DNA of 64,000 bases from Fibrobacter sp. UWP2 (lineage in GTDB: Bacteria > Fibrobacterota > Fibrobacteria > Fibrobacterales > Fibrobacteraceae). Within the stretch, counting starts at the first letter, position 1; each line of letters begins with the position of its first letter. The position numbers and the translations under genes were made by a program. The DNA lies in NCBI RefSeq assembly GCF_900141705.1, contig NZ_FQYM01000013.1, positions 1-64,000 of the forward strand, given 5' to 3'. Under the pieces are notes generated by a model that saw nothing but the letters and a program-made list of their open reading frames with translations, ran no database searches and was not told the origin of the DNA. This document shows, piece after piece, positions 1 through 64,000 of this stretch.

Positions 1-107
1 AAAGAGCATGAAACTACTTGACAATGAAGCGCTAATAGCCTAGATTTACACCAGTTGGAGACCTGGATTTTCAACTAAAAAAGGGACAAATTCGTATTGG
101 CTCGGCG

Positions 108-1172
108 ATGACGGATGGGCTCGGCGTTGATTACCAGCGCGGACGCTACGTGATTGTGTACTACAACGGCAAGTATTACGGAATCCATGATTTGCGCGAA
201 CGCAACAACGAATATTATTACGAGACCAAGTACGGTTACGACCCGAATGACATCGACCTCCTCGCGACGACATCCAGCGGCACGGACGAGGCAAGCGCCG
301 GTTCCGCCACCGATTACAAGGCGATGCTGGATTGGCTCCAGACCAACGAGCTTTCGAGCGACGCGAACTACCAGAAGATTGCCGACCAGGTCGACGTGGA
401 CAACTACATGAATTACATGCAGGCCGAAATGTTTGTGAACAACGGTGACTGGCCGCACAACAATATGAAGAAGTGGCGCGTCGCAAGCCAAAAGAGCAAG
501 TGGAAATGGTTCCTGTACGACCTGGACTTTGGCTTTGGTGTCTCGTACAATACCCAGAATGGCAACGTGTTCAGCTACGTGACCAATGCAAACGGCACGA
601 ATGGCATGGGTATGGGCATGGGACAGTGGGGCGGTCAGCAGTCCAGCGGCTCCATCTCTCCGCATACAATCCTCATGATTCGCCTGCTTGGGAACGAAGG
701 CTTCAAGAAGGCGTTCATCAACCGCTACTGCGTGCTGCTTTCCATGAACTTTGCGCCGGCCAGGTTGCTGAAGATGATTGAAGAATTGCAGAGCCAGGTG
801 CAGCCCGAAATGGCCCGGGATTTGGAATTCTGGGGTTTGGACGCGTCCTCGATATCAAACAACCTAGAAAAGATCAAGAGTTTTGCGCAGACCCGCCAGC
901 AGACGATTGTAAGCGAGATGCAGACTTACTTCAACTTGGGCGAAACGGTTCCCGTGACGCTCTCGGTGCAGGGCAGCGGGCATATCTTGGTGCACAACCT
1001 AGAACTGGATGCAAACTCGCTGCAGGTCAACTTCTTCCGCGATGTGCCGGTGACGGTGACTGCGGTCGCCACCTCGGGTGGCGTGTTCTCGGGATGGAGC
1101 GATGGTGTCACGGATGCCATGCGCACGTTCAATCCGGGCGAAGTGACGACCTTGACGGCGTCGTTCCGCTAG
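108..1172 (+). CDS. CotH-family protein, 5'-truncated
   Basis: The product resembles the second half of a CotH-type (spore-coat protein kinase-like) secreted protein, a family common in cellulolytic bacteria. Visible hallmarks are YYNGKYYGIHDLRERN near residue 20 and WKWFLYDLDFGFG near residue 138, which match the conserved core. The last ~70 residues look like a divergent InlB B-repeat (FSGWSDG...TLTASF). CotH proteins normally have a signal peptide and a further N-terminal half. Here the frame upstream is closed by TAA/TAG at 33-38, the ATG at 108 has no ribosome binding site, and bases 1-100 are AT-richer than what follows. The gene is therefore probably broken, or joined to foreign sequence at the window edge. 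Its stop codon overlaps that of thiE by 3 bases. Family assignment is fairly sure, intactness is not. Confidence 0.6.
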   Translation: MTDGLGVDYQRGRYVIVYYNGKYYGIHDLRERNNEYYYETKYGYDPNDIDLLATTSSGTDEASAGSATDYKAMLDWLQTNELSSDANYQKIADQVDVDNYMNYMQAEMFVNNGDWPHNNMKKWRVASQKSKWKWFLYDLDFGFGVSYNTQNGNVFSYVTNANGTNGMGMGMGQWGGQQSSGSISPHTILMIRLLGNEGFKKAFINRYCVLLSMNFAPARLLKMIEELQSQVQPEMARDLEFWGLDASSISNNLEKIKSFAQTRQQTIVSEMQTYFNLGETVPVTLSVQGSGHILVHNLELDANSLQVNFFRDVPVTVTAVATSGGVFSGWSDGVTDAMRTFNPGEVTTLTASFR

Positions 1173-1807
1173 AGCGCGAGGTAGGCTTTTTTAAGTTCGC
1201 GGGTGGCGGCCTCAGGGTCTGCCGCCTTCATGATGGCGGATACCACGCAAATGCCCGCGATTCCCGATCCCTTCAGTACGCCGATATTCCCCTTGTTGAG
1301 TCCGCCGATGGCGTTCACCTTGATGGGGACGGCTTTCACTATTTCGTTGAGGGTCTCGACAGGCGTGATGACCGTGTTTACGTGTGTAGTCGTGGGGTAG
1401 ATGGCCCCGACTCCCAGGTAGTCTGCGCCCTGTTCAACCGCTTCGAGCGCTTGCGGGATGGTCTTCGTGGTGGCTCCTACAATTTTATTTGGGCCGAGAA
1501 TGCGTCGTGCGTCGCTCACGGGCATGTCGGTTTGCCCCACGTGCACTCCCTCGGCGTCAATGGCAAGCGCGATGTCCACGCGGTCGTCGATGATGAGCGG
1601 AATGTTGTAACGTGAGGTGACCTTGTGGGTCGCCCGGGCCAATTCCATGTATTCGCGGGTCGGGCGGTCCTTTTCGCGGAGCTGCACCAGTGTTGCGCCC
1701 CCTTTGCAGGCGGCTTCGACCGTCGCGAGGAATTTTTCGGGCGGGACGCAGGTGCTGTCGGTAATAAAATAGAGCGTGGTGTCGAGCATAGATTTGTTGA
1801 ATGACAT
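1169..1807 (-). CDS. thiE: Thiamine-phosphate synthase
   Basis: ThiE couples the hydroxymethylpyrimidine diphosphate and thiazole phosphate moieties to give thiamine monophosphate in the cytoplasm. The 212-residue protein has the normal family length and TIM-barrel landmarks: TLVQLREKD (near 40), IIDDRVDIALAIDAEGVHVGQ (near 90-112), GPNKIVGATTK, GADYLGVGAIYPTTT and AIGGLNKGN. It is the last gene of the minus-strand thiamine cluster, starting 9 bases after thiH, so thiazole synthesis and coupling are probably co-transcribed. A second Met at residue 7 is an alternative start. Identification is confident. Confidence 0.95.
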   Translation of the reverse strand: MSFNKSMLDTTLYFITDSTCVPPEKFLATVEAACKGGATLVQLREKDRPTREYMELARATHKVTSRYNIPLIIDDRVDIALAIDAEGVHVGQTDMPVSDARRILGPNKIVGATTKTIPQALEAVEQGADYLGVGAIYPTTTHVNTVITPVETLNEIVKAVPIKVNAIGGLNKGNIGVLKGSGIAGICVVSAIMKAADPEAATRELKKAYLAL

Positions 1808-1816
1808 GGAGACCTC

Positions 1817-3115
1817 TTATACGTACAGGTAGTCGTTCAGCACTGGCTGTAGGCCTTCGCCACTGATGTCTTCGTACATAGTGCCGAAACTGCGTGAGTC
1901 GTTGATTTCGAACTGTTCGTCGCCTTCGCCAGCCTTCTCGGCTTCCGCCTCGGCGATGGCATCGCCCGTCTTGGGCTTGCATTCGCCTTTTTTGTACTTG
2001 CTTTCGTGGTCGCCAATACCCGTCGAGACGCCCGCCGAAATTTTGGTGGCGGCAATCTTCACGATGCCGTTGCGGAATTCCTTGCTTTCGCGGCTCGAAA
2101 CGGTGATGCCCACGTATGGCATAAAGATGCGGTAGGCACAAAGCACCTGGCAGAGTTCCTTCTCGTGTACGTCCAGCGGGTTGATTTTTTCGTTATTGAC
2201 GATGGGCCGGAGACGCGGACACGAGAGCGACATCTCGGCGTGCGGGTATTTTTTTTGCAGATAGTACACGTGCAGGGCGCTCGCGAGGGCGTCCTTGCGG
2301 AAATCCGAGAGACCGAGAAGCGCCGAGAATCCGCAGCCGCGCATGCCCGCCATGAGGGCGCGTTCCTGCGAGTCGAATCGGTAGGGGTAAATGCGCTTGT
2401 GACCGAGCAGGTGGAGTTTTTCGTAGCGCACCTTGTCGTAGGTTTCCTGGAATACGGTCACGTAGTCCACGCCGCATTCGTGCAGGTAGCGGTATTCGTC
2501 CACGTTCATCGGGTACACTTCGACGCCCACTAGGCGGAAGTACTTGCGGGCGAGCTTGCAGGCTTCGCCGATGTATTCGACGCTGCTCTTGGCGCGGCTC
2601 TCGCCGGTGAGGATGAGCACTTCTTCCATGCCGCTGTCGGCGATGACCTTCATCTCGTGCTCGATTTGCTCCATATTGAGCTGGACGCGCTTGATATGGT
2701 TGTAGCAGTTGAATCCGCAATAGATGCAGTAGTTTTCGCAGTAGTTCGCAATATAGAGAGGCGTAAAGAAGTAGACGTTGTTGCCGAAGTGCTTCGCAGT
2801 CTCGAGTTTTGCGCGTTGTGCCATTTGCTCTAAGTAGAGGGCGCCTGCAGGGGAGAGCAGCGCCTTGAAGTCTTCGATGGAGCAGGTTTCGCGTTCGAGG
2901 GCCCGCTGAACGTCTCGGGCGGTATAGCGCGAGGGGTCGTATGCGTCCATTTGCGAAAGCACTTTTTGGGGGATGTCGGTTTGGATGACGTCCATCCCCT
3001 TCATGTATTCCATGAAGTTCGAGCGCACGGAGGGGTCGTTTTCAATGCGGTGCTTGCGTTCGAGCGCTGCCGGCGATAGAAATTCGGAATCAACGAAATA
3101 TTGGTTGTCTGCCAT
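1817..3115 (-). CDS. thiH: 2-iminoacetate synthase (radical SAM)
   Basis: ThiH is the oxygen-sensitive radical SAM lyase that splits tyrosine into dehydroglycine (for the thiazole ring) and p-cresol; this fits an anaerobe, since aerobes often use ThiO instead. The [4Fe-4S] cysteines are Cys126, Cys130 and Cys133 (CENYCIYC). Other family blocks include ILTGESRAKSSVEYI, VYPMNVDEYRYLHECGVDYVTVFQETY and PHAEMSLSCPRLRP. At 432 residues it is longer than the usual ~370; an acidic, Ala/Glu-rich stretch around residues 375-400, before the conserved C-terminus, accounts for much of the difference. It lies 12 bases after thiG and 9 before thiE. Confidence 0.95.
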   Translation of the reverse strand: MADNQYFVDSEFLSPAALERKHRIENDPSVRSNFMEYMKGMDVIQTDIPQKVLSQMDAYDPSRYTARDVQRALERETCSIEDFKALLSPAGALYLEQMAQRAKLETAKHFGNNVYFFTPLYIANYCENYCIYCGFNCYNHIKRVQLNMEQIEHEMKVIADSGMEEVLILTGESRAKSSVEYIGEACKLARKYFRLVGVEVYPMNVDEYRYLHECGVDYVTVFQETYDKVRYEKLHLLGHKRIYPYRFDSQERALMAGMRGCGFSALLGLSDFRKDALASALHVYYLQKKYPHAEMSLSCPRLRPIVNNEKINPLDVHEKELCQVLCAYRIFMPYVGITVSSRESKEFRNGIVKIAATKISAGVSTGIGDHESKYKKGECKPKTGDAIAEAEAEKAGEGDEQFEINDSRSFGTMYEDISGEGLQPVLNDYLYV

Positions 3116-3127
3116 GGCTCAAACCTC

Positions 3128-3898
3128 TTAGTCCCGCAAGAACCCTGTGAGCGGGTCGCTGGCGGAAGCGCCACGGACGAGCACGCGGCCGAGCCCGGAG
3201 AGGTAAGCCTTGCGGCCTGCTTCAATGGCCTGCTTGAAGGCGTTTGCCATGAGCGTGAGGTCGCCTGCGGTGGCGAGTGCAGTATTCGCCATCACGGCGG
3301 CGGCGCCCATTTCCATGGCTTCGCAAGCTTGTGAGGGTTTGCCGATGCCCGCGTCCACGATGATGGGGAGGTCGATTTCGTCGATGAGAATCTGGATGAA
3401 GTCCTTTGCCACGAGCCCGCGGTTGGAGCCAATCGGGGCGGCCAAGGGCATTACGGCGGCGGCGCCTGCATTCACTAGGTCGCGAGCCACGTTCAGGTCG
3501 GCGTGCATGTAGGGGAGTACCACAAAGCCTTCCTTGGCAAGGATTTCGGTTGCCTTGATGGTCTCCTGGTTGTCGGGCAGCAAGTACTTGGTGTCGCGCA
3601 TGATCTCGATTTTTACGAAGTCGCCGCAGCCGAGTTCGCGAGCGAGTCGTGCGATGCGGACCGCCTCGTCGGCGGTGCGTGCGCCGGAAGTGTTGGGCAA
3701 AAGTGTCGCCGTTTTTGGGATGTAGTCGAGGATGTTCTCGTGGTCCTTGGTGTTCGCACGGCGCACGGCGCAGGTGATAATCTCTGCGCCCGCATCGCGC
3801 ACGGCGGCTTCAATCAGTTTAAGGGAGTACTTTCCGGAACCTAGAATAAAACGGGAGTTGAATTCGTGCCCGCCAATAATCAGCTTGTCTTCGTTCAT
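3128..3898 (-). CDS. thiG: Thiazole synthase
   Basis: ThiG builds the thiazole phosphate ring from 1-deoxyxylulose 5-phosphate, dehydroglycine and ThiS-thiocarboxylate. The 256-residue protein matches family length. The expected Schiff-base lysine is Lys96 in [17 protein letters not shown]. Other landmarks are [21 protein letters not shown] and [26 protein letters not shown]. It follows thiF after 63 bases, the longest gap in the cluster. On the minus strand that gap contains TTTCTACATTTATC, which resembles the -10 region seen before other genes here, so thiG may have an additional promoter. Confidence 0.96.
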
Positions 3899-3961
3899 TG
3901 CAAATGCCCCATGGAGTCTATTGCTTTTCTCGAAGATAAATGTAGAAAAAAAGAAGGATTC

Positions 3962-4600
3962 CTATTCTTCCATTCCGCACAGAAGGCGGATTGCCATGAG
4001 TGCCTGGTGGGCGGCGCAGAGGGCGACACGCGGGGCTATGAGCCCTATGGCGTCGTTCACTTCGCTCACGGCGTCGCCGCATAGGTAAAAACGCTTGCCG
4101 ACTTTGCGTGTTTTGATGTCGTTTGCGCTGTTGTAGCCAGCCATGCCCGATGCCGCTACGAGAAACTTGTTGTTGAAGCTGCCGAGGACAGTATCGACGA
4201 GCATCGCCTTCGCCTGGGCGTTGTCAAATGCCTCGCACACGACATCGGCGGCACCTACGAGCGCCGCGGCGTTCTCTGCCGTGATGCGTTCCACGTGGGG
4301 TTCGTATTCTACGTAGGGCGAAATTTCGCGGAGGTTTTCGGCGAGGGCTTCCGCTTTCGTTTTTCCGACTTGTAGGAACTTGTACTGTTGACGCTGCAGG
4401 TTGGTGATTTCCACCCGGTCAAAGTCGATGAGGATGAGCTTGCCGACGCCCGCACGCGCAAGGCTTACGGCAATGTTCGAACCGAGCCCGCCGAGCCCGC
4501 ACACGGCGACAGTCGATCGCTGGAGTTTTTCGACGACTGCGGCTCCTTGCTTTTCGACAAGCGCCTCACGCCATTCTTCCCGAGAGGGAACACTCATCAC
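3962..4600 (-). CDS. thiF: ThiS adenylyltransferase, small ThiF type
   Basis: ThiF activates the C-terminal glycine of ThiS by adenylation. The 212-residue protein carries the E1-like nucleotide-binding loop CGLGGLGSN (near 34-42), [19 protein letters not shown] and the catalytic-region [10 protein letters not shown]. It belongs to the short ThiF subtype and shows no paired CxxC zinc site. Its start overlaps the thiS stop by 4 bases, which suggests translational coupling of enzyme and substrate. Confidence 0.92.
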
Positions 4601-4791
4601 CCGCCTCCGACGAAACTCACGACTTCGACCACGTCTCCGTCGGCAAGTGTCGTCTCGGCATATTTCGCCTTGGGGACGATTTCCTCGTTTAGTTCCACGG
4701 CGATGCGTTTTACGTCAAAGTCTGTCGTAGCCAGATAATCGGCGAGTGTCTGACCCGCCGTGTCCACGTCGACTCCGTTTACCTTGACCAT
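4597..4791 (-). CDS. thiS: Sulfur carrier protein ThiS
   Basis: ThiS is the ubiquitin-fold carrier that delivers sulfur, as a C-terminal thiocarboxylate, to ThiG. The 64-residue protein has the expected size, the late motif [16 protein letters not shown] and the required terminal Gly-Gly. It sits 3 bases after the ACT-domain gene and overlaps thiF by 4 bases. Confidence 0.94.
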
Positions 4792-4794
4792 GGC

Positions 4795-5220
4795 TTACCC
4801 GAGCAGTTCTTCCTTGCTGATGGCCTTGAAGTTCGTGGCCTTCAGGGCTTCGATGGCTTTGTCCACGTCCTGGAATCGCAAAATCATGATGTTGGAGCCG
4901 TTCAGGGTGGAGGGGTAGGCGTACATGTAGTCGATCTGCTGGCTACCGACCGCAGTGGAGAGCAGTTCGGCAAGGCCACCGATGGCGGCGTTCACGGGGC
5001 AGGCGACAACGTCGGTGATGGTGGCGCTGAGGCCCGCCTTGGCGAGCACGTCGACGGCCTTTTCCGGGTCACTCACGATAAGGCGGATGAGCCCGAATTC
5101 GCCGGAGTCGGCAAGCGTGAGCGAAAGGAGGTTCACGCCGGCGTCGGCAAGGGACTTGCACACCGCCTGGAGACGGCCCGGACGGTTGGAAACGAAAACG
5201 GATACTTGCGGAATCTTCAT
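4795..5220 (-). CDS. ACT domain protein linked to phenylacetate-CoA ligase
   Basis: A 141-residue protein built from two ACT-type amino-acid-sensing modules. The first opens with QVSVFVSNRPGRLQAVCKSL and continues to LIRLIVSDPEKA; the second spans roughly residues 70-135. Proteins of this kind often accompany PaaK-type ligases in anaerobes, where they may sense aromatic amino acids. Here it starts 11 bases after the ligase gene and ends 3 bases before thiS, so it links the ligase to the thiamine operon. The ligand is unknown. Confidence 0.8.
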   Translation of the reverse strand: MKIPQVSVFVSNRPGRLQAVCKSLADAGVNLLSLTLADSGEFGLIRLIVSDPEKAVDVLAKAGLSATITDVVACPVNAAIGGLAELLSTAVGSQQIDYMYAYPSTLNGSNIMILRFQDVDKAIEALKATNFKAISKEELLG

Positions 5221-5231
5221 GTTTTGCCTCC

Positions 5232-6569
5232 TTACATCTTCTTCCTGTTATCAATGACGCGCTTGGCCTTGCCTTCGCTACGCGGCAGCGAATCGGGTTC
5301 GCACAGCGTGACGATGACGGAAATGCCGAGAATCTGTTCGATGGAGTGCTTGAACTTCTTGTTCAGCTGTTCCATGTCGCTCATGGAGTCGCTCACCATG
5401 TCGCGGGAGACTTCCACCTTCACCTCGAGCGTGTCCATGTTGTTCTTGGTGTCGAGCACAATCTGGTAGTGCGGCAGGGCCTTCTCTGCACGGAGGAGGG
5501 CCGTCTCGATCTGGCTCGGGAACACGTTCACGCCGCGCATGATAATCATGTCGTCGCTACGGCGGCCAATGCGACGGATGCGGCGGATGGTACGGCCGCA
5601 CTTGCACTTGGTCTTCTCGATGGCGGTAATGTCGCGGGTGCGGTAGCGGATGATGGGCATGGCCTTCTTGCTGAGCGTAGAAAGCACGAGTTCGCCCTCT
5701 TCGCCGTCCGGCAGCGGTTCAAGCGTTTCGGGGTCGACGATTTCGGGGTAGAAATGGTCTTCGAAGATGTGGATGCCGTCGCGGCACTCGCATTCGCAGC
5801 CCACGCCCGGGCCCACGATTTCGGAGAGGCCGTAGATGTCGTACGCCTTGATGCCGGTCTTTTCTTCGATGTAGTCGCGCATGCCGTCGCTCCACGGTTC
5901 TGCACCGAAGATGCCGCGCTTGACCTTCAGGTCACGGATGTCGACACCCATCTTTTCGGCGACGTCGATAATACGGACAAAGTAACTCGGGGTTCCGCCT
6001 ACCGCAGTGACGCCGAAATCCTTCATGAGCATCACCTGGCGTTCGGTATTGCCGCCGCTGATGGGGATGACGGTTGCACCGAGGGCTTCAAAGCCGCCGT
6101 GGATGCCGAGACCGCCGGTGAACAGGCCGTAGCCGTAGAAGTTCTGCACAATATCAGTGCTGCGGAATCCGCAGGCGAGCAGCCCGCGCTTCACGACCTG
6201 GGCCCACACGTCCATGTCTTCCTTGGTGTAGCCGACCACGATGGGCTTACCCGTGGTGCCCGAACTTGCGTGCAGGCGCACGACTTCGCTCAGGTCTACG
6301 GCGAACAGGCCATACGGGTAGGTGTCGCGCAAGTCCTTTTTCATGGTGAAGGGGAGCTTGGCCACGTCCTTGAGGGTCTTGATATCTTCGGGCTTTAATC
6401 CCTTCTCGTCCATGCGTTCACGGAAGAGCGGGACCTTCTCGTAGGCAAGTTTCACGGTGGCGCGCATACGCTGCAGCTGCAGGTCGCGCAATTTTTCTTC
6501 GGGCATGAAGTCCAGGGCCATTTCGGGTAGGACCTTGTTTTCTTCGTCATTCCAGGCAGTAGATCGCAT
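5232..6569 (-). CDS. paaK: Phenylacetate-CoA ligase
   Basis: An AMP-forming enzyme activating phenylacetate (or a related aryl acid) to its CoA thioester. The 445-residue protein has the family length, the phosphate-binding motif LHASSGTTGKPIVVGYT (near 94-110), YDIYGLSEIVGPG and the C-terminal RRSDDMIIMRGVNVFPSQIE. A Cys cluster (CECECRDG and CKCGR) is typical of PaaK homologues in anaerobes. In rumen bacteria such enzymes can feed scavenged phenylacetate into phenylalanine by reductive carboxylation via indolepyruvate oxidoreductase; that partner is not in this window. It is the first gene of the minus-strand run leading into thiSFGHE. No TPP riboswitch was recognised upstream. Confidence 0.9.
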   Translation of the reverse strand: MRSTAWNDEENKVLPEMALDFMPEEKLRDLQLQRMRATVKLAYEKVPLFRERMDEKGLKPEDIKTLKDVAKLPFTMKKDLRDTYPYGLFAVDLSEVVRLHASSGTTGKPIVVGYTKEDMDVWAQVVKRGLLACGFRSTDIVQNFYGYGLFTGGLGIHGGFEALGATVIPISGGNTERQVMLMKDFGVTAVGGTPSYFVRIIDVAEKMGVDIRDLKVKRGIFGAEPWSDGMRDYIEEKTGIKAYDIYGLSEIVGPGVGCECECRDGIHIFEDHFYPEIVDPETLEPLPDGEEGELVLSTLSKKAMPIIRYRTRDITAIEKTKCKCGRTIRRIRRIGRRSDDMIIMRGVNVFPSQIETALLRAEKALPHYQIVLDTKNNMDTLEVKVEVSRDMVSDSMSDMEQLNKKFKHSIEQILGISVIVTLCEPDSLPRSEGKAKRVIDNRKKM

Positions 6570-6684
6570 AAGTAGACCTTTGGTTGTTGGCGCCTCTTTG
6601 GGGAGCCTTTAAAAATTGGACGGTTTTAAAATAGTTTTTTTTTATGGAGGGAAATGTTTGTGACGACGAGATAAAAAACAAAAA

Positions 6685-6722
6685 GCGCTTTTTACATATT
6701 TTGTAAAAATGCTTTTTTGTGG
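6685..6722. repeat. AT-rich inverted repeat, possible weak terminator
   Basis: Between paaK and the fragment at 6748 lies a perfect 14-base palindrome (AAAAAGCGCTTTTT) beside a second imperfect inverted repeat of the form GCTTTTTACA...TGTAAAAATGC, with T-runs on both sides. It could terminate transcripts on either strand. The rest of 6570-6747 shows only AT-rich sequence. Confidence 0.35.
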
Positions 6723-6747
6723 CTACAAAGCTTATTTTGAATGGAGT

Positions 6748-7020
6748 TTAGCGAAAATTCACCATTTTGAGATTCTGCTCGACCTTGATGACGTAGAAAC
6801 CGTGTCCGGGGTGGGCAAGGGTCGCTTGCTTTCCGTTGAAGGTTCCGCGGGCGAGAGTGTTGCCCTGGATGACCAGCACGGCGTCACTTGAATCCGTGGC
6901 AATGCTGAATGTGTAAACGGAGATATTTTTCGTGTTGTATTCTACATTCAGAATGTATTTGCCGGGGTTGAGCCCTGATATGAGTTCTATATTGATGATT
7001 GGAAGCGATGGGAATTTCAC
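6748..7020 (-). pseudogene. Probable remnant of an exported protein's C-terminal sorting-like domain
   Basis: An open frame of 90 codons with a GTG at its 5' end. The only nearby SD-like sequence (AGGAG) lies 28 bases upstream of the GTG, too far to serve it, and an in-frame stop precedes it. There is no signal peptide. The last ~40 residues (LARGTFNG...GFYVIKVEQNLKMVNF) resemble the tails of the proteins at 59689-60777 and 44458-46038, where a Gly-x-Tyr-Val-x-Lys strand is followed by a basic end. The best reading is a leftover 3' fragment of a larger secreted protein; a genuine small protein cannot be excluded. Confidence 0.4.
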
Positions 7021-7270
7021 ACTTTTATGGCTTTTTTTTATTTAAGAACTCCTTTTTTCTCCCTTTTTCAATATAATCTTTTTGTACTTTGTATGTAATT
7101 TTCTGACTTTTGTTTTTTTTTAGTGACAAAGGTTGCAGAAATTTGTGCATGGCCGGGGGCGTAATTGCAGAAAAGGGGTGCTTTTGCCCTAAAAGTCGCT
7201 GTTTCGGGGACGTATTTTTTGTATTTTTGGGCGGTATTTTGAGTTTTTTGCTTTTATAGGTAGGTCTACT

Positions 7271-10048
7271 CTGCGCTATCGTCTGCTTTTTATAGTGTTT
7301 GCCTTTGTCGGTATTGTAAACGCCCAGCTTCTGGACATGTCTCAAATGTCGCAGAACTACATGGCCGAGAACAGGATTAATAAGGTCAAGGTCGAGGGGA
7401 ATGTTCACATGGACCAGCGTTCGGTGCTGAGTCGCATTGGCATTCGCGACGGTCAAAGCTATACCCCCACGGCGCTTACCGAGAAGGTCCAGGGGGCGGT
7501 GACCAGCTTGTACGAATCGGGCTTGTTTGACGACGTGACCGCTTGGGTCGACTACCTGGACGAGGGGACCGACGTGGACCTCATCTTCAAGATTAAGGAA
7601 CTCCCTGCCCTTGATACTGCCATTTTGGACGGCTGCGACGAAATTTCGGAAGAAGACCTGCGGCTAAAACTCCGCATGATCCCGGGACGTGTCTACAGCA
7701 AGAGCCAGCTGGAACGTGACCGTCAGGCGTTGTTGGAATACTACCGCTCGGAAGGCTACCTGCTTGCCGAGGTGGGCTACCGCGAAGAGGCTGTGGACGA
7801 GAACTTGAATAAGGTGACCTTCATTATCCGTGAAGGAGGGAAGGTCAAGGTCCGCTACTTCATTATCAAGGGTAACGAGCACGTGCCTGCCGAAGACATC
7901 AAGGAGCACATGCTCACCAAGCAGGACCAGTGGTGGGGTGGCGGCGAATTCAAGGAAGCCGTCTTTAACGCTGATCGAGACACAGTGCTGAACGCCATCC
8001 GCCACTTTGGCTACCTGGATGCCGAACTGACCGAATATTTCGCCGAGTACCTGCCGGACTCGACCTGCCTGTTCTACCTGGGTCGAATGGTCCCGGTCGG
8101 CAACGACTTGAAGGTGCTTTTTGACCAGCTGAACCTTGCTATGAGCGACAGCGCCACAGCCCTCCACAAGATGGCCGGCAAGCCCACCATGCAGGTAACG
8201 CACTACTACCGCAACGAGCGCGTGGGTGCGCACGGCTACGTGTCCCGTCCTCTGCCTCAGGTCAAGGACGAGGAGGACGCCCTCAAGGCTTTGAACGACA
8301 TTATCCGCTACGAGAGCGCCCGCAAGGAATGGCTCAAGATTACGGATGGCCGCAAGTTCAACAACCCCAAGATTTATGATCTGAGGAACAAGAAGAAACG
8401 TTCCCCCTACGAAGAAAAACTTTTGGTGCGCTACATGCTCGAAGACATGTTCCCCGCCCTCAACAAGTATGACGATATCAAGACCTCGAGCGACATCGCC
8501 ATCCATATTTCCATGATCGAGGGGCGCCGCTATTACATGGGCAGCCTGCACTTCTCGGGCAACGAGGTTTTGAACGACAAGATTCTGGATTACGCCTTCC
8601 GCCTCGATAGCGGCGAGGTCTTTGATCAGTACGTCTACGATGCCTCCAAAAAGGCGTTGCTCGACTCTTACCGCGAAGACGGCTACTTGTTTGCCCAGTT
8701 TGAGGAAGAGCGTACGTTTACGAACGATTCAATCGTGAATTTGACTTACCGCATGCGCGAAGGTTTGCCGGCGAGCATCCACAAGGTGCATATCCACGGC
8801 AATACCAAGACGAACGAAAAGGTGATTCGCCGCGAAGTGCGCCTGTATCCGGGCGATACCTACCGCCAGTCCGCCATGGAGCGCAGCTTCCGCGAAATCA
8901 TGCAGCTCAATTACTTCGACATGGTCATTCCCGACATCAAGGTCGTGGGTGAGCAGGAAGTGGACCTCGACTTTACGGTGCAAGAGAAGGAAGCCGGTAC
9001 GGGTACCTTTAGCCTCGGTGTTTCGTACAGCGAATCCGACGGTCTCGTGGGTACGGCGAGCATCTCGATCCCGAACTGCTGTATGGGTAACGGTCAGGCC
9101 GCGACCCTCAGCCTGGAATACGGCGAAGACAAGAAGAGCGCCGCCATCAGCTTCCAGGAGCCGTGGCTCTTTGACAAGCCCATCACCTTGGGTACGAGCC
9201 TCAGCTACAGCTGGTGGAATATGGACAAGTATAACGACCCCGACATTACCCGCTATGGCGGCAGTGTCTACCTGGGCAAGCGCCTCAAGTGGCCCGACGA
9301 CTACTTCTACGGGCAGGTCGGTTACAGCTGGCTCATGAACAAACAGGGCCCCAACATCGACGACAGCTACGTGGTGTACACGGGTGTTGAATCTGCCATC
9401 AACTTCAGGCTGGTGCGCGACGACAAGAACTTGCCGCAGTTCCCCACCGAGGGCTCCCGTTACGTGCTCGACGTGCAGGTGGCCGACGACGTACTGTTCA
9501 GCGACTTTGAATTCGTGAAGACGGAACTGACCATCAAGTGGTGGTTCCCGTTGTTCCGCGATCGTCTGGCGATTGCGCTCACCAACGAATACGGCGTGAT
9601 ATTTGGCGACCAGCTGCAGTACCGTACTCTGTACTCGATGGGCGGCGTGCTTGGTTACGAGGGCATGATGCGCGGTTACAGCTCGGGCTCTATTGGCTAC
9701 CGCCGCTTGGGCCGCAGCTTCCAGTACATTGGCGCCGAACTTCAGTTGGGCATTGTGCCGCAGACGTTCTACCTGTTGCCGTTCTTCTTTGACGCGGGCA
9801 ACGTGTTTGGTGAACGCTATGATCCGGGTACCAAGGTGGCAAAACCTAGCCGCAATCCTTTGAGCGAATGGGATCCGACCAGCCTCAAGAAGGATATGGG
9901 CTTTGGCTTCCGCGTGGTTGTGCCGATGCTCGGTATCATTGGCTTTGACTTTGCCTGGCCCATGGATGTGGGCGAAACGTACAGCGGCTTGCAACGCACG
10001 CAGGTGGGTGACATGGAATTCAACTTCGTCATTGGACAAGGCTTCTAA
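7271..10048 (+). CDS. bamA: Outer membrane assembly factor BamA
   Basis: BamA folds beta-barrel proteins into the outer membrane. Five POTRA modules are recognisable (first near KVKVEGNVHMDQ, last near IHKVHIHGNTKTNEKVIRRE), followed by a 16-strand-type barrel starting at FSLGVSYSESDG and ending in aromatic GQGF. The annotated length from the GTG at 7295 leaves too short a signal peptide. Extending to CTG at 7271 gives LRYRLLFIVFAFVGIVNAQ, a proper signal sequence, preceded by AGGTAGG six bases upstream; I therefore chose CTG. POTRA3 holds an insertion of about 150 residues (roughly 259-406). Skp follows after 15 bases, a classic partnership. Confidence 0.93.
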   Translation: MRYRLLFIVFAFVGIVNAQLLDMSQMSQNYMAENRINKVKVEGNVHMDQRSVLSRIGIRDGQSYTPTALTEKVQGAVTSLYESGLFDDVTAWVDYLDEGTDVDLIFKIKELPALDTAILDGCDEISEEDLRLKLRMIPGRVYSKSQLERDRQALLEYYRSEGYLLAEVGYREEAVDENLNKVTFIIREGGKVKVRYFIIKGNEHVPAEDIKEHMLTKQDQWWGGGEFKEAVFNADRDTVLNAIRHFGYLDAELTEYFAEYLPDSTCLFYLGRMVPVGNDLKVLFDQLNLAMSDSATALHKMAGKPTMQVTHYYRNERVGAHGYVSRPLPQVKDEEDALKALNDIIRYESARKEWLKITDGRKFNNPKIYDLRNKKKRSPYEEKLLVRYMLEDMFPALNKYDDIKTSSDIAIHISMIEGRRYYMGSLHFSGNEVLNDKILDYAFRLDSGEVFDQYVYDASKKALLDSYREDGYLFAQFEEERTFTNDSIVNLTYRMREGLPASIHKVHIHGNTKTNEKVIRREVRLYPGDTYRQSAMERSFREIMQLNYFDMVIPDIKVVGEQEVDLDFTVQEKEAGTGTFSLGVSYSESDGLVGTASISIPNCCMGNGQAATLSLEYGEDKKSAAISFQEPWLFDKPITLGTSLSYSWWNMDKYNDPDITRYGGSVYLGKRLKWPDDYFYGQVGYSWLMNKQGPNIDDSYVVYTGVESAINFRLVRDDKNLPQFPTEGSRYVLDVQVADDVLFSDFEFVKTELTIKWWFPLFRDRLAIALTNEYGVIFGDQLQYRTLYSMGGVLGYEGMMRGYSSGSIGYRRLGRSFQYIGAELQLGIVPQTFYLLPFFFDAGNVFGERYDPGTKVAKPSRNPLSEWDPTSLKKDMGFGFRVVVPMLGIIGFDFAWPMDVGETYSGLQRTQVGDMEFNFVIGQGF

Positions 10049-10063
10049 GTAGCAGGAGGTTCT

Positions 10064-10579
10064 ATGCTTCGTAAACTGGTGATTCTGCTTTCGATTGTGT
10101 TTGCATGCGCAAGTTTTGCCGAAGACGGCCTGCGCATTGCTCACGTAGATTCCAAGCTCATCTTTGACGGTTACAAGGGCACCAAAAAAGCTCAGGAAGA
10201 ATATGACCGTCAGGTGGCCAAGTGGGAGCAGCAGGGCAACCTGTTGCAAAAGGAACTGGCTGCCATCAAGGAAAAACTGGACAAGCAACTCTTGATGCTC
10301 TCCGACGAAAAAAAACGTGAACTTGAAGCCGAGTACCAAAAGAAGGATACCGAACTCAAGGGGTTTATTGACCGCGTGTATGGCCGTAAGGGCGAGCTCA
10401 TCAGCGAAAACGAGAAGGTGAGCGCCCCGATTATTCAGCTGATCCGCAAGGCCATTAACGAGATTGCCCTGCAAGAGGGCTACGACATGGTCGTAGACCG
10501 CGCGACGGGCGCCGTGGTCTTTTGGAAAAAGGAAAACGACCTCACGAATAAAGTATTGGATTACTTGAACAATAGATAA
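10064..10579 (+). CDS. skp: Periplasmic chaperone Skp/OmpH
   Basis: Skp holds unfolded outer-membrane proteins in the periplasm on their way to BamA. The 171-residue protein has a signal peptide ending near SFAEDG, then the family opening IAHVDSKLIFDGYKG and a long charged coiled coil (about residues 45-110) that forms the chaperone tentacles. It lies directly after bamA with a good AGGAGG ribosome binding site and is followed by a hairpin terminator. Confidence 0.9.
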   Translation: MLRKLVILLSIVFACASFAEDGLRIAHVDSKLIFDGYKGTKKAQEEYDRQVAKWEQQGNLLQKELAAIKEKLDKQLLMLSDEKKRELEAEYQKKDTELKGFIDRVYGRKGELISENEKVSAPIIQLIRKAINEIALQEGYDMVVDRATGAVVFWKKENDLTNKVLDYLNNR

Positions 10580-10590
10580 TTTTATTGTGT

Positions 10591-10622
10591 AATGTGGAAA
10601 ATTTCACATTTGTCTTTTTTAT
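10591..10622 (+). terminator. Terminator after skp
   Basis: The arms AATGTG (10591-10596) and CACATT (10605-10610) pair, with inner GAAA/TTT extending the helix, followed by TGTCTTTTTT. Position 12 bases after the skp stop supports rho-independent termination of bamA-skp. Confidence 0.6.
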
Positions 10623-10656
10623 TCTCAAAGACTACGTCGTACCAACCACTAACTAC

Positions 10657-10695
10657 TTCAAACCTCAAACCTCAAAGCAGCGTAGCTGCGACCTC
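10657..10695. repeat. Palindromic intergenic repeat, left of ettA
   Basis: A tandem CCTCAAA run leads into the perfect triloop palindrome GCAGCGTAGCTGC (10677-10689), then GACCTCAAA. A related unit in inverse orientation lies at 12443-12491, on the other side of ettA. Confidence 0.55.
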
Positions 10696-10703
10696 AAATC
10701 TCT

Positions 10704-12398
10704 ATGGCCGAACAGAATAAAGCAGAAAAATTCGTTTTCTACATGTACAAGATGACCAAGTCCTATCCGCCCAACAAGGAAGTGCTGAAGGACATTTCCT
10801 TGAGCTTCTACTACGGCGCAAAGATTGGCATCATCGGCCAGAACGGTGCCGGTAAGTCTACGCTGTTGCGCATCATGGCGGGCATCGACAAGGAATTCCA
10901 GGGCGAAGCTTGGATCGAGCCGGGCCGCACCGCGGGTTACCTGCCGCAGGAACCGCAGCTGGACCCGAACCTGACCGTCAAGGAAAACGTGATGCAGGCC
11001 GTTGCCAAGAAGCAGGCCGTGCTCGACCGCTTCAACGAGATTTCCATGAAGTTCGCCGAACCCATGGAAGACGACGAGATGAACAAGCTCCTCGACGAAC
11101 AGGCGAAGCTCCAGGACATCATCGACGCGCAGGACTTGTGGAGCCTTGACCGCAATATCGAAATTGCCATGGACGCTCTCCGCTGCCCGCCGGGCGACTG
11201 GCCGGTGACGAACCTCTCTGGCGGTGAAAAGCGCCGTGTGGCCCTTTGCCGTTTGCTCCTCGAAGAACCGGATTTGCTGCTCTTGGACGAACCGACGAAC
11301 CATCTGGATGCAGAAACGGTTGCATGGCTCGAACGCCACCTCCGCGAATACAAGGGCTCCGTGATTTTGGTGACCCATGACCGTTACTTCCTCGACAACG
11401 TGACGAACTGGATTTTGGAAATCGACCGCGGTCGCGGCATTCCTTGGGAAGGCAATTACGCCCAGTGGCTCGACCAGAAGCTGGAACGCCTCCGTGGCGA
11501 AGAGAAGGGCGAATCCGACAGGCAGAAGCGCCTTGCCCGCGAACAGGAATGGGTCAAGCAGAGCCCGAAGGCGCGCCAGGCCAAGAGCAAGGCCCGTCTC
11601 AAGGCCTACGAGGAATTGCTTGCCGAAGATTCTCGCGAACAGATCAAGGTGGCGCAGATCCACATTGCAAACGGCAAGCGCCTGGGCGATATCGTGATTC
11701 AGGCGGAACACCTGCAGAAGGCCTTTGGCGACAAGGTGCTGTTCGACGACTTAAACTTCAACCTGCCGCGCTCCGGCATCGTGGGCATTATCGGCCCGAA
11801 CGGTGCAGGTAAGACGACTTTGTTCAAGATGATTATGGGCCAGGAAAAGCCCGATGGCGGTACGCTCAAGATTGGCGAGACCGTGGAAATCATCAGCATG
11901 GAACAGGGCCGCGACAGCCTCGACGACAGCAAGACTGTGTGGGAAGAAATCACCGGCGGGAACGACGAGATTATGGTGGGCGACCGCAAGATGAACGGTC
12001 GCGCCTACTGCGGACTCTTCAACTTCACGGGTGCCGCCCAGCAGAAAAAGCTCACGACGCTTTCGGGCGGTGAACGCAACCGCGTGCTCATGGCGAAGAA
12101 CCTGCAGAAGCCGGGCAACCTCCTGTTCCTCGACGAACCGACCAATGACCTTGACATTGAAACGCTGCAGGCCCTGGAACAGGCAATCCTCAAGTTTGCA
12201 GGCTGTGCCGTGATTATCTCGCATGACCGCTGGTTCCTGGACCGTATCGCCACGCACATCCTCGCTTACGAAGGCGATTCCAAGGTGGTGTGGTTCGAAG
12301 GCAACTGGAGCGAATACGAAGCCGACCGCCGCAAGCGCCTCGGCGAAGATGCCGACAACCCGAAGCCCATCAAGTACAAGACGCTCAAGCGCGACTAA
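10704..12398 (+). CDS. ettA: Energy-dependent translational throttle protein, ABC-F
   Basis: EttA binds the ribosomal E site and gates entry of new 70S complexes into elongation according to ATP/ADP level. The 564-residue protein has two ATP-binding cassettes without membrane segments: Walker A GQNGAGKST and GPNGAGKTT, signatures LSGGEKRR and LSGGERNR, and Walker B regions LLLLDEPTNHLDAE and LLFLDEPTNDLDIE. Its opening, VFYMYKMTKSYPPNKEVLKDIS, is typical of EttA rather than Uup or ABCF resistance factors. It is a single gene flanked on both sides by related palindromic repeats. Confidence 0.95.
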   Translation: MAEQNKAEKFVFYMYKMTKSYPPNKEVLKDISLSFYYGAKIGIIGQNGAGKSTLLRIMAGIDKEFQGEAWIEPGRTAGYLPQEPQLDPNLTVKENVMQAVAKKQAVLDRFNEISMKFAEPMEDDEMNKLLDEQAKLQDIIDAQDLWSLDRNIEIAMDALRCPPGDWPVTNLSGGEKRRVALCRLLLEEPDLLLLDEPTNHLDAETVAWLERHLREYKGSVILVTHDRYFLDNVTNWILEIDRGRGIPWEGNYAQWLDQKLERLRGEEKGESDRQKRLAREQEWVKQSPKARQAKSKARLKAYEELLAEDSREQIKVAQIHIANGKRLGDIVIQAEHLQKAFGDKVLFDDLNFNLPRSGIVGIIGPNGAGKTTLFKMIMGQEKPDGGTLKIGETVEIISMEQGRDSLDDSKTVWEEITGGNDEIMVGDRKMNGRAYCGLFNFTGAAQQKKLTTLSGGERNRVLMAKNLQKPGNLLFLDEPTNDLDIETLQALEQAILKFAGCAVIISHDRWFLDRIATHILAYEGDSKVVWFEGNWSEYEADRRKRLGEDADNPKPIKYKTLKRD

Positions 12399-12434
12399 GT
12401 CGCGCGGGTCGCAAAAATTCGCAAGCGACTTTTT
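12397..12434 (+). terminator. Terminator after ettA
   Basis: AAGTCGC (12397-12403, overlapping the stop) pairs with GCGACTT (12425-12431), and TTTT follows. The 21-base loop contains a smaller inner GCG-rich helix. Confidence 0.55.
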
Positions 12435-12442
12435 GCTTTGAG

Positions 12443-12491
12443 CTATGAGGTCGCTCGCGAAGCTCGCTTTGAGGTTTGCGGCTACGCCGCA
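12443..12491. repeat. Palindromic intergenic repeat, right of ettA
   Basis: Contains TGAGGTCGC, a GCTCGCGAAGCTCGC core, TTTGAGGTTTG and the perfect palindrome TGCGGCTACGCCGCA (12477-12491, triloop TAC). In reverse complement it shares the ACCTCAAAGC...GCGACCTCA frame with the unit at 10657-10695. Confidence 0.55.
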
Positions 12492-12601
12492 GACTATTTT
12501 GCTGTCTGTACGATTGTAATATTGTCTTTTTTTACAAGCAGGGTACTGAAAATAGTTTATATTGTTTGGCAAAGGACGGGTGAACGCAGAAGGAGTTTTT
12601 T

Positions 12602-13498
12602 ATGAAGAAATCACTTATCTTTAGTATGGCTCTTGCCGTGATGCTGGCAGCTTGCGATGATGAGTCGCCGTCATCTTCAAATCCTGCAGATTCGGAAATT
12701 GACAGTTCTAGCTCTGTAGAAGAAACGCTTTCTTCGTCATCGGTTGAACAGGGGAGTTCCTCGTCAAAGGGAGTATCGTCATCATCAAAAGAAGAGGCGA
12801 AATCGTCGTCTTCTGTAGCAGAACAGGAATCTTCTTCGTCAAAGGGAGTGTCGTCATCATCAAAAGAAGAGGCGAAATCCTCGTCTTCTGTAGAACAGGA
12901 AAGTTCCTCGACTGAACAGAAATCTTCTTCGTCAGAAAAAGTTCCGTCGTCTTCGGAAGTCGTCGAGGAGTCCTCTAGCTCGGAACCGGGCGATACGACT
13001 ACGGTGAATTCAAGTTCGTCTGCGGAGGTCGTTTCTTCGTCTTCGGGACCGCAGGAATTGGATGTCCAAGTGTCAACGAAATGTTTTGCGGATTATCCTT
13101 TTGGGAATGTGCCGACGCTTGCCACCAAGGCGTATATGCAGCCGGATTCGAGCGGAAGGTTCTCGGGTTCGCTGTGGTATGTTGTAGATAACTGCCAAAG
13201 GCTGGGAGGAACCCTATCCAAGACGATGTCTGGGGACACCTTGGTCTTGAAATTTGTTGATGTCGAAGAGATTGCCAATTGTCTCTGCTGGTCTGATTTC
13301 GCTATAAGTTATGGATCTGAGCTTGAAAATATCAAGTATATCGATTACTCGGCACCTTATGCCAAGCATAGCACTTACGAAGTTGTGCATGAGCCGGATC
13401 CGGGCAAACCGTCCATGCTTGGATCATCGAGCTCAAACGGCGGTAGAGATTTGCTGTCGAGTGCGCAGGCACAGCAGTCTTCGTCAAGTTCTGACTAG
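12602..13498 (+). CDS. Ser-rich Fibrobacter lipoprotein of unknown function
   Basis: A 298-residue lipoprotein: signal peptide with lipobox VMLAAC at residue ~19, then a linker (about 20-150) made almost entirely of Ser with Glu, Lys and Val, then a ~130-residue globular domain with two or three Cys (FADYPFGNVP..., NCLCWSDFAISYG), and a short Ser-rich tail. Such linkers are typical of Fibrobacter surface proteins. Two near-identical ~70-base units encoding SSSSKEEAKSSSSV form an internal repeat. A strong AGAAGGAG site precedes the ATG. The globular domain was not recognised. Confidence 0.75.
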   Translation: MKKSLIFSMALAVMLAACDDESPSSSNPADSEIDSSSSVEETLSSSSVEQGSSSSKGVSSSSKEEAKSSSSVAEQESSSSKGVSSSSKEEAKSSSSVEQESSSTEQKSSSSEKVPSSSEVVEESSSSEPGDTTTVNSSSSAEVVSSSSGPQELDVQVSTKCFADYPFGNVPTLATKAYMQPDSSGRFSGSLWYVVDNCQRLGGTLSKTMSGDTLVLKFVDVEEIANCLCWSDFAISYGSELENIKYIDYSAPYAKHSTYEVVHEPDPGKPSMLGSSSSNGGRDLLSSAQAQQSSSSSD

Positions 13499-13580
13499 TG
13501 GCTAGCCCTCAAATTGCAGAGGGCCTAGAACGCCTAGACCCGTTTTTGACGCAAATAAATCTATCTTTTCTCCCAAACCC

Positions 13581-14225
13581 ATGCTCCATGTCTTCAAACA
13601 CGAACTTCGCCTAATTTTCCGGGATCCGAAATTCTGGATTCCCTTCATCATCCCGCCGGTAATCCTTGCGGCGAGCCAGGGGATTGCGGTTTCCCGCTTC
13701 GGCGGGCAGATTATGGAAGGCATGGAAGGCTATATGATGCTCTTGTTGGGCTGCCTCATGGCGCCCATGGGGGCGCCCTTGGCCGGCGATTCGTTTGCGG
13801 GTGAGCGGGAGCGCAACTCGCTTGAACTTTTGCAGCTTTCTCCCATCGCGCCTTCGACGCTTTTCTGGGGCAAACTTCTGGCTATACTCCCTTTCCCGGT
13901 GGTGTTTTCGCTTTTGGCCCAATCGGCCTATTGGCTTGCGCATCCGGATGTTTCCACCGTCGCGGCGGTGGCCTCCATTCTCGGCGCCCTTTCGGCGGTG
14001 CTCCTCACGACGGTGTTTTCCCTGATGGTCTCGCTCCGCGTAAAGACGGTCCGGGCGGCGTCCCACATCTCCTTGTTCCTGGTTATCCCGCTGCTGCTCG
14101 CCGTGCAGGTTTTCTATGAGACGTTCCTTGCGGGAGTCCTCTTCCCGATATTTACTCTGTTGGGGTCGGTTCTTGTGAGCCTGGGGGCGTCTTTGCTTGC
14201 CCTTCGTCGATTCTTAACAAAGTAA
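13581..14225 (+). CDS. ABC-2 type transporter permease
   Basis: A 214-residue inner-membrane protein with about six hydrophobic segments, opening HVFKHELRLIFRDPKFWIPF, the usual amphipathic start of ABC-2 and NatB-like permeases, and the conserved cytoplasmic SFAGERERNSLELLQLSPI. It would need an ATPase partner, and none is adjacent on either side. It is shorter than typical single-polypeptide permeases of this class (about 240-400). Substrate unknown. Confidence 0.75.
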   Translation: MLHVFKHELRLIFRDPKFWIPFIIPPVILAASQGIAVSRFGGQIMEGMEGYMMLLLGCLMAPMGAPLAGDSFAGERERNSLELLQLSPIAPSTLFWGKLLAILPFPVVFSLLAQSAYWLAHPDVSTVAAVASILGALSAVLLTTVFSLMVSLRVKTVRAASHISLFLVIPLLLAVQVFYETFLAGVLFPIFTLLGSVLVSLGASLLALRRFLTK

Positions 14226-14389
14226 AAAATACATATAAAGTAACTTACGAAAAGTGACATAAAACGTCGTGGGGCCTTGACGAACCCATGCCGTTACTGA
14301 AATTTTCAAAACTTACAAAAAACTTCCATCTTTCTTATAGCAATAAATTTGGAAGTGAAATGTAAGAAATAAACTTTTTTTGTTTTCTA

Positions 14390-14430
14390 CCTTCTGCGAC
14401 GCAATTGGAAGTTTGCCATCCACCAGAAGG
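14390..14430 (+). promoter_or_regulatory. Hairpin that would occlude the ribosome binding site of the FadL-like gene
   Basis: CCTTCTG (14390-14396) is exactly complementary to CAGAAGG (14424-14430), and the second arm includes the Shine-Dalgarno AGAAGGAG of the gene starting at 14438. Folding would hide the site. The remainder of 14226-14389 shows nothing recognisable. Confidence 0.4.
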
Positions 14431-14437
14431 AGACAAG

Positions 14438-15850
14438 ATGAAACTTCACGAATCGGCCCTGGTCCTTGCCCTTGCTTCACTAGCCTTTGCAGGCGGCATC
14501 AACACGAACACCAACCAGTCTGTCCTTTTCCAGCGCAGCGTAGCCCGCGACGCTTCCACCGATGTGGACGCCCCGTATGCGAACCCGGCGGGGACTGCCT
14601 TTATGGAAGACGGCTTCCACATTTCCCTCAACAACCAGACTTTTTGGCAGTCCCGCTCGGTTACGGTGGATAATTCCCCGATCTTTGCCGACGACACGGA
14701 ATTTGAGGGCGAGGCGTTTGTCCCGTCGCTCCCGAGTCTGCTTGCGACCTGGCATCATGGCAACCTGGCTGTTTCGGGCCATTTTGGCGTGATTGGTGGC
14801 GGTGGCAAAGTGAATTTTGACGACGGCATCCCCAGTTTCCATGCCTTGATGTTCTCGGCCCTTAAGCAAATCGAGGACGGACTTACCGAAAAGGGGCTCA
14901 AGACCACCAAGAGCGCCGTCGATATTTCGTTGGACGCCAGCTCCTACATTTTCGGCGCGACCCTCGGTGCCGCCTACAAGTTCAACAACATATTCTCTGT
15001 GTATTTGGGTGCCCGCTTCAACTACGCAATGAACACGTATGATGGTTCTATTGAGAACCTTAAATTGAACACGACCGTTCCCGGCGTGAATCCCGATGGC
15101 AAAATGAAGGATGCGAGCGAATTGGCCGACACCTTCGAAGACCTCGCCGCTGCAGCCAAGAAGGCTGGCAAAACGGAAGAAGCCGTTCAGTACGCGACGC
15201 TCGCGGGGACTTTTGAAACGCTCGACGATAAGGCTTCCATGGAACTTGATGTGGAACAGACCGGCTGGGGTATTACCCCGATTCTCGGTCTCGGTTTCCA
15301 GTACAAAAAATTTACGGTGGGCGCGAAACTCGAGTACAACACGAGCATCGAGATGGAAAACGACACCAAGAAGAATGGCACTCCGCTCTCCCAGTTTGAC
15401 GACGGCGAAAAGGACAACAACGACATCCCGACCCTCGTGACCTTGGGCTTGACCTATGCCCCCATGGATTACTTCCGCATTTCTCTGGGTTACCACCACT
15501 GGTTCGATTCCAAGGCCGATTACTCGGGTGACCTGGAAGATTACATCGACGATACGAACGAGATGCTTTTTGGCGTCGAGTATGATTTCTTGAAACGCTT
15601 TACGGCGGGTGCCGGCATGCAGGTCACCCGTTATGGCATCACCGACGACTACATCAGCGACATGACCATCAACCTGAGCTCCGTGAGTTTTGGGTTTGGT
15701 CTTGGCTGCTGGGCTACCGACTGGATGCGCGTGAACTTGAGCTACTTCCACACTTTGTACGAAGACTACGACGAAAAGGTCGAATACGGCGTGAACACCT
15801 ACAACCGCGAAAGCCGCGGTTTTGGCGTGGGCCTCGATTTCAAGATTTAG
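14438..15850 (+). CDS. FadL/OMPP1-like outer membrane porin
   Basis: A 470-residue beta-barrel of the OMPP1/FadL/TodX type, which take up hydrophobic compounds. Features: signal peptide ending LAFAGG, early motif DAPYANPAGTAFMEDGF (an NPAG block typical of the family), alternating barrel strands, and a C-terminal FGVGLDFKI strand. A central helical insert (about 220-270) is rich in Ala and Lys. The ATG at 14438 was chosen because AGAAGGAG lies just upstream and the signal peptide begins there; an upstream ATG at 14405 adds only an unlikely leader. Confidence 0.75.
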   Translation: MKLHESALVLALASLAFAGGINTNTNQSVLFQRSVARDASTDVDAPYANPAGTAFMEDGFHISLNNQTFWQSRSVTVDNSPIFADDTEFEGEAFVPSLPSLLATWHHGNLAVSGHFGVIGGGGKVNFDDGIPSFHALMFSALKQIEDGLTEKGLKTTKSAVDISLDASSYIFGATLGAAYKFNNIFSVYLGARFNYAMNTYDGSIENLKLNTTVPGVNPDGKMKDASELADTFEDLAAAAKKAGKTEEAVQYATLAGTFETLDDKASMELDVEQTGWGITPILGLGFQYKKFTVGAKLEYNTSIEMENDTKKNGTPLSQFDDGEKDNNDIPTLVTLGLTYAPMDYFRISLGYHHWFDSKADYSGDLEDYIDDTNEMLFGVEYDFLKRFTAGAGMQVTRYGITDDYISDMTINLSSVSFGFGLGCWATDWMRVNLSYFHTLYEDYDEKVEYGVNTYNRESRGFGVGLDFKI

Positions 15851-15888
15851 GCCAAGGGATTGCCTTAAAAGGTTCCTTTTTGAGAGAG

Positions 15889-15922
15889 GCCTGCCGGAAT
15901 TTGTCCTGGCGGGTCTTTTTTT
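15889..15922 (+). terminator. Terminator after the FadL-like gene
   Basis: GCCTGCC pairs with GGCGGGT across a short loop (with a G-T pair) and is followed by CTTTTTTT. Confidence 0.6.
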
Positions 15923-16018
15923 GTATATTGCTTGTCATAGGATGGCGCGAAGTTCGCCATATTGATACATCCCGGGCAGGGGCCGCCTAGGCGGGAATGC
16001 ATTCTTCGGGGTGGCAAA

Positions 16019-17776
16019 ATGCCTCCAAAATACAATCACAGGCAGGGCTGTTTTCAGCCGGCCGTAGCGGCAGTGACGCTTGCCGTTCTCTTGGTTGTTG
16101 CCGCACGGAGTTTTGCGGCGACGTTCGACTTTGTGGATGTGCCCATTAGCGAGGTGGCGCGTTCGCTTTCACTTGCCTACGACACACCGATTTTGGTGGA
16201 CCAGGGTGTCGATGCGCGGGTCTCTTTCCATTTGGAGGGCGTGAGCGTGCTCGAGGGGCTCACGGCGCTTTGCGAGTCGCAGGGGCTCCAGTTGGTGCAG
16301 GTGGGGAAGGTGTTCCACATCAAGCGCGCCGAGGACCGCGGCGAGAACTTTTTTGCGGTGGACGATTCGCTGGTGACGGTCTCGGTACGCAACAAGGACG
16401 TGCTGGAGTTTGTGCGGGAGTACGGCGCCAACACGGGACTCAACATTTTGCCCTCGGCGGGCGTTTCGGGGCGCATTTCGGGCGACTTGCGCAACTTGCC
16501 TGCGGAGCAGGCGTTTCGCGGGCTCATGGAATCGCAGGGGTTCCGCGTGTGGAAGGAGTCGGGGGTGCTTCGCGTTGACCTAAAGCGGGGTGAGGCTTCA
16601 AGTGGGGGGCCAGACCAGAATATCGACCTGGTAAATGATACCGGTCTTTTCACGGTGAATCTGGAGGGGGTGCCGCTCTCTGATGTTCTACAGGAGCTTT
16701 CGCTTGCTGCGGGCCTCAACTTGGCGGTGTACGGGGACTTGCACGAGCAGGTGCGCCTGCATTTTAGCGGCGTCCCCCTGCAAACGCTTTTGCAGGCGCT
16801 GTTCCAGGGCAGCAAATATGCCTATGTGCTAGATTCTGTTAGCTTGTACGTAGCGGAACGCGGCGCCAAGAACGCCTTGTCGGCCACGAGGCTTTACCCG
16901 CTAAGGCACGTGCATTCCGAGAAGGCGTTGCAGCAGCTCGCCAAGTTCCTCCCCAGTGGGAATTTTGTCGCCTCCGAGGTCAAGGAGCAGAACGCTTTAT
17001 TGCTGGGCGGTTCTGTGGCGGAGATCGTGGCGGCGGAATCGCTTTTGACGCAGGTCGACGTGCCCGCCATGCAGGTCACGCTCTCGTGCATCCTGGTGGA
17101 ATTCAAACGCGGGAAGACCTTTGAAATAGGGCTCCACAGCGGGGCTGCCCGCAAAACGGGGGAGAATGACTTGGGTGTGCGCGGTTTCTACGATTTTTTG
17201 GGGAAAGATGTTTCCAGGTCGGGAGCCTTTGGCAAAATCGGGATTTTGCCTGACCGTTTCGAGATGGAACTCGCGAGTCTCGAGGAGAACAACAGCGCCG
17301 AGGTCCTTGCGCGCCCCAAGCTGACCACGCTCAACGGCAACAAGGCGGAGCTGAACGTCACGAACACGGTCTATTACCTGGTAAGCCAGGTGAGTGCCGA
17401 CGGTTACCCCATTACCGACTACCGCAGCTTTAATGACGGCATTTCGTTAGAGCTCACGCCCTCGGTGACTTGGGAGGGGAGCATCACGCTGGAGGTGGCG
17501 CCCGAGATCAAGACGGCGGGTAGGAGCAGCGGCGATGGCCCCCGTGACATCAGCACGCGGAACCTCAAGACGACGGTGGTCCTCAAGAGCGGGGAAACCC
17601 TTTGCCTGGGCGGTCTCCGGCGTAAAAGCAAGTCGCAGGTGCGGAGTGCGGTGCCGTTTCTCGGGAGCATTCCCGTGCTCGGCAGGCTGTTCAGCTACAC
17701 GAGCGAACAGGAGGAAGAAAGCGAACTTGCCATATTCATTACTCCGGAGGTGAATTTTGACGTTCCTGCGAGGTAG
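16019..17776 (+). CDS. Secretin, type II secretion/type IV pilus family
   Basis: A 585-residue outer-membrane secretin forming the exit channel for a pseudopilus or pilus machine. After a signal segment (VAAVTLAVLLVVAARSFAAT) come STN/N1-like modules (FDFVDVPISEVARSLSLAYD and a second FTVNLEGVPLSDVLQELSLA), then the secretin domain with VLARPKLTTLNGNKAELNV and the late PFLGSIPVLGRLFSY...ELAIFITPEV. Start ATG 16019 is preferred over TTG 15962. The next gene overlaps its end by 20 bases. It is closer to GspD/PilQ than to type III secretins, but which system it serves is not certain. Confidence 0.88.
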   Translation: MPPKYNHRQGCFQPAVAAVTLAVLLVVAARSFAATFDFVDVPISEVARSLSLAYDTPILVDQGVDARVSFHLEGVSVLEGLTALCESQGLQLVQVGKVFHIKRAEDRGENFFAVDDSLVTVSVRNKDVLEFVREYGANTGLNILPSAGVSGRISGDLRNLPAEQAFRGLMESQGFRVWKESGVLRVDLKRGEASSGGPDQNIDLVNDTGLFTVNLEGVPLSDVLQELSLAAGLNLAVYGDLHEQVRLHFSGVPLQTLLQALFQGSKYAYVLDSVSLYVAERGAKNALSATRLYPLRHVHSEKALQQLAKFLPSGNFVASEVKEQNALLLGGSVAEIVAAESLLTQVDVPAMQVTLSCILVEFKRGKTFEIGLHSGAARKTGENDLGVRGFYDFLGKDVSRSGAFGKIGILPDRFEMELASLEENNSAEVLARPKLTTLNGNKAELNVTNTVYYLVSQVSADGYPITDYRSFNDGISLELTPSVTWEGSITLEVAPEIKTAGRSSGDGPRDISTRNLKTTVVLKSGETLCLGGLRRKSKSQVRSAVPFLGSIPVLGRLFSYTSEQEEESELAIFITPEVNFDVPAR

Positions 17777-18806
17777 GGTGTGCGCAGCTGAGGTACGCCT
17801 GTTCACATGGGAGGTGGTGACCGGTTTTGATCAGGAGCCTGCAGGTGGGCGACTTTTGCAGCTGTTTGGCGAGGAATTCCCTGAGGCGGCCAAGGCGTTC
17901 CAACCACGGTTCTGGAAAATGATCTCGTTCAATGCGGCCGACGGGCGGCTGCACCGCTATTTGGTAGCGCTCCCCGCCAAAGCGCCCTCTGGTGGCGCCT
18001 TGCCGCCGGTCCGTAAATGCGGGCGTCGCGTGCTGCCGCAGTCCATAGGCGTGTATGGCGAAGGCGACCGCCTGGTACGCGAAACGGAGTGCGGAGGGAA
18101 TCTCCGCCTTGCTGCAGTCTGGAAAGGCGCCTTGTATGTCCTGGTTTTCATGGAGGGCAGGCTCTGCCACTGGTCTGAGGAACCCGGCTACGACGGCGAA
18201 TGTGCTACCGCGCTTGTGCGCGAGCGGCTGGAACGCTTTGATGAATTCCTCAAGACCGATGCCCTGTTCTCGCGAGCCGAAAATTATGCGAAGGCTGTTT
18301 GCCTGCAGGGGGACCTCGACAAGGATTGGGAGGCTCTGTTTAAGGTCGCCGCGCAGGATCCGTTTTGGAGGCGTGCGGATTTGGCGGAGCCGGACGGGAC
18401 GGTCCGCCGATCTCGGCATTGGCGCTTTGCCGTGAGCCTTGCGACGGCATTGCCGTTTGCGCTTCTTTTTTTTGACTTTGGACAAAACGAGAGTGCGTCG
18501 CTCTTGTTCGAGCCCGCTCCACCCGAGTTGAGTACGCCTGTGGTTGAAAAGAATCACGAGCCGCATGCGCCGCGGGAGCCTGCCATAGTGCAGCCCGTTT
18601 TAAACGTGAAAAACTGTGAAACGCCTTGGTTCCAAGTGCGTGGCGTTGTGGGCGGCAAACTCTTTTTGGCGCAGCTTGGCGGCGGGGAATCCCGCACGCT
18701 AAAACTACACGATACTCTACAAGACTATGTTGTCGAACGCATTGACCGGGACCGCGTTGTATTGCGTTGCGGAGACAAGACTCTTGAAAAGGAGAGCGGA
18801 CGTTGA
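17757..18806 (+). CDS. Single-pass assembly protein with GspL-like N-part and GspC/PilP-like C-part
   Basis: Unnamed 349-residue protein. Residues 1-215 have no signal peptide and appear cytoplasmic; 222-241 form one membrane segment (FAVSLATALPFALLFF); a Pro-rich linker follows; the last ~65 residues (WFQVRGVVGGKLFLAQL, then RTLKLHDTLQDYVVERI) resemble the periplasmic homology region of GspC/PilP, which docks onto secretins. This layout would join a GspL/PilM-like cytoplasmic part to a secretin-docking part in one chain. Start TTG 17757 has GGAGG six bases upstream and overlaps the secretin gene, implying coupling. The N-terminal assignment is weak. Confidence 0.55.
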   Translation: MTFLRGRVCAAEVRLFTWEVVTGFDQEPAGGRLLQLFGEEFPEAAKAFQPRFWKMISFNAADGRLHRYLVALPAKAPSGGALPPVRKCGRRVLPQSIGVYGEGDRLVRETECGGNLRLAAVWKGALYVLVFMEGRLCHWSEEPGYDGECATALVRERLERFDEFLKTDALFSRAENYAKAVCLQGDLDKDWEALFKVAAQDPFWRRADLAEPDGTVRRSRHWRFAVSLATALPFALLFFDFGQNESASLLFEPAPPELSTPVVEKNHEPHAPREPAIVQPVLNVKNCETPWFQVRGVVGGKLFLAQLGGGESRTLKLHDTLQDYVVERIDRDRVVLRCGDKTLEKESGR

Positions 18807-19741
18807 ACAAGTCGGGATACATTTTGGCGATGTTGATGGGCATTTTGCTTGTGCTTGCTTTGATGCTCTCGGCGTTCCTCCACACGGTGGGTGGTTTGCG
18901 GCGGTACGTGTCGCGAGTGGGCGCGGAGGTGCAAGCTGTTTACAATGCCGAGTCGGCTATTTTGCTTAGGCTGTGGCGTTTACCCGGCGAAGCGTTCAAA
19001 GACTTGCCCCCGGTAAGCGTCGCACCTATGGGGCCTTACGAGGAGTTTTGCACCCCGGTGGTCCTGAGGCAACCCGGAGTTCGCGTGTCTCAAAAATATT
19101 ATTGTGCGAGCGTTGTTTCCCGCTACCAAAAACTCCACTACAGTGCGTTCCACAACGGGATCCAAGCGGAACGCGAAACACTGAAAAAACGCATTCTCGG
19201 TTCTTCGCGCCTCAAAAGGTTCTCTGGGAGCAAACGCTTTTTTTCTCCGCCGTCCGAAGATTACATACAAATTATTGACGGCGATTTGCGTTTGGATTTT
19301 GACGACCACTTGGCTTCGGCGAATTTTTATGTGACGGGCGATGCCACGGTTATGGGTGCGGCTGTTTTTGATACGCTCCGCCTGTACGCGCTCGGGAACG
19401 TGTTTATGCGGGGGCAGGTGCAGGCGCGGTTCCTGGAAGTGGTTGCGGGGGAGCGCATCGAGGTCTCGAACCATGTGCGGTTTCGTGGGCTTTTGACGGC
19501 TCAGCGCGAGGTCGTTCTAGAGGACCATGCGACTGGCGATTTCCCTAGCGCGACGATTGCCCTGGGGCAAAACGAGCCTCGGGTCGCCCTGTTGCAAAAG
19601 GCCCGCTTTGCGGGGCTTCTTGCCGCCCCGGCAGGCACGCTCGAACTGGACTCTACGGCTAGGCACGATAGCGTCCAAAGCATTATGCCCGTGTTTTACG
19701 GAGGGGAACGTTTTGTTTTCGAGAGGGTGGTACGTCAATGA
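18803..19741 (+). CDS. GspK/PilX-like minor pseudopilin, probable
   Basis: A 312-residue protein opening NKSGYILAMLMGILLVLALM, a type III-like prepilin hydrophobic helix that lacks Glu5, as in GspK; VQAVYNAESAILLRLW resembles the PilX/GspK region after the helix. The second half (about 150-300) contains short repeating strands reminiscent of a beta-helix (FYVTGDATVMGAAVFDTLRL). Start is TTG 18803 with AAGGAGAG upstream, overlapping the previous gene. Context in the secretin operon supports a pseudopilus role; direct family evidence is modest. Confidence 0.5.
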   Translation: MNKSGYILAMLMGILLVLALMLSAFLHTVGGLRRYVSRVGAEVQAVYNAESAILLRLWRLPGEAFKDLPPVSVAPMGPYEEFCTPVVLRQPGVRVSQKYYCASVVSRYQKLHYSAFHNGIQAERETLKKRILGSSRLKRFSGSKRFFSPPSEDYIQIIDGDLRLDFDDHLASANFYVTGDATVMGAAVFDTLRLYALGNVFMRGQVQARFLEVVAGERIEVSNHVRFRGLLTAQREVVLEDHATGDFPSATIALGQNEPRVALLQKARFAGLLAAPAGTLELDSTARHDSVQSIMPVFYGGERFVFERVVRQ

Positions 19742-20046
19742 AAGAATGCTATGGCAAAAGTCGGGGCTTCACCCTGCCCGAGGTCTGCGTTGCGCTCGCA
19801 GTGTTTGCCTTTGGGGCTCTTGCCCTCGGTCGCGGATTCGACGCGGTTTTGCGAGTGCGGTCCGTGGAACGCTCCCGTGCGCAGAGCCTTATCGAGGCCG
19901 TGGCGCAGATGGAGGCGCTAATCGAGAATCCGCCTGCGTGTACCGACAGCCTTGCGAGCGGTGGCGCGACTCCAGTTCGCGGCGTTTTTCGCGCCATTAC
20001 CGGTCAAAATGGCGTTCGGCTCCAGAGGCTTGTCAAATGCCGGTGA
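19738..20046 (+). CDS. GspI/PilV-like pseudopilin
   Basis: A 102-residue prepilin-type protein with the peptidase site GFTLPEVCVALAVFAFGALA (Glu5 present; Pro at position 4 after cleavage). The helix is followed by a short globular part containing two Cys. It overlaps its upstream neighbour by ATGA and its downstream neighbour by 10 bases, so the pseudopilins are translated in series. Similar in length to GspI. Confidence 0.7.
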   Translation: MKECYGKSRGFTLPEVCVALAVFAFGALALGRGFDAVLRVRSVERSRAQSLIEAVAQMEALIENPPACTDSLASGGATPVRGVFRAITGQNGVRLQRLVKCR

Positions 20047-20267
20047 ATAGCAGGCGCAATGGCTTTACGCTGGTCGAGCTTGCCGTCGCCATCGCCTGTG
20101 CCGCCATCCTCACGACGGTGGCGTGGAACTTCTTTTCGCTGTACTATCGGGGTTCCCTCCAAATGGCTGCGGACTACCAGCGGGAGTCGGGCGAGCTCCT
20201 GATGCAGCTCCGTGAGAGCACAAAAAACGCCCGCGGTTTAGGCGGGCGTCCGGAAATTCGATTTTAG
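20037..20267 (+). CDS. Very short GspJ/GspH-like pseudopilin
   Basis: A 76-residue protein with a clear prepilin signature, NGFTLVELAVAIACAAILTT, and the amphipathic continuation FFSLYYRGSLQMAADYQRES. GspJ and GspH proteins are about 150-200 residues, so the globular domain is missing. The last ~13 codons overlap the terminator hairpin of the convergent glycosyltransferase gene (20221-20249). The gene may be truncated by rearrangement, or be a minimal pilin. Confidence 0.55.
   Translation: MPVNSRRNGFTLVELAVAIACAAILTTVAWNFFSLYYRGSLQMAADYQRESGELLMQLRESTKNARGLGGRPEIRF
20221..20249 (-). terminator. Terminator of the GT2 glycosyltransferase, inside the opposing pseudopilin gene
   Basis: On the minus strand ACGCCCGC (20249-20242) pairs exactly with GCGGGCGT (20234-20227), followed by a T-run at 20226-20222. 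The hairpin is in the 3' end of the plus-strand pseudopilin gene. Confidence 0.75.
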
Positions 20268-20273
20268 CCGGTT

Positions 20274-21836
20274 CTACTTGGCGTTGTAGGCGTCTTGCGG
20301 CTCGACGTTGTCGTTGTTCTTGCGGGCCTTGTGCACCTCGATAATGTTGCCGATGTAGTGCATAAAGCTCAAAACGCCTACAGAGAGGAAACCCACCGAA
20401 TAGAGGGCGAGGAACGGTCCAATGATGAACTTCTGCGCACCAATGTATTCGAGCAAACCGAAAATGCAGTAGACGCCGACGAGGAGTTCGGTCAGGGCCA
20501 TCCACGGGAACTTTTGGGCATAGTGGCTCTTGGCCTTCTTTTTGCTGCCGCCGCTTTTGGGGGTGCGGACGAAGCTGCCCTTGCGGCCTGTCACGGCGCT
20601 AAACACAGCTCTGGAGTTGCTGACGGCGATGCCCACGCCCAGGGCCATCAAAATGGGGAGGGAGAGGAGGCGAATCTTCCAGCCAGTGTAGCCGGAGCAG
20701 CGCTGGGCGACAAAGTAAAGTACGGAGGGGGCGACTGCGGCGAGGAGGATAAAGCTAAAGCCGACCGTGTAAACCCAGGTGGGCAGGTGGGCCACCGGTT
20801 CAAAGAACGCGAGCAGCGGCCAAGCGCAGAGGGCGGTAAAGAGCATGCAGGGGTGAATCGAATAGTGCGTCGTATGGAGGATAGCGCCAATCTTCACGCG
20901 GAGCGGTTCCTTGGAGCGGAGCACGCGCGGCAAAATCTTGATGGCGGTTTGGATGGAGCCCTTGGCCCAGCGGAACTGCTGTGCCTTGAACGCGTTGATG
21001 TCGTTGGGGAGTTCGGCCGGCACAATCACGTCGAACACGAACTTCATGCGCCAACCGGCGAGCTGGCTTCTGTAAGAAAGGTCCATGTCTTCGGTCAGGG
21101 TGTCGCCTTCCCAGCCGCCACCGCCGTAAATGGCCTGCTTGCGCCAAACGCCGGCGGTACCGTTGAAGTTCATAAAGAGCTTGCCCCAACTGCGGGCGGA
21201 CTGCTCGATCACAAAGTGACCGTCAATGCCAATGGACTGGGCGAGCGTAAGACCGGATTCGGTGCGGTTCAAGTGGCCCCAGCGGCCCTGGACCAAACCA
21301 ATCTTTTCGTCCATCACCAGGTAGGGGATGGTCTTGAGGAGGAAGTCCTTCTCCGGCACGAAGTCCGCATCGAAAATCGCGAGGAATTCGCCTTTGGCGA
21401 CTTCCATGGCCTCGGCGAGGGCGCCGGCCTTGTAGTCCTTGCGGTTGGTGCGGTGGATGAGTTTGATGTCGTAGCCCTTGGCGGCGAGTTCCTCGACCTT
21501 CTTTTTGGCGACTTCGTAGCATTCGTCGGTGGAGTCGTCCAGAACCTGGATCTCGTGCTTGTCCTTGGGGTAATCGATGGCGCACACGGCCTCGAGGAGG
21601 CGTTCTACACAGTTAGCTTCGTTAAATACGGGGAGCTGGGTGGTGACCTGCGGGAGGTCGTTCATGGAATGTTCGCGGTAGTACTTGAGGATTGCTTTGC
21701 GGTCAGCCAAACGGGTACGGCGGCTGTTCTTCAAGAAAAGATAAATGCTGTAGTAGCAACTAAACCCATAAATCACCAGACCCACACCGGCGATAACATA
21801 GACTACGAACATCGCGTAGAGAAGTATAGTACTCAT
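20274..21836 (-). CDS. Membrane-bound GT2 glycosyltransferase, cellulose synthase-like
   Basis: A 520-residue processive-type glycosyltransferase. An N-terminal membrane helix (LLYAMFVVYVIAGVGLVIYG) precedes the GT-A domain with LPVFNEANCVERLLEAV, VLDDSTDE, IFDADFVPEKDF, EDMDLSYR and QQFRWAKGS, that is the D, DxD, (T/E)ED and Q(Q/R)xRW motifs; four to five membrane helices follow. The pattern resembles CslA-like glucomannan synthases and bacterial GT2 polymerases that assemble and extrude beta-glycans. No accessory genes (BcsB, PilZ) are adjacent. Product polymer unknown. Confidence 0.85.
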   Translation of the reverse strand: MSTILLYAMFVVYVIAGVGLVIYGFSCYYSIYLFLKNSRRTRLADRKAILKYYREHSMNDLPQVTTQLPVFNEANCVERLLEAVCAIDYPKDKHEIQVLDDSTDECYEVAKKKVEELAAKGYDIKLIHRTNRKDYKAGALAEAMEVAKGEFLAIFDADFVPEKDFLLKTIPYLVMDEKIGLVQGRWGHLNRTESGLTLAQSIGIDGHFVIEQSARSWGKLFMNFNGTAGVWRKQAIYGGGGWEGDTLTEDMDLSYRSQLAGWRMKFVFDVIVPAELPNDINAFKAQQFRWAKGSIQTAIKILPRVLRSKEPLRVKIGAILHTTHYSIHPCMLFTALCAWPLLAFFEPVAHLPTWVYTVGFSFILLAAVAPSVLYFVAQRCSGYTGWKIRLLSLPILMALGVGIAVSNSRAVFSAVTGRKGSFVRTPKSGGSKKKAKSHYAQKFPWMALTELLVGVYCIFGLLEYIGAQKFIIGPFLALYSVGFLSVGVLSFMHYIGNIIEVHKARKNNDNVEPQDAYNAK

Positions 21837-22025
21837 CCTTTAAAAAACCTTTGCATATTTGAATGCTTGGCGCCAAATATAGAAAGCATTTAAGAAGTTT
21901 GCTACATTGTTCGGGTAAATTTTATGCGAAAATACAAAAATGGTAGGTTTTTTTTAAAAAAAATTAGTTTTTTTACGGATGTTTTTTTGTAAATCTTCGT
22001 GAAAAAAGGACTACGGCAAAAAATT

Positions 22026-22562
22026 ATGGCAGAATGGGAAAATTTGAAGGATTCGACCATCGGTCGCTGGATTGCCGCGAACGGTTTGGCCCCCAATTTT
22101 GCGGAGGCGCTCAAAACGCTGGTCTCGTATGCCTGTGCGGAGTGGTTCCGCCGCTGTACGGGGGCGGTTTTGGCCCCTGGCGAGGCGCTTTCGAGGGTGC
22201 TTTTGGCGCGTTTGCCGGGCATTTCGCTTGCTTCGTGGCTCGAATCTCCGGTCGAACATAGCCTGGAAATAGCCGATTTTTGCGAAAAAACGAAGGTTTC
22301 GGCACTACCTGACGCCCTCCAGTGCGAATTACCCACATTTTTGGACCTGCGGGGGGTCGAGTGCCCCCGTAATGCGGCGCGCAGCCGCTTGGTGATGGCA
22401 GGCTACCCCGAGGGGAAGACCCTGGAAATATGGCTCGACGACGGGAGCCCTATCGAAAATGTACCCGGGGCGCTGGTCGCCGACGGCCACAAGGTGGTTT
22501 TTCGCCAAAAAACAGGCGATTATTGGGTCTTGAAAGTAGTCAAACAAGTCAAGAAAGAGTAG
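22026..22562 (+). CDS. Protein with C-terminal TusA/SirA-like domain
   Basis: About 178 residues. The last ~75 (LDLRGVECPRNAARSRLVMA...VFRQKTGDYWVLKVVK) match the TusA/SirA fold, with the conserved Cys-Pro that carries sulfur as a persulfide. The first ~100 residues have several Cys and were not recognised. The ATG at 22026 (MAEWENLKD) is chosen over GTG 21999, though the nearest SD-like AAAGGA is a little far. It is followed after 9 bases by the SGNH-like gene, and by a zinc-ribbon gene, possibly a small operon. Confidence 0.65.
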   Translation: MAEWENLKDSTIGRWIAANGLAPNFAEALKTLVSYACAEWFRRCTGAVLAPGEALSRVLLARLPGISLASWLESPVEHSLEIADFCEKTKVSALPDALQCELPTFLDLRGVECPRNAARSRLVMAGYPEGKTLEIWLDDGSPIENVPGALVADGHKVVFRQKTGDYWVLKVVKQVKKE

Positions 22563-22571
22563 ATTTCTAGT

Positions 22572-23156
22572 GTGGAAAACAGAATACTAATCATAGGTGA
22601 TGAACTTTTTGGTGAACAGGGCGAGGCGGCCTCCCGCTGCGTGGAGATGCTCCTGTGCCGCAGGCCGAATCGTCCTATGCAGTTTTCTGTGAACGCCCCC
22701 GCACTCCCCACCATTTCGCAGTTTGTCGCCAGGGCGTCTTCCGACATCATTGGCAAGCAGGCGGGCCGCATTGTGCTTGGCCTTGGGCTTGGCGAGATGA
22801 AGCGCGAGAGGGGGGACGCCGAGAAGGTTGCCGCGACCTATGGTAGCCTGGCCGACGAAATCATTAAAAAGACGCAGTCCTATGTGCATTTTGTGACGAT
22901 CCCGCAAGGGCTTTTGCCCGAGATTCCGGATCAGGTCGATAAGCTGAACGAGAGCATTCGTGGCTTTGTATCCAAGGACCCGACGAGGGTGCAAATCATT
23001 GAATTTGCCGAACATGCCGAAAAATTCAAGGAAATGCAGGCCGAACGAGGCAAGTTTGCCCGCAGTCTCTATTCTGAGGACGCAAAACCCACCTCTTTGT
23101 GCCTTACCCTGCTCTCGTTGTACTTGCAAGATTGTATATTAGAAGCGATAAAATAA
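22572..23156 (+). CDS. Degenerate SGNH-hydrolase-like protein
   Basis: Not confidently recognised. The 194-residue protein has the block order of SGNH hydrolases: RILIIGDEL at the N-terminus (the nucleophile position of GDS is Glu), RIVLGLGLGEM in the middle (where GxND is expected) and DAKPTSLCLTLLS near the end (where DxxH is expected). If the resemblance is real, the catalytic Ser and His are both missing. It starts with GTG; a TAGATT hexamer lies six bases upstream, inside the end of the preceding gene. Confidence 0.4.
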   Translation: MENRILIIGDELFGEQGEAASRCVEMLLCRRPNRPMQFSVNAPALPTISQFVARASSDIIGKQAGRIVLGLGLGEMKRERGDAEKVAATYGSLADEIIKKTQSYVHFVTIPQGLLPEIPDQVDKLNESIRGFVSKDPTRVQIIEFAEHAEKFKEMQAERGKFARSLYSEDAKPTSLCLTLLSLYLQDCILEAIK

Positions 23157-23170
23157 ATTAGGAGTAAACT

Positions 23171-23506
23171 ATGAGCTTGTTTGACGATCACTTTGCCTCA
23201 AAGAATGCAGCCAGTGCACGTGCCTGGGCTATGGACGACGAAAAGAAGAAAAAGGAAAGGTCTCATGAGCCTGCCGCCCCCAAGATGGGTATTTGCGACA
23301 AATGCCACAAGGAGGCCCTGGTCCGCTCTTACCGTACCCGTCAAACCGACGTGGGTAACGGCGCCGCGAGCTTCGGTACGGTCATCAAACACTTTTGCGA
23401 GGAATGCGCCCCCAAGTCCCGCCGCGAGCGTGACGCCGAGGTCCCGCAGCTCGACAAAAAGCAAGTGAGGAACCTGATGCGCTCTGCCAAGAAGGGACTT
23501 TTATAA
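23171..23506 (+). CDS. Small zinc-ribbon protein
   Basis: A 111-residue hydrophilic protein with two CxxC pairs: GICDKCHKEA and HFCEECAPKS, about 35 residues apart, consistent with one zinc ribbon. Basic N- and C-terminal tails (DEKKKKERSH, LMRSAKKGLL) could bind nucleic acid. AGGAGT ribosome binding site present. Function unknown. Confidence 0.6.
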   Translation: MSLFDDHFASKNAASARAWAMDDEKKKKERSHEPAAPKMGICDKCHKEALVRSYRTRQTDVGNGAASFGTVIKHFCEECAPKSRRERDAEVPQLDKKQVRNLMRSAKKGLL

Positions 23507-23608
23507 GTGGTTAGAGCTTAGACGTCATCCTCCATAATTTTTTTCTATCCCCCTTAACAGGGAATGTAAATTTTCCTAAATTTGGCGCGCCCTTATCAGG
23601 AGTGCCTA

Positions 23609-25516
23609 ATGCAGAATATACACGCCAAGGAATCCGTCAAGAACTATTTGACAGGCGTTGTTGCTACCATTACCCCCGAACTTTTTCGCAGTGTCAAGCA
23701 CGGCTACACAAAAAAGGACTTCACCAGTGACCTGATGAGCGGCCTTATTGTGGGTATTTTGGCGCTCCCCTTGGCGATCGCCTTTGCCATTGCCTCCGGT
23801 GTCGGCCCGGAACAGGGCCTTTACACGGCCATTATCGCGGGTTTTGTCATCAGTTTCTTGGGCGGTTCCCGCTTCCAGATAGGCGGGCCTACGGGTGCCT
23901 TCATTGTGATTGTCTACGGCATCGTGAGCCAGTACGGTTACGACGGACTCGCCTCGGCGACGCTCCTTGCCGGTATTTTCCTCGTGATTTTTGGTTTGGC
24001 GAAATTTGGCGCCATTATCAAGTTCATCCCGTATCCCGTGACGGTAGGCTTTACCGCGGGCATTGCCATTATCATCGCTCTGGGCCAAGTTCCAAATTTC
24101 CTCGGTCTCCGCTTTTTGGCAAAGGACCCCGCCGACGCCGTGGGTAAAATCAAGCTCTACGCGTCCTCCCTCGACACGACCAACGGGTATTCGGTGATCG
24201 TGGGCCTTGTCGCTCTGCTGGTTTGCATTTTGTGGCCTAAAATCACCTCGAAAGTGCCGGGCTCCCTCATTGCGATTATCGTTGCGACCATTATGGTGAA
24301 GGTCCTGGGTTGGGATGATCCCATTACGGGCCACGGCGTGGTGACCATCGGCATGAAGAACCACATCCCGAGCGGATTCCCGGTGCCGCACCTCCCGAAC
24401 ATCAGCCTCGAGATGATGCAGAAGGTGTTCCAGCCGGCACTCACCATCGCCATGCTCGGCGCCATCGAGTCCCTGCTTTCGGCGGTGGTCGCCGATGGTA
24501 TGACGAGCACCAAGCACCGTTCCAATACCGAGCTCTTTGGCCAGGGCGTTGCGAACATCCTTTCTCCCATTTTTGGCGGCATCCCGGCGACGGGCGCCAT
24601 TGCCCGTACGGCGACGAACATTCGTAACGGCGCCGTGAGCCCGATTAGCGGCCTGGTCCATGCGGTAGTGCTTTTGCTGATTATGCTGGTCTTGGGCAAG
24701 TACGCCGAGATGATCCCCATGGCGGCGCTCGCGGCGGTGCTTTTCCAGGTGGCGTTCAACATGTGCGGCTACCACAGCGTCATCAAGATGTTCAAGGCGC
24801 CCAAGAGCGACGTGACCGTGATGCTGGTCGCTTTCTTCCTTACGGTGATTATTGACCTTACGGTCGCCATTGAGGTGGGCGTGCTTTTGGCCGCGGTGCT
24901 CTTCATTAAGCGCATGAGCGACGTGGCCGAGGTCGAGGCGGTGTCTACGGCCCTCAAGGACGACGACGAAGAGGCCGCCAGAAACGAGCTCAGCCGCCAG
25001 GTGCCCAAAGGCGTGGTGGTTTACGAACTTGCCGGTTCGCTGTTCTTTGGGGCAGTAGACAAGTTCAAGGAGACCATGAACCGTATTTCGGAAACCCCGA
25101 AAATTCTCATTTTGCGCATGCGCAGTGTCTCGAGCATCGATGCCGCGGGCATCAACATGATTGAGGACCTCATGAACCGCTGCAAGCGCGAGGGGACGCA
25201 GCTTTTGCTCTCGGGAGTGCATGCCCAGCCGGTGGTGGCGCTGACTCGTGCCGGCGTGCTCAAGCAGCTGGGCGAAGAAAACGCCCTCGGCAACATTGAT
25301 GCCGCCCTGAACAGGGCCCGCGAAATTCTGGGCCTCCCGCTGGTGGACTCCTCCAAGGAGGCCATCCCCGCGCCGACGGTGTCATGGGAACGCAGCCTCG
25401 ACAAGCCTTGGATTCCCGAGGAGTCCAATGCCGCCGTCGCCGAGGAAACGCCCGAAGTTATTACCGAAAAGATGATGGACGAACCCATCCGCAAGATTGA
25501 AGAAATCAAGAAATAA
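23609..25516 (+). CDS. SulP-family anion transporter with STAS domain
   Basis: A 635-residue inner-membrane transporter of the SLC26/SulP family. Residues ~50-440 contain the membrane domain with LMSGLIVGILALPLAIAFAIASG, GPTGAFIVIVYGIV and GGIPATGAIARTATN, all SulP hallmarks. A STAS domain follows (GVVVYELAGSLFFGAVDKF, RSVSSIDAAGINMIEDL), then a ~60-residue acidic tail. Substrate may be sulfate, bicarbonate or dicarboxylate; the gene is monocistronic and context does not decide. Start ATG 23609 has CAGGAGT upstream; the earlier in-frame start is less likely. Confidence 0.88.
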   Translation: MQNIHAKESVKNYLTGVVATITPELFRSVKHGYTKKDFTSDLMSGLIVGILALPLAIAFAIASGVGPEQGLYTAIIAGFVISFLGGSRFQIGGPTGAFIVIVYGIVSQYGYDGLASATLLAGIFLVIFGLAKFGAIIKFIPYPVTVGFTAGIAIIIALGQVPNFLGLRFLAKDPADAVGKIKLYASSLDTTNGYSVIVGLVALLVCILWPKITSKVPGSLIAIIVATIMVKVLGWDDPITGHGVVTIGMKNHIPSGFPVPHLPNISLEMMQKVFQPALTIAMLGAIESLLSAVVADGMTSTKHRSNTELFGQGVANILSPIFGGIPATGAIARTATNIRNGAVSPISGLVHAVVLLLIMLVLGKYAEMIPMAALAAVLFQVAFNMCGYHSVIKMFKAPKSDVTVMLVAFFLTVIIDLTVAIEVGVLLAAVLFIKRMSDVAEVEAVSTALKDDDEEAARNELSRQVPKGVVVYELAGSLFFGAVDKFKETMNRISETPKILILRMRSVSSIDAAGINMIEDLMNRCKREGTQLLLSGVHAQPVVALTRAGVLKQLGEENALGNIDAALNRAREILGLPLVDSSKEAIPAPTVSWERSLDKPWIPEESNAAVAEETPEVITEKMMDEPIRKIEEIKK

Positions 25517-25540
25517 GCCGCTTTGCCGCGTAAGTAAAAT

Positions 25541-25553
25541 GTCACTTTGTGAC
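25541..25553. promoter_or_regulatory. Palindrome upstream of the mini-protein promoter
   Basis: GTCACTTTGTGAC is a perfect 13-base palindrome around a TTT centre, roughly 68 bases before the predicted transcription start. A nearby TGTGATTTGTGATA partly repeats it. It could be an activator site of CRP/FNR type, but the half-site spacing differs from the usual one. Confidence 0.35.
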
Positions 25554-25579
25554 CTAAATCGCAGTGTGATTTGTGATAC

Positions 25580-25608
25580 TTGAATCTAGGGTGTGGCTAA
25601 TCTATATT
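25580..25608 (+). promoter_or_regulatory. Sigma70-like promoter for the 33-residue ORF
   Basis: TTGAAT (25580-25585) and TATATT (25603-25608) are separated by exactly 17 bases, close to the housekeeping consensus, and lie 33 bases upstream of the mini-protein ATG. Confidence 0.65.
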
Positions 25609-25641
25609 ATGGTTGTTCAAAAAAAACAGAAGAGGGGTGTC

Positions 25642-25743
25642 ATGAAAAAACAGATTTTAAGAGACCTTTCCAACAATACGTTTTTCGCGAATTTTGTGGT
25701 GACCTTTGCAGCAGTAACAATGATACTTCTCAATAGTGTTTAA
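25642..25743 (+). CDS. 33-residue hydrophobic membrane mini-protein
   Basis: A short ORF with its own promoter, ribosome binding site (AGAGGGG) and a strong terminator, so the whole transcription unit is about 190 bases. The product starts MKKQILRDLSNN and then has one membrane-spanning stretch (FFANFVVTFAAVTMILL). The charged N-terminus suggests N-in orientation. Not recognised as any known family. It could be a regulator of a neighbouring membrane protein such as the SulP transporter, a toxin-like peptide, or a coincidental ORF in a small RNA gene. Confidence 0.55.
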   Translation: MKKQILRDLSNNTFFANFVVTFAAVTMILLNSV

Positions 25744-25771
25744 TAGAGTGTTCTCATTCCCTCCTAATAAG

Positions 25772-25806
25772 GCGGCTCCTCACAAAGGAGCCGCTTTTCC
25801 TTTTTT
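25772..25806 (+). terminator. Strong terminator after the mini-protein
   Basis: GCGGCTCC (25772-25779) pairs exactly with GGAGCCGC (25787-25794) across a 7-base loop, followed by TTTTCCTTTTTT. Confidence 0.85.
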
Positions 25807-25844
25807 GGAGGGCGTTTTTTAGGGGCACCGCCGTTGTCGCGGGG

Positions 25845-26822
25845 CTAGGCGAGGGTCTGGAGCAGGCGCTTTTTGGCGGGTGTCTCGGGGAGCGGGTAGA
25901 ACAGCTCCTTCGCGAAGGCTTCTACGAGCATCTTTTTGGCGTTTTCGGGCGGAATTCCGCGGCTCACCAGGTAGAACATTTGGTCCGGGTCCAGTTCTCC
26001 GCATGTGTTGCCGTGGGTGCATTCCACGTCGTCGTGGTAGATTTTGAGGACCGGCTTCACCGAGACGGAACTGTCTTCGGAAAGCAGGATGGTGTTCACG
26101 AGCTGGCTCGAGAAAGCCTTGGTGCAGTCAGGGTTCACAATGACGCTGCCGTCGTAGCTGGCGGTGGCGTGACCGTCCAAAAGGTTGCGGGCGAACTGGA
26201 TGCTTGTCGTCTCTGGAACCTCGTGGTGGATGGTGAGCCTGTGGTGGCTGCTAGAGTCTCCGTTCAAAATGTTCAGGGTGCGGATTTCAAAATGGGCGCC
26301 TGCGCCTTGCAAAAAGGCGTCGATGCTTACGCGGGAGATGCCGTTCCCGCGTTCGATGGAGGAAAATCGTACTTGGGAGCCGGCTGCCTGCGTGATGCGG
26401 AAGTGCCTAAAACGCAGCGGCAGGTCGTTCGCAGGATTCGCGAAGAAAAATTCCACGTCGGCGCCTTCGCCAATGTTCACGTCAAAGCGTTCGGCGGCGA
26501 TTTTGTGGGCGACCTTGTTGTCGAGAATCTCGAAACTCGCCTTTGCGCCCTTGCCTACGTTCAGGATGGTGCGTCCGAAATCGTTGTTGCACTTGAGGAG
26601 CGCCATCTCTTCGGAACCGTCGGCGATGTTCTGGACCATCGTGCGCGCGTTTTGCGCCACCGGCAGGAGGGCCGCGAAATCGGTTTCGCCGGAAAAGTCC
26701 TCTTCGCTGGCGCAGGCGTCGGGAAATTCCGGTGCGGGAATCTTGGCTACGGGGAAGAACGACCACAATTCGTTATTGCGGCGGGGCATTCCCAGTTGCT
26801 GTATGCGTTCAATGGCGTTCAT
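25845..26822 (-). CDS. sufD: Fe-S cluster assembly protein SufD
   Basis: SufD is part of the SufBCD scaffold that assembles Fe-S clusters. The 325-residue protein opens IQQLGMPRRNNELWSF, has the beta-helix core (LDGHATASYDGSVIVNPDC) and ends with the typical HDDVECTHGNTCGELDPDQMFYLVSRGI...EAFAKE block. The conserved His in ECTHG is present. Its first base is the last base of sufC. No sufB is adjacent. Confidence 0.92.
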   Translation of the reverse strand: MNAIERIQQLGMPRRNNELWSFFPVAKIPAPEFPDACASEEDFSGETDFAALLPVAQNARTMVQNIADGSEEMALLKCNNDFGRTILNVGKGAKASFEILDNKVAHKIAAERFDVNIGEGADVEFFFANPANDLPLRFRHFRITQAAGSQVRFSSIERGNGISRVSIDAFLQGAGAHFEIRTLNILNGDSSSHHRLTIHHEVPETTSIQFARNLLDGHATASYDGSVIVNPDCTKAFSSQLVNTILLSEDSSVSVKPVLKIYHDDVECTHGNTCGELDPDQMFYLVSRGIPPENAKKMLVEAFAKELFYPLPETPAKKRLLQTLA

Positions 26823-27568
26823 TAGTTTTCCTCGATCCAGTCGTAGCCCTGTTCTTCGAGCTTGAGGGCGAGTTCCGGACCGCCGCTCAAAATAATCCTG
26901 CCGTGGCGCAGCACATGCACGTAGGTGGGCTTGATGTAGTCGAGAAGCCTCTGGTAGTGCGTCACGAGGATGACTGCCTTTTCGGGGCTCATGATGTGGT
27001 TGATGCCGTTTGCCACGATGCGTAGCGCGTCAATGTCCAAACCGGAGTCCGTCTCGTCGAGGAAACTCACCTTCGGGTCTAAAATGGCCATTTGCAAAAT
27101 CTCGTTCCTCTTTTTTTCGCCGCCGCTGTAGCCTTCGTTCACGCCACGGTCGCGGTAGCGTTCGTCCATTTCGAGGAGTTCCATTTTATCTTCGCAGAGC
27201 TTTTTGAACTCGTCGTCGCTAATCTCGGGGAGACCGAGGTAGGCTCGCTTGCTGTTGAGCGCCATCTTCAAAAATTCCACGTTGTTCACGCCGGGGATTT
27301 CGGTGGGGTACTGCGTGCTGATGAACAGCCCCGAGTTTGCGCGTTCGCTGATTTCCATCTCGAGCAGGTTTTTGCCGTCGAGTTCCACGGAACCGCCGTC
27401 CACGTGATAGGCGGGGTGGCCCATGATGACCTTCGAAAGGGTACTCTTGCCCGAGCCGTTCGGGCCCATGATGGCGTGAACTTCGCCGGGCTTCACTTCG
27501 AGATTGATTCCCTTCAGGATTTGGGTTCCGTCTTCAATACTTGCCTTGAGGTTTTTTATAGATAGCAT
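26822..27568 (-). CDS. sufC: Fe-S cluster assembly ATPase SufC
   Basis: The ABC-type ATPase of the SufBCD complex. At 248 residues it has normal length: Walker A MGPNGSGKSTLSKVIMG, signature SGGEKKRNEILQMA, Walker B region FLDETDSGLDIDALRIVANGIN and the H-loop VTHYQRLLDYIKP. It begins 3 bases after dnaG and is directly followed by sufD; an operon with primase is unusual. Confidence 0.95.
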   Translation of the reverse strand: MLSIKNLKASIEDGTQILKGINLEVKPGEVHAIMGPNGSGKSTLSKVIMGHPAYHVDGGSVELDGKNLLEMEISERANSGLFISTQYPTEIPGVNNVEFLKMALNSKRAYLGLPEISDDEFKKLCEDKMELLEMDERYRDRGVNEGYSGGEKKRNEILQMAILDPKVSFLDETDSGLDIDALRIVANGINHIMSPEKAVILVTHYQRLLDYIKPTYVHVLRHGRIILSGGPELALKLEEQGYDWIEEN

Positions 27569-27571
27569 AGT

Positions 27572-29482
27572 TTATCCTTGTGTGGCGGCCAGGATTTGGA
27601 TTAAAGATAGCTTGCTTTTGATGATTTGGTCTGCTAAATAGTCGATGGATAGCGAGCCCTTCTTGTATTGCGAATCCAGCTTTTGCATGTTTTGCGAGAA
27701 CTGGTTCAAGCGGATCCTCAGCTCCATGCCTTCCTGCGTTGAAAGCGAAATCTGCTTCTTGATACGGTCGCAGAGGCGGAGTGTGAGGACCATCAGGGTC
27801 TCGTAGAATTCGATGATTTCCTTCGGGGGCGTCCACGATTCCTCGGGGATGTTCTCCAGGAAAAGCTGCAGCGTGGGCGAGAGCTGTTCGTACAGGAGTT
27901 GCGCCGAAAAGTGGCCCGTCTCGGTGTAGCCCGCGATAATCGTGTTGATGAACTCGTCTATGAGTGAAGATTCGAGCAGTTGGATGCCGCTTGCGGCAAA
28001 GTCCATGTCGAAGTATTCGCAGGCGCGGTCCAGGAGGGTTGGATTGTGGAACAGCAGGCTTGCGAAGCGGATTTCGACGGGGGAAAGGATTTCCCACGGG
28101 ACGCGGACCTGTTCCTGCACCGGCGCGGAATAGTCGACACCGTATTCCTCGGGGATGGCTTGCGGTTGTACCGGGGGCTTTTTCTGTGGCTTGATGCTCT
28201 TGACCCCGCTTAGGGAGCGGTTCGTGTCGAAGCGTTCTGCGATGAGGTTCAGGTACTGGTTCTGCAGTTCCTTGTTCTCGATGCTCTTGACGAGGGATTT
28301 CGCGTAGGTGATGAACTCGGCGCGCGCCTCGATGCTGCTCAGATCCTTTTTGCGGGCGAGGTAACTGAGCCAGTCCTCGGCCTGCGAGAGTTCTGCACGG
28401 AAGGCGTCGGCGCCGCGCTCGTTCACGAAGTTGTCCGGGTCAATCTTGGTGCCGTCGGGGCGCGAGAGTGCGAAAATCCGCGGGTTGATGCCCTTGGGGA
28501 GCACGATTTCTAGCGAACGCATGGTCGCCTTTTGGCCTGCGGCGTCGCCGTCGAACACGAGATAGGCAGTTTTCGCGTAGCGGGCGAGGATGTTCGCGTG
28601 GAATTCGGTGAGGGCGGTGCCCGATGCCGCCACCACGTTCTGGACGCCGCCCTGGTAGAGGCTCATCAGGTCGAAATAGCCTTCGACGATGATGACAGCG
28701 TTCTCTTTTGCGATGGCGCCACGGCTATGGTTCAGGCCGAAAAGGATTTCGCTCTTGTTGTAGAGTGCCGTGTCGGGGCTATTCATGTATTTTGGGCGCT
28801 CGAATCCTTCTTGCTTGGGGGCGAGGTCACGACCGCCGAACGCGACAACGATTCCCGACTGGTTCTGGATGGCAATCATCAGGCGGTCGCGGAACTTGTC
28901 AGCGATGCCGCCGTTCTTCTTTTCGGTGGCGAGCCCCGCTTTCACGCAGTCGCGGGGCGAAAAGCCGTTCTTTGCCGCATAGGCGATAAAGCCCTCGCGC
29001 CCATCGGGGGCGTAGCCGATGTGGAATTGCTTGCGTGTTTGTTCCGAGATGTTGCGTTTGGCCAGGTATTCGAGGGCTTTGGGACAGAGCGAGAGCTGCT
29101 GTTCGAACCATTCGCAGGCAAGCTCGTTTAGCTTGCGCACCATGGCGCGCTCTTCGGTGACTTCGGCGTTTTCCTTCGAGGAAAACTTGGGAAGCGGGAA
29201 TCCCACGAAGTTCGCGACCCATTCCACCGCGCCGTTAAAGTCGATTTTTTCGTGCTCCTGCACGAACTTGAAGACGTCTCCTCCCGCACCGCAGGCAAAG
29301 CACTTGTAAATGCCGATAGTCGGGTTTACCGTCATGGAGGGGGAGTGGTCGTCGTGGAAGGGGCATACGCCCACGTAGCGGTTTGTACCCGTGCGCTTCA
29401 GCGGCAAAAACTGCTGGATGACTAGCGAAATGTCCGCTTGACTTTTGAGCTGCTGAATGACTTCATCCGGGTAAAAGGGCAT
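27572..29482 (-). CDS. dnaG: DNA primase
   Basis: DnaG synthesises RNA primers for replication. Domains in order: CHC2 zinc-binding (CPFHDDHSPSMTVNP...YKCFACGAGGDVFKFV, residues ~39-75), catalytic core with toprim motifs VIIVEGYFDLMSLYQGG and YLVFDGDAAGQKA, and a helical C-terminal DnaB-interacting region (~460-636). The 636-residue length is typical. The start has no ribosome binding site; TAAATT lies exactly six bases upstream, so the mRNA is probably leaderless. sufC and sufD follow in the same direction. Confidence 0.96.
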   Translation of the reverse strand: MPFYPDEVIQQLKSQADISLVIQQFLPLKRTGTNRYVGVCPFHDDHSPSMTVNPTIGIYKCFACGAGGDVFKFVQEHEKIDFNGAVEWVANFVGFPLPKFSSKENAEVTEERAMVRKLNELACEWFEQQLSLCPKALEYLAKRNISEQTRKQFHIGYAPDGREGFIAYAAKNGFSPRDCVKAGLATEKKNGGIADKFRDRLMIAIQNQSGIVVAFGGRDLAPKQEGFERPKYMNSPDTALYNKSEILFGLNHSRGAIAKENAVIIVEGYFDLMSLYQGGVQNVVAASGTALTEFHANILARYAKTAYLVFDGDAAGQKATMRSLEIVLPKGINPRIFALSRPDGTKIDPDNFVNERGADAFRAELSQAEDWLSYLARKKDLSSIEARAEFITYAKSLVKSIENKELQNQYLNLIAERFDTNRSLSGVKSIKPQKKPPVQPQAIPEEYGVDYSAPVQEQVRVPWEILSPVEIRFASLLFHNPTLLDRACEYFDMDFAASGIQLLESSLIDEFINTIIAGYTETGHFSAQLLYEQLSPTLQLFLENIPEESWTPPKEIIEFYETLMVLTLRLCDRIKKQISLSTQEGMELRIRLNQFSQNMQKLDSQYKKGSLSIDYLADQIIKSKLSLIQILAATQG

Positions 29483-29488
29483 ATATAA

Positions 29489-29498
29489 AATTTAGCAA
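29489..29498 (-). promoter_or_regulatory. Extended -10 for leaderless dnaG
   Basis: Reading on the minus strand, TTGC-TAAATT then TTATAT then the ATG; the hexamer at 29494-29489 is six bases from the start codon. Confidence 0.55.
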
Positions 29499-29532
29499 TT
29501 TCTTATATTTAAGGCGGATAAAAGGAGGAAAT

Positions 29533-30333
29533 ATGACGAACTTGTGGTGTCATCCTAGAGTGTTGTCATCCTCGCGTAGGCGAGGATCCTTACATCTTGT
29601 ATTTGCGCTTTTCTTGGCGTTTTTCTTTGTCGCGTGTAGCGATGATGAAAGTGATTTCGCGACGCGGCCTTCGGGTGGGGAGTCTTCTTCCAGCGCCAAG
29701 TCCAGCAGCAGTTCGGAATATGAAAGGGTTCAGTGCAACGTAAAGACAGACGAAAACTGCATTAAGGATGACCGTGATGGTCAGACCTACAAAACAGTAA
29801 AGATTGGCGACCAGGTATGGATGGCAGAGAATCTTAACTTCAAAACAGACTCTAGTTTCTGTTACAAAAATACTGCTGAGTATTGTGAAAAATACGGAAG
29901 GCTTTACAGGTGGGCCGCGGCGGTAGGTAAGTCGGAAAGCGAATGTGGCTATGGCTATACATGCTCTCTGCCGTCAGGAAACATTCAGGGTGTATGCCCC
30001 AATGGTTGGCATTTGCCGAGTAAGGCCGAATGGGAAACGTTGTTCAACGCAGTCGGTGGACAATCGACGGCAGGCAAGGTGCTCAAGTCCACGTCCGGTT
30101 GGAATAGCGGTGGTAACGGCATGGATGCTTTCGGGTTCTCGGCGCTCCCTGCTGGCATCAGGAACAGCATTGGGGGTTTCAGCAGCGAGGGCGGCAGCGC
30201 GGACTTCTGGAGTTCTACGGAGGGCGATAGCTACTACGCGTACGGCATGTACTTGTACTACCTCAACGACATTGCGTACCTGGACTACTACGATAAGGAC
30301 GTCGGGTTCTCGGTGCGTTGCATCCAGGACTAA
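29533..30333 (+). CDS. FISUMP-domain lipoprotein
   Basis: A 266-residue surface lipoprotein: lipobox FFVAC near residue 35, short Ser-rich linker, then a FISUMP domain (about 75-266) with DGQTYKTVKIGDQVWMAENLN, GVCPNGWHLPSKAEWETLF, DAFGFSALPAG and FWSSTE...GFSVRCIQD. The FISUMP family is greatly expanded in Fibrobacter; its role is unknown and may involve adhesion. The segment between the ATG and the hydrophobic core (CHPRVLSSSRRRGSLH) is encoded by a palindromic repeat at 29568-29587, giving an unusually long basic region. AAAGGAGG precedes the start. It converges with the MATE gene, overlapping by 4 bases. Confidence 0.88.
   Translation: MTNLWCHPRVLSSSRRRGSLHLVFALFLAFFFVACSDDESDFATRPSGGESSSSAKSSSSSEYERVQCNVKTDENCIKDDRDGQTYKTVKIGDQVWMAENLNFKTDSSFCYKNTAEYCEKYGRLYRWAAAVGKSESECGYGYTCSLPSGNIQGVCPNGWHLPSKAEWETLFNAVGGQSTAGKVLKSTSGWNSGGNGMDAFGFSALPAGIRNSIGGFSSEGGSADFWSSTEGDSYYAYGMYLYYLNDIAYLDYYDKDVGFSVRCIQD
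29568..29587. repeat. Palindromic repeat inside a signal-peptide coding region
   Basis: ATCCTCGC (29568-29575) and GCGAGGAT (29580-29587) form an exact 8-base inverted repeat around GTAG, located within the first 20 codons of the lipoprotein gene. Confidence 0.7.
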
Positions 30334-31670
30334 ACCACGGCCTTACTTTTCCAGCGGCCGCTTCTCCAGCGCCAGATGTTGGCAAACGAGCGGTAGAATT
30401 CATCGCTCGCCATGCCGAGCCAGAGGCCGGGGAGGCCTAGCCCCACGACAAACGCGAGGATAAGCGAAGTCGCAAGCCCGAGCGTCCACATCATGCCGCT
30501 CCCGACAATCGCGGGGAACTTGGAATCGCCCGCGGCACGCAGCGACGTGGTGAGGATGAAGTTCACCGCCTTGAACGGCTGTACGGCTACGTCGCACCAG
30601 AGGCAGATTTTTCCGAGCCTGAGAACTTCGGGATTGTCGGTGTAGAGCCGTAGCAGGTGTTCGCCCAAGAGAGCGACGACTATCGAGAGCAAGAGCCCGC
30701 TCGTGATGCCTACGGCGAGCGTCTGGTAAACGCGGCGGTTCGCCTTCACAAAGTCGTGGGCGCCTACGAGGTGTGCCACGAGAATCTGGTTTCCGCTGCC
30801 GAGGCCGACCCCGAGAATCACGGAAAGGGCGGCGAAGTTACCCGCGAACACGCGGGCGGTCATCGCGGTGGTGCCCACGTACACGACCATCGCGGTAATG
30901 AACACCTGGAAAAGCTGGAAACTGATGGGTTCCGCGGCGGCGGGGAGGCCGATGCGAATCCAGTCGGGGAGGAGTATGCGGGAGCGCTTCCAGTCGCGTG
31001 CTTTGCTCTGGTGCTTTACCTTGAACTTGAGCACCATCCACAAAATGCCCGAGGATATCAGCCACGAGAGCGCTGTGGCGAGGGCCACGCCGTAAACGCC
31101 CATCTTGGGGAGCCCGAAATATCCTTCGAGGAACACGACGTTCAGGCCGGCGTTCGAGGCGATGGTGAGCGTGTTGCCCACGAGGTTCCATACGGTAAGG
31201 CCGTGCGTGGCGATGAGCGCAGTGAGGATGGTCTGCAGCGCGCGGAATGCGAACCCGAACGAGACGACGCTCAGGAACATCATCGCGTATTTCGCGGGTT
31301 CCTCGGTGAGGCCCATCCATTGCGGGATATGCCCCGAAAGCGGGAAGATGACGAGCGTGAGGGCGACCCCGAGCAAGATGCTCCCGAAGAGGACCATCGT
31401 CTGCGTGCTGTTCGCGTGGCTGTTCTGCTTGGCGCCGATGTACTGCGAGACGATGCTTGCGCCGGACTGCGCGAAGGCGTGGAGTGCGGTAAACAATGCG
31501 CCTAGAATCGGGAGCATGGCGCCGACGCCGGCGGCCGCGGTTTCGGAAGTGCGCGAGAGGAACCAGCTGTCCATCATGGGCTGGATCATGCCCACGGCGA
31601 ACGTGAGGATAAGCGGCCAGGAGAGGCTTATCAGGGAGCGGTCTTTGACGTCTTTTTGGGTTCCGCGCAT
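30330..31670 (-). CDS. MATE family efflux transporter
   Basis: A 446-residue, 12-helix inner-membrane exporter of the MATE/NorM-DinF superfamily, exchanging Na+ or H+ for drugs or metabolites. The start SLISLSWPLILTFAVGMIQPMMDSWFLSR and later QSGASIVSQYIGAKQ are characteristic, and the internal twofold repeat is visible. It is probably leaderless: TAAAAT lies six bases before the ATG and no SD sequence is present. Substrate unknown. Confidence 0.9.
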   Translation of the reverse strand: MRGTQKDVKDRSLISLSWPLILTFAVGMIQPMMDSWFLSRTSETAAAGVGAMLPILGALFTALHAFAQSGASIVSQYIGAKQNSHANSTQTMVLFGSILLGVALTLVIFPLSGHIPQWMGLTEEPAKYAMMFLSVVSFGFAFRALQTILTALIATHGLTVWNLVGNTLTIASNAGLNVVFLEGYFGLPKMGVYGVALATALSWLISSGILWMVLKFKVKHQSKARDWKRSRILLPDWIRIGLPAAAEPISFQLFQVFITAMVVYVGTTAMTARVFAGNFAALSVILGVGLGSGNQILVAHLVGAHDFVKANRRVYQTLAVGITSGLLLSIVVALLGEHLLRLYTDNPEVLRLGKICLWCDVAVQPFKAVNFILTTSLRAAGDSKFPAIVGSGMMWTLGLATSLILAFVVGLGLPGLWLGMASDEFYRSFANIWRWRSGRWKSKAVV

Positions 31671-31676
31671 GGCACA

Positions 31677-31682
31677 ATTTTA
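31677..31682 (-). promoter_or_regulatory. -10 hexamer for leaderless MATE gene
   Basis: TAAAAT on the minus strand is separated from the ATG (31670) by six bases, TGTGCC. Confidence 0.45.
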
Positions 31683-31693
31683 GAAATGGGAAG

Positions 31694-31712
31694 GGGGCTC
31701 AGAAAGAGCCCC
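31694..31712 (-). terminator. Terminator-like hairpin after the thioesterase gene
   Basis: GGGGCTC and GAGCCCC form a perfect 7-base stem around a 5-base loop between the thioesterase stop and the MATE gene. The downstream tract is only moderately T-rich. Confidence 0.5.
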
Positions 31713-31745
31713 GGACATAAATAATGGTTCCGCCTGTATACAGCG

Positions 31746-32258
31746 TTATCCCAGCTTCTTCCCGAGAGCAATACGCGCTTCGCGGCGGACGAGTGCCTGC
31801 TCGTAGCGGCGCTTTTCCTCTTCGGTTTCGGGCTCCACGGGGGCGACCGCGGTGGGACGGCCGTCTTCGCCGATGGCGACGAACGTGAAGTAGCCGTGCG
31901 CGATAGGCAGTTCGCACTTGTTCACCGGGTCGGTTTCGGTGATTTTCAGGCCGATTTCCATGGAGGTGTTGAACGCGCGGTTCAGGCTTGCGTGGATGTT
32001 GAGGATAGTCCCGAGCGTTGCCGGGCGGAAGAACCGCACCCCGTCGATGGAGATGGTGTTCACCTTGCGGCCCGCATGGTTGAACGCGACTACGCAGGCG
32101 GCCACGTCCATGAGGCCCATCAGGTACCCGCCGAAGGCGTTGTGGAGTGCGTTCGTGTTGTCCGGATGCACGATGGCGTGCGTCTCCGTCTGCGAATCCC
32201 TCACCTTGCGGGGGGTCATGTCGTTTGCGATTTCGGGAATCAGGTCGGTATTCTTCAT
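31746..32258 (-). CDS. Hotdog-fold acyl-CoA thioesterase
   Basis: A 170-residue acyl-CoA thioesterase of the YciA/BACH type, hydrolysing fatty acyl-CoAs. The motif THAIVHPDNTNALHNAFGGYLMGLMDVAA (around residues 26-54) includes the conserved Asn and Asp of the active site, and DGVRFFRPATLGTIL follows. Overlaps the DegT aminotransferase gene by 4 bases, so they are likely co-translated. Confidence 0.85.
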   Translation of the reverse strand: MKNTDLIPEIANDMTPRKVRDSQTETHAIVHPDNTNALHNAFGGYLMGLMDVAACVVAFNHAGRKVNTISIDGVRFFRPATLGTILNIHASLNRAFNTSMEIGLKITETDPVNKCELPIAHGYFTFVAIGEDGRPTAVAPVEPETEEEKRRYEQALVRREARIALGKKLG

Positions 32259-33367
32259 AGGACGGACCTCAGCTTGTCTATGATAAAATCTACATCGGTA
32301 AAGGCGCAGACGGGGAGGCTTACTGCCTTCTGGCTCGCGATTTCGGCATGGTTCTTGCTCCCATCAGCAATACATCCTGCCCCCGCGAAGCATGGCTGCC
32401 GGTGCAGCGGCATGGGGTAGTGGATGCAGTGAGGCACCTGGGCGCGGTCGAGCACCTGTATAAATGTTTCGCGGTCCCTCACCAAGAGCGTGTATTGCGC
32501 ATAGGTGCTTGTATTCCCGGGGGCGATCCGTTGCGGCTGTATATCGCCAAAGGCGGCAAAAAAATCATTGTACTTGCGGGCGTTCTCGCGGCGCACCTTC
32601 AGCTCGTCCTCGAAGTGGCGGAGTTTTACCCGCAAAATGGCCGCCTGCAGGGCGTCAAGCCTGCTGTTCATGCCGACGGTCTCGTGCAGGTAGCGTTCTC
32701 TGCATCCGTGGTTTGCGAGCATGCGCACCTTCTCGGCGAGCCGCGCATCCGAAGTGAATATTGCGCCACCGTCGCCGTAGCAACCCAGCGGCTTGGAGGG
32801 GTAGAAACTCGTGATGGAAATGTCCCCGAGGGTGCAGGCGCGGCGCGGTCCTAATCCAGAATCATTTGATTCCTGTGATGCCCCGAATGCCTGTGCCGCG
32901 TCTTCCAGGATCCACAGTCCGTGCTCATCTGCAATCCGGCGCAGTTCCGCGAACGGGGCGCACTGCCCAAAGAGGTCCACGCCAATAATCCCGCGCGTCT
33001 TGGGTCCAATCAGCGCCTTTACGCTTTCCGGGTCGATCTGGAGCGTTTCGGGGTCGATGTCGGCGAATTTCGGTACGGCGCCCAAAAAGGCGACGCATTC
33101 CGCAGGCGCGATGAAGGTGAAGTCCGGGACGATGACCTCGTCCCCAGGTACGACCCCGAGTGCCATCAGGGCGATGGTCAGCGCCTCGGTCCCGCTCCCG
33201 CAGGTGATGGCGTGCTCGATTCCGCAAAAATCGGCCAATTTGCGTTCCAGGTCCGCGACCGCTGGTCCGCCTATGTAGCAACCACTGTCCAAGACGGCGT
33301 TTTCGGCCTCTTCCAGCTCGCTTTTATAGGCCTCTCTTTGGGCCGTGAGGTTCGCAAATGGCATCAT
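32255..33367 (-). CDS. DegT/DnrJ/EryC1/StrS aminotransferase
   Basis: A 370-residue PLP-dependent sugar aminotransferase acting on nucleotide-linked keto-sugars for polysaccharide or O-antigen synthesis. Signature regions: CGSGTEALTIALMALGVVPGDEV, DAAQAFGAS and the PLP-lysine motif SFYPSKPLGCYGDGGAIFT. No other sugar-nucleotide genes are adjacent; the partner downstream is a thioesterase. Two tandem ATGs mark the start. A TTTGCTAAAT(A/T) -10-like motif occurs twice upstream on the minus strand. Confidence 0.87.
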   Translation of the reverse strand: MMPFANLTAQREAYKSELEEAENAVLDSGCYIGGPAVADLERKLADFCGIEHAITCGSGTEALTIALMALGVVPGDEVIVPDFTFIAPAECVAFLGAVPKFADIDPETLQIDPESVKALIGPKTRGIIGVDLFGQCAPFAELRRIADEHGLWILEDAAQAFGASQESNDSGLGPRRACTLGDISITSFYPSKPLGCYGDGGAIFTSDARLAEKVRMLANHGCRERYLHETVGMNSRLDALQAAILRVKLRHFEDELKVRRENARKYNDFFAAFGDIQPQRIAPGNTSTYAQYTLLVRDRETFIQVLDRAQVPHCIHYPMPLHRQPCFAGAGCIADGSKNHAEIASQKAVSLPVCAFTDVDFIIDKLRSVL

Positions 33368-33426
33368 AATGCCTATAATTTAGCAAATAATGGGCGTTAT
33401 TTAGCAAATGGCGAGGGTGGGAGGGG

Positions 33427-33454
33427 TTGACAAATTTCTGTGCTTTACTATCTT
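33427..33454 (+). promoter_or_regulatory. Promoter of rpsT
   Basis: TTGACA (33427-33432) matches the -35 consensus, and TATCTT (33449-33454) follows after 16 bases. Confidence 0.55.
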
Positions 33455-33500
33455 TGTGCCTACAAAAAATTTTAAGTAAGTTTTTACCCGGAGATATAAA

Positions 33501-33761
33501 GTGCCGCAACATAAATCTTGCAAAAAGCGCTTGCGTCAGGCCGAAAAGGCCAATGCCATGAACCGTGCTGCCCGTGCAGAAATTCGTGCTAGCCTCAAGG
33601 TCATCCGTACCGCTACCACGAAGGAAGCCGCCCTTGCTGAAATGCCGAAGCTCTTCAGCAAGCTCGACAAGGCTGCCAGCTCCAAGCGCGCCGGTTTCAA
33701 CGCCAACCGCGCTGCGAACTACAAGGCCAAGGTCGCCAAAGTCATTAACGGCTTTGCCTAA
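33501..33761 (+). CDS. rpsT: 30S ribosomal protein S20
   Basis: S20 binds 16S rRNA in the small subunit body. The 86-residue, strongly basic helical protein (PQHKSCKKRLRQAEKANAMN, NANRAANYKAKVAKVING) has the family length. It starts with GTG, as rpsT genes often use a non-AUG start, with CCGGAGA upstream. Single gene with its own promoter and terminator. Confidence 0.95.
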   Translation: MPQHKSCKKRLRQAEKANAMNRAARAEIRASLKVIRTATTKEAALAEMPKLFSKLDKAASSKRAGFNANRAANYKAKVAKVINGFA

Positions 33762-33797
33762 TAGCCTCTAGTTCAGCTTTGAGCTAAAAAAGGAAAA

Positions 33798-33834
33798 CCG
33801 ATGCACCGATGTGCACCGGTGTTTTCTGTTTTTT
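33798..33834 (+). terminator. Terminator after rpsT
   Basis: CCGATGCAC (33798-33806) pairs with GTGCACCGG (33811-33819) with one A-C mismatch, then TGTTTTCTGTTTTTT. Confidence 0.7.
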
Positions 33835-33912
33835 GCCCCAAACGCTTTTGCCTCCTCTCTGCGTTTATCGCCCCAAAATGGCAAAAAATCAACGGTTTCC
33901 ACTCCTAAGTTG

Positions 33913-33940
33913 TTGTCTTATAACGATTTTTTGCTAGATT
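33913..33940 (+). promoter_or_regulatory. Promoter of the mglA operon
   Basis: TTGTCT (33913-33918), 16 bases, then an extended -10 TTGC-TAGATT (hexamer 33935-33940), 25 bases before the mglA ATG. Confidence 0.5.
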
Positions 33941-33965
33941 AAATCTTAGAGTTCAAGGAATTGAA

Positions 33966-34928
33966 ATGTCTTCGATAAATTTTGCTACACGAGAGATTAG
34001 TTGTAAGGTGGTTTACTATGGTCCGGGCCTAAGCGGCAAGACCACGAATTTGCAGGTCATCCACCAGAAAATGCCCCAGGACAAGCGCACCGACATGGTG
34101 TCCTTGGCTACCGAGGGCGACCGTACTTTGTTCTTTGACTTCCTCCCGCTGAACCTTGGCGATATCAAGGGCTTTAAGACTCGTTTCCAACTTTACACGG
34201 TTCCCGGCCAGGTTTATTACAACAGTACCCGTAAGCTGGTGCTTCGCGGTGTGGATGGAATTGTTTTTGTGGCCGACTCCCAGCGCTCTCGCCAGGCCGA
34301 AAATATCGAGAGCCTCCAGAACTTGCGCCAGAACCTGCAGGATTACGGCATGGATCTCGATGACATGCCCTTTGTGCTGCAGTACAACAAGCGCGACATG
34401 GACAATGTGTTTACTCTCGACGAGATGAACGCGGAATTGAACCCTCGCGGAGTCCCGTTCTTCCCGGCGACGGCGCACAACGGCAAGGGCGTGGTGACCA
34501 CGCTCAAGACCATCGCCATGCTGGTGATTGAAAAGTTCAACGTGAAGCAGGGATTCCTCCGCAAGGCCGCCGAAAGCGTGAATAACACGGGCGTTCACGA
34601 CGTGTCCCTCACCAAGGAAGGCGTGTCTGTAACGCAGGCCGCTCCCAAGCCGGCAGCCCCTGCTGTAGGTCAATCCATGGGTGGCGCTCCGGCGTCGTCC
34701 CCGTTCAAAATGCCGTCGTTTGCAGCCAAGCCGCCCGTTGGCGGAGCCCCGTCTGGCGGTAGTGGTTCGGGGTTGTTCCAAAAGGGAGTGACTTCCTCGC
34801 CGTTTGGTCGTCCGCGTGCCGCGGCACCGGCTTCCCGCATGCCCACCTTTGGCCGTGTCGTCGACAAGCCGCAGGAGACTGCGGATGATGAAATTGAATT
34901 GCGTCCGTACGTCCCCAAAAAGAAGTAA
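33966..34928 (+). CDS. mglA: MglA-type small Ras-like GTPase with extended tail
   Basis: MglA is a cytoplasmic GTPase that sets cell polarity in Myxococcus and is found in many non-gliding bacteria. Seen here: P-loop YYGPGLSGKTTNLQ (residues ~17-31), RFQLYTVPGQVYYNSTRKLVLRGVDGIVFVADS (the MglA-specific switch II region, about 75-105) and base-specificity NKRD. Canonical MglA is ~195 residues; this protein continues with ~120 residues of Pro/Ala/Gly-rich, probably disordered sequence ending ELRPYVPKKK. It heads a five-gene run with mglB 28 bases downstream. An AAGGA site precedes the ATG. Confidence 0.92.
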   Translation: MSSINFATREISCKVVYYGPGLSGKTTNLQVIHQKMPQDKRTDMVSLATEGDRTLFFDFLPLNLGDIKGFKTRFQLYTVPGQVYYNSTRKLVLRGVDGIVFVADSQRSRQAENIESLQNLRQNLQDYGMDLDDMPFVLQYNKRDMDNVFTLDEMNAELNPRGVPFFPATAHNGKGVVTTLKTIAMLVIEKFNVKQGFLRKAAESVNNTGVHDVSLTKEGVSVTQAAPKPAAPAVGQSMGGAPASSPFKMPSFAAKPPVGGAPSGGSGSGLFQKGVTSSPFGRPRAAAPASRMPTFGRVVDKPQETADDEIELRPYVPKKK

Positions 34929-34956
34929 CGCGAAAGATTTTTGAAGTAGGTGCAGA

Positions 34957-35373
34957 ATGAGTGATTTTACCATTTATTCCGATGATGTCGGTAAAGTGCG
35001 TCGCTTGATGCAGGCTTACCAGGCGAGTGTCAAGGCCGAGTACATTGTTCTTTGTCACCGCGACGGATCCATCATTGCCGAGGTTGGTTCCCTTGGCTTG
35101 GACGCCACACCTTTGGCCGTGCTCTCGACGGCATCGTTCGACTCCGCCAAGCAGGTGGGCCTCATGTTGGGCGGCGAGAACTTCTTGTCTGTATCTTACG
35201 CGGGTGAAAACCGTTCTGTGTACATTGCCCCGGTCGACGAGGCCTTGCTTTTAGTCCAGATTTTCCCGGGTTCCCGCTTGCCCAACCGCATCGACGACTT
35301 CAACCGCCTGTTGGTCGAAAAACTGGTGGACGCCGTCCCCGCCTTTACGCAGAACACTAGCAAGCTCATCTAA
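34957..35373 (+). CDS. mglB: MglB-type Roadblock/LC7 protein
   Basis: A 138-residue Roadblock/LC7-fold protein; MglB acts as the GTPase-activating protein of MglA. Family features: EYIVLCHRDGSIIAEVG, a central helix (AVLSTASFDSAKQVGLMLG) and VDEALLLVQIFPGSRLPNRID. Position immediately after mglA supports the pairing. The next gene starts 11 bases later. Confidence 0.85.
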   Translation: MSDFTIYSDDVGKVRRLMQAYQASVKAEYIVLCHRDGSIIAEVGSLGLDATPLAVLSTASFDSAKQVGLMLGGENFLSVSYAGENRSVYIAPVDEALLLVQIFPGSRLPNRIDDFNRLLVEKLVDAVPAFTQNTSKLI

Positions 35374-35384
35374 TTGAGGTCTTT

Positions 35385-35900
35385 GTGGCTAAACTCCCGC
35401 CACTCCGCAGTATCAGAAAGACGACGGTTCTTGTACTCGTCGTCTTTTTAGCATTCTTTGTGCACCGCTTTATAGACATTTGGCTCGAGGACCGCGCCGT
35501 TGCCGACGTGTACGAGACGGAACTCTCTCCGGCGCAGAGCGTGGTCTGCCGCAACGTGGTCCGCGGGACGCCGTTCGGTGTTGACAGTGTCTTTGAAGAG
35601 AACACGCGCCTTTACTTTTATTCCACCATATCCAATGCAAACCAGTTCGCGGGCGACACGCTGGTGCATATCTGGTTCTGGGGCACCGACACCATCCAGG
35701 TCCTGCCTTGTGAAGTCAGGGATCCCGAAACCCGCAAGGGCATCGAGTCCAAGGCGGAGTCGTCACAGTCCGACATCAATGTGTGCCATACCGAAATTTC
35801 GCCCAAGCTGCTAAAACCGGGCGAATGGAGCGTGGACCTGGTGGCGGGGCGCAAGCTCCTCTCGAGCCAACAATTCGTAATAAAGTCCCTCGATAGGTAG
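35385..35900 (+). CDS. DUF2914-like single-pass membrane protein
   Basis: A 171-residue protein with one N-terminal membrane helix (TVLVLVVFLAFFVHRF, residues 13-28) and a periplasmic beta-domain resembling DUF2914: YFYSTISNANQFAGDTLVHIWFW and the closing GEWSVDLVAGRKLLSSQQFVI. Two Cys in the domain might pair. It starts with GTG 11 bases after mglB and ends 5 bases before the large outer-membrane protein gene, making it a candidate periplasmic link between the GTPase and the outer membrane. Function unknown. Confidence 0.65.
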   Translation: MAKLPPLRSIRKTTVLVLVVFLAFFVHRFIDIWLEDRAVADVYETELSPAQSVVCRNVVRGTPFGVDSVFEENTRLYFYSTISNANQFAGDTLVHIWFWGTDTIQVLPCEVRDPETRKGIESKAESSQSDINVCHTEISPKLLKPGEWSVDLVAGRKLLSSQQFVIKSLDR

Positions 35901-35905
35901 GCGGT

Positions 35906-38854
35906 ATGCGCGGGGCGAACCGTCTCGGAATGCGTGCCTGCACAGGAGTGTTTTTTGCACTGCTGGCGCTTGGTCATGCGTTCGCCTTGAACTTGGACTC
36001 GGTCCCCGTTTGGAATCCCGATTATCTTGTACAAAATAAATCGATACCCGAGGCGGTCGCGGCAACTGGCTCGCCCTCGGCTAAAAACTACAAACAAAAT
36101 AATCTCGAAACTCATGGATACAAGACCATGCAGGTCACCGTGGGTGACGGCGGCACGCAAATCGATCAGGAACTCCGCCTATCTATCCAGGGCATGGTGG
36201 GCGACAGCGTGTTTATTGACGCCTTGCTGAGCGACGTGGACCGCAAGGCGGGCGACCAGACCACGGCTACGCTCCAGGATGTGGACCAGATTTACTTTAG
36301 GGCCGAGAGCCGCCATTGGATGGTGCACCTGGGCGACCTCACCTGGAAGGACGAGAACATGGGTCTTTTTTCGATAGAGCGCTCGACGCTCGGCGCCATG
36401 GCGGGCTTGCGGGCGGGCTACACTGAGGTGCGCGGCGCTGCCGGTACCGACGAGGTGAACCGCATGCAACGCGTGATGAACGGTGTGTCGGGACAGCGCG
36501 AGGGCTACTCCATTAGCGAAAGCGGCGACTACCTTGCCGTGGTCCCCAACTCCGAGACGGTTTGGCTGAACGGCAACAAGTTGACGCGAGGCGTGGATTA
36601 CGAAATCAATTACGCGGGCGGCCTCGTCGATTTCATGGGGAAGCGGATTCCTGGTCCCGATGACGAGATTCGTGTGGAATACGACGCCTACGAGGAGGAC
36701 AACATCTATAACCTCTATGCCGCCAATGCCAAGTACCGCCACCCGAACATATATTTGGATCTTTCGGGTTTCCGTTTGGAGAACGACCGCGACCGCCTAA
36801 AACGCGGGACGTGGACCGACGAGGACTACGCAGCCCTGAAGGCGGACAAGGGAGGCGCCCTTTACCGCTACGACAGCACCTTGGGAGGCGTGGACTCGCT
36901 CATGGCGCTGCACCGCCCCGAGCGAGTGGAACGGGCGGGCGCCAGGATGCGCTTGCAGGCGGACCGCCGCTACTATGCCGACTTGGAAGTTGCCATGAAC
37001 CGCAAGGACTCCAACACGCTTTCGCACGGTGTAGGTGGCCCCGAGGGGAGGGCGTTTCGCTGGTATTTGACCACGGACTCCACCGAGCAAATGAAAAAAT
37101 TCCCTGTGGCCTTCTCCGTTTATGGCAACTACATTCAAGACGGGTTTGAGGTAAATGAATTCCAGGGCAGCGATCAGGACTGGAATTCGTACAAACTTCG
37201 CGACGAGTGGGACTTGGACAGCGCCCTGCTGGGAGGCGACCTCCGTCACGACGAATTCGGCATGCGCTACCGCATTGCCACGGGCTGGTTCACGCAGGCC
37301 CTTTGGGGTTACCGCCAGGGCGAGGGTGAAGAATGGAACGCCTCAAGGGCAAAGCTCTCACTGTTGCACAAGACGAACCTGGTCAAAAGCGACTTGAACG
37401 CGATTCGTGTTGCGAGTGTCCAGGCAAACGAGATGGAACGCTACCAGTCGACAGGTTCCGCTGAGTATTTGCAAGGGCTGTGGCGCCCCTTCGGCAATTT
37501 TGACGTGCGCTACACCAAGGTGACTGAGGGCGTCGCTAGTGCGCCGGCGGAGAACACCGAGGACGAAATCGCCTACGGCAAGGGCGGTACGGGTTTTAGC
37601 CTTGTGGGTGACAACTGGAATGCGAGCGAGGGCTTTGAGAGCAAACTCGCCAAGCGTCGGGGCGGCACCTTTGGCGACGACTGGGCGGATTCGCTCAAGT
37701 CGCTCACCTGGACGCAAACCGCCGAGTACCGGGGCCATTACGTGGACCTCTCGCATTTTTTGCAGTACGAAAAACGCACGTTGGATTCCTCGGACAGCGA
37801 GAATAGCTGGGTCGGCGACTTGAACGCCCGCTTTGGCGATGACGACCGCGGTTTTTCGGGGAACGTGAATTACAAGCTGGGCCTCACCGAGGAGCAGACC
37901 TATACCGCCATTTACAAGGCGGTGGCGCCGGGCACGGGCGACGTTCGCTACGACAGCGTGACGGGCGCCTTCATTGAGGGCGTCGACAACGGCGACTACG
38001 TTTACGAGGGCATGGGCCGTAACGATTCGGTGGGGGCTGTGCTTGCTTCCAACGCCTCGTTTGGCATCGACATGGACGTGAATCCGGGGCTTTTGATGGG
38101 GATCCGCCAGGGAATTTTGCGCGACATTACGGTGGGAGGCTCCTACAATGCCGAGGGGGAGGACACCACAGGCAAGCGCCTGTATTTCCCGCCGGTCACG
38201 CCGCACGGACTTCGCAAGATTTCATCGGGGACGGTTTCGTGGGAGGCGCGTCTCAACTGGAGACACCCTGTGGGAATCTCGCTTATGTACAAGCCCGGTG
38301 CCGACTTCGAAAAGATACTCAGTTCCATTTCGTATTTCGAGACGTGTTTCCACCATGAGGTGGACGCAGGCTTTGACATCAACGAGAACCACTTTGTGGG
38401 GGCGACGCTGTTGCTCGAGGACGAGGAACTGGACGCCCTGCAGGATCTGGAGTGGGATACGCGCGACATTTCGGGCCGCTACCGCTTTAGCTTTTGGGAC
38501 GGCTTTCACATTGAGCCTGGGGGCCGCTACCGCACGGGCGCGGGGAGCGATGATGCCGACTACCAGTTCGACGCATACCTGTGGGAGGGCTCGCTCCGCG
38601 TGGGTTACGCAAAGAACAACGTAGCCGACGCCTTTGTGCGTTTTGCCGCGGTTCAAATGGAGGATGGGGGCGACGTGACGCCGTACCAGATGATGTCGGG
38701 GTATAGCGCCGGCAGGACCTACCGTTTGGAGGCCACGGCGTCGGTCGACGCGAACGATTTTATTTCTTTTGGGTTGCACTATGTGCTCCGTTTTGGCGAC
38801 GCCGAAGAGAACGTTTTCCAAAAACTCAGCACCGAGGCGAGGGCGGTATTCTGA
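35906..38854 (+). CDS. Large outer-membrane beta-barrel protein with SprA-like motif
   Basis: A 982-residue exported protein: signal peptide (GVFFALLALGHAFA), then FRAESRHWMVHLGDLTWKDEN and the block VVPNSETVWLNGNKLTRGVDYEI...IRVEYDA at about 213-260, which resembles repeats in SprA (the Bacteroidota type IX secretion translocon) and in large uncharacterised Chlorobi proteins. The remaining ~700 residues show alternating aromatic/polar strands of a big barrel, and the last residue is Phe, as required for BAM recognition. It is far smaller than SprA (~2400). Tightly packed between the DUF2914-like and Omp85-like genes. Role unknown; secretion channel or structural barrel are both possible. Confidence 0.65.
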   Translation: MRGANRLGMRACTGVFFALLALGHAFALNLDSVPVWNPDYLVQNKSIPEAVAATGSPSAKNYKQNNLETHGYKTMQVTVGDGGTQIDQELRLSIQGMVGDSVFIDALLSDVDRKAGDQTTATLQDVDQIYFRAESRHWMVHLGDLTWKDENMGLFSIERSTLGAMAGLRAGYTEVRGAAGTDEVNRMQRVMNGVSGQREGYSISESGDYLAVVPNSETVWLNGNKLTRGVDYEINYAGGLVDFMGKRIPGPDDEIRVEYDAYEEDNIYNLYAANAKYRHPNIYLDLSGFRLENDRDRLKRGTWTDEDYAALKADKGGALYRYDSTLGGVDSLMALHRPERVERAGARMRLQADRRYYADLEVAMNRKDSNTLSHGVGGPEGRAFRWYLTTDSTEQMKKFPVAFSVYGNYIQDGFEVNEFQGSDQDWNSYKLRDEWDLDSALLGGDLRHDEFGMRYRIATGWFTQALWGYRQGEGEEWNASRAKLSLLHKTNLVKSDLNAIRVASVQANEMERYQSTGSAEYLQGLWRPFGNFDVRYTKVTEGVASAPAENTEDEIAYGKGGTGFSLVGDNWNASEGFESKLAKRRGGTFGDDWADSLKSLTWTQTAEYRGHYVDLSHFLQYEKRTLDSSDSENSWVGDLNARFGDDDRGFSGNVNYKLGLTEEQTYTAIYKAVAPGTGDVRYDSVTGAFIEGVDNGDYVYEGMGRNDSVGAVLASNASFGIDMDVNPGLLMGIRQGILRDITVGGSYNAEGEDTTGKRLYFPPVTPHGLRKISSGTVSWEARLNWRHPVGISLMYKPGADFEKILSSISYFETCFHHEVDAGFDINENHFVGATLLLEDEELDALQDLEWDTRDISGRYRFSFWDGFHIEPGGRYRTGAGSDDADYQFDAYLWEGSLRVGYAKNNVADAFVRFAAVQMEDGGDVTPYQMMSGYSAGRTYRLEATASVDANDFISFGLHYVLRFGDAEENVFQKLSTEARAVF

Positions 38855-40272
38855 TGTGGATGATGGTATACATACTGCTCTTGGCTGCCTTCGCGCTGGC
38901 GAAGGGTGGCGACGTGTGTACTGTCGACAGCGTTGTATGGGTGGGGGAACACGAATCCTTCGACGAATCGCAGATGGCGCCTGCCCGCGGCAATCCCTGC
39001 GATGCCTGGGAATCCCTTGCCGCAAAACTGGAACGCTACTACGAAGACAAGGGCTTTGTCGCGGCACGCGTCTTTGGCAACCTGCGCGGGGATGGCTCGT
39101 CGCGCCTCCTTGAACTGCGCCTAGAACGCGGTTCCGCCTTCGTTTGGGCTCCTCCCGAGAACATGGATTCGTCGGGGACCAAAACCGAGGTTTTTCGGCG
39201 TCTCTCGGGAATCGAGGAAGGTGCCGCCGTATCGCTCACCGACTTGGAACGCTCCGAACGCAAACTCGCGCGCGTGGGCTACTTCGAAAAGACGGCGCCC
39301 GTAAAAATATTTCGAGACCCCGTGCGCAACCGCATTATTCCCGTCTACAGCATGCGCAAGGCGAACATCTCGGAGGCCGAGGGGCTGCTCACGTATTCCA
39401 GCGACGGAAACGTGTGGGAGGGCCAGGTCGACGTGAATCTCTATAACATCGCTGGCACGGCGCGCGACCTGATGCTCGAGGGCTTCACCGGTGAGGACTC
39501 GCGCCATTTGATTGGAAGTTACAAGGAACCCTGGGTGCTGGGAACCGCCTGGAATGTGGTGCTCCGCGGCAATTACGACGAAGAAATCGTCGAGACGCTG
39601 GACGATTCCACCGGGGAGTACGGAGAAATAGTCGAGAAAACGGTGGTAGGCGAGGTGGGCGTTACGCGCGATATCGGTTTCGATTTTACGGTAGGCGTTT
39701 ATTTCGGAATCAGTGAAGACGACAAGCATTCGTCCTTCGAAATGAGCTATGTTTCGCTGGATAGGTTCGTGCTGCCACGCAGCGGCTGGCGCTTGAATGC
39801 TGCGGCTACATGGAAAATGGACCGCCCCGATTCGCTGGATAATTTTTTGACCGCGGCTGCGGCAGCAGTGGCCTACTACCCGCTATATGGCAATTTCATC
39901 AGCCGCTTTACCGGAGCCGCTGGCGGGGTGTTCCCGACAGACGCTTCGCTTAAGCGGGCGGATTTGTTCACCCTCGGCGGGCTCGACAGCTTCAAGGGCA
40001 TGCCCTACCGCTTTTTGCGGACCCGTTCCTACGGCTTTAGCGAACTCGCGCTTTTGTGGCAAGACGGCTACGACCTGAGTATCGAGGCGTTTTACCAGCC
40101 GGGACTGTTCCGCCGAATGAACCCGGGCCACGGCTGGTCTCGGGAACAGAATTACGGTCTGGGCTTTACGCAATACCGGGGCAGCTGGAGTGTCAACCTG
40201 TACTATGCCCTGCGAAATGGCGAAAATTACCTTGACGGTATTATCGGTTTCGGCTTGAAAACGCTGTTCTAG
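38854..40272 (+). CDS. Omp85/TamA-like outer membrane protein
   Basis: A 472-residue Omp85-superfamily protein with a signal peptide (LLLAAFALAKGG), one or two POTRA-like modules (LAAKLERYYEDKGFVAARVFG; ERSERKLARVGYFEKTAPVKIF) and a C-terminal barrel with ADLFTLGGLDSFKGMPYRFLRTRSYGFSELALLW, where the conserved Omp85 lid-lock region is expected, ending GFGLKTLF. It is shorter than BamA at 7271. Its start overlaps the preceding stop (TGATG), so it is translationally coupled to the large barrel protein and may insert or partner it. Confidence 0.75.
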   Translation: MWMMVYILLLAAFALAKGGDVCTVDSVVWVGEHESFDESQMAPARGNPCDAWESLAAKLERYYEDKGFVAARVFGNLRGDGSSRLLELRLERGSAFVWAPPENMDSSGTKTEVFRRLSGIEEGAAVSLTDLERSERKLARVGYFEKTAPVKIFRDPVRNRIIPVYSMRKANISEAEGLLTYSSDGNVWEGQVDVNLYNIAGTARDLMLEGFTGEDSRHLIGSYKEPWVLGTAWNVVLRGNYDEEIVETLDDSTGEYGEIVEKTVVGEVGVTRDIGFDFTVGVYFGISEDDKHSSFEMSYVSLDRFVLPRSGWRLNAAATWKMDRPDSLDNFLTAAAAAVAYYPLYGNFISRFTGAAGGVFPTDASLKRADLFTLGGLDSFKGMPYRFLRTRSYGFSELALLWQDGYDLSIEAFYQPGLFRRMNPGHGWSREQNYGLGFTQYRGSWSVNLYYALRNGENYLDGIIGFGLKTLF

Positions 40273-40280
40273 TGTGATTT

Positions 40281-40295
40281 TCCGCATTTTGCGGA
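40281..40295. repeat. Triloop palindrome after the Omp85-like gene
   Basis: TCCGCA-TTT-TGCGGA is a perfect inverted repeat 9 bases after the stop codon; no U-run follows at once, so it may stabilise the 3' end rather than terminate. Confidence 0.45.
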
Positions 40296-40360
40296 GAAGG
40301 GTAAGCCTACTTAGTTGCTTTTTCTCTTAAAGAACATATATTAATGGGTGCAAATAAATT

Positions 40361-40387
40361 GAGGTCCATATAAATCGAGGTCCATAT
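40361..40387 (+). repeat. Duplicated leader repeat over the ribosome binding site
   Basis: GAGGTCCATAT occurs twice (40361-40371 and 40377-40387), the second copy containing the SD-like GAGG and the start codon at 40386. Confidence 0.6.
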
Positions 40388-42554
40388 GAAAAAGAACCTT
40401 TATGCCCTGTTGCCGATTACCCTTGTCATGCTTTTGGGAGGGTGTAGCGGAGACGACTCTTCTGATAGCTTCGTCAAGTCCGACAGTTACCCTGCGGATG
40501 GCTCCAGCGTAGAATCGATTTACGATCTGGGTTCCTGTAATTCCGATAGGGACGGCGATATCATCTTCGTCGAAGACGAAGAGCACAATTTCTTGTGCCA
40601 CAAGGAAAAGTGGGAAGACATTGGCGAACCGGAATCGTCCGATTCCGATGACGAAAAATCCTCTTCGTCAAAGAAAGGTTCCTCGGATTCCAAGGACAAT
40701 TCGTCTTCGTCCAAGGGCGATTCTGCGGATTCCAAGGGCAGTTCTTCTTCGAAGGGCGATTCTACAGACTCTGGCGACAAGTCTAGCAGTTCTGCGAAGT
40801 CCAGCTCAAGCAAGGTTCCTGAATCGAGTTCCAGCGTGAATGGCGCTGGAGAAACGGTAAAGACGGTCGCTATTAGCAAGCAGACGTTCAAGGGTGTTGC
40901 CGAAAAGGGACCGTTCCTGGCCGGGAGTACTGTCAGACTGTCCGAACTCGACGACGAACTTGACCTTACGGGTACGAACTTTGAATGGGAAGTGACCGAT
41001 GACAAGGGTGGCTTTACTTCTCCCAAGGTGACGCTTTCGAATCAGTATGCGCAGTTGCAGGTCAGCGGTAGTTACTACAACGAAAACATATTCAAGAATT
41101 CTACCGGAACCATAACGTTGCGTGGCATTGTCGACTTGAAGGACCGTGAAAGTGCAAATATCAACGTGTTGATGCACTTGATTTACAAGCGTGTCGTGTA
41201 TCTGTTTACCCAGAGCGGCAAGTACAAGAATGTGCCTGCGGCAAAGGCTGCTGCGGAACAGGAACTCATGAAGGCGTTCGATTTTGGCGGGGCGAACCAT
41301 TCCTTTGAGGACTTGTCCATTTTCGGGACGACCGAGGATGACGCCAAGATGCTTGCGGCCTCGATCCTTTTGCAGGGCGACCTTACGGAAGCCGACTTGC
41401 TTAGCCGCCTAACGAGCATTGCCGACAACATCGAAGAGGACGGCACGTGGGACAACAGCGAAAAGACCCGAGTCGCCATGGCCGACTGGATCATGTCCTA
41501 TTCGTACGGGACGAGCGGCATTCGCCAGATGCTCGAAGAAATTAAGAAACCGGTTCCCGATTTCGAAAAGTATATAAGCCTCTTCGTGGGCGAAGCCTAT
41601 GGCTTTGGCACCTGTACCGACAGTAAGGATGGCGAGTTTATGCAGTTGAAAGATGGCAATAGTGCGAACCTGGGCAATTACTATGTCTGTGAAGATGGCG
41701 TATGGCGCCTAATGCTTTCGACCGAGAAACTCTACCAAGCCTCGTGTACGGCCAAGAAGTCGGGCGAATTCATGAAGCCCGAGTCCTCTACTTCCACCTA
41801 TATATGCGATGGCGGTAAAGGTTACTGGCGCCCTGCGACCCTTTACGATTATCCGACAGAACATTACATGAATAGCGAGGTGGAATACGGCAAGTTTAAG
41901 GATACCCGCGACGGGAAGGAATACAGGACGGTCGTTGTCGGCACCCAGACCTGGATGGCCGAAAACCTGAACTACTATAGTAAGGATAATGACAACCTGG
42001 TCGGAAACGCCTGGTGCTATAAAAATGTCGATAAGAACTGCAATATGGGCGGAAGGCTCTATACGTGGACGGCGGCCATGGACTTGTCGTCTTCATACCT
42101 GACGACATCTGCCGCCGAAGAAGTTAAAAAGCCGCATCAGGGCATCTGTCCCGATGGCTGGCATGTCCCGGATTCTACGGAATGGTATAAGCTGAGCAAT
42201 TACGTCTACAAGGTGGATGGGGCTTCGGGGCTCCTGAAGTCATCGAAGGGCTGGACGACCTATTCGAGTGTGAAGGTGTCGACGGATCCCTATGGATTCT
42301 CGGTGATTCCGACGGGGGCCTATTACGGAGCATTTGCAGATCCGTATGATGACTATAGCCAGACAGAATTCGACGATGACGGCTATTTTGCAAACTTCTG
42401 GACTTCCGATGAAGCGAAAACGGTTACAGGGGCGAAGTATGCGTATTTTGATTACCGCCAAACGGCCATGGGCTTCTATACGACTCAATACAACCAGAAG
42501 AAACGCGGATTCTCGCTCCGCTGCGTAAAGACCGAGCCGGAAGAAGAAGAGTAA
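40386..42554 (+). CDS. Large FISUMP-domain lipoprotein
   Basis: A 722-residue surface lipoprotein. Lipobox LLGGC near residue 20; acidic region with a Cys pair; Ser/Asp/Lys linker (about 85-150); a middle domain (about 155-400, beginning TFKGVAEKGPFLAGSTVRLSEL) that includes helices and resembles a short carboxypeptidase-regulatory-like fold; two short Cys-containing units (CTDSKDGEFMQL..., SCTAKKSGEFMKP...); and a C-terminal FISUMP domain (DGKEYRTVVVGTQTWMAENLN, GICPDGWHVPDSTEWYKL, FWTSDE, RGFSLRC). It is larger and more modular than the protein at 29533. Function unknown. Confidence 0.85.
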   Translation: MKKNLYALLPITLVMLLGGCSGDDSSDSFVKSDSYPADGSSVESIYDLGSCNSDRDGDIIFVEDEEHNFLCHKEKWEDIGEPESSDSDDEKSSSSKKGSSDSKDNSSSSKGDSADSKGSSSSKGDSTDSGDKSSSSAKSSSSKVPESSSSVNGAGETVKTVAISKQTFKGVAEKGPFLAGSTVRLSELDDELDLTGTNFEWEVTDDKGGFTSPKVTLSNQYAQLQVSGSYYNENIFKNSTGTITLRGIVDLKDRESANINVLMHLIYKRVVYLFTQSGKYKNVPAAKAAAEQELMKAFDFGGANHSFEDLSIFGTTEDDAKMLAASILLQGDLTEADLLSRLTSIADNIEEDGTWDNSEKTRVAMADWIMSYSYGTSGIRQMLEEIKKPVPDFEKYISLFVGEAYGFGTCTDSKDGEFMQLKDGNSANLGNYYVCEDGVWRLMLSTEKLYQASCTAKKSGEFMKPESSTSTYICDGGKGYWRPATLYDYPTEHYMNSEVEYGKFKDTRDGKEYRTVVVGTQTWMAENLNYYSKDNDNLVGNAWCYKNVDKNCNMGGRLYTWTAAMDLSSSYLTTSAAEEVKKPHQGICPDGWHVPDSTEWYKLSNYVYKVDGASGLLKSSKGWTTYSSVKVSTDPYGFSVIPTGAYYGAFADPYDDYSQTEFDDDGYFANFWTSDEAKTVTGAKYAYFDYRQTAMGFYTTQYNQKKRGFSLRCVKTEPEEEE

Positions 42555-42570
42555 CTAGTAACTACTAACT

Positions 42571-42583
42571 GCGCCGAAGGCGC
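42571..42583. repeat. Triloop palindrome at the epmB stop codon
   Basis: GCGCC-GAA-GGCGC, perfect, touching the epmB stop. The 16-base word containing it recurs as exact reverse complement at the end of rsmD (57208-57223). Confidence 0.65.
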
Positions 42584-43557
42584 TATACCGGCGTTTTGCT
42601 CTTTTCGCCCGCGATTTCGCGCACGAGTTTCGGGACAAGGTAACCGGGCAGTCTAGTCCGGATTTCGGCGATGAGCCTGCGGGCTTCGTCGTCGTTTACT
42701 TCAAAATGGGCGACTCCGTTTGCGTGGTCCAGCTGGTGCAGGTAGTAGGGGAGAACCCCCTGCTCGAACAGCCTGCGGCTCAGTTTTTCGAGCGTATCGG
42801 CGTTGTTGTTCACGCCTTTTAGCAGCACGCTCTGGTTGAGTAGCGTCCATCCGCAGTACTTGAGCTGCCCGAATACGGCCTGTGATTCTTCGTCGAGTTC
42901 GTCGGGGTGGTCCACGTGCGATACCAGCACGCAGTCGAAGCGGGCGGGCAGTTCGCGGAGCAACTCGAAATGCTGCATCGCCACATCGGGCCGCATTACG
43001 GGGAGTCGCGTATGGATGCGGAGCGTCGTGACCGAGCCGTGCATCGCGATGGCCTCCGCCAGGTCGCGGAAGGCACCGGGGCCAAGCGTCAGCGGGTCCC
43101 CTCCCGAAAGGATTACCTCCCAGATGTCGTTATGCGTGTCGAGCCAGTCGCTCACCTGCCGTGCCACGTCGGGGTTGTTCTGGAACGGGTAGTTCTTGCG
43201 GAAGCAGAAGCGGCAACGCGCACCGCAGGTGGCGGTCGAGACTATCAGGGCGCGCCGGTCGTATTTCTGGATGATGCTTTCCGCCTTGCCCGCGGGCAGG
43301 TCTCCTACGGGATCGTCCACGAACCCGGGGACGCTTGCTAGTTCTTCCGTTGTCGGTAAGATCTCGTGCAGCAGTGCCGCGGGCTCGCTTGCCTTCTTGA
43401 TAAGGTCGGCGTAATGCCTGGAACACAGGAACGGGAACTTTGGGTTGCGGTCTAGCCCCGCGAGGGTGCCGGCGACGGCTTCGTTTGCGGTAAAATCGTC
43501 GCTGAGATACTCCAAAAAGTCAGAAATTTGCGTGAATGCGGTTACGGGGCTTTCCAT
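42583..43557 (-). CDS. epmB: EF-P beta-lysylation protein (lysine 2,3-aminomutase family)
   Basis: EpmB converts L-alpha-lysine to R-beta-lysine, which EpmA attaches to elongation factor P. The 324-residue radical SAM protein has CGARCRFCFRKNYPF (CxxxCxxC), the KamA-family GGDPLTLG and HTRLPVMRP, LVSHVDHPDEL and LLKGVNNNADTL. The length fits EpmB rather than the longer lysine 2,3-aminomutases. It is divergent from efp with 41 bases between the starts, directly supporting its role. epmA is not in this window. Confidence 0.93.
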   Translation of the reverse strand: MESPVTAFTQISDFLEYLSDDFTANEAVAGTLAGLDRNPKFPFLCSRHYADLIKKASEPAALLHEILPTTEELASVPGFVDDPVGDLPAGKAESIIQKYDRRALIVSTATCGARCRFCFRKNYPFQNNPDVARQVSDWLDTHNDIWEVILSGGDPLTLGPGAFRDLAEAIAMHGSVTTLRIHTRLPVMRPDVAMQHFELLRELPARFDCVLVSHVDHPDELDEESQAVFGQLKYCGWTLLNQSVLLKGVNNNADTLEKLSRRLFEQGVLPYYLHQLDHANGVAHFEVNDDEARRLIAEIRTRLPGYLVPKLVREIAGEKSKTPV

Positions 43558-43598
43558 TATATTGCTAAATTTAGAATCAAAATCAACAAGAGGATAAT

Positions 43599-44183
43599 AT
43601 GGGTACTGTAAGCACCAACGAATTCCGCAAGAAGTTAAAAATCATGGTCGACGGCCAGCCGTACGAAATCATCGAGAACCAGTTCGTGAAGCCGGGCAAG
43701 GGCCAGGCCTTCAACCGTGTTCGCATTAAGAACCTGGTGACGGGTCGCACGCTCGAACGCACCTGGAAGAGCGGTGATACCGTCGAAGAAGCCGACGTGA
43801 CCTACACCGAGATGACGTATTTGTACAACGACGGTTCCACCTGGTACTTCCTGGACAACGATTCCCAGGAAACCATGGAAATCCCGAAGGAATCCCTGAA
43901 CGGCTGCGAAGTGTGGCTGCTTGACGGCGCTACCGTCGAAGTCACCTGGTGGAAGGACCCGAAGAGCGGTTCTACCTTGCCGATCGAAGTCATCCCGCCG
44001 ACATTTGTCGACCTGATGATTGTGGAAGCTCCTCCGGCAGTGCAGGGCAACACCAGCGGTAACGTGATGCGCGAAGCCATCCTCGAAACCGGCGCCAAGG
44101 TGATGATCCCGCTGTTCATCGAGAACAACACCAAGATCCGCGTGGATACCCGCGACGGTTCTTACCTCGAACGCGCGAAATAA
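43599..44183 (+). CDS. efp: Elongation factor P
   Basis: EF-P relieves ribosome stalling at polyproline stretches. The 194-residue protein has three beta domains; the modification-site loop reads FVKPGKGQAF, with the central Lys as in E. coli K34 (not Arg as in the rhamnosylated type), consistent with the neighbouring epmB. An AGAGGAT site precedes the ATG, and TTGCTAAATT about 28 bases upstream may be the -10. A strong terminator lies ~125 bases downstream. Confidence 0.97.
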   Translation: MGTVSTNEFRKKLKIMVDGQPYEIIENQFVKPGKGQAFNRVRIKNLVTGRTLERTWKSGDTVEEADVTYTEMTYLYNDGSTWYFLDNDSQETMEIPKESLNGCEVWLLDGATVEVTWWKDPKSGSTLPIEVIPPTFVDLMIVEAPPAVQGNTSGNVMREAILETGAKVMIPLFIENNTKIRVDTRDGSYLERAK

Positions 44184-44301
44184 GACCGCTCGTTCGTCGT
44201 TTCGGGTGCGGAACCTCCGCTTCCTCACTCGCTCTCGCAACCGCCCTCGGTTAACACCCGAGGGCTTTGTTGCTCACAGGAGCGACCGCTCGTTCGTCGT
44301 T
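44184..44301. repeat. 18-base direct repeat pair after efp
   Basis: GACCGCTCGTTCGTCGTT occurs at 44184-44201 and 44284-44301, each followed within ~60 bases by a GC-rich hairpin with T-run, so the termination region seems duplicated. Confidence 0.6.
44243..44268 (+). terminator. First terminator-like hairpin after efp
   Basis: GCCCTCGG pairs exactly with CCGAGGGC across TTAACAC, followed by TTTG. Confidence 0.55.
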
Positions 44302-44309
44302 GTGAATTT

Positions 44310-44339
44310 GCCTCGTCCATGCGACGGGGCTTTTTATTT
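44310..44339 (+). terminator. Second terminator after efp
   Basis: GCCTCGTC pairs with GACGGGGC (one T-G pair) across a 5-base loop, followed by TTTTTATTT. Confidence 0.7.
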
Positions 44340-44457
44340 GAGGGCAGAGCCCTCCCTTGTCTACGCATTGACAATCTGTCTATGGAATGAGGGCGCTTTG
44401 GGTGCCCTTTTCGCGTTTTGGAGGGTAAATTTAGAGTGTTGTTTGAAAGGAGAATGT

Positions 44458-46038
44458 ATGGGAATGTTTAGACAACTCTCTCGATTCATGCCTGTGGCGT
44501 GCTTGGCCGTGGGCTTCATTGTGTTCGGCTCTATGCCTGCAGAGGCCGCTCCGGACCCCAATTTCCACATCTATATCGCGTACGGCCAGTCCAACATGGG
44601 CGGCACTGCCAATGCCGAAAACGCCGACAAGGTCGAAAACCCGCGCTTCAAGATTTTTGCCTCGCAAAAGTGTAGCGGCAAGGGCCGAAACACCATCGGC
44701 GAAGTTTACCCGGCGGTACCCTCGCTGTTCAACTGCGGCAACACGATTTCTATTGCAGACTGGTTTGGGCGCACGATGGCCGACAGCATGCCGGACGTGA
44801 CCATCGGGATTATCCCGGTTGCGGTGGGCGGCGCAAGCATCAAGCTTTTTGACCAGGACCAATATGCGAGTTACCTCTCTACGGCGGAGGATTGGCTCAA
44901 GAACTACGCGAAGGAATACGCGAGCGACGGCAACGTGACGAAGACGATTATCGATATCGCGAAGAAGGCGCAGCAGGTGGGCGTCATCAAGGGGTTCATC
45001 TTCCACCAGGGCGAAACCGACGGCGGCTACTCGGACTGGCCGAAAATCGTGAAGAAGACCCGCGACGATATCCTCAAGGCGCTCGACATGAGTTCCGACA
45101 CGGTGCCGTTCGTGGCGGGCGAACTCCTGCGTTCGGGCTGCTGCTATTCCGACCGCGTGTCGAAACTCCCGAATTCGATGGACAATACCTATTACGCGTC
45201 GTCCGAAGGCCTTGACGGCAACGGCGTGGACCGCTACCACTTCGGTCACGATGCCTACGTGACGTTCGGCAAACGTTATGCGGAGCAGATGCTCAAGGCA
45301 ATCAACCGCGCTCCGGTAGTTCCCGAACCGCAGAAGCCGTTCAAGGACAAACCGTTTGAAATTCCCGGCAAGATCGAGGCCGAAGACTTCGACATCCCGG
45401 GTGTCGGCTCGGGCAACGACTCCTACAAGGAAAACGATTCCGAAGACCACGGCGGCAGCAATTACCGCGAAGGTACGGGCGTCGATATTTACAAGAAGGC
45501 GACGGGCTACATCGTGGGCTACAACCAAGAAGGCGAATGGCTCGAATACAGCGTGAATGTCAAGGAAGCGGGCGAGTACGCTTTCTTGGCGGCGGTTGCA
45601 TCCGCAAACGAGACTTCGGGCTTCCAGATGTCGCTCGACGGCAAGAACATCACGGATGTGATTTCTGTCCCGAAAAACGAAGGCGAGGACAACTACGACG
45701 ACTATAACAAGGTACGGGCGACGGTGAACCTCCCCGCGGGCGAACACATATTGCGCTTTACGGTGACCGGTTCCTGGATGGACGTGGATTACTTTGTGTT
45801 CGGAGAAGATGAAATCGTTTGCGTTGACGGATGCACAGACTTTGTAAGGCCTGCGCTATCGCATGCGACCGGAACCGAAAGCTACCGCATGTTTGACATG
45901 AATGGCAACTATCTTGGAACGGTGCGGGCCTCTGGAATGCAGGAACTACGGGCCAGCGCGAAAACCCTCGTGAAAACGGGCGGCATGTTCATCGCAAAAT
46001 CCCGCGCAGGTTCTGCGACGATACGCGTGACGAAGTAA
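44458..46038 (+). CDS. Secreted carbohydrate acetyl esterase, CE6-CBM6
   Basis: A 526-residue exported enzyme predicted to remove acetyl groups from xylan. After the signal peptide (ending MPAEAAP) comes a SASA/CE6 esterase domain: nucleophile motif YGQSNMGG (Ser45), IFHQGETDGGYSDW and DRYHFGHDAYVTFG with the catalytic His. A CBM6 sugar-binding domain spans ~301-448 (GKIEAEDFD ... GEWLEYSVNV ... DVDYFVF). The last ~60 residues (YRMFDMNGNYLGTVRASG...) form a basic C-terminal domain like those on other Fibrobacter secreted enzymes. Start ATG 44458 has GAAAGGAGA upstream; the longer frame from 44206 runs through terminator sequence and is rejected. Confidence 0.9.
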   Translation: MGMFRQLSRFMPVACLAVGFIVFGSMPAEAAPDPNFHIYIAYGQSNMGGTANAENADKVENPRFKIFASQKCSGKGRNTIGEVYPAVPSLFNCGNTISIADWFGRTMADSMPDVTIGIIPVAVGGASIKLFDQDQYASYLSTAEDWLKNYAKEYASDGNVTKTIIDIAKKAQQVGVIKGFIFHQGETDGGYSDWPKIVKKTRDDILKALDMSSDTVPFVAGELLRSGCCYSDRVSKLPNSMDNTYYASSEGLDGNGVDRYHFGHDAYVTFGKRYAEQMLKAINRAPVVPEPQKPFKDKPFEIPGKIEAEDFDIPGVGSGNDSYKENDSEDHGGSNYREGTGVDIYKKATGYIVGYNQEGEWLEYSVNVKEAGEYAFLAAVASANETSGFQMSLDGKNITDVISVPKNEGEDNYDDYNKVRATVNLPAGEHILRFTVTGSWMDVDYFVFGEDEIVCVDGCTDFVRPALSHATGTESYRMFDMNGNYLGTVRASGMQELRASAKTLVKTGGMFIAKSRAGSATIRVTK

Positions 46039-46057
46039 TTAGCGTTCGCGCGCTCCG

Positions 46058-47035
46058 TTAGAGATCGAGCGATTTCCTAAACACCCGGGCGACTTCGTTC
46101 GGGTTGTCGCTTTTTAGCCAGCTGAGCGTCTCGGTGCCGCGGTAGCTCCACGCGAAGATGTTGTCGATACCTGCGGCGCGGCTTTCCTCGACGGCGATGG
46201 CGAGGTCGTTCTCGCGGCCCGCCTCTATCTGGTATGCCTTGATCCACATCTGCACGGCCTTGCCGTACTTGGTGGCGACATCTACAAGTTTCTTGGCGGT
46301 TTCCGCATACTTCCCGCGGACCCATTCCTCGGTCGCGCCGCGTTCCCAGTACGGGTCGCTTGCAACTTCATCGACGCTTGCAAGGCCTGCAACGCGGCCC
46401 CAGTCGTCGAGCCCCGCAGGGAACCATGGCGGGAGCATGCACACGCAGTTGCGCTTGCCGCGGGCGTGCACTTTTTCGGTCATTTCTTTCAGGAAGTCGA
46501 TAAGCGAATCCTCGCGGAACTTTTTCACGTCGTCGGTGAGTTCTGCAGGCAGGTCGTAGCCAAATCGGGAGCGGAACTTTTCCCGACACCTCTCACAACG
46601 ACAACTCCATTTTTCGAGTCCGCCTTTTTCAAAGTAAAAGTGCGGCTCGTCCCAGAAAATCGTGCTTACCTTCGTCGCGCAGACCGTTTCAATCCACTTG
46701 TGCATGTAGGCGCGGAATTCCGGATGGTTCGGGCATGCGGCAACTTTCGGCTTGTCGTCTACGCCCACCTGGCACATGTCGTGGTTGCGTGCGGTGAGTT
46801 CCGAATACGCTTCGCCGCCAAACACGCGACCAACGCCCCAGGGATTCACGTAAACCTGGAGCCCGAGAGCGGCGCTCCCGTCTACGATGTCCTTCATTGT
46901 GCCGTAGTAGTATTGCTGGTCTTCTTCGCTCCATGTGTGGAGTACAGCATTGAAACCCGCCGCCTTGATGTCGGCCATGTCGGCCAAAACATGTTTGGGC
47001 GAACGCACGCCAAAATAACTTACACCTTTAATCAT
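46058..47035 (-). CDS. TIM-barrel protein resembling glycoside hydrolases
   Basis: A 325-residue cytoplasmic-looking protein (no signal peptide). KGVSYFGVRSPKHVLADMADIKAAGFNAVLHTWSE, then VYVNPWGVGRVFGGE, STIFWDEPHFYFEKGG and IFAWSYRGTETLSW follow the strand pattern of a (beta/alpha)8 barrel, with acidic residues at strand ends where hydrolases place catalysts. A CRCERCREKF cluster could bind metal. It converges with the CE6-CBM6 esterase gene. TAAATT sits six bases before the ATG, suggesting a leaderless mRNA. Family not identified; substrate unknown. Confidence 0.55.
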   Translation of the reverse strand: MIKGVSYFGVRSPKHVLADMADIKAAGFNAVLHTWSEEDQQYYYGTMKDIVDGSAALGLQVYVNPWGVGRVFGGEAYSELTARNHDMCQVGVDDKPKVAACPNHPEFRAYMHKWIETVCATKVSTIFWDEPHFYFEKGGLEKWSCRCERCREKFRSRFGYDLPAELTDDVKKFREDSLIDFLKEMTEKVHARGKRNCVCMLPPWFPAGLDDWGRVAGLASVDEVASDPYWERGATEEWVRGKYAETAKKLVDVATKYGKAVQMWIKAYQIEAGRENDLAIAVEESRAAGIDNIFAWSYRGTETLSWLKSDNPNEVARVFRKSLDL

Positions 47036-47041
47036 GTGTAG

Positions 47042-47047
47042 AATTTA
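47042..47047 (-). promoter_or_regulatory. -10 hexamer for leaderless TIM-barrel gene
   Basis: TAAATT on the minus strand, followed by CTACAC and then the ATG at 47035. Confidence 0.45.
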
Positions 47048-47093
47048 GTATTAGTTATTTAGTAGTAACTCGGAACTCAAAACGCCGAACTAG

Positions 47094-47510
47094 TTATTCG
47101 GCCCACTGCGGGGTGGGGGTACGGAGCAGTACCTGCTCCAGGGTCTGCGCCCATTCGTCTTCGTTCACGGGGCGGCGGATCCAGTAGAGGCTGCCGTCGC
47201 TCTTTTCGATGGGCATGTCGTCGGGGACGATTTCCACAATCCACGATTCGGGGATGGCCTCGTGGAGCTTTTTGCTGAACTTGAGGTTCACCTCTTTGGC
47301 GTGGTCCGCGTGGTCAAAGATGATGAGGGCGGGGGATTCGCCTTCGATAAGGGCGGTTTCCAGAATGTTCTGCGCGTCCTCGATGGAATTGCAGGTGTAC
47401 ATGGTGGAGTCTTCGGCCATGTCGTTCTGCAGCAACCAACGGAGAGTCCATTGGCTCATCTTGTCGAGGCTGCCCGGTGACGATGGCGTTATAAAGAAAA
47501 TGTGTCCCAC
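47094..47510 (-). CDS. Receiver-like protein of unknown function
   Basis: A 138-residue protein that starts with GTG. The strand-helix alternation (HIFFITPSSPGSLDK, ESPALIIFDHADHAKEV, SWIVEIVPDDMPIE, LYWIRRPVNEDEWAQTLEQVL) resembles a response-regulator receiver or similar Rossmann-like fold. An Asp occurs after the third strand (IIFDHAD), but the other acidic-pocket residues are not clear. No kinase is nearby. TATTTT lies seven bases upstream of the start. Confidence 0.45.
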   Translation of the reverse strand: MGHIFFITPSSPGSLDKMSQWTLRWLLQNDMAEDSTMYTCNSIEDAQNILETALIEGESPALIIFDHADHAKEVNLKFSKKLHEAIPESWIVEIVPDDMPIEKSDGSLYWIRRPVNEDEWAQTLEQVLLRTPTPQWAE

Positions 47511-47540
47511 GGCCGTAAAAATAGGTTATTTAGACCGTTT

Positions 47541-47609
47541 TGTGGATAAATAAATCGCCTATTTTTAAAAATTATTTTCTATGACAAACTTGTAACCGAC
47601 TTATCCACA
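47541..47609. other. Pair of consensus DnaA boxes flanking an AT-rich segment
   Basis: TGTGGATAA (47541-47549) and TTATCCACA (47601-47609) are both perfect matches to the strong DnaA box, in opposite orientation, with a very AT-rich 51-base spacer. They occupy the 149-base gap between divergent genes, upstream of thiL. This may be a DnaA-controlled promoter region or part of an origin; neither dnaA nor dnaN is in the window. Confidence 0.5.
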
Positions 47610-47643
47610 GAAAATCGCCAAGATGTTTTTCCCGGGGAATAAA

Positions 47644-47653
47644 TTGCTACATT
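47644..47653 (+). promoter_or_regulatory. Extended -10 for leaderless thiL
   Basis: TTGC-TACATT, then CTTGGT, then the ATG at 47660; the hexamer to start distance is six bases and no SD sequence is present. Confidence 0.55.
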
Positions 47654-47659
47654 CTTGGT

Positions 47660-48640
47660 ATGTTTCCGAACCTAGGCGAATTCAATTTGGTCCGCAAAAT
47701 TCTCGAAAATCGAGCGGAATTTGTCGAACAGTCTCCCCATTTCAAGGGGTGGCTAGATGTGGGCGACGACTGCGCCATTTTTGACGGCTGGCTCGTGACG
47801 AAGGACCTCTCTGTCGAGAATACCCATTTCAGGCTGGACTGGTCGAGCCCCGAGCAGGCGGTGGAAAAGCACATTGTCTCGAACGTCTCCGACATCTCGG
47901 CGATGGGAGGACGCCCGCGATTCGCGCTTTTTGGGCTCTGCGTCAACAAGAACTGGAGCGCCGAGACCCGCGACCGCGTTGTAAAGGCGGTTTCGGAGGG
48001 CTTTGCCAGGCGCGGCATTGCGCTGATTGGCGGCGACACGGTCTCGGGCGACGAGGGCGCGTTCTCGACGACGCTTTTGGGCGAGCTGGTGACGGATACC
48101 GTGCTTTTGCGCAGTGCGGCGAAACCCGACGAGAGCGTCTATGTGAGTGGAACCCTCGGCAAGTCGGCGGCGGGGCTCTGGATTTTGATGAATAAGCCTC
48201 AGGATAAGGACAAATTCGCTAGTTTGGTCGAATATCACCTTTGCCCCGCGATCAAGGAGGACTTTGGGGCCCGCCTGGTGGACGCGGGTGTGGAGGGTGC
48301 CGCCATGGACATTAGCGACGGACTTAGCTCGGAGCTGAACCACCTGGCCCTTTCGTCGGGCGTTGGTATGGAAATCGAGGAGGATTTGCTCCCCATTGAC
48401 CCCGAAGTGCGCAAAATGGCCGAATTTTACGGTTTGGACGCTATGGATTTCGCCCTGAACGGCGGGGAGGAGTACGAACTTTTGTTCACTACTTCTTATA
48501 AAAATGATATATTTCAAAAAGAATTGTCCTCGTTCGGAGTACACCGGGTCGGGTCGGTAACCGCAGGGAACCAGGTCCGCATGGTGCGCCAAAACGGGGA
48601 AAAGCAAATCATTAAAGCGCAGGCTTGGTCTCATTTATGA
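47660..48640 (+). CDS. thiL: Thiamine-monophosphate kinase
   Basis: ThiL phosphorylates thiamine monophosphate to the active cofactor TPP, completing the pathway begun by thiSFGHE at 1-5 kb. The 326-residue protein opens GEFNLVRKIL and has WLDVGDDCAIFDGWLVTKDLSVENTHFRLDW, SNVSDISAMGGRP, IGGDTVSG and AMDISDGLSSELNHLALSSGVGMEI, all ThiL landmarks. The start lacks an SD and looks leaderless. Its stop overlaps the ATG of the pilB-like gene. Confidence 0.95.
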   Translation: MFPNLGEFNLVRKILENRAEFVEQSPHFKGWLDVGDDCAIFDGWLVTKDLSVENTHFRLDWSSPEQAVEKHIVSNVSDISAMGGRPRFALFGLCVNKNWSAETRDRVVKAVSEGFARRGIALIGGDTVSGDEGAFSTTLLGELVTDTVLLRSAAKPDESVYVSGTLGKSAAGLWILMNKPQDKDKFASLVEYHLCPAIKEDFGARLVDAGVEGAAMDISDGLSSELNHLALSSGVGMEIEEDLLPIDPEVRKMAEFYGLDAMDFALNGGEEYELLFTTSYKNDIFQKELSSFGVHRVGSVTAGNQVRMVRQNGEKQIIKAQAWSHL

Positions 48641-50571
48641 TAAGTAATGCTAAGATGAATTTGAGTGAGCTCTTGCTTCGTCAGGGCGTCCTGGACGAAG
48701 ACCAGTTGGCTCACGCGATGTCGGAACACAAGCGCACGGGGATGGCGCTGGCCAAGATTCTTGTGCGCCTCGGGATGGTTAGCGAGGATACGCTCACGAG
48801 TATCTTGGGCGTGCAGATGCAGTCCACTACCAAGATGCGCATTGGTGAAATGCTGTTGGCGCAGGGCTACATCAAGCAGGAACAGCTCGAGAAGGCTCTT
48901 GAAACGCAAAAGATCACGGGCAAGCGCCTGGGGCGCACTCTGGTGGAACTGGGCTACATGCCCGAGGACCGACTGATTGAAATTCTCTCTCGCCAGTTCG
49001 AAGTTCCCTATGTGAAGCTGGATAGCTTCAGCATCGATCCCGAAGCCTATACCTACTTGCCCGAAGACTTGTGCAAGGCCTACAAGGTTGTGCCGCTGTT
49101 TGTCTCCAAGACCGAGGACGCCCGCCGCGTGCAGCGCGTGGCGCTGACGCTTGCCATGACGGACCCGACCAACATGCGCGTCATCAACATCGTGAAGTTC
49201 AAGGTCAAGATGGAAGTCGACGTGGTGATGGCTTCCGAAGCCGATGTGCAAAAGGCCATTGAACGTGTGTTCGCAGGTCATGGTCCTGCCGAGGAATCCC
49301 TGGCTGAACTGATTGGTGAGACCAAGGACGGCGAGGAACTCGAGACCGTGGAACGCGGTCAGGGCGGGAATGACGAACCGGAATTGACCGACGAAGAAGG
49401 TCGCGCGGTGGTGAAAATCGTGACGACCCTCATTCACGAGGCCATTGCCCGCCATGCTTCCGATATTCACCTGGAACCGCAAGAGACGTTCCTCAAGCTC
49501 CGCTACCGTATTGACGGTGACCTGCAAGTGCAGCCGCCGATTCCGGCACGCCTTATGCCGCAGATCCTTTCGCGTATCAAGCTACTTTCCAAGATGGATA
49601 TTGCAGAAAAGCGTAAACCTTTGGATGGTCGTTTCACGGTGCGTTACAAAGGCTCCGAGGTGGACCTTCGTGTGAGCTCGTTCCCGATTTCTTTGCGCAA
49701 GCGCGGCGTTTGCGAAAAGATCGTTATGCGTATTTTGGACCCGAATTCGGGTCAGTTCCCGCTCAAGGAGATGGGCTTTGATCCGCGCGTGCTCAAGCAG
49801 TTCATCGATGCAATTAACTTGCCGAACGGCATTATCCTTGTGACCGGTCCGACGGGTTCCGGTAAGTCTACCACGCTTTACGCTTCCATTAGAGAGATTC
49901 TTGACAGTACCATCAACATTTCTACCATGGAGGACCCTGTCGAATTGAACATCGACGGCGTCAACCAGGGGCAGATCAACAATGCGGCCGGGTTTACGTT
50001 TGCCGCGGGCATTCGTGCCTTGCTCCGTCAGGACCCTGACGTCATCATGATCGGTGAAATGCGTGACCAGGAAACTTCGTCAATGGCTATCGAAGCGGCA
50101 TTGACGGGTCACTTGGTCTTTAGTACGCTCCATACCAACGACGCCGCAGGTTCGTTCCCGCGTTTGCTCGAAATGGGCCTGGAACCGTTCCTGGTTTCTA
50201 CCGCCATCAAGGGCATTTTGGCGCAGCGCCTTGTGCGCCGCATTTGCAAGTTCTGCAAGGAGCCTGTCGAAGTCTCGGATTCTTTGCGCGAAGAATTGCA
50301 CCTGTCTCCCGACATGCAGTTCTACCACGGCAAGGGGTGCGAAAAGTGCGATGGCTCGGGCTACAAGGGTCGTTGCGGTATTTACGAGTTCCTCGTGCCG
50401 AACGAATCGGTGCGTAACCTCGTGATCCGCCGTGCCTCGGGCGACGAAATCAAGCGTTGCGCCATGAAGGAGTGCGACATGATTACGCTCCGCATGGACG
50501 GCATCAACAAGGCGTTGCAAGGGCTCACCACGCTGGAACAGGCGGTGGGTGCTTCTGCTGCGGATGATTGA
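48637..50571 (+). CDS. pilB: PilB/GspE-type assembly ATPase
   Basis: A 644-residue secretion/pilus extension ATPase. Two MshEN-like modules at the N-terminus (LSELLLRQGVLDEDQLAHAM and GEMLLAQGYIKQEQLEKAL; often c-di-GMP binding), then the ATPase core with Walker A VTGPTGSGKSTTLYASI, the Asp box ISTMEDPVEL, Walker B QDPDVIMIGEMRDQET, the His box AALTGHLVFSTLHTNDA, and the zinc motif CKFCKEP...GCEKCDGSGYKGR. It could serve the secretin operon at 16-20 kb or a type IV pilus with pilM/pilN at 54.7 kb. ATGA overlap with thiL; a downstream Met at 48655 is an alternative start. Confidence 0.9.
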   Translation: MISNAKMNLSELLLRQGVLDEDQLAHAMSEHKRTGMALAKILVRLGMVSEDTLTSILGVQMQSTTKMRIGEMLLAQGYIKQEQLEKALETQKITGKRLGRTLVELGYMPEDRLIEILSRQFEVPYVKLDSFSIDPEAYTYLPEDLCKAYKVVPLFVSKTEDARRVQRVALTLAMTDPTNMRVINIVKFKVKMEVDVVMASEADVQKAIERVFAGHGPAEESLAELIGETKDGEELETVERGQGGNDEPELTDEEGRAVVKIVTTLIHEAIARHASDIHLEPQETFLKLRYRIDGDLQVQPPIPARLMPQILSRIKLLSKMDIAEKRKPLDGRFTVRYKGSEVDLRVSSFPISLRKRGVCEKIVMRILDPNSGQFPLKEMGFDPRVLKQFIDAINLPNGIILVTGPTGSGKSTTLYASIREILDSTINISTMEDPVELNIDGVNQGQINNAAGFTFAAGIRALLRQDPDVIMIGEMRDQETSSMAIEAALTGHLVFSTLHTNDAAGSFPRLLEMGLEPFLVSTAIKGILAQRLVRRICKFCKEPVEVSDSLREELHLSPDMQFYHGKGCEKCDGSGYKGRCGIYEFLVPNESVRNLVIRRASGDEIKRCAMKECDMITLRMDGINKALQGLTTLEQAVGASAADD

Positions 50572-50657
50572 TTTAATTAGTTTGTTTATACAAAACGAAA
50601 TTGCGAGAGGCGGTTCTTTGAACGGCTTTCTAAAAAAATGTTTTTTGGATTTTGAAA

Positions 50658-53090
50658 ATGGCGAATGTTGTTGATTTTGGCGTGCTTGACAAGGAATTGA
50701 ACCCGGAGCAAGCGGCTGCGGCAAAAAAGATTGAAGGCCCCATGCTCATTTTGGCGGGGGCGGGCTCGGGAAAAACGCGTGCCATTACATACAAGATTGC
50801 CCACTTGGTCTCGTACCACAACGTGGAATCCGACAGGGTCTTGGCGGTGACCTTTACCAACAAGGCTGCCCGCGAAATGAAGGACCGCATTCAAAAGCTG
50901 CTCGGGTGCCGCTTACCCTTTAGCTGGATGGGGACTTTCCACTCGGTTTGCCTCAAGCTACTCAAGCTTTGCCTCTCCAAGGACTTTGTTGTCAAGGCGA
51001 TGGGCGGCACATGGTACAACGCCAACTTCTCGATTTACGACGATGACGACCAAAAACGCTTGCTTCGCGACATTTTGAAGGAAGATTTGGGCGACAACTT
51101 CGAGGCTTCGGAGGTCAAAAAACTCCATGGCGCCATTTCGCGCTACAAGAATACGGTGCTGTACGAGGGCGGATCCCCCAAGCTGCAAACGCCCGACGTG
51201 GCGTTGGCACGCGCCGAGTTCGCCGACGAAGAAAAACGCGCCCGCTATTACAGCGAATACCAAAAGCGCCTGCAGGAATCCAACGCCATGGACTTCGATG
51301 ACTTGCTCCTCAATACGGTGCTCATGCTGCAGAAAGTGCCGACCTTGGCTAAACAATTGGCGGAGCGTTTCCAGTACGTGGTGGTGGACGAGTACCAAGA
51401 CACCAACGACGTGCAGTACGAACTTTTGAAGCTGTTGATTAACGAGGATCGCAACGTGACGGTGGTGGGCGACGATGACCAGAGCATTTACGGCTGGCGC
51501 GGCGCGAACATCAAGATTATCCGTAACTTCCATCGGGACTTTGCACCAGTGACCATCGTGAAACTCGAACGCAACTACCGCTCCACGAGCAACATTGTGA
51601 AGGGCGCGGGCTCCGTGATTGCCCATAATATTCGCCCAGCTGAGATGGAGAAGAAGGTGTTTTCGAAGGAGGAGGCTGGCGACCCCATCCGTGTGCGCCA
51701 TTTGCTGGACGATCGCAGCGAGGCGCAGCAGATAGCGAACCTGATTTCGGTGGCGGGACCCGAGATGTACTCGAAGACTGCCATTTTTTACCGCACCAAC
51801 GCCCAATCCCGTGTGATTGAAAAGGCGTTGAACGACAACCGCATCCCGTCGGTGATTTTCGGTGGTACCCGCTTTTGGGACCGCAAAGAGATCAAGGACA
51901 TTTTGGGCTACCTACGCCTGCTCTCAAACGAGAAGGATGATGCGGCCCACCTGCGCGTGATTAACACGCCGCCGCGTGCTATTGGCAAGACCACCGTCGA
52001 GACTATTTTGGAACGCGTCCGCAACGGCGAAGGGACTTTTTGGCAGGTGCTTGTGGCCGAGGCCAACGGCGAAGGCCGTGCTGCCCCCAAGCTCAAGGGC
52101 TTTACCGCCATGGTGCAGGGCTGGAAGGATTTGCTCGCGGCGGGGGAGACTCCGCTCCCGATTTTGGCCGAGCGCATTATTAACGAGACCGGCTATCAGG
52201 ACTTTTTGCGCAAAGAAGACGAAGCGACCGCGGACGAACGCATCGCGAACTTGGACGAAATGGTGAACGCCATTCGCGAATTTGACGAAGAGCACCCCGG
52301 TGCGACTTTGGAAGAGTTTTTGCAGGACATTTCGCTTTTGACCGACGGCGACAAGAAGGTGGACACCTCCAAGGGCATGGTGACGCTCATGACCATCCAC
52401 ATGGCGAAGGGCCTCGAGTTCAACACGGTTCACATTGCCGGCTGCGACGAGGAAATTTTCCCGCTGGTGCGCGGAACCGCCTTTGCCGCCGACAAGGAAA
52501 TGCGCGAGCAGATGGAGGAGGAACGTCGCCTGTTTTACGTAGGCTGCACCCGCGCCGAAAAAAAACTTTATCTGTACCATGCGGAACGCCGCTTTTTCCA
52601 AGGGACCATCCGTCCCTTTGCCCCGTCCAGGTTCCTCAAGGAACTGGACCCGTCGGTGGTGGAGTTCACCCCGTGCGTAGACGACCGCCCTGCATTTGGT
52701 TACGGCTCCAATGCGGGCTCGGGCTACGGCAACGGCCCCATCCGTTACCATTCGGCTCCGGTGGGGCAGTTCTCCCGACCCAGCTCGGGTTCGCGCCCGG
52801 CCATGCCGCACTCGGTCCCAGCTTCTATCCGCAAAAACGACCAGCGCATTGTGTACAGGAACCCCATCAAGGTCAAGCCGCCGGTGCCTTCGGGCCCGCG
52901 TGTGGTCTACGACGAGTACAGCGAGAACCCGTACCGCCCGGGAGTGCGTGTGCGCCATTTTAAGTACGGCGTCGGCACCATTGTGCGCTGCACCGGCAGC
53001 GGCGAAAATGCCCGCGTGGACGTGCGTTTTAACGGCGATGGCACCGTGAGGACGATTATTTTGAAGTACGCCGCCTTGGAAGTTCTGTAG
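50658..53090 (+). CDS. pcrA: UvrD/PcrA-type DNA helicase
   Basis: An 810-residue superfamily 1A 3'-5' helicase for DNA repair and replication restart. Visible motifs: ELNPEQAAAAKKIEG (Q motif), Walker A LAGAGSGKTRAITYK, TFTNKAAREMKDRI, VVVDEYQDTNDVQYELLK, GDDDQSIYGWRGA, KLERNYRSTSNI, VTLMTIHMAKGLEFNTVHIAG and EERRLFYVGCTRAEKKLYL. The ~110-residue C-terminal tail is Pro/Gly/Ser-rich, then ends with a PcrA/UvrD-like Tudor module (FKYGVGTIVRCTGSGENARVDVRFNGDG). ATG 50658 is preferred over TTG 50652. UvrD and Rep are possible alternative names. Confidence 0.93.
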   Translation: MANVVDFGVLDKELNPEQAAAAKKIEGPMLILAGAGSGKTRAITYKIAHLVSYHNVESDRVLAVTFTNKAAREMKDRIQKLLGCRLPFSWMGTFHSVCLKLLKLCLSKDFVVKAMGGTWYNANFSIYDDDDQKRLLRDILKEDLGDNFEASEVKKLHGAISRYKNTVLYEGGSPKLQTPDVALARAEFADEEKRARYYSEYQKRLQESNAMDFDDLLLNTVLMLQKVPTLAKQLAERFQYVVVDEYQDTNDVQYELLKLLINEDRNVTVVGDDDQSIYGWRGANIKIIRNFHRDFAPVTIVKLERNYRSTSNIVKGAGSVIAHNIRPAEMEKKVFSKEEAGDPIRVRHLLDDRSEAQQIANLISVAGPEMYSKTAIFYRTNAQSRVIEKALNDNRIPSVIFGGTRFWDRKEIKDILGYLRLLSNEKDDAAHLRVINTPPRAIGKTTVETILERVRNGEGTFWQVLVAEANGEGRAAPKLKGFTAMVQGWKDLLAAGETPLPILAERIINETGYQDFLRKEDEATADERIANLDEMVNAIREFDEEHPGATLEEFLQDISLLTDGDKKVDTSKGMVTLMTIHMAKGLEFNTVHIAGCDEEIFPLVRGTAFAADKEMREQMEEERRLFYVGCTRAEKKLYLYHAERRFFQGTIRPFAPSRFLKELDPSVVEFTPCVDDRPAFGYGSNAGSGYGNGPIRYHSAPVGQFSRPSSGSRPAMPHSVPASIRKNDQRIVYRNPIKVKPPVPSGPRVVYDEYSENPYRPGVRVRHFKYGVGTIVRCTGSGENARVDVRFNGDGTVRTIILKYAALEVL

Positions 53091-53152
53091 AGAACTTATA
53101 TTGTTAATTGTTCATTATTTTATTATTTTATAGCGGTAAAATTGAGGTTTTT

Positions 53153-53440
53153 ATGCTTGAACGTGAAGAAGTCTTGAAATTGGCGAAGCTTTCCAGGCTC
53201 GAAGTCGCCGAGGGCGATATCGATTCCGTGAAGGGACACTTGGACAAGATGCTGAACCATTTGGAAGCCTTGAAGGCTCTTGACCTTTCGAACGTGGAAC
53301 CGATGACCGCCGTCGAGAACGGTGCCACCATCCTCCGCGAAGACGTGCCTGTGCAGGGATTCTCCCTGGACCAGGCCTTTGCCAACGCCCCGGCTGTAGA
53401 GAACGACCATTTCGCCATTCCCAAGGTGATTGGCGGTTAG
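53153..53440 (+). CDS. gatC: Glutamyl/aspartyl-tRNA amidotransferase subunit C
   Basis: GatC stabilises the GatCAB complex that amidates misacylated Glu-tRNAGln or Asp-tRNAAsn. The 95-residue protein has the family pattern EEVLKLAKLSRLEV, LDKMLNHLEALKALDLSNVEPM and ILREDVP. gatA and gatB are not adjacent. ATG 53153 gives the standard N-terminus; the earlier TTG would add unrelated residues. TATATT lies upstream at 53099. Confidence 0.93.
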   Translation: MLEREEVLKLAKLSRLEVAEGDIDSVKGHLDKMLNHLEALKALDLSNVEPMTAVENGATILREDVPVQGFSLDQAFANAPAVENDHFAIPKVIGG

Positions 53441-53453
53441 TTCGCTACGCGCC

Positions 53454-54167
53454 ATGGCCGCAGTCCACTGCATTGTTCCGGCCCGCATGGGGTCTTCTCG
53501 CTTTCCGGGGAAGCCCCTTTTTAAATTGGCAGGCAAAGAGATGATTGTGCGCACTCTGGAGCGGGCTCAGCTCGCGGAGTGCTTTGGGCGCATTGTGTGT
53601 GCGACCGACAGCGAAGAAATTGCCGAGGTCGTGTCGAGGGCTGGTTTTGAATTCATTTTGACGGGCCCCGCCGCGACGGGTTCCGACCGAGTGGCCGAGG
53701 CGGCCCGTGCCTTGGACCTGGACCTGGTGGTGAACTTGCAGGGCGACGAGCCGCTGGTGGAACCCTCGGTGCTGAGCGACGTGGCCGAGGACCTGGCCGC
53801 CCACCCCGATTGCTGGGTGACGGTCGCCTGCCCGCTCGACCCCGCCGAGTGCGCCCTCAAGACGGTGGTGAAGGTCCGTGTGCAAAGTGGGCTCGCTGTG
53901 GACTTTACCCGCGAGGTGGCTTTGGAGGAAGCCCCGCGCTGGTTCCAGCATCAAGGGATTTACGCCTACTCCAGGCGCTCCCGCGATGAGTTTTCCTCCT
54001 TGCCGCAGAACGCGGTTGAACTGGAACGCTCGCTAGAGCAGATGCGCATTTTGGGCAGGTGCCCGATACGCATTGTGCAGAGCCGGTTCCCGAGCATTTC
54101 TGTGGACGTGCCTTCGGACGCCCAGGCGGTGGAGGCCTTGATTACAGAACGTAAGTCCAGGAGATAG
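53454..54167 (+). CDS. kdsB: CMP-KDO synthetase
   Basis: KdsB activates 3-deoxy-D-manno-octulosonate with CTP for lipopolysaccharide inner-core synthesis, confirming a Gram-negative envelope. The 237-residue protein opens HCIVPARMGSSRFPGKPLFKLAGKEM, with FILTGPAATGSDRVAEAA, VNLQGDEPLVEPSVL and WFQHQGIYAYSR. The ATG at 53454 is 13 bases after gatC; the in-frame TTG upstream overlaps gatC and is less likely. Confidence 0.94.
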   Translation: MAAVHCIVPARMGSSRFPGKPLFKLAGKEMIVRTLERAQLAECFGRIVCATDSEEIAEVVSRAGFEFILTGPAATGSDRVAEAARALDLDLVVNLQGDEPLVEPSVLSDVAEDLAAHPDCWVTVACPLDPAECALKTVVKVRVQSGLAVDFTREVALEEAPRWFQHQGIYAYSRRSRDEFSSLPQNAVELERSLEQMRILGRCPIRIVQSRFPSISVDVPSDAQAVEALITERKSRR

Positions 54168-54241
54168 CGAAATGCTGAACCTGTTTAACGCAAGGCTTGC
54201 TTCGAGTATGCTACATTCGGTATCCAATAAGGTGGTGCCGG

Positions 54242-54700
54242 ATGAATGCTGCTGAGAAGAACGTGTTGCACATTGCCCTCGCCCTGTTCGTGGTGGGGCT
54301 TGTCGTGAGAATCCTTCCGTGGGGAATCCCTGCCATAGAGCAGCAGGACGACCCCGTGAAGCTGGAGTACTGGAACGCGAAGGTGGAGCCTCTGCCCGAC
54401 TCCCTGTCGGTTACAGATAAATTAAATTCTGCGCTAGCGGAATCGCCGAGGGCGGATGCCCACCCGAGACCCCAAAAACAAAAAAAATCAAAGAAAATAG
54501 TCCACTTGCCCATCAAAATCAATTCCGCCGGGTTGGACGAAATTTGCGCCCTTAAGGGGGTCGGTCCCAAGCTCGCCGCGAAGATAATTGCCTTTCGCGA
54601 GCAAAATGGACCCTTTTTGACCCCTCAGGACCTGCAAAAAGTGCCCGGAATTGGCAAGAAAAAGCTGGAGGGTATACTACAGGGCGTAATTTTTGATTAG
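54242..54700 (+). CDS. ComEA-like helix-hairpin-helix protein
   Basis: A 152-residue protein with an N-terminal membrane anchor (VLHIALALFVVGLVVRIL), a Lys/Ser-rich linker, and a ComEA-type DNA-binding region: IKINSAGLDEICALKGVGPKLAAKIIAFREQNGPFLTPQDLQ, VPGIGKKKLEGI. ComEA binds DNA during natural transformation. The neighbouring pilM and pilN genes and pilB make a competence-pilus link plausible, although ComEC is not in the window. Start ATG 54242 follows AAGGTGG. Confidence 0.8.
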   Translation: MNAAEKNVLHIALALFVVGLVVRILPWGIPAIEQQDDPVKLEYWNAKVEPLPDSLSVTDKLNSALAESPRADAHPRPQKQKKSKKIVHLPIKINSAGLDEICALKGVGPKLAAKIIAFREQNGPFLTPQDLQKVPGIGKKKLEGILQGVIFD

Positions 54701-54736
54701 TTTTAGGGAGTACAACTTTCATAAGTCGTTGAGTAT

Positions 54737-55651
54737 ATGAGTGATACGAAGATTTACCTGGGTATTGAAGTTGGCGATGCTTCCCTGAAAGTCGCCCTCT
54801 TGGAGTCCGCCGAAAAGCGCGTTCTCAAGACCGCTGTTCTGGAAACGGAAACCAGCCCCATTGATGACATCTACACGTTCGAAACGGTCCTCCAGGGGTG
54901 GATGGAAGCCAACCAAATTGAGAGCGTCGAATCCATTTCGGTGGCGATTCCCGCGTTCCGCTCCATTATTCGCCAGGTCTACGTGCCTGCCGAAGCCGCA
55001 GAGCACCTGGACGACTACCTCCGCTGGTACCTCGGCCTCATTACCAATGCCGAGAAGGACGCCTACGTGCTCGACTACAAGGTGTTGAGAGGCGAACCCT
55101 CGGTTGGACTCACCGTACTCCTTATCGCGGTCCGGCGCCAGTGGGTGGATGCCCTCCGTAAAGGCTTCCGCGCCAAGGCTTTGGCCCCGAAGGCTATGGA
55201 AGTGGATGTGCTCTCGCTTTTGAATTTGATGGATGTTGCCGAAAACATCAAGAATTTGCAGTGTGTCATCAAGGCCGACTACATGGGCGTGACCTTGATG
55301 TGGCTCTCCAAGGACAACCTGCAGGGGCTCCGTTGCGTGTCGACGCTCCCGCTGGTGAACAAGTCCCGCGAGGAGGCCTACGACATTCTTGCCGCCGAGG
55401 TGATGAACCAGATTAACCTCGCCAAGGAAGAAAACGCCGCGTTGGATATTCACCAGGTCAACATTTGCGGTGAACTGGCCATGGACCCGCTGTTCGTGGA
55501 AGACCTCCGCAAGCGTTGCCCCGACTACCAGTTGATTTTGATGGACTCGTTCTCTAACTTGAGGCTCCCGGTCGAAGAAACGGATTCCGCCGCCGTGCTG
55601 TGCTGCGCTGGCGCCATCGGGACTGCCTTGAATGTGATGGAGGGTGTATGA
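54737..55651 (+). CDS. pilM: PilM-like pilus assembly protein
   Basis: A 304-residue actin/FtsA-fold protein expected at the cytoplasmic side of the type IV pilus alignment complex. The opening YLGIEVGDASLKVALLES is the ATP-binding phosphate-1 loop, and VESISVAIPAFRSIIRQV, ALAPKAMEVDVLSLLNLM and ELAMDPLFVEDLRKRCP match PilM-type order. It overlaps the next gene by ATGA. Confidence 0.75.
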   Translation: MSDTKIYLGIEVGDASLKVALLESAEKRVLKTAVLETETSPIDDIYTFETVLQGWMEANQIESVESISVAIPAFRSIIRQVYVPAEAAEHLDDYLRWYLGLITNAEKDAYVLDYKVLRGEPSVGLTVLLIAVRRQWVDALRKGFRAKALAPKAMEVDVLSLLNLMDVAENIKNLQCVIKADYMGVTLMWLSKDNLQGLRCVSTLPLVNKSREEAYDILAAEVMNQINLAKEENAALDIHQVNICGELAMDPLFVEDLRKRCPDYQLILMDSFSNLRLPVEETDSAAVLCCAGAIGTALNVMEGV

Positions 55652-56664
55652 TTCATTTGAATTTGATTGATGCCGCCGAGCGCGAATCACTTATGGACAA
55701 CTTGAACCCGGTCCATGTGACCGACGTTGCCGCGCAGGTCAAAACCTCCAAGAAAAAGACCTTGACGGTTTTGCTTGCCATTTTGTTCCTGTTTGTTGCC
55801 TTTAGCTGCTTCATTAGCGTGAGCGGCGTTCCCAAGCCGCTGCAGGGTATTTTGCCCGGTCCTTACCTTGAACTGATTGGTGCCGAAGACCCGAGCCGCG
55901 CAGCCTTGACCTTGGGGTCTGGTCAGATGACCTCCGCCGGTGGTTCGCTCGCCGCGCAGGCTGCTGCCGCCGAGGCCGCCATTAAGCAGCGCGAAGTGCT
56001 CTCGGTCAAGCAGGTGGTGGGCGAGGTGAATCCGTCCGTCTTGTTCAACAACAAGCGTACCGACTTCACCCAGTTCTTGCCGATGGAAAAGATTTCGTTC
56101 CAGCGTGCGGCGTTGGCGCAGTTCATGACCTTCCTCAACACGGCAACGCCCGACGACATCGGTTTTTCGGATTGCTCGTTCCAGTCGCCGAACTTCTACT
56201 ACGTGCGAGGTGTGGCGACCAAGCCTACGTCGCAGCGCAGCTTCTTGGAACGTCTCAAGACGGTAAGCGGCGAATTCAAAACGCCGCCGATTCCCGAGAA
56301 CGCCCCGGCTACCGACATTACTGCATTCGGCGTGTTCAACATTACGAACGTCAACCTGAATGCCGTGACCAAGTTTGTGACCGCCGCCGAGCAGGCCGAC
56401 GAAGTCAAGGCCTTCAAGACCTTGGCGAGTACGAATAAAGTAGTGTTCAATGGTTTGGACAAACCCTCCATCGAAGACTTCGGCGTTTACAAACGCTACA
56501 CCTACCAGTTGACGACGACGAATGATTATCCCGAATTGCAGACGCTCTTTGTCGCCCTTGCCGAGTCCCCGATTCGCATGGCCGTGCAAAAGATCGACAT
56601 GAAGTTCGCCAAGAAGAACAGCATGCAGTCTGCCATTCGTCTCGAAATGTTCGTCGTTCCGTAA
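55648..56664 (+). CDS. PilN-like pilus assembly protein
   Basis: A 338-residue single-pass protein whose short cytoplasmic head MIHLNLIDAAERESL resembles the PilM-binding INLLP-like motif of PilN. One membrane helix follows (TLTVLLAILFLFVAFSCF, about 38-55), then a large periplasmic domain. It is longer than typical PilN (~200), so it may include PilO-like functions. Translationally coupled to pilM; rsmD begins 1 base after the stop. Confidence 0.65.
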   Translation: MIHLNLIDAAERESLMDNLNPVHVTDVAAQVKTSKKKTLTVLLAILFLFVAFSCFISVSGVPKPLQGILPGPYLELIGAEDPSRAALTLGSGQMTSAGGSLAAQAAAAEAAIKQREVLSVKQVVGEVNPSVLFNNKRTDFTQFLPMEKISFQRAALAQFMTFLNTATPDDIGFSDCSFQSPNFYYVRGVATKPTSQRSFLERLKTVSGEFKTPPIPENAPATDITAFGVFNITNVNLNAVTKFVTAAEQADEVKAFKTLASTNKVVFNGLDKPSIEDFGVYKRYTYQLTTTNDYPELQTLFVALAESPIRMAVQKIDMKFAKKNSMQSAIRLEMFVVP

Positions 56665-56665
56665 A

Positions 56666-57229
56666 ATGCCTATCCGCGTCACGGGAGGCGCTCTCCGTGG
56701 GCGCCAGGTGCAGTCCCCGCCAACAATGAAAACGAGACCTACGGGTTCTAGGACCCGTGAGGCGTTGTTCAATATTTTGCAGGGCGTGGAGAACTTTCGT
56801 GTGCTGGACTTGTTCGCGGGCTCCGGCATTATGGGCATTGAGGCGTTGAGCCGCGGGGCGGCGAACGTGACTGCTGTTGAGAATGCGCATTCGCAGGCGC
56901 GCTTGATTTACATGGCATACAAGTCGCTCGACTTGACGAATAAACTTACTTTGTTAGAAAAAAACGCCCTCACGTTGGAAAAAGAATCGCTCTGTGCCGA
57001 CGAGGGCTTTGACCTCATTTACGCCGACCCTCCGTTCAAGGACATGGAATACCCGGATTTGCGCAAGTACATTGGGTGGTTGAATCCCGGGGGCGTCGCC
57101 GTGTTCGAAGCCCCGAGCCGAAGCATTCCTGCGTGGGCCAAGGCCGACGAGGCTGAGGGCAAAACGGATATCCGCAAGTACGGCGAATCTTCGCTAGTGA
57201 TTTACAGAGCGCCTTCGGCGCAGTTTTAA
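56666..57229 (+). CDS. rsmD: 16S rRNA (guanine966-N2)-methyltransferase
   Basis: RsmD methylates G966 of 16S rRNA. The 187-residue protein has RITGG-like RVTGGALRGRQVQSP, RPTGSRTREALFNILQ, SAM-binding LDLFAGSGIMGIEALSRGA and catalytic YADPPF. The final codons (RAPSAQF) are encoded by the palindromic repeat at 57208-57223, so the C-terminus may have been extended by repeat insertion. Confidence 0.94.
   Translation: MPIRVTGGALRGRQVQSPPTMKTRPTGSRTREALFNILQGVENFRVLDLFAGSGIMGIEALSRGAANVTAVENAHSQARLIYMAYKSLDLTNKLTLLEKNALTLEKESLCADEGFDLIYADPPFKDMEYPDLRKYIGWLNPGGVAVFEAPSRSIPAWAKADEAEGKTDIRKYGESSLVIYRAPSAQF
57208..57223. repeat. Triloop palindrome at the rsmD 3' end
   Basis: AGCGCCTTCGGCGCAG; exact reverse complement of the word at 42569-42584. 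It lies within the last rsmD codons. Confidence 0.65.
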
Positions 57230-57288
57230 GTTGCCGGTTCCGAGCTACCAGAATATTCTCTATTAACTAGTAATTAGTAACTATTAAC

Positions 57289-57294
57289 TATATT
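57289..57294 (+). promoter_or_regulatory. -10 hexamer for leaderless coaD
   Basis: TATATT followed by TATAGC and the ATG at 57301; no SD sequence. Confidence 0.5.
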
Positions 57295-57300
57295 TATAGC

Positions 57301-57807
57301 ATGAAAAAGATTGCTGTATTCGCCGGTTCCTTTGACCCGTTCACTTTGGGCCACTTGGATGTCGTGAAGCGCGCCTCGGCCTTGTTCGACACGCTTTGGA
57401 TTGTGGTCGCGCAGAATGCAAATAAAAAGAATCTGTTTGACTGCGTTACCCGTGCCAAGATGGCAAAGAAGGCTGTTGCGGGATTAAAGAACGTGAAGGT
57501 CGCCGTACACGAGGGGTTGACGGTCGACTTTATGAAGTCTGTGGGTGCCGATTTTTTGGTGCGCGGGATTCGCGGGGCTTGTGACCTGGATTTTGAACAG
57601 AGCGTTGCCTGGAACAACAAAACCCTTTGCTCTAGTGCCGAGACGGTGCTTTTGCTGAGCGCCTCGGAACACCTGGCCGTTAGCAGCAGCGTGGTGCGTG
57701 AACTGCTTTTGTGCGGTGAATCGCTTGCGGCAAAAAAGAAGACCCTTGCGAAGTTTGTGCCCTCGAATATTTTGAATGAACTTTTAACCGAATTCGGAAA
57801 AATCTGA
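57301..57807 (+). CDS. coaD: Phosphopantetheine adenylyltransferase
   Basis: CoaD performs the penultimate step of coenzyme A synthesis. The 168-residue protein begins AVFAGSFDPFTLGHLDVVKRA, containing the (T/H)xGH nucleotidyltransferase motif, and has FLVRGIRGACDLDFEQSVAWNN and SSSVVRELL. It heads a run with the rhomboid and PfkB genes (TGATG and TAATG overlaps). Start is probably leaderless. Confidence 0.96.
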   Translation: MKKIAVFAGSFDPFTLGHLDVVKRASALFDTLWIVVAQNANKKNLFDCVTRAKMAKKAVAGLKNVKVAVHEGLTVDFMKSVGADFLVRGIRGACDLDFEQSVAWNNKTLCSSAETVLLLSASEHLAVSSSVVRELLLCGESLAAKKKTLAKFVPSNILNELLTEFGKI

Positions 57808-58658
57808 TGAAACCTTTCCGCTTTTTGCCCAAGGCCATTCGAGTCCTCTTGGTTGCCAATGCGGCTGTTTTTGGCATTGCCTTTTTGCTGGGCTCTGTTT
57901 TGGGGCTCCACTTGAATTTGCCGGGCGCCGGCTACGGGAACATCCGTGACTACATCGTGTACTTTGGCGCGTTTTTCCCGACGAGCCCGCTCGAAGCCTG
58001 GCGTTATGTGACGTACATGTTTGTGCATGTGGATTTTTGGCATTTTGTGTTCAATATGCTTATGCTGTGGATGTTCGGCGACGAGGTTGCCGAGTGGATG
58101 GGCGCAAAGCACTTTACGTCGATGTACATGTTCTGTGGCGTGTTCGCTGCCTTTTTCAGTTTTGTCCTTTGCATTCTGGGGCTTACGAACAACCCTATTA
58201 TTGGCGCTTTGGGGGCGCTCATGGGAATCTTTGTGGCGTACTACAAGTTCTTCCCGGAACGCCGTATATTGCTGTTTTTCTTTTTCCCGATGAAAATCAA
58301 GTACGCCATGTGGGTGATGGTCGCCCTCGATATCCTCATGGCGCCCTCGGGTGATGGCGTGGCGCATTTTGCCCACTTGGGCGGCGTGGTCGCCGGCTTC
58401 GTTTACATGGCTTTTTATCAGGGTGGTTTTGACCGCCTGCTGGGGAATTTGCGCCGTCCCCACGTGCAAAAGGAATCCCGCCGTGCCGAGGGCCCGGAGG
58501 TTCTGGAAGGCGAAGTCTTTTACGTGGACGAACAAAAGCGCATGAATGAAATTTTGGACAAGGTGAATCGGGAAGGGGTCCAGTCGTTGACGGAATCCGA
58601 GCGCCAGTTTTTGTTGAAGGCGGGGGACAAGCTCCGTCGCCGCCGTGGAGGCATGTAA
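57807..58658 (+). CDS. Rhomboid-family membrane protein lacking the catalytic serine
   Basis: A 283-residue membrane protein with the rhomboid topology. TM2 carries FVHVDFWHFVFNML with the expected His and Asn (His74, His79, Asn83), and the last core helix has AHFAHLGGVVAG with catalytic His190. However, where rhomboid proteases have GxSG, this protein reads GALG (133-136), Leu135 replacing Ser; the TTG codon (58209-58211) is one transition from TCG. A soluble C-terminal tail ends VQSLTESERQFLLKAGDKL, common in bacterial rhomboids. It is probably an inactive (pseudo-)rhomboid. Coupled to coaD and pfkB. Confidence 0.85.
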   Translation: MKPFRFLPKAIRVLLVANAAVFGIAFLLGSVLGLHLNLPGAGYGNIRDYIVYFGAFFPTSPLEAWRYVTYMFVHVDFWHFVFNMLMLWMFGDEVAEWMGAKHFTSMYMFCGVFAAFFSFVLCILGLTNNPIIGALGALMGIFVAYYKFFPERRILLFFFFPMKIKYAMWVMVALDILMAPSGDGVAHFAHLGGVVAGFVYMAFYQGGFDRLLGNLRRPHVQKESRRAEGPEVLEGEVFYVDEQKRMNEILDKVNREGVQSLTESERQFLLKAGDKLRRRRGGM

Positions 58659-59617
58659 TGAAGAAAGTTCTTGGCATGGGCGCAGCCCTGGTAGATGTTT
58701 TGGCGAATGTGACGGACGAATGGGTCGCGACGCAGGGCGTGCAAAAAGGCGGCATGAATTCTGTGGAATGGCCGCAAATGGAAAAGTTTTTGGCGGGCAT
58801 CGAAAAGCCCTTGCGCGTCCCTGGCGGTTCCACCTGCAATACGATGGTCGGGCTCTCTCGCCTTGGCGGGAAAGCGTCCTTTATTAGCAAGGTGGGCGAC
58901 GATGAACTGGGTCGCCTGTTTTTGGACCATCTCAAAAAGAATGGCGTGGAATCCAAGGTGGGCAAGAGCGACGTGGCCACGGGTTGCGTGTTCTCGGCGG
59001 TGACGCCCGATGCGCAGCGCTCCATGTGGACGTTCCTTGGCGCCTCTAATTTTTTGGACAGCGAAGACTTTGTGCCGGCGCTTTTTGACGGTGTCGGTCT
59101 CCTCTATGCCGAGGGCTACCGTGCGTTCAACGGAGACTGCTTCAAGAAATCCTTTACGCTCGCCCGCAGCCTGGGTGTGGAAACTGCTCTGGACTTTAGC
59201 AGCTTTGGCGTGGTCGAAGCCTGCCGCGGGGTGATTGACGAGCTCTTGGACCAAAAGATGATTGACATCGTGATCGCCAACGAAGACGAGGCCTTCGCCT
59301 ATGCGGGCGTCAAAGAAGAGGCTTCGCTAGAAGTGCTCGCCAAAAAGGCCAAGGTGGCCGTAGTCAAGGTGGGCAAGAAGGGCGCCTTCATTGCCAAGGA
59401 CGGCGTGGTGACCAAGGTCGATGCCAAGGTGGTGAAGGCTGTGGATACCACAGGTGCCGGCGACCTTTGGGCGTCGGGATTCCTCTATGGCTACCTTAGC
59501 GGCTGGGACATGCTGCGTTCCGGCAACCTCGCCAGCCTTGTGGCGAGTGAAGTGGTACAGGTGATGGGAGCCCAGATTCCCGACGAGGGCTGGGCCCGAA
59601 TTCATGCCGAAATGTAG
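58658..59617 (+). CDS. PfkB-family carbohydrate/nucleoside kinase
   Basis: A 319-residue ribokinase-superfamily enzyme resembling adenosine/ribokinase types. Motifs: GMGAALVDVLANV at the start, PGGSTCNTMVGLSRLGGKASFISKVGDDELG, the anion-hole signature DTTGAGDLWASGFLYG with catalytic Asp, and IVIANEDEAFAY. Starts in the TAATG overlap with the rhomboid gene. Substrate cannot be fixed from sequence; adenosine or a sugar are likely. Confidence 0.87.
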   Translation: MKKVLGMGAALVDVLANVTDEWVATQGVQKGGMNSVEWPQMEKFLAGIEKPLRVPGGSTCNTMVGLSRLGGKASFISKVGDDELGRLFLDHLKKNGVESKVGKSDVATGCVFSAVTPDAQRSMWTFLGASNFLDSEDFVPALFDGVGLLYAEGYRAFNGDCFKKSFTLARSLGVETALDFSSFGVVEACRGVIDELLDQKMIDIVIANEDEAFAYAGVKEEASLEVLAKKAKVAVVKVGKKGAFIAKDGVVTKVDAKVVKAVDTTGAGDLWASGFLYGYLSGWDMLRSGNLASLVASEVVQVMGAQIPDEGWARIHAEM

Positions 59618-59688
59618 TGTATAGCCCTGGGGGCGTTACCTACCTGATATTTTTGAGTATATATTTATAGGCGTAAGACGGAGGTGTT

Positions 59689-60777
59689 ATGCGTTACGTG
59701 TTTTTACTGCTTGCCTTTTTTGCTATGGCGGCATTTGCCCAAGATGCCGGAACGCCTTCCAATATCAAAAATATATGCGATACGCTTTCGTTGGGCGATT
59801 TCCCGAAGGTCACGTTTGTCCCTGCCTACATCGATGAATCCAACTGGTTTGGCAATCCCCACACTTGGCAGGTGGATTCGACGAACAACTTCCGTCATGA
59901 GTCGTTTGAAACGGTACAAATCAACCCGGGAAAATTTACCAGGAGGCTTCCGGTCTCTGTTTCGGCGAGTTGCTTCCCGACAATGCAGAACGCATTTGTT
60001 TATGCGGGCTGGAACTCTGCGAAAAAATGGGTCTTGGACACCGCGGATAATTACGCTACCGTTATTCGCGATACGCGCCAAATGGGCGTAGAAGGCTATG
60101 ACTCGCTGAACTCGTATAATCTTTTGGCGATGGTGAAAAACAGCCTGCCCGAGGATGACGAATTCAATCCCGGAGAATTGCTGGTTTCCCGTACCTACGA
60201 GTTTTCGTTTGAGTGGTGGTATGTGACTGTGTCGTACCGGTTTGTAGAGCAAAGGGATGCTGGTCCTTATACGGGATATCGCTATGCTTCGGCGGTAAGC
60301 TATGATTCTTCGACGGCTGCAAAGTCGGCGCTGGATTCCTTGGCTGTTCCGGACACCATTAAAACGATGCGCATCCAGGCGATTAAAGCGGTGCTGAAGG
60401 ATTCCCGCAAACTGGGCGGCGAAGAAAGCTCTTCGAGCGTATCGGAACCGAGTTCCTCGAGCATGGCGAAGTCGTCATCAAGCGTGCCCGCGTCGTCATC
60501 GAGCGTGGTCGCGTCATCGCCGAGCAAGACTGAGAACAAGTCTTCTTCGAGCACTTCCGATGCCAAATCTTCGTCGAGTACGGCGAAGTCGTCGTCGAGC
60601 GGCGGTTCGCAGCTGGTCCACTCTGTATTGCTCGTTTCCGAGAACCTGGATGCCGTGGTGCAGATGCGCCGTCTTGACGGCTCCAAAGTTTTGGATACAA
60701 AAAGTGCCACTCCCGGGATTTACTATGTAAAAACCGCGGGCGGCGTTTGGATGAAGAAGTTGGTGCTGCGCAAATAA
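59689..60777 (+). CDS. Exported Ser-rich protein with C-terminal sorting-like domain
   Basis: A 362-residue secreted protein: signal peptide (LLLAFFAMAAFAQ), an unrecognised N-terminal domain (about 20-240, Trp/Tyr-rich), a Ser/Lys/Ala linker (about 245-310) and a final ~45-residue domain (VQMRRLDGSKVLDTK...GIYYVKTAGGVWMKKLVL) resembling type IX secretion/Fibrobacter C-terminal sorting domains. GGAGGTG ribosome binding site. Function unknown. Confidence 0.7.
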   Translation: MRYVFLLLAFFAMAAFAQDAGTPSNIKNICDTLSLGDFPKVTFVPAYIDESNWFGNPHTWQVDSTNNFRHESFETVQINPGKFTRRLPVSVSASCFPTMQNAFVYAGWNSAKKWVLDTADNYATVIRDTRQMGVEGYDSLNSYNLLAMVKNSLPEDDEFNPGELLVSRTYEFSFEWWYVTVSYRFVEQRDAGPYTGYRYASAVSYDSSTAAKSALDSLAVPDTIKTMRIQAIKAVLKDSRKLGGEESSSSVSEPSSSSMAKSSSSVPASSSSVVASSPSKTENKSSSSTSDAKSSSSTAKSSSSGGSQLVHSVLLVSENLDAVVQMRRLDGSKVLDTKSATPGIYYVKTAGGVWMKKLVLRK

Positions 60778-60801
60778 GTTGTGTGCGGAACTGCCGTTTA
60801 C

Positions 60802-60807
60802 TATATT
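60802..60807 (+). promoter_or_regulatory. -10 hexamer for a leaderless exported-protein gene
   Basis: TATATT followed by AATGGC and the ATG at 60814; no SD sequence. Confidence 0.5.
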
Positions 60808-60813
60808 AATGGC

Positions 60814-61248
60814 ATGAAATTTTTTAAAAAAACATTGATGAACTTTTGGGCGGTGGCTCTTGTTGCCGCAGCCCCTCTTTTTGCCCAGGCTCCTGCGGAT
60901 ACTGCTGCCGCCCCGGCGACTGTTCCCGTTGCCGAAGTGAATGCGGAACTTGCGAACCGCGACAGCATCATGGCATCCCGCGACAGTGCTTGCAGTGCCG
61001 AAAAGCAGGCGCTTCGCAGCGAACTCGAAATGGAACAGGCCAAGTGCGCCAACTGGGAACAGAGCTACAATACCGTCAGAAGGGATAACGAGGTTTGCGC
61101 CCAGGCGTTGAGCATTACCTTAGAAAATGCCGAAAAGAACAAGGGTAAAGAGGAACAAAATCGAAGGTCCTCGGCCATGGCGGCGAGCACCTCTTTTTTG
61201 AGTGGCATAGGTTTGGGCCTCCTGATCATGTGGCTTATCATGGATTGA
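60814..61248 (+). CDS. Small exported coiled-coil protein with C-terminal membrane helix
   Basis: A 144-residue protein with a signal-like N-terminus ending PLFAQ, an Ala/Pro-rich stretch, a coiled coil (about 50-110: SACSAEKQALRSELEMEQAKC...) with four Cys, and a C-terminal membrane segment FLSGIGLGLLIMWLIM. The arrangement suggests a protein with an exported middle part anchored at its C-terminus. Start ATG 60814 is preferred over the upstream GTG. Not recognised. Confidence 0.6.
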   Translation: MKFFKKTLMNFWAVALVAAAPLFAQAPADTAAAPATVPVAEVNAELANRDSIMASRDSACSAEKQALRSELEMEQAKCANWEQSYNTVRRDNEVCAQALSITLENAEKNKGKEEQNRRSSAMAASTSFLSGIGLGLLIMWLIMD

Positions 61249-61266
61249 TTTTATTTGGGTGTGGTC

Positions 61267-62856
61267 ATGAAAAAATCGATTGCCATTTTTTTGAGCTTGC
61301 TCCTTGGGGCAGGCTTTTGCTTTGCCAAAAAAAAGGATGCCAAAGCGGTTTTGAATGCAAAGCCGGTGCAGTTGGGCAGCGTGTTGCAGCCACTCTCGAC
61401 GACGGCTATGGAAACTGCCGAGATTTCGGCGTATATGCCGCAGGCGAAATCGCTGTTTGTGGTGGCGGGCATAAAGAAGATGGAATCGCTGGATCTCACT
61501 GACCCGGTGCACCCCAAGAAGGGCGTTGCTGTGACGCTTTTGGGTAACGGCAGTAGCGTTACCGCGAATGGCGACCTGCTTGCAGTGAGTTCGCTTGGCG
61601 AACGCGACTGCGATACGGGCTTTGTCGAAATATTCAAGGTGGATCCGCCCAAGGAGGGCAAACTGCTTGCCATCAAAAAAATGGCGGAGTTCCGTCCGTG
61701 TAGCCAGCCCGACATGATCACGTTCACGCCCGACGGTAAAAAACTCCTGGTGGCATGCGAAGCGAGCCCGAGTCCCGATTTCTCGGAGGACCCTGCCGGC
61801 GGCATCGCCATTTTGACCTTGCCCGAAAACGCCCCCGCCGTGTCTGCCGCAGATTTTGCCAAGTCAATGAAGCTGAACGTGCTTGGCTTTGAGAGCCTGG
61901 ATTCGACGGCGTTGATGAAGGCGGGCGTCCGCCGCGTTGGAGTATCTCCGTTCTACAAGACACTGGAACCGGAGTACATCACGGTAAGTGAAGATTCCAG
62001 GGTGGCCTGGGTGAGCCTGCAAGAGAACAATGCCATGGCCCGCGTGGATGTCGCCGCCGAAAAGATAACGGATGTTTTTGCGTTGGGCAAGTCGGATCAC
62101 TCCAAGCCCGGCTTTGCCATGGATGTGAAGAGCGATGGCGAAATTAATATCGAAAACGTGCCCGTACGCGGTTTGCGCCAGCCCGACGGCATTTCGAACG
62201 TAACCGTTGGCGGCAAGAATTATGTGTTTACCGCCAACGAGGGCGCCCCGGTAAACGATTACAAGGAATGGACCGACGAAACCTCCGTGCCGATGATCGC
62301 GGAACAGGGGTCGTTGGACCCGAAGGTCTTTGACGCCACTACGCTTTCGAAGTTGCATAACTTGACCGTGAGCCGCATTGACGCCTGCCCCGAGGTCAAG
62401 GGAGGCGGGTGCCCATACGTGACGAGCTTCGGTACGCGTTCCATGAGCATATTCGACGGAACGTCGGGTAAACTGCTGTGGGATTCCGGCGACCAGCTGG
62501 AACAGGCCATCTCCAAGATCGCCCCCGATTTTTTCAACTGGAATTCCAAAAAGGGCAAGCTCAAAAAGGACGCCCGCAGTGCCGACAAGGGCTGCGAACC
62601 TGAGAACGTGACCGTGGGGAAGGTGGGAGACAAGCGCTACGCCTTTGTCGGTTTGGAACGTACCAGCGGCGTCGCTGTGTTCGACGTGAGCGACATGAAC
62701 GCCCCCAGGTTAGTGGACTACTATCTGGATGTGAAGGACCGCGGACCCGAGGGAATCCTCTTTGTGCCCGCCGAAAAAAGTCCGCTTGCAGGCGCGGCAT
62801 TGCTTATCGTCGGTTACGAATACAGCAAGACGCTTACGATCTATACTGTGAAATAG
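61267..62856 (+). CDS. Exported choice-of-anchor I beta-propeller protein
   Basis: A 529-residue exported protein: signal peptide (IAIFLSLLLGAGFCFA), then repeated beta-propeller blades of the 'choice-of-anchor I' type, which accompany secreted phosphatases and nucleases. Typical blocks: AEISAYMPQAKSLFVV, PDMITFTPDGKKLLVACEA, PEYITVSEDSRVAWVSLQENNAMARVD, QPDGISN...VFTANEGAPVNDYKEW and DRGPEGILFVPAEKSPL. Start ATG 61267. No enzymatic domain is visible; likely a scaffold or ligand-binding surface protein. Confidence 0.8.
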   Translation: MKKSIAIFLSLLLGAGFCFAKKKDAKAVLNAKPVQLGSVLQPLSTTAMETAEISAYMPQAKSLFVVAGIKKMESLDLTDPVHPKKGVAVTLLGNGSSVTANGDLLAVSSLGERDCDTGFVEIFKVDPPKEGKLLAIKKMAEFRPCSQPDMITFTPDGKKLLVACEASPSPDFSEDPAGGIAILTLPENAPAVSAADFAKSMKLNVLGFESLDSTALMKAGVRRVGVSPFYKTLEPEYITVSEDSRVAWVSLQENNAMARVDVAAEKITDVFALGKSDHSKPGFAMDVKSDGEINIENVPVRGLRQPDGISNVTVGGKNYVFTANEGAPVNDYKEWTDETSVPMIAEQGSLDPKVFDATTLSKLHNLTVSRIDACPEVKGGGCPYVTSFGTRSMSIFDGTSGKLLWDSGDQLEQAISKIAPDFFNWNSKKGKLKKDARSADKGCEPENVTVGKVGDKRYAFVGLERTSGVAVFDVSDMNAPRLVDYYLDVKDRGPEGILFVPAEKSPLAGAALLIVGYEYSKTLTIYTVK

Positions 62857-62900
62857 AACTTAGAACAATCCTTCTATCTCTAAGCTCTGCCAACTGCCGA

Positions 62901-64000
62901 CTAAATCACAACTTCCGGCCAGGGGTGCTTTGGGTAGCGCCCGCGCAGTTCCTTGCGTACTTCAGCGTAGGTGTTCTGCCAAAAACCCGTGAGGTCCCAG
63001 GTCTTTTGAATGGTACGGAAGTTTGGCGCCAAAATGTCGTAGCGGACTTTTAATTTGCCGTCGGCGATTCTGTGCTCGCCGCGGAGTTGCATCAAATCTT
63101 CAATGCGCGCCGAAATCTCTACGAGGAAGCCTTCCAGGCTTTGTGTAACGAGGTTCGGGTTGCGCGATGCCGCCTCGTCGGGGGCAACTTCTTGGTAGCG
63201 GTAACGGGCGCGCTTGCCGTTGGGGAGCACGTAATGGTCGGGGAAGGTCTTGTTGAGCCAGGCGAGCATGGACTTGCCGAAGTATTCCTCGAGTATGGCG
63301 CGGTAGCGGTTTTCGTTGATGTCGCGGAGCAAAAAGACGCCGCTCGCGAATTCGTCAAAGATGATTTCCATATCTTCGTCGTTGAATTCGGGGAGGCCGT
63401 ATTCGGGGTAAAGCCTTGAGGCGAGCCGCATTTTTACCAGGAGCGTTTGCACGTCCTCCGAGAGGTACTTGCCGCTCCAGTTTTCCTTTTCGATTTTGTC
63501 TTTCCAGGTGGCGACGGTCAGTTCCTTTAGCTGGGCGAGCACCTTGGGAGAGGCTTCTTGCGGCAGCACTTCTTTGCGGCTGAATTCGCGGACCTCGACG
63601 CCAATGAATCTTTCTTGACCGCTTCTCCACAAAAGCTCGTAGTTCACGGAATCACTTTTGCCGGCGAGAAGTTCCTCGGGAATGGGGACGTAAAGGCTTA
63701 CGCGGAGCTCCGACTTGCTGCCGCCCCCGGTGCGGAGCATGGTGAGCGCCAAAAGGGCGTAGGGAGGTTCTATCGCTTGCAGGCGGACGGTGTTCCCGTT
63801 GTCGAGTTTGTAGACGTTCCCGTTGGGGGTTGCCAAGCGGTCGCCAAAGGCCAAAAGCAGGGTGCGCTGCAAATCGGGGGCGGTCGATCCCGTGGAATTC
63901 CGGGGAACGCCCGCGGGCAGTTTGTCGCGGTAGTCGCGGAGCTGGTTCAGCGTGAAACGCACTTCGCGCGGGGTGCTGACGCTTTTGGAAAGTGTGTCGG
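62901..64000 (-). CDS. hrpB: ATP-dependent helicase HrpB, C-terminal part (cut by window edge)
   Basis: The open frame continues to the right edge, so only the C-terminal ~365 residues are present. The closing block QKTWDLTGFWQNTYAEVRKELRGRYPKHPWPE is diagnostic of the HrpB C-terminal domain. The DEAH helicase motifs lie beyond the window. HrpB is a putative DExH helicase of unclear cellular role. The internal GTG at 63962 is not the true start. Confidence 0.88.
   Translation of the reverse strand, partial: DTLSKSVSTPREVRFTLNQLRDYRDKLPAGVPRNSTGSTAPDLQRTLLLAFGDRLATPNGNVYKLDNGNTVRLQAIEPPYALLALTMLRTGGGSKSELRVSLYVPIPEELLAGKSDSVNYELLWRSGQERFIGVEVREFSRKEVLPQEASPKVLAQLKELTVATWKDKIEKENWSGKYLSEDVQTLLVKMRLASRLYPEYGLPEFNDEDMEIIFDEFASGVFLLRDINENRYRAILEEYFGKSMLAWLNKTFPDHYVLPNGKRARYRYQEVAPDEAASRNPNLVTQSLEGFLVEISARIEDLMQLRGEHRIADGKLKVRYDILAPNFRTIQKTWDLTGFWQNTYAEVRKELRGRYPKHPWPEVVI

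Follow-up and report, generated by a model that had tools for sequence, protein, structure and literature searches.

The window, a stretch of 64,000 nucleotides from the Fibrobacter sp. UWP2 genome, carries a gene for a rhomboid-family membrane protein in which a leucine codon stands at the position of the catalytic serine. The gene, its neighbours and the sites discussed below are as follows.

57301..57807, + strand: cytidylyltransferase-like gene, upstream neighbour (ORF; PF01467)
57807..58658, + strand: rhomboid-family membrane protein gene (ORF, 283 aa plus stop; PF01694; AlphaFold model; GlpG structural matches)
58026..58028, + strand: codon for His74, conserved histidine of the second membrane helix (H in 106/108 rows, 2 gaps)
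58041..58043, + strand: codon for His79, second membrane helix (H in 106/108 rows, 2 gaps)
58053..58055, + strand: codon for Asn83, second membrane helix (N in 107/108 rows, 1 gap)
58209..58211, + strand: codon TTG for Leu135, where the GxSG motif has its catalytic serine (Ser in 147/147 other rows of the combined alignment)
58374..58376, + strand: codon for His190, catalytic histidine of the Ser-His dyad, in AHFAHLGG (H in 108/108 family rows)
58530..58613, + strand: segment for the C-terminal DUF6576 match, residues 242-269 (PF20216, E=1.7e-6, 28.5 bits; cut-off 27.3)
58658..59617, + strand: pfkB-family sugar kinase gene, downstream neighbour (ORF; PF00294, E=1.3e-44)

The coordinates of the DUF6576 segment and of the His74 codon were computed from the ORF start at 57807. 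The upstream neighbour encodes a protein that we take to be CoaD, and a gene for an RsmD-like methyltransferase lies farther upstream of the rhomboid gene. The order CoaD-rhomboid-PfkB is kept in all 30 loci compared (L003-L032, the window counted), and the gene order around the rhomboid is also conserved in genomes that carry the serine.

The encoded protein belongs to the rhomboid family by its match to the Pfam Rhomboid domain over residues 63-203 (PF01694, E=1.8e-30, 106.5 bits against a cut-off of 22.6). An AlphaFold model built from 30 sequences (mean pLDDT 85.1) has six predicted helices of membrane length, as read from the model, and the PDB structures that it resembles most are those of GlpG (6pjq_A, E=5e-5, target-normalised TM-score 0.74); together these identify a rhomboid fold. 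Derlin and iRhom chains also occur among the structural matches, ranked lower than GlpG. The PDB sequence matches of the protein are GlpG as well. The GlpG rhomboid proteases, which we take to be members of MEROPS family S54, share with the window protein the Rhomboid domain and fold (GlpG of Escherichia coli and Haemophilus influenzae), and the conserved His and Asn of the second helix, like the His of the last, are kept. The window protein differs from GlpG in having leucine for the nucleophile serine, in bearing a C-terminal DUF6576 tail, and in scoring 30 bits where the NCBIfam GlpG cut-offs are 250-335 bits. It also falls below the cut-off of the rhombosortase model TIGR03902 (46.5 bits against 84). 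The DUF6576 match in the tail is weak, yet above its cut-off. The linker joining the membrane domain to this tail (58446-58530) varies in length and sequence among relatives while the tail itself is conserved, which suggests a separate cytoplasmic function for the tail.

Leu135 lies in a GALG motif within NNPIIGALGALMGIF, its TTG codon is in frame with the 283-aa ORF at 57807-58658 (+), and the orthologues in the family alignment read GASG at this place. We take residue 135 to be the nucleophile position from the GxSG motif, and the family alignment also places it there, with serine in 147/147 other rows; around Leu135, pairwise alignments with GlpG made by HMMER are out of register by 1-3 residues, and the profile matches shown end short of residue 135. 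A scan of the sequence by eye for an alternative nucleophile found no Ser, Thr or Cys from Gly133 to Gly140. Other residues expected of an active rhomboid are in place, namely the catalytic histidine of the last helix (His190, H in 148/148 rows of the combined alignment) and the second-helix histidines and asparagine (His74, His79 and Asn83). His187 is present too, and these five residues are invariant wherever a family row (n=108) has a letter. His79 and Asn83 are presumably oxyanion-type residues, judging by GlpG. What is missing from the features of an active rhomboid is the GxSG serine of the fourth membrane helix, replaced by Leu135. The preliminary description had read the motif as GALG in place of GxSG with leucine at the serine position, had listed the second-helix His/Asn and His190 as kept, and had placed TTG one base from TCG. 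The first two observations hold at the residues just described. In the genome G028 the codon is TCG, a single C-to-T step away.

Serine at residue 135 is otherwise universal among the relatives compared. In the alignment of 108 family rows, leucine occurs only in the window and all 107 other orthologues have serine, as do the 40 rows fetched from outside the family. Of the 111 family genomes, 108 gave a match (the three without, G027, G051 and G109, are 71-77% complete), and 164 genomes of the phylum matched, 56 of them outside the family, from which the 40 were taken. Twenty-three named Fibrobacter loci proved to be the same sequences as 23 genomes already counted, and were counted once. Three fragments (L080, L110 and L055) span residue 135, and all have serine. 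The serine codons of the 107 orthologues are TCG (46), TCT (28), TCC (16), AGC (9), TCA (6) and AGT (2). A degenerate DNA pattern for the leucine version matched one of 80 genomes of the genus, the window genome itself, and a scan of viral contigs for a further copy of the site returned 0 stretches. As far as the alignments tell, Ser135Leu lies beyond the normal variation of the family. An orthologue of the same genus, L079 (G017:C9), is far more divergent than the window copy (53% identity, a branch of 0.89, 11 departures at conserved columns) and still has serine.

These counts bear on what the preliminary description had offered as explanations. It had called for a comparison of orthologues and had named serine in them as half of what would speak against it; that half is what was found, with serine in 107/107 family and 40/40 outside sequences. 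An evolved pseudoprotease would show catalytic loss across a lineage, and here the serine is lacking in 1 of 108 family genomes and in 0 of 40 outside. The description's first reading, a pseudo-rhomboid, is not upheld in the sense of an established lineage: the loss is common to no relative, no second active-site residue is lost, and constraint shows no sign of having changed (see below). Such a lineage was rejected because no other genome shares the leucine. The alternative it had allowed, a point mutation or a sequencing error, fits the data, since all relatives examined keep serine.

The window genome has a second rhomboid gene, L002 (G000:C21:48027-51437; ORF 1012-2022, + strand, 336 aa from the ATG used). 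By eye, GFSS replaces GxSG in this protein and GHAYG lies near its end, so both Ser and His are probably kept. It scores 63.9 bits with PF01694, above the cut-off, and 36.3 bits with the rhombosortase model, below 84. In two other genomes, G151 and G152, long open frames around the rhomboid (613 and 773 codons) appeared fusion-like at first sight. This reading was dropped: in L175 the rhomboid has a start ATG of its own within a high-GC frame that is poor in stops, with no fusion domain identified, and for L176 the ORF list has no long frame containing the rhomboid.

By identity of the neighbouring genes, the closest genome is G028 (CoaD 80%, PfkB 89%), the one with the TCG codon. The rhomboid tree groups the window with L009, L004 and L005, whose codons are AGC, TCT and TCC respectively, at a support of only 66. 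Given this low support and the preference of the neighbouring genes for G028, the exact sister of the window is unsure. TCG is the commonest serine codon (46/107) and lies one transition from TTG, and the ancestral codon was probably TCG.

Apart from residue 135 the gene looks like any other member of the family. Conserved columns were defined as those at or above 93% in 105 rows (the fragments L080, L110 and L055 left out), giving 70 columns, and the window departs from them at one, residue 135. Two residues are private to the window when compared with all other rows, L135 and, in the variable linker, N214. The pN/pS values between the window and nine relatives are 0.195-0.255, inside the range of pairs that both carry serine, and the window's median pN/pS for the membrane domain takes rank 18 among 77. 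In 18/18 relative-rate comparisons, lineage-specific changes are fewer in the window than in L004, L005 or L009. At the remaining 69 conserved columns, which amount to about 166 nonsynonymous sites, 0 changes are seen, while synonymous divergence from the nearest relatives is greater than 1. If constraint lapsed with the loss of serine, the loss is unlikely, at the 95% level, to date back more than about 0.018 substitutions per neutral site, a bound that presumes neutral evolution after the loss and is uninformative if the protein kept a constrained role. These results leave three cases: the substitution is very recent, it is an error, or it is old and the protein has stayed fully constrained without its nucleophile. 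A decaying pseudogene was ruled out because the frame is intact and no further conserved column has changed, and an old loss under relaxed selection was ruled out by the pN/pS values, the relative rates and the neutral bound.

On balance, we lean towards a private mutation of very recent date, C to T at 58210 (TCG to TTG, Ser135Leu), confined to this strain or species as sampled. Under this explanation, an ordinary Fibrobacter rhomboid protease gene, vertically inherited, would have gained the transition, and the T at 58210 would be a real base. Fold, membrane topology and the remaining active site would have stayed as they were. Without the serine nucleophile, attack on the peptide bond would be impossible, so the allele should be proteolytically dead. 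In the available part of a study on Shigella, the serine mutants GlpG S201A and Rhom7 S133A left a TatA reporter uncleaved and were inactive (PMC7232013). Cleavage by rhomboids requires the serine, and the Leu135 allele should therefore be dead too. The cost would be that substrates go uncleaved, perhaps orphan or misfolded membrane proteins, and the genome's other rhomboid might, or might not, make up for this. A null allele is tolerable, going by the same source: Shigella deleted for both rhomboids showed no detectable effect in the conditions used there (PMC7232013).

The same facts are accounted for by an error in the consensus, in which the true base at 58210 is C, residue 135 is serine and the protein is an ordinary active rhomboid, the T having come from sequencing, assembly or a mixture of strains. 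We regard this as a serious possibility, if a somewhat less favoured one. Leu135 stands alone as a change in a column that is otherwise invariant, nothing else points to decay, all relatives examined have serine, and a random error would equally give Leu135 as the sole private change at a conserved column. The assembly is a draft of 72 contigs (3.23 Mb), and a run of G directly follows the codon (TTGGGGGCG). Against an error, the assembly looks good (100% complete, 0.71% contamination), there is no positive sign of an error at 58210, and the neighbouring genes show neither frame breaks nor radical private changes in clusters. Where the other 36-39 genomes are constant, the RsmD-like protein has one private change (I5V), CoaD has none and PfkB has two (A223S and I262V); these are mild, and with them the window genome carries private changes besides Leu135. 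In a smaller set without G028 the counts become 4, 0 and 12 for RsmD-like, CoaD and PfkB, so they depend on whether a close relative is included. A bad assembly is not indicated by these neighbours, and a single wrong base is still compatible with them.

A third explanation is that the species has fixed Ser135Leu and maintains the protein as a membrane adaptor that does not cleave and that would, for instance, present clients to FtsH. This seems very unlikely. It is in keeping with the constraint on the remainder of the protein and with the Derlin and iRhom chains found below GlpG among the structural matches. It also has a precedent in Bacillus subtilis YqgP, where, in the available part of the report, the S288A form acts as an FtsH adaptor without proteolysis (PMC7231995). 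YqgP S288A is thus an engineered bacterial rhomboid that lacks the same catalytic serine and keeps its adaptor function; YqgP itself is naturally active and its dead form is laboratory-made. The adaptor role there requires the N-terminal domain and an open, unoccupied active site (PMC7231995, in the part available), which a bulky leucine may not suit. Constraint seen after a very recent change would look the same as inherited constraint, and the change is common to no relative. His190 and the oxyanion-type residues are all kept, although a pseudoprotease of long standing could lose them freely, and the neighbourhood, conserved in serine-bearing genomes, hints at no new role. The eukaryotic iRhoms and Derlins have the rhomboid fold without a working catalytic site, as stated in the available part of PMC12615303. 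These inactive families are ancient and conserved, and have new domains or partners; the window, in contrast, offers one sequence, one base away from an active-looking family. No natural bacterial rhomboid with leucine at the nucleophile position was found in the literature text available, that of PMC2989971 and PMC4467639 included, which is not proof of absence. For Fibrobacter together with rhomboid, the literature, in the text available, gave only single uses of the word 'rhomboid' under unrelated titles.

What the leucine codon means differs with these explanations. An error would be of note solely as a caution about naming pseudoenzymes on the strength of a single assembly. It is highly improbable that the allele is real, fixed and an adaptor, which would make it a natural bacterial rhomboid at the first, one-base step toward a pseudoprotease; a fixed and functional allele would show the pseudoprotease state starting from a single substitution, a start modelled until now only in engineered proteins, YqgP S288A for instance. 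Should the base be real, as under the recent private mutation that we favour, the window would provide another naturally occurring null allele of a bacterial rhomboid, and modest evidence that the protease is dispensable in this strain.
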